Below are positions 1 through 9,509 of a stretch of DNA of 9,509 nucleotides, piece after piece (positions within the stretch are counted from its first letter, which is position 1; each line of letters opens with the position of its first letter). Source of the stretch: Chloroflexota bacterium (GTDB lineage: Bacteria > Chloroflexota > Anaerolineae > Ardenticatenales > Ardenticatenaceae); contig DOUV01000478.1 of the NCBI GenBank assembly GCA_003520455.1, positions 1-9,509 on the forward strand. The letters are read 5' to 3'. The notes beneath the pieces are model-generated. The model was given only the letters and a program-made list of their open reading frames with translations, did not search any database and had not been told where the DNA came from. The position numbers and the translations under genes are program-made.

Positions 1-148
1 GTCTCGTGGCCGAGCGGGCCGCGCCGATTTGAGCCAGCGGATACCGGCCGGCCAGGAAACCGATCGGCGCCGGGCGCCGGCCACAAGAGTGGGCAATCGG
101 TTTTATTCTGCACGCACCGGGGCGCTTTGGATTCGAGAACCGTAGGGC
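1..148 (+). other. Upstream flank with possible tail of a preceding gene
   Basis: Only nine codons of one plus-strand frame (bases 3-32) are open before a TGA at 30-32, reading LVAERAAPI. This could be the C-terminus of an upstream gene, but it is too short to test. The rest of the stretch shows no convincing coding frame. It is dominated by GC-rich self-complementary words such as GGCCGGCC at 46-53 and a terminator-like fold that is listed separately. Confidence is low for the gene tail and moderate for the absence of another gene. Confidence 0.25.
57..104 (+). terminator. Possible intrinsic (perhaps bidirectional) terminator
   Basis: AAACCGAT at 57-64 is perfectly complementary to ATCGGTTT at 96-103, and a further T follows at 104. 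This gives the A-run, stem, T-run look of a bidirectional terminator. Inside the stem, CGGCGC (65-70) pairs with GCGCCG (74-79) in a compact GC hairpin. The fold begins about 25 nt after the stop codon of the possible upstream gene. The closing stem is short and the fold is branched, so the terminator call is tentative. Confidence 0.35.
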
Positions 149-177
149 TTGCATCAGCGCACCGACTCTATTACAAT
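149..177 (+). promoter_or_regulatory. Candidate sigma70-type promoter for the CARF-HTH gene
   Basis: TTGCAT at 149-154 (four of six matches to TTGACA) and TACAAT at 172-177 (five of six matches to TATAAT) are separated by exactly 17 bp, the ideal spacing for a housekeeping sigma factor. In such GC-rich DNA this pairing is notable. Transcription would start near 184 and leave an untranslated leader of about 340 nt before the start codon at 525. No other similarly good box pair was found closer to the gene. The call rests on sequence match only. Confidence 0.4.
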
Positions 178-524
178 GGGCTTGGAACAAGAAGAAAAGA
201 ACCTCTGATCTCTCCGTATGGCCGGCCTCCTGCTCTACCCGGCCGGCCGGTAGTACGCCCAAGTGGACAGCAGTGCCTGCCTGCCGCCGTGCCGCGGCCG
301 CTCCCGGTGGAGCCCACTATGTCTCAACTCAGTTCCATCCGTCGTTCGGCCTTTGATCGTCGCGCCGGTTGTGCCCTGCTGGGTGCCAACCGGCGCGTTG
401 CTTGTCAGGCGGTCTTTTGCCCGGCCCCGATGTTTGGTAGGCGGTGTCTGAGGAGCGGCCCATCGTCCAGACCAACAGCCTGGGGTGATTGTGGAGAGTC
501 CGCGGCCGTGGAAGGCACGATCAG
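178..524 (+). other. Long structured leader upstream of the CARF-HTH gene
   Basis: These 347 bases contain no convincing gene. An open frame through 127-540 has Arg/Pro/Gly/Cys-rich low-information content, no ribosome binding site, and overlaps the start of the next gene, so it is treated as non-coding. The stretch does hold two GC-rich inverted repeats: GGCCGGCC at 220-227 against 241-248, and an 11-bp perfect arm pair at 361-371 and 387-397. With the candidate promoter at 149-177 it reads as a structured 5' untranslated region or an overlapping small RNA. No known riboswitch consensus was recognised. Confidence 0.35.
361..397 (+). repeat. Strong hairpin in the leader
   Basis: CGCGCCGGTTG (361-371) is perfectly complementary to CAACCGGCGCG (387-397). 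Five more pairs (372-376 with 381-385, two of them G-U) close on a four-base loop TGCT at 377-380, leaving one bulged base at 386. The result is a stem of about 16 pairs. No run of T follows it, so it is not a classical terminator. It lies about 130 nt upstream of the CARF-HTH start codon and could be a regulatory RNA hairpin or a protein-binding site. Confidence 0.5.
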
Positions 525-1376
525 ATGCGAACTATATTGATGGCCCCCTTGGGACCCCAGCCCCAAGCACTGACGTTTTGCCTGGCGCTGCTCGCGCGTC
601 AAGGCGTGCGTATCCATGAAGTGGCGGTGGTCCACACCGCTGCCGACCTCGAACCAATCCAGGGCGCCTTGGCACGGCTGTGGCCCGCCCTCGCCGACCA
701 CCAGCCCCACATCCGCGTCCGGCAGTATCCGATCCTCGAGAACGGCCGGCCGCTGACCGATGTGGTGACGGCCCACCAAGCCCAAGCCTATCTCAACACG
801 TTCTACCTGGCGTTGCTCGAGCTCAAGCGACAGGGAGCGGCGATCCACCTGAGCGTGGCCGGGGTGCGTAAGTTAATGACCATGTACGCCTTGGTCGCTG
901 CACAACTGCTCTTCGACGAGGGGGATCGCCTCTGGCATCTCTACACGGCGCCCGAGGTCATCCAACGCGGGGAGTTCTGGCCGCGCCTGGAGGACGAAAC
1001 CATGTTGGTCGAGGTGCCGGTTTTGCGCTGGAGCGCCGCCGCTCCGGTGCTCACGCGGCTGGGTGCGATCGCGGACCCCTGGGACGCCGTCCATGAGCAG
1101 GAAGAGCAGCACCGTCGTGCGGCAATTGCCCTGGCGGCGGCCTTTGTCGAGCAGCGACTGACGCGGGCGGAGCGCGAGGTGGCCGCACTGGTTGTAACCG
1201 AGGGTCTCAGCAATGCCGAGATCGGCGCCCAGCTCCACAAAACCGAGAAGACGGTCGTGCACCAGATGAGCAGCATCCTGCGCAAGCTGGCCGACCACTT
1301 CACGCTGTCGCCCAACGCGACTGTGGACCGGACGACACTGGTGCGGTTGGTGGGCGGGTACTACTTGCTGCGGTGA
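525..1376 (+). CDS. CARF-domain protein (NE0113/TIGR02584-like) fused to a LuxR-type HTH; putative cOA-responsive regulator
   Basis: This 283-residue protein has two parts. Residues 1 to about 165 resemble the NE0113/TIGR02584 CARF family: an N-terminal strand and turn (ILMAPLGPQPQAL), a central motif SVAGVRK at 110-116 equivalent to the family's S-x-AGGRK, and GDRLWHLY at 133-140. Such domains bind cyclic oligoadenylate, and some relatives are annotated as ring nucleases. Residues 212-255 are a LuxR/GerE-type DNA-binding helix-turn-helix (LTRAEREVAALV, GLSNAEIG, KTEKTVVHQMSSIL-KL). The expected role is a cytoplasmic transcription factor that responds to the messenger made by the neighbouring Cas10. 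ATG 525 was chosen because GGAAGG (510-515) lies 9 nt upstream and the family's N-terminus begins here; a TTG at 489 is in frame but would add unrelated residues. One family-motif glycine is replaced by Val114. The target promoter and any ring-nuclease activity are unknown. Confidence 0.85.
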   Translation: MRTILMAPLGPQPQALTFCLALLARQGVRIHEVAVVHTAADLEPIQGALARLWPALADHQPHIRVRQYPILENGRPLTDVVTAHQAQAYLNTFYLALLELKRQGAAIHLSVAGVRKLMTMYALVAAQLLFDEGDRLWHLYTAPEVIQRGEFWPRLEDETMLVEVPVLRWSAAAPVLTRLGAIADPWDAVHEQEEQHRRAAIALAAAFVEQRLTRAEREVAALVVTEGLSNAEIGAQLHKTEKTVVHQMSSILRKLADHFTLSPNATVDRTTLVRLVGGYYLLR

Positions 1377-1380
1377 GGCG

Positions 1381-1458
1381 GGGACTACAGCGAATAAGGA
1401 AAGGAACGAATGGAGATGTGCACCTTAATTCGTTGATTTCTTCATTCGCTGTAGTCCC
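1381..1458. repeat. 78-bp imperfect palindrome between regulator and cas10
   Basis: The outer arms GGGACTACAGCGAAT (1381-1395) and ATTCGCTGTAGTCCC (1444-1458) are perfect 15-bp inverted repeats. Inner arms AACGAAT (1405-1411) and ATTCGTT (1428-1434) share the same axis at 1419.5, and partial pairing fills most of the remainder; about 31 of 39 positions match across the axis. It begins 4 nt after the regulator's stop codon. No T-run follows, so it is not a textbook terminator. It could be a small MITE-like element, a hairpin that protects or ends the regulator transcript, or an operator. It is more AT-rich than the flanking genes. Confidence 0.7.
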
Positions 1459-1631
1459 TGGCGCTGTTGCCGAACGATTCTCGTGGGAATCTCCATGGAA
1501 GTTTGGACGAATTTAGGAGTTGGTTCCGATGCAGACCCGGTGGAGATACTCTATGATGGAAACCTATCACGCCTCCCGCTATCCAGGTTACGACACGTCT
1601 CGCCAGACCATACCTTGAGAGGAGTATTTGC
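1459..1631 (+). promoter_or_regulatory. Intergenic leader of the cmr operon
   Basis: This 173-base stretch should contain the promoter and translation signals of the effector operon if the operon is not transcribed from the regulator. I found no well-spaced pair of promoter boxes. TATGAT at 1552-1557 resembles a -10 element but has no good -35 partner. The stretch ends with the cas10 ribosome binding site GAGAGGAG (1617-1624), 7 nt before the GTG start. It also contains a possible 29-codon ORF, listed separately. Confidence 0.35.
1529..1618 (+). CDS. Possible 29-residue leader peptide upstream of cas10
   Basis: An ATG at 1529 preceded by AGGAG (1515-1519, 9-nt spacing) opens a 29-codon frame that ends with TGA at 1616-1618. 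The stop overlaps the cas10 Shine-Dalgarno, and cas10 starts 13 nt later, a geometry suited to translational coupling or a leader-peptide control. The peptide begins MQTRWRYSMME and is polar, with four Tyr and four Arg residues and no membrane segment or recognisable family. It may be a chance ORF: the frame is short and the only support is the ribosome binding site and the spacing. Confidence 0.3.
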   Translation: MQTRWRYSMMETYHASRYPGYDTSRQTIP

Positions 1632-3473
1632 GTGCAAAACGATTCCTACTTGATGCTTGTGAGCATCGGCCCTGTGCAGGGCTTCATCGCTGATGCCCGC
1701 CGCAGCCGCGATCTGTGGTTCGGGTCCTGGCTGCTTAGCGAGCTGGCGAAGGCGGCGGCGCGCCAGCTTGTTGCCCAAAACGGAATCGCGCAACTGGTCT
1801 TCCCGGCGCCCGAAACAGTTGATGACCTGGAAGCGTCCAGCAAGCTTAACGTTGCCAACAAGATCGTGGCGCGTATCCAGGGAGATCCGACCGGGATAGG
1901 CCGGGCCGTCGAGCGGGCAGTGCGACAGAGGCTCACTGAGATTCGTAACGACGCTTTCAAACGTATCAGTGGCGAATTCGACCTCCAAACAGCCACAGCC
2001 CAGGTTGATGATCTGGTCGAATTCCTCTGGGTCGCGCATCCACTGGACGGCGGCAACGATGACAAACGGGTCCGCGACCGATTGGAAGCGCTGATGGCGG
2101 CGCGCAAGGCGACACGTGATTTCCGCCCTGGTGCGGGGCAGAGCAATCAGCCCAAGTCGTCACTCGATGGACTGCGCGAGTCGGTCATCCCGGAACATGC
2201 CTACCCCTTGCGCAGAGAGCTGGAAGCCGTGCGCAAGCACAAAGCCGCGACGCTCTACAACCGCTACAAGGCTGGTCCCGCCGAACGACTGTCAGGGGTG
2301 GATTTGCTCAAACGCCATGGCTACCGCGGAGATGAATCGCACTTTCCCAGCACCTCGCACATCGCGGCACTGCCTCTCATCACTCGGCTGGAGCAGCAGG
2401 AGGCCGACATCTCTGGCGCCTGGGCGCAGTATCTCGCTACGCTCAAAACCCTGGAAGCCTTCGAGGTGGAAGAGGTGCCTGCACGCTTTGCCAACGATCT
2501 TACCGGGCGGCATGACGGCTCGCTACTCTTTCCGGACCGGCTGGCGGGGAACCTGGAAGGGGACGATCTACACGTTGCCCAACAGGCGCTCGCTACGTTC
2601 CTCGAAACAACTACTGGCGGTCTGCATCCTCAGCCCTACTATGCCATCCTCGTAGCCGATGGCGACGGGATGGGCAAGCTGATTGATGCCCAACCTACGT
2701 TAGCCCAGCACCGCGAACTCTCTCGCGCGTTGGATGGCTTCGCCCGGCGAGTGCCGAACATCATCGAGCGCGAGCACCGGGGCGCTCTGGTCTATGCGGG
2801 CGGCGATGATGTGTTGGCCTTCCTCCCGCCGCATACGGCGCTACTCTGCGCCCGCGCCCTGGCCGATACTTTCAAAAAGGCTTTGAGCAACTTCCACTAC
2901 GACGATGGGCAAGATGCCAAACACCCGCCGACGCTCTCGGTTGGCCTGGCCGTTAGCCACCACATCGAGCCGCTGTCAGATGCGTTAGCGTTGGCTCGTA
3001 GTGCCGAAAAGTGGGCCAAGCAACTGCCTCGCAAGAATGCCCTTGCGGTGACGGTGAGCAAGCGTAGCGGCGCGGAGCGGCGAGTGTGTGGTGTCTGGGG
3101 TACACTCGATGCCCGGCTTGCCTACTTCATCACCCTCCACCGCGCCGACGCCATCCCCGACGGTGCCGCCTACGAGTGGCGGGGGGTTGCCCGCAGCCTG
3201 CATCATCCCAAGCCCCCGGCGGGCGGCGACGATACCGTGTACAAGACCGCGCAGGAGGCCCTGCGCCGCGAGGTGCGCCGTGTGCTGCGCCGCAAGCGAG
3301 CCGAGCACGGGACGGCCCCCCTTGCCAACAGGACGCTAGACGACCTCGACCGGATGATTCTTGATCCCACTGTGGACATCGACCATCTAGCCGACGAACT
3401 CATCCTCGCCCGCCTCTTCGCCGACGCGGAGGACATCGCCGGGCTTCCCTTGAAGGAGGCAACCCCTGTATGA
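1632..3473 (+). CDS. cmr2: Cas10/Cmr2, large subunit of the type III-B effector complex (HD-less)
   Basis: This 613-residue protein is the signalling subunit of the Cmr complex. When target RNA is bound, Cas10 converts ATP into cyclic oligoadenylates. It opens directly with the Cmr2 N-terminal motif (SIGPVQGFIADARRSRDLW from residue 11), so the N-terminal HD nuclease found in some Cas10 proteins is absent and DNA cutting is not expected. The first palm carries DGDGMG at 343-348 and the second carries the catalytic GGDD at 390-393, both intact. The Cys pairs that hold zinc in Pyrococcus Cmr2 are replaced: KSSLDG at 175-180 and ERLSGVDLLKR at 218-228 sit where Cys-x-x-Cys would lie. The start is GTG 1632, placed by GAGAGGAG 7 nt upstream and by the conserved N-terminus. 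The stop overlaps cmr3 by 4 nt. Confidence 0.95.
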   Translation: MQNDSYLMLVSIGPVQGFIADARRSRDLWFGSWLLSELAKAAARQLVAQNGIAQLVFPAPETVDDLEASSKLNVANKIVARIQGDPTGIGRAVERAVRQRLTEIRNDAFKRISGEFDLQTATAQVDDLVEFLWVAHPLDGGNDDKRVRDRLEALMAARKATRDFRPGAGQSNQPKSSLDGLRESVIPEHAYPLRRELEAVRKHKAATLYNRYKAGPAERLSGVDLLKRHGYRGDESHFPSTSHIAALPLITRLEQQEADISGAWAQYLATLKTLEAFEVEEVPARFANDLTGRHDGSLLFPDRLAGNLEGDDLHVAQQALATFLETTTGGLHPQPYYAILVADGDGMGKLIDAQPTLAQHRELSRALDGFARRVPNIIEREHRGALVYAGGDDVLAFLPPHTALLCARALADTFKKALSNFHYDDGQDAKHPPTLSVGLAVSHHIEPLSDALALARSAEKWAKQLPRKNALAVTVSKRSGAERRVCGVWGTLDARLAYFITLHRADAIPDGAAYEWRGVARSLHHPKPPAGGDDTVYKTAQEALRREVRRVLRRKRAEHGTAPLANRTLDDLDRMILDPTVDIDHLADELILARLFADAEDIAGLPLKEATPV

Positions 3474-4660
3474 CCATCTGGATCATTGAACCGCGTGATC
3501 CCCTGATTGTGCGAGACGGACGGCCCTTCGGCCCAAACCCTGGCGCCCGGGCCAGATCGCTGGCCTTTCCTTTCCCGTCAACGACCACCGGTGCCGTGCG
3601 TACCAGTGCCGGTCTGAACGAGCAGGGCCACTTCACGGCCTCGCCCGAAGAGATGGGCCGCCTCGCTGTGCGCGGTCCGCTGTTGGTCGAACTCAACGAC
3701 CAGGAGGGCGAGATCGCGGACTGGCTGGCTCCAGCTCCGGCGGATGCCCTGCTCTTCCAGGAGGCAGACGAGCGGCAGGCGACAATCAAGCCGCTTGTAC
3801 CGCTCCAACTGTTTGCCGGTGCGCAAACCAACCTCCCGGACGGCCTGGCCCTCGTTGGGCTGCCTGGTCCTAACCCAGCCAAGCCTCATCCCAAGGCGCC
3901 GCGTTTTTGGTTCTGGGGGGCATTCGAAAGGTGGCTCATCGGGCCGGTGGAGCGCCCGAGAGTGCCCTTGAAAGAATTGGGCCACAGTGGGCCGGAACCT
4001 GAATACCGGATGCACGTCAGCATCGCTGCCGATACACTGACCGGGGTCGAGGGCGCTCTCTTCCAAACCAACGGGTTGGAGTTCACCCACCCGGCTCCCG
4101 ACTCTCAGCGCCACCTCAGCACCCCGCGCCGACTGGCCCTGGCAGTGGTTGTGAAAGACGACGCCAAACAGCCGCGCGAGGGATTGGCCCCATTCGGCGG
4201 CGAGCGCCGCCTGGCCACCTGGCGGCAGAGTTGTCGGGCACTCCCGGTCTGTCCGCCCAAGGTACGCCAGGCGATTGTAGAGCAGGGACACTGCCGGTTG
4301 ATTCTGCTCACCCCCGCCATCTTCGCGGGGGGCTATCGGCCGGCCTGGGCCGGGCAGCCTGCCGACGGCGTGACCCTCTCGCTCGCGGCTATTGCCATGC
4401 AGCGGGCACAGGTGGTGTCGGGGTGGGATTACACCTTGAACAATGGCCACGGTGGTCCCAAGCCAACCCGTAAGGTTGCCCCGGCGGGCACGGTCCTCTT
4501 CCTCAAGCTCAGCGGAAGCCCCGAGGCGATTGGAGCATGGGTGGACCGACACTGGCTGACCTGTGTGAGCGATGGTGACCAGGACCAATGCGACGGCTTT
4601 GGGATGGCTGCCCTGGGAACCTGGGATGGAAAGCCCCACCCGATGGAGGATGCCCCATGA
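3470..4660 (+). CDS. cmr3: Cmr3, type III-B RAMP subunit
   Basis: Cmr3 is the Cas5-like RAMP protein that sits beside Cas10 at the base of the Cmr complex and holds the 5' tag of the crRNA. The 396-residue product shows the family hallmarks in order: EPRDPLIVRDGRPF at 7-20, STPRRLAL from 217, FGGERRL from 242, a W-D-Y segment at 319-321 with KPTRKVAPAG at 331-340, and a C-terminal glycine-rich DGFGMAALGTW beginning at 375. Length fits the family. ATG 3470 overlaps the cas10 stop (ATGA) and has GGAGG at 3455-3459, 10 nt upstream. A long antisense open frame over this gene is considered a GC-rich shadow. The family call is firm. Confidence 0.93.
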   Translation: MTIWIIEPRDPLIVRDGRPFGPNPGARARSLAFPFPSTTTGAVRTSAGLNEQGHFTASPEEMGRLAVRGPLLVELNDQEGEIADWLAPAPADALLFQEADERQATIKPLVPLQLFAGAQTNLPDGLALVGLPGPNPAKPHPKAPRFWFWGAFERWLIGPVERPRVPLKELGHSGPEPEYRMHVSIAADTLTGVEGALFQTNGLEFTHPAPDSQRHLSTPRRLALAVVVKDDAKQPREGLAPFGGERRLATWRQSCRALPVCPPKVRQAIVEQGHCRLILLTPAIFAGGYRPAWAGQPADGVTLSLAAIAMQRAQVVSGWDYTLNNGHGGPKPTRKVAPAGTVLFLKLSGSPEAIGAWVDRHWLTCVSDGDQDQCDGFGMAALGTWDGKPHPMEDAP

Positions 4661-5934
4661 GCAGGAAACTTCCTGATATCACACCGCCCGAATTGAAAAT
4701 GCGCGCCGATGACATCACCGTCACACAGACGCGCGTCTACCGCCTGATTACACCTCTCTTCGGCGGCGGCGTTACCCCTGCCGAGGCCGATCCCATCACC
4801 GTGATTCGCGGCAGCTCGATTCGCGGCCACCTGCGCTTCTGGTGGCGAGCCTGCCGGGGCGGCAAGCCCGAGTTTCAGGGCAGCCTCGCCAGGATGAAGG
4901 CAGCCGAAGATGCCATCTGGGGCACTGCCAGCACCGAGGGAGGGGCTGGGCCGTCAAAGGTGCAGATTGCTGTTCAGATCAACAACTCGGGAGTTGAGGA
5001 GCGGCCCTTTGAAGTGCGTGGCGGTCGGTGGGGCAGACCGGAAGTCAAGCTCCGCTCTGATACTAACGTCCCTGGTTACGCCGCATTTCCGCTTCAGCCA
5101 AAGAAAGAAGAGGCGAGGGTAGGGATGACAACCAAAGCCGTTCGCGTCGGGGTCTCCTTTACACTCACCATCTCTTTCCCGCGCGACTTCCGCGAAGATG
5201 TCGAAGCAGCCTTGTGGGCCTGGGAGACATTCGGGGGCGTCGGGGCGCGCACCCGGCGCGGTTTTGGTGCGTTACAGTTGGTCAGCGTAGATAACGAGGA
5301 AAGGCAGCCACCGCCCGCCAAAAGAGCACAAGAGGTTATTATCCGAAACTTCAGGCGACACGTAGCAAGAGGCTTCGATATACCTGGTGTACCACAACTG
5401 CTGCAACATCTCGTAGTCACAGAAAAAGTCTTCGGGGATGCTCAGGCCGCATGGCATTTTCTGATAGAGAAGCTGCAAGAATTTCGCCAAGAACGATATG
5501 ACAGTAAGTATGGTCTGAGCAAGTGGCCTGAAGCCAATTCCGTCCGACAGTTCGCGAATCGTAACCCTCGCGGAAAATCACCGAGGGTCTTGAAGTTCCC
5601 TCGTGCATACTTTGGGCTTCCCATTATCTTTCACTTCCGACATGACCGGGATCTACGGGATGCCACGCTAAAAGGAATCTCAACTGAGCGATTGGCAAGC
5701 CCTCTCATCCTCCGTCCACTCCTGTGTCGAGGGGACAGGGCGGTTGGTCTGGCCGTAGTTCTGTCTGTTGAACGCCTTCCTCCAGGAAGTCTCTGGTTGG
5801 ACGGAAAGGACCGAGGGTTGCCCAGAAAGGTAGACGCTGACTTAACATCTGAGGAAGCCCAAAGGATAGAGCCCCTGAATGGTGAAACGGATGTACTTCT
5901 CGCTTTCCTTAACACACTTTTAGGAGAAAGGTAA
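4657..5934 (+). CDS. cmr1: Cmr1, type III-B RAMP subunit
   Basis: Cmr1 is a double-RAMP protein at the head of the Cmr complex, near the 3' end of the crRNA. The 425-residue product has the first RAMP signature (TPLFGGG at 32-38, DP at 45-46, IRGSSIRGHLRFWWRA at 50-65) and the glycine-rich loop FGGVGARTRRGFGA at 192-205. The second half keeps SKWPE and the ERLASPLILRPL block. ATG 4657 overlaps the cmr3 stop (ATGA) with GGAGGA at 4645-4650, 6 nt upstream; the in-frame ATG at 4588 lies inside cmr3 and is rejected. From about 5300 on, the coding sequence becomes visibly richer in A/T and in A/T-ending codons than the first half, while the protein remains recognisable. This may reflect recombination or a less constrained domain. 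Confidence 0.93.
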   Translation: MSRKLPDITPPELKMRADDITVTQTRVYRLITPLFGGGVTPAEADPITVIRGSSIRGHLRFWWRACRGGKPEFQGSLARMKAAEDAIWGTASTEGGAGPSKVQIAVQINNSGVEERPFEVRGGRWGRPEVKLRSDTNVPGYAAFPLQPKKEEARVGMTTKAVRVGVSFTLTISFPRDFREDVEAALWAWETFGGVGARTRRGFGALQLVSVDNEERQPPPAKRAQEVIIRNFRRHVARGFDIPGVPQLLQHLVVTEKVFGDAQAAWHFLIEKLQEFRQERYDSKYGLSKWPEANSVRQFANRNPRGKSPRVLKFPRAYFGLPIIFHFRHDRDLRDATLKGISTERLASPLILRPLLCRGDRAVGLAVVLSVERLPPGSLWLDGKDRGLPRKVDADLTSEEAQRIEPLNGETDVLLAFLNTLLGER

Positions 5935-5936
5935 CC

Positions 5937-6827
5937 ATGAATGCTCGCCTGCTTTTCGTTCATGCCCTCTCCCCACTCCATGCCGGAACCGGACAAGGTG
6001 TTGGGGTGGTTGACCTACCCATTGCCCGCGAGAAGGCCACCGATCTGCCCTTCCTGCCCGGCTCGTCGGTGAAAGGGACGCTGCGCGATGCCTGCCAGGA
6101 CCGGAAAAAGACCGCGGTCTTCGGCCCCGACACCAGCAACGCCAGCGACCATGCCGGGTCAGCGCAATTCTCCGACCAACGGCTGCTGCTCCTGCCCATC
6201 CGCAGTCTATCGGGCACCTTCGCCTGGGTTACGTCGCCCTACATCCTGCGCCGCATCGTCCGCGACGCGAACGATGCGGGAGCTACGGGGGTACCACACC
6301 CTGTCCCCGTACCTGACGCTCGTGACAAGTGCCTGGTGCCCCAGAACGACTGCGACATCTGCCTCAAAGACGCCAAGGATCAGGTTCGTGTTTACCTCGA
6401 AGATCTGGACTTGCAGGCGACCACGGGCTCCGAAGTCACACAGTGGGCAGATTGGCTCAAGCAGCGCATCTTTGCAGATTCCCCCGATTGGCAACGGATG
6501 CTGAGCGGGCGTTTCTGCATCGTCCACGACGACGTGATGAGCTTCTTGCTCGAGACCGCGACCGAGATTACAGCACGTGTCAAGCTCAAACCAGATACCA
6601 AAACCGTTGATACTGATGTTGGTGGCCTCTGGTACGAGGAGTCGCTCCCAACAGAGACAGTTTTGTACGGGTTGGTGGTGGCAACGCCCATCGCCAGGAC
6701 AAAGCTCACAGCATCGGAACTCTTCCAGGTAGTGGAGGCGCTCACGCAGCAAACGCTGCAATTTGGCGGCAAAGCGACGGTGGGGCGCGGTCTCTGCCGT
6801 CTTCAGATGGTGAAGGAGGGAGGCTGA
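5937..6827 (+). CDS. cmr4: Cmr4, backbone subunit and target-RNA endonuclease
   Basis: Cmr4 is the Cas7-like subunit that forms the repeated backbone along the crRNA and cuts bound target RNA at 6-nt intervals. The 296-residue product has the conserved N-terminus HALSPLHAGTGQGVGVVDLPIARE. Its Asp26 corresponds to the catalytic Asp26 described for Pyrococcus furiosus Cmr4, so target cleavage should be intact. The IPGSS-type loop appears as LPGSSVKGTLRD (from about residue 39), and a glycine-rich C-terminal segment (FGGKATVGRG) follows. Three cysteines cluster at 132, 139 and 142, an unexpected local feature. ATG 5937 begins 2 nt after the cmr1 stop, with AGGAG at 5922-5926. Confidence 0.95.
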   Translation: MNARLLFVHALSPLHAGTGQGVGVVDLPIAREKATDLPFLPGSSVKGTLRDACQDRKKTAVFGPDTSNASDHAGSAQFSDQRLLLLPIRSLSGTFAWVTSPYILRRIVRDANDAGATGVPHPVPVPDARDKCLVPQNDCDICLKDAKDQVRVYLEDLDLQATTGSEVTQWADWLKQRIFADSPDWQRMLSGRFCIVHDDVMSFLLETATEITARVKLKPDTKTVDTDVGGLWYEESLPTETVLYGLVVATPIARTKLTASELFQVVEALTQQTLQFGGKATVGRGLCRLQMVKEGG

Positions 6828-6828
6828 G

Positions 6829-7197
6829 ATGCAAACGCGCGATCAGCAGTACGCTACCGCTGTTTACAGACAGGTCTCTGAAGACGTCGGGGAGGCAGAG
6901 CGGAAGAAGTATGGCTCGATGGCGCACAAGCTGCCCGTGCTGATCCGCACCGCCGGGCTGGCACAAGCGCTAGCCTTCGTGGATACGCGGGGCGACGACA
7001 CACACCACAAGTTGCTCAACCACCTGGCTGTGACTGTCGGCTATGGCTCGGGCGAGAAACTGCTTGAGGCCAGCCGCACGGCCCAGCTTGGCGCCTACAT
7101 GCACCTCACGCAGAAAGTGTTGCAGGCGTTGCTCTGGTACAAACGCTACGCTCAATCGGTGCTCGATGTTGATCCGAGCCAGGAGGATCGCCGATGA
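6829..7197 (+). CDS. cmr5: Cmr5, small helical subunit
   Basis: Cmr5 is the small all-helical subunit that stacks on the Cmr4 backbone and helps bind the target RNA strand. This 122-residue product has the usual size and pattern for the family: an N-terminal QTRDQQYATAVYRQV segment, a central KYGSMAHKLPVLIRTAGLAQALAF region, and a final helix containing LQALLWYKRYA. No catalytic residues are expected. ATG 6829 lies 1 nt after the cmr4 stop with AAGGAGG at 6813-6819, 9 nt upstream. The stop overlaps cmr6 by 4 nt. Its position between cmr4 and cmr6 supports the call. Confidence 0.9.
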   Translation: MQTRDQQYATAVYRQVSEDVGEAERKKYGSMAHKLPVLIRTAGLAQALAFVDTRGDDTHHKLLNHLAVTVGYGSGEKLLEASRTAQLGAYMHLTQKVLQALLWYKRYAQSVLDVDPSQEDRR

Positions 7198-7988
7198 GCA
7201 CTCGTCGCTCACCGCTTGTGTTTTTCGGAATGCCGGAGCAAACGACACATGCCGGGCTCTGGCTTGATAAGTACGTCCGCGACCAAACCCGTGACGATGT
7301 AGAGAGCCGCCATCAGTTGGTTCAACAGGTCGCCGGAATACCGGAGCCCGATTTTTATCCGGGCTTCTTTCAACGGTGGAAGGATGCGCTCGCCGGGTGC
7401 GGTGCCGTCCTGCGAGAAGCCCGCGTGCAAGGGCGCATGGTCATCGGGATGGGGAACGAGAGCGTGCTTGAAACCGCCGTCACCCTCCACCGCACCTACG
7501 GAGTGCCCTACATCCCGGGCAGCGCTCTCAAGGGGCTGGCCGCCGCCTACGCGCGCCAGCGGCTTGATCAGGCAACGTGGGGTGAGGGAAGCGCCGCCTA
7601 CAACATTGTCTTCGGCACGGCAACCAACACGGCTCCCGCTGCCGCCGCCCCCGATCTGGACGATGGTGGCGCTGCGGGCTACGTGACCTTCTTCGACGCA
7701 CTCCCAACGCCCAACCAGAGGGGACCACTGCTCCACGCCGACGTACTGACGGTCCACCATCCTGCCTACTACCGGGGTGAACAGGATGTGCCACCCGCCG
7801 ACTGGGACAGCCCGACGCCGATCCCGTTCCTGAGTGCTACGGGGACATATCTCGTCGCGCTGGCAGGCCCAGAAGCGTGGCTGGAGCGCACCTTCGAGAT
7901 TTTGCAGAGGGCGCTGAGAGAGATGGGGGTAGGGGCGAAGACATCGAGTGGGTATGGGCGCCTTCTTCTCCATCCTCCCGGAGGATGA
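7194..7988 (+). CDS. cmr6: Cmr6, type III-B RAMP subunit
   Basis: Cmr6 is a Cas7-like RAMP protein that joins the top of the Cmr4 filament to Cmr1. The 264-residue product carries the family motifs in order: RMVIGMGNESVLET starting at 81, YGVPYIPGSALKG at 102-114, HADVLTVHHPAYY starting at 181, and the C-terminal glycine-rich GVGAKTSSGYGR at 245-256. The segment PPADWDSPTPIPFL is also typical. ATG 7194 overlaps the cmr5 stop (ATGA), with AGGAGG at 7181-7186, 7 nt upstream. A short palindrome lies across its stop codon. It is the last of the tightly packed cmr genes; the next gene starts after a 42-nt gap. Confidence 0.95.
   Translation: MSTRRSPLVFFGMPEQTTHAGLWLDKYVRDQTRDDVESRHQLVQQVAGIPEPDFYPGFFQRWKDALAGCGAVLREARVQGRMVIGMGNESVLETAVTLHRTYGVPYIPGSALKGLAAAYARQRLDQATWGEGSAAYNIVFGTATNTAPAAAAPDLDDGGAAGYVTFFDALPTPNQRGPLLHADVLTVHHPAYYRGEQDVPPADWDSPTPIPFLSATGTYLVALAGPEAWLERTFEILQRALREMGVGAKTSSGYGRLLLHPPGG
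7971..7987. repeat. Short perfect palindrome across the cmr6 stop
   Basis: CATCCTCC at 7971-7978 and GGAGGATG at 7980-7987 form a perfect 8-bp inverted repeat around a single C, so as RNA about seven pairs could form on a three-base loop. It overlaps the last codons and stop of cmr6 and sits just before the only sizeable gap in the operon. No T-run follows. It might modulate read-through into the csx1-like gene, or be chance. Confidence 0.35.
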
Positions 7989-8030
7989 CTCCCCCTTCCT
8001 TAATGTTTGTTGAACCTGCGGAGGGAACTT

Positions 8031-9311
8031 GTGACGAAGTTAGTATGCTTTCTCGGAACCAGCAAATATTACGAAACTGTCTACACTTTTCAGGACCGGG
8101 AGTGTACAACTTGCTACTTCCCGGTGGCCGCAGCTGAGTTTTTCCAACCCGATTGCATTCTGCTCTTCGTCACCAAAGCTGCCGAAGATAAGCACCTGGA
8201 GCGGCTTCGAGCGGAGTTGGGTGGGCGTTTTGAATTACGGCCTGTCAATATCCCGGAGGGCAAACGCGAGGAAGAATTGTGGGAATTGTTTTCCAAGCTC
8301 ACCTCTCGGCTGGGTGATGGCGATGATGTGATCTTCGATATTACCTTTGGATTTCGCTCGATTCCTGTTCTCGCTACTATCGCTGCGTCGTACCTGCGAG
8401 TGGCGCGCAACGTGCGTCTGCAGAAGATAGTGTACGGCGCTTACGAGGCCAAAGACCAACAGGGCAAAGCTCCTGTTTTTGACCTGACTCCCTTCCTGGC
8501 CCTGCTTGACTGGACTACGGCGACCTACCTTTTCCTTCAAACTGGAATCGCCGCACCACTGGTGGAGCGCCTGCGCCAGGCTAACTGGTCATCTGGATTG
8601 CGCGCCGAGGCTCTGGAAGAGGTGACGGCGGCTATGCGCCTCACGCGCCCGGATGAGGCACGGTCGCTTGCATACCAATTTTCTCAGGCCCTGAGTACGC
8701 TCCATCTTGCCAGCCCGGCGGCGAAGCCCTTCGAGTTGCTGCTGGACCAGGTGCGAGACGAGTTTGCCCGCATTGCACCGCGCTCCCCCCAACCGGACGA
8801 TCTTGAGCAGGAGTTGCGCGAAGAATACGCCCTTATCCAGTGGAACTTCAACCGGGGGCAGTTCCTGTCAGCCATCACTGTGACGCGAGAATGGCTGGTT
8901 TCTCTCCTCTGCTGGCACGCGAACTGGACGACACATGTGACAGACAAAAACAGCGGTCAAGCAGTTCCTGCCTGGCGGAGTGAAGAAGTCCGAAAAAAAG
9001 GAGAAAAGGCGCTTAACCACCTCAAAGAGCTTGCCACACTGGATGAAGCTGAGCGTGCGAAGCAAATAGGATCAAAAACGCCGATCGCCCAGGAACTTTG
9101 GAAGCGCAACGCAGCCTATGCTGAGCAACTTGGTTCCGCATGGGGGTTGGCCAGTAGCCTGCGCAACGACCTGAACCACGCGGGCAAGGTCCATTCCACT
9201 ACCCCCCGCTCGCTCCGTGACATCCTCCACGAGATCGAGTGTACACGAAGAACTCTGACAGACCTTTTCACTGCCTCCGGTTTGGAGTCGCATCCGACGC
9301 CTACTCTCTGA
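8031..9311 (+). CDS. csx1: Csx1-family CARF-HEPN ribonuclease (TIGR02221/Csx2-like)
   Basis: Csx1-type proteins are cytoplasmic RNases that are switched on when cyclic oligoadenylate from Cas10 binds their CARF domain. This 426-residue product starts with the family N-terminus KLVCFLGTSKYYET, continues through a CARF domain with DITFGFRS at 103-110 and YGAYE at 135-139, and ends with a helical HEPN domain whose catalytic Rx4H motif is visible as R378-NDLN-H383. The family normally has DxTHGFRS at the CARF motif; here the His is Phe106. GTG 8031 is preferred because GGAGGG (8020-8025) lies 5 nt upstream and the conserved sequence begins here; an in-frame TTG at 8007 lacks such a site. The 42-nt gap after cmr6 suggests the same transcript with possibly separate control. 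Confidence 0.88.
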   Translation: MTKLVCFLGTSKYYETVYTFQDRECTTCYFPVAAAEFFQPDCILLFVTKAAEDKHLERLRAELGGRFELRPVNIPEGKREEELWELFSKLTSRLGDGDDVIFDITFGFRSIPVLATIAASYLRVARNVRLQKIVYGAYEAKDQQGKAPVFDLTPFLALLDWTTATYLFLQTGIAAPLVERLRQANWSSGLRAEALEEVTAAMRLTRPDEARSLAYQFSQALSTLHLASPAAKPFELLLDQVRDEFARIAPRSPQPDDLEQELREEYALIQWNFNRGQFLSAITVTREWLVSLLCWHANWTTHVTDKNSGQAVPAWRSEEVRKKGEKALNHLKELATLDEAERAKQIGSKTPIAQELWKRNAAYAEQLGSAWGLASSLRNDLNHAGKVHSTTPRSLRDILHEIECTRRTLTDLFTASGLESHPTPTL

Positions 9312-9319
9312 ATTCGGCC

Positions 9320-9509
9320 ATGATCTACCCCAACTTCGCTCATCTCCTCACCCCGACCGCTTGGCGGCGATCCCCACCCTGGCCAGCCACGCGGTCCCGC
9401 GCGCCGTCGAGGTGCGCAGCCTGGTGGACCCGTCGCAGCGGTCGTTGGCGCCGCAGGTGGCGGCGATGGTGGATACGGTGGGTATGTCGACGGGCCGACC
9501 ACGGTGCTG
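9320..9509 (+). pseudogene. Partial unidentified reading frame with an apparent one-base frameshift, cut by the window end
   Basis: An ATG 8 nt after the csx1 stop reads MIYPNFAHLLT in one frame. From the CCCC run at 9351-9354 onward, a different frame reads PDRLAAIPTLASHAV and continues open to the window end with almost every third codon position G or C, a strong sign of coding in this genome. Joining the two by a -1 shift at the C-run gives one sensible protein start. A lost C, a sequencing error, or two unrelated frames would each explain it. No family was recognised and no Shine-Dalgarno precedes the ATG. Confidence 0.3.

Follow-up and report, generated by a model that had tools for sequence, protein, structure and literature searches.

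A gene at the head of a type III-B CRISPR operon from a Chloroflexota bacterium (contig DOUV01000478.1) encodes a protein in which a CARF domain is joined to a LuxR-type helix-turn-helix (HTH). In our judgement this protein probably serves type III CRISPR loci as a one-component transcription factor, namely as a Csa3-like activator responsive to cyclic oligoadenylate (cOA) with a LuxR-type output. The domains, the linkage to type III genes, a box in the promoters of one related clade, the register of this box to the -10 element and a genome control are all observed by sequence. "The window" means the whole stretch of DNA that was analysed, which is 9,509 nucleotides long.

The CARF-LuxR protein and its operon

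Both domains of the protein match Pfam above the cut-offs. Cas_NE0113 is found with an E value of 5.5e-25 (88.8 bits against a curated cut-off of 23), and GerE with 6.6e-7 (29.3 bits against 23.5). A CARF sensor and a LuxR-type HTH in one ORF are what the first-pass annotation had read from the letters, and the profile search of residues 1-165 also gave a strong CARF match. The PADLOC model CARF3 matches the protein at 2.2e-80, although the best PADLOC label is only 'CARF' and another matching model is WYL/Csx1. The NCBIfam models TIGR02584 and TIGR03642 give scores under their cut-offs. The structure model and fold comparison reveal a CARF Rossmann fold, which is most similar to that of Sso2081. 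Foldseek alone does not separate LuxR from sigma matches for the HTH, but structural re-alignment assigns it to the LuxR type. A sigma-factor-like HTH was considered and rejected; sigma region 4 profiles stay under the cut-off and rank below LuxR proteins in the re-alignment. Among 53 aligned relatives, Cas_NE0113 is detected in all and GerE in 43 at E 0.01. Databases name this type of protein "Csx14" or "CRISPR-associated ring nuclease".

The regulator gene is followed on the same strand by cmr2-3-1-4-5-6-csx1 (Table 1). With cas10 and cmr1, 3, 4, 5 and 6 present, the locus is of type III-B. An inverted repeat with an RNA folding z of -7.8 begins directly after the stop codon of the regulator gene. 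It has no Rfam match at the gathering threshold, its outer arm has no copy in 82 loci with up to two mismatches, and one exact pattern of the hairpin found no match in viral contigs. It could be a mobile palindrome or a hairpin that serves processing or attenuation between regulator and cas10. Scans for consensus promoters and terminators near the regulator gene gave nothing informative.

Table 1. Features of the window, with positions counted from its first letter
Feature	Position	Strand	Remarks
CARF-LuxR fusion protein, 283 aa	525..1376	+	First recognised operon gene
CARF (Cas_NE0113) domain, residues 1-166	525..1022	+	
Ligand-pocket motif I, G10-P11-Q12	552..560	+	G-T-S at the equivalent place of Sso2081, by alignment
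Motif II, G113-V114-R115-K116	861..872	+	GGRK in most relatives
Long linker helix between CARF and HTH, residues 185-211	1077..1157	+	AlphaFold model
LuxR/GerE helix-turn-helix, residues 211-255	1155..1289	+	
Inverted repeat between regulator and cas10, 78 bp	1381..1458	+	38-nt arms, 82% complementary
Cas10/Cmr2	1632..3473	+	GGDD cyclase motif at 2799-2810, residues 390-393
Cmr3	3470..4660	+	
Cmr1 (start inferred)	4657..5934	+	
Cmr4	5937..6827	+	
Cmr5	6829..7197	+	
Cmr6	7194..7988	+	
Csx1-type CARF-HEPN effector (start inferred)	8031..9311	+	R-x4-H at 9162-9179

The ligand pocket

In the ring nuclease Sso2081, the catalytic motif I is described as G-T-S and motif II as G-R-K (PMC10018336). GxS/T is reported as the catalytic motif for cOA cleavage, and Csa3, which does not contain it, is reported not to cleave cA4 (PMC8844856). 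We surveyed both motifs in 71 sequences, which are the window protein and its counterparts from 70 loci. Motif I is readable in 69 of them. GxS/T is found in none of these 69, the window included, and their third position is never S or T. The majority carry G-x-E instead, and the window has G-P-Q. Motif II is GGRK in 67 of the 71 sequences and SGRK in three; GVRK occurs in the window alone, whose V stands in place of the usual second G. R115 and K116 are invariant in the 53 aligned proteins. Since GxS/T is absent while the R-K pair is kept, cOA binding is probable and cleavage by the protein itself is improbable. The self-resetting switch of the first-pass annotation, in which the CARF part would also cleave cOA, is thus disfavoured by motif I. 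G-P-Q and G-V-R-K recur in P0003 and P0005, two of the near kin of the window. The pocket of this clade is therefore changed, and its ligand may differ.

The CARF-HTH protein of two further loci, L081 and L082, is publicly annotated as 'CRISPR-associated ring nuclease'. These two loci lie outside the surveyed set, but because GxS/T is missing in the 69 sequences of that set, the name may mislead surveys.

Distribution of the family and linkage to cas10

The family profile matches 338 protein clusters at E 1e-10. At 58% identity, a partial protein from an Anaerolineae MAG is the closest named relative, and the near kin of the window protein are five protein clusters with 59-85% identity. The first-pass annotation had called a LuxR-type output unusual. 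The size of the family tempers this, as does the prediction of NE0113 regulators in 2014.

A genome scan gave 113 confirmed places, and the linkage counts use the best 80 of them. Close relatives inflate every count given in this text, and since the gene neighbourhoods were read with profiles derived from the proteins of the window, distant Cas proteins may be missed. In 59 of the 80 loci, the closest cas10 follows the regulator at no more than 3.3 kb in the same orientation, and in none of these 59 is it upstream or on the opposite strand. Twelve of the 21 loci without cas10 have less than 1.2 kb of downstream DNA; one of the twelve, L020, still contains Cmr1. Among the 68 loci with more than 1.2 kb downstream, cas10 is present in 59, and two more have Cmr1 as the next gene (L029) or Cmr3 (L055). 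The architecture is strongly linked to type III loci, and the finding that the first-pass annotation had named as contrary, a fusion mostly away from such loci, did not come about. In the remainder, L058 has a similar gene order without cas10 (its one scanned protein matched nothing), L052 offers nothing beyond a weak Cas3-HD-like protein at a distance of 3 kb, and no Cas match was obtained in the selected neighbours of L042, L046 and L048 or in one neighbour of L074.

Some individual neighbourhoods differ in content. In an Acetothermia MAG (L071, 9986-13840), the CARF-LuxR gene stands before a type I-B cas8b with one ORF between them, and there is no type III operon. In a WOR-3 bacterium (L074, 6563-7426), it adjoins PBP2, and the profiles recognise no CRISPR gene in 17 kb. 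L055 is a Clostridia locus whose available sequence has no recognised cas10; there, Cmr3 is followed by a protein resembling methanogenesis marker 16 (8675-9859; TIGR03287, below the cut-off).

In a more distant sample, 40 of 400 genomes matched, 30 loci were obtained, and 20 were extended. Of these 20 Chloroflexota stretches, ten contain cas10, four reach the contig end within 0.5 kb downstream, and six have no cas10 despite sufficient room. Two Rhodothermus marinus plasmids carry a homologue with 36% identity, also annotated as 'CRISPR-associated ring nuclease', as the first gene of csm1-csm5. They are the mobile-element finds; there were no copies in phages, and none in IMG/VR when patterns of the window protein alone were used.

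The ORFs that separate the regulator from cas10 are of at least two kinds. Eighteen mutually similar ones appear to resemble Cmr1, and 14 similar ones are of the Csx15 kind (all three that were scanned are Csx15). In 14 Chloroflexota loci within L113-L131, a P-loop protein of about 400 amino acids is encoded divergently, close to the CARF-LuxR gene. It has a Csx3/Crn3-like part, with TIGR02579 below the cut-off in the three scanned. The divergent P-loop protein also occurs in L126, L130 and L131, where no cas10 is seen.

A box in the promoters of one related clade

Alignment of upstream DNA revealed a recurring palindrome before the CARF-LuxR gene in Firmicutes-type loci. The box is a triple half-site, TRGTA-N6-TACY-N9-RGTA, and the 12 box-anchored representatives have all three half-sites. 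Between pairs of them, the average identity is 65% within the 19-bp core dyad and 32% in the flanking DNA. With fixed spacing, the 12-letter dyad scores at least 10 in 17 of 24 Firmicutes-type loci and at least 11 in ten, compared with 14 and 0 of 659 control upstreams taken from other ORFs of the same loci. When the spacing may vary from 4 to 10, a score of 11 is reached in 11 of 81 upstreams and in 2 of the 659 controls. Enumeration of dyads without a given word recovers the box in 9 of 19 members of the Firmicutes-type group (shuffle maxima 3-5), and gives no signal in 20 Anaerolineae-type and 31 other loci. The upstream DNA of 14 Chloroflexota loci was read by eye only. These numbers describe the loci from which the site pattern itself was derived, and the enumeration was done later, on groups of our own choice; the only independent evidence comes from matches that do not stand before a CARF-LuxR gene, from the control genomes and from the register to the -10 element.

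A strong box, with a position weight matrix (PWM) score of at least 22, is present in 16 loci, 12 of which form the training set, and the next value is 10.5. In the protein tree, all 16 box-bearing loci fall into one clade of 22 rows (support 100/99), while none of the 52 other rows has a box. The label requires five gains or losses on the tree, so the box is not perfectly clade-wide. The window has no box; its best PWM score is 6.7, against 22-36 for the training sites. The box-bearing relatives are about 33-37% identical to the window protein in their best segments and lie outside its branch.

The box at other CRISPR genes

The exact pattern TRGTANNNNNNTACYNNNNNNNNNRGTA, derived only from CARF-LuxR upstreams, has 31 matches in 42 scanned genomes. 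Fifteen stand before a CARF-LuxR gene and are circular, as the motif was read there. Nine stand before other CRISPR genes, and seven have no recognised CRISPR gene (the surroundings were inspected for six; G037:C57 was left out). A reversed control pattern gives similar overall match numbers across the 42 genomes, so that the place of the matches counts and not their number. The nine are located before type I-B cas8b (L142, L145, L149, L155 and L158), before csx15 (L139 and L140), before cmr1-cas10 (L156) and before cas4-cas1 (L150). Six members of the clade have no box ahead of the regulator gene, and four of them carry one elsewhere: before csx15 in L055, before csx15 and cmr1 in L058, before cas8b in L059, and before cas4-cas1 in L078. 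The genomes of the other two, L049 and L079, have no box anywhere.

A PWM trained on the self-sites was used to search for a second box in eight stretches of 5-20 kb. It is found between cas6 and cas8b in L191, L192, L193 and L194, after cas6 in L196 and L198, and before cas4-cas1 in L195. Apart from the self-sites, no further score above 16 occurs in the eight stretches. PADLOC identifies the downstream operon of L191 as Cas8b-Cas7b-Cas5b-Cas3b and confirms Cas4 and Cas1 in L192; the other neighbours of second boxes were identified by sequence similarity and gene order. The Pelotomaculum contig L193 apparently contains two type I operons (1-9248 and 9586-17517; two TIGR02556 matches), and the box is present only at the one adjoining cmr6-cas6.

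Genome control and promoter register

The genome control comprises 113 genomes of one class, 54 of which contain the exact pattern somewhere. The regulator is present in 19, Cas10 in 44, and a TIGR02556-type Cas8b in 36 at E 1e-8 (16 of these above the cut-off). An exact box lies upstream of 10 of 18 cas10 genes when the genome has the regulator and of 0 of 32 when it does not. For cas8b, the corresponding numbers are 5 of 11 and 0 of 26. Fisher tests give 4e-6 for cas10 and 0.001 for cas8b with kinship ignored. Within 20 kb of cas10 or cas8b lie 17 of 24 matches in regulator genomes, compared with 1 of 58 in the others. Two results count against the association. The exact box is missing within 600 nt of 7 of the 19 regulator genes, and L164 has a CRISPR-located box after cas6 on a 4.9-kb contig, although no regulator was detected in this genome, which is fragmentary.

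At 10 of the 12 non-self CRISPR sites, a -10-like TAnnnT follows the box at a distance of exactly 32 bp, and among the 12 self sites 6 have it there. These counts leave out L149, L158 and L166, which duplicate the sites of L193, L192 and L194, respectively, as well as L145, a sister-genome copy of the L191 site, and L151, where the contig ends. At unrelated matches, the element is in register in 0 of 5 in the first scan and 1 of 26 in the second. The one exception is in L165 (1501), an unrelated-looking match whose neighbour on the opposite strand weakly matches the CARF-LuxR profile (E 2.2e-9). The -35 place beside the box matches TTGACA poorly. If TAnnnT is assigned to positions -12 to -7, the centre of the core dyad falls near -54. 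Because this position, the constant register and the weak -35 correspond to the placement of an activator, the geometry of the box appears to favour activation over repression.

Proposed mechanism and alternative explanations

We infer the ligand, the allostery, the DNA binding and the sign of regulation as follows. Upon recognition of target RNA, Cas10/Cmr2 of the operon would synthesise a cOA, probably cA4, as its GGDD motif and the neighbouring Csx1 suggest. A dimer of the CARF-LuxR protein would take up this cOA in the CARF pocket via G-x-R-K, judging from fold and motif. The signal would then pass through the long helix to the pair of LuxR-type HTHs. The activated dimer is predicted, from the promoter anatomy of one relative clade, to bind the half-sites beside the weak -35 and to recruit RNA polymerase. 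As a result, its own type III operon would be expressed more strongly and, in the box clade, so would the genes for type I-B interference, for adaptation (cas4-cas1) and for the ring nuclease Csx15. Resetting of the signal would probably fall to separate ring nucleases, for example Csx15 or Csx3. Since the window has no box, the last two steps before this reset, DNA binding and gene activation, are transferred from relatives. The suggestion of the first-pass annotation that the protein boosts its operon or switches on other defences therefore fares differently in the two places: the shared site predicts it for the box clade, and the window has no such site.

The sign of regulation could be the reverse. 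A repressor or autorepressor that leaves the DNA upon cOA binding, so that detection frees the CRISPR promoters, is unlikely in our estimate, but it has points in its favour. The box stands before the regulator's own gene, and a self-site is also usual for autorepressors. Csa3b is reported to regulate adaptation as well as Cmr interference. What argues against repression is the position of the box, which ends about 33 bp ahead of the -10 hexamer, next to a weak -35 and clear of the core promoter, and which keeps a constant register at most of the non-self sites. It is also conceivable, with a still smaller probability, that the box belongs to another, unlinked regulator and that the CARF-LuxR protein binds something else. 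Binding of the box by the protein is suggested by co-occurrence, most of the family is without a box, and the box of L164 lies in a genome with no found regulator; yet 16 of the 22 rows of one protein clade have the box compared with none of the 52 outside, and near cas10 and cas8b it is limited to regulator genomes apart from a single match.

The database names imply a different function altogether, in which the protein is mainly a ring nuclease and the HTH serves as a dimerisation part. The closest fold, Sso2081, the invariant R-K of motif II and the NCBI name all agree with this. Nevertheless, we consider it quite improbable, as no readable motif I has GxS/T, and other candidates for the cleavage of cOA are close at hand: a Csx15-like ORF between regulator and cas10 in 14 of 80 loci, and the divergent P-loop protein with its Csx3-like part in 14 Chloroflexota loci. 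Moreover, the HTH is of the LuxR type and has a linked promoter site in one clade. An activator that responds to cOA is thus the reading we prefer. A broader version of it, in which RNA detection by type III systems serves as the central alarm for the entire CRISPR island, has about an even chance of being correct. According to this version, widespread cOA-controlled LuxR-type activators would use one shared promoter box to raise the expression of their own operon, the type I-B effector, spacer acquisition and a ring nuclease by which the alarm is afterwards shut off.

Relation to known systems and significance

Csa3 (Csa3a and Csa3b of Sulfolobales) is similar in combining CARF with a DNA-binding domain, and it binds cA4. 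However, its HTH is described as a MarR-like winged HTH (PMC8699464) and its motif 1 as G-F-(N/D) (PMC8844856), in contrast to the LuxR-type HTH and G-P-Q of the window protein. Because HTH and motif 1 differ, the window protein is, by sequence, not a member of Csa3. Csa3 is archaeal, whereas the CARF-LuxR protein is bacterial and itself heads a type III operon. Csa3 connects type III signalling with type I and adaptation genes; a connection of this kind is predicted for the box clade, while the window has no box. The sites are also different, TCCC-N8-GGGA for Csa3 and the triple half-site for the box clade. Csa3a was reported to bind its palindrome nonspecifically with no effect of cA4, leaving the influence of the ligand on DNA binding unclear (PMC8699464), which counts against the mechanism proposed here.

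By Pfam and PADLOC, the protein belongs to the same family as Cas_NE0113, Csx14 and CARF3. NE0113 proteins were predicted in 2014 to regulate transcription (PMC4012209); the LuxR output, the operator and the regulon do not appear in the available excerpt of that prediction. Crn1 (Sso2081) shares the CARF fold and the R-K of motif II, while the window protein lacks GxS/T and has the additional LuxR-type domain. In CalpL-CalpT-CalpS, a type III cOA signal also ends in transcription (PMC11229360). It acts through proteolysis of an anti-sigma factor, whereas in our proposal the sensor binds DNA directly. MM_0565 of Methanosarcina mazei is a CARF protein reported to affect transcription of a cas1-solo gene (PMC7465815); it is archaeal and tied to a casposon, and is likened to CARF-LuxR by description only. 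The LuxR-type one-component regulators VpsT and EL222 have the same HTH fold, and in both a sensor of a small signal drives a LuxR-type domain. The sensor of VpsT is receiver-like and recognises c-di-GMP, and that of EL222 is a LOV domain that perceives light. Both differ from the CARF sensor of the window protein.

According to a 2022 review, archaeal Csa3, a transcriptional regulator, is the one non-nuclease CARF effector that has been characterised by experiment (PMC9704534). Transcription factors were left out of a 2024 census (PMC11229360), and a 2025 classification counts transcriptional regulators among the effectors (PMC12669027). In the portions of the open-access literature covered by our search, no LuxR-type CARF fusion, no such box and no bacterial link from type III to type I-B through a CARF regulator was found.

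The CARF-LuxR proteins form a widespread bacterial family with an output domain unlike that of Csa3 and, in one clade, a precise predicted operator. The predicted regulon covers two CRISPR types, and the relatives include named strains of Desulfofundulus, Pelotomaculum and Rhodothermus. The promoter could possibly serve as a cOA-responsive element for bacterial sensors. If the proposal is true, it would explain how a type III system could restrict the recruitment of DNA interference and new spacers to the time of an ongoing infection.
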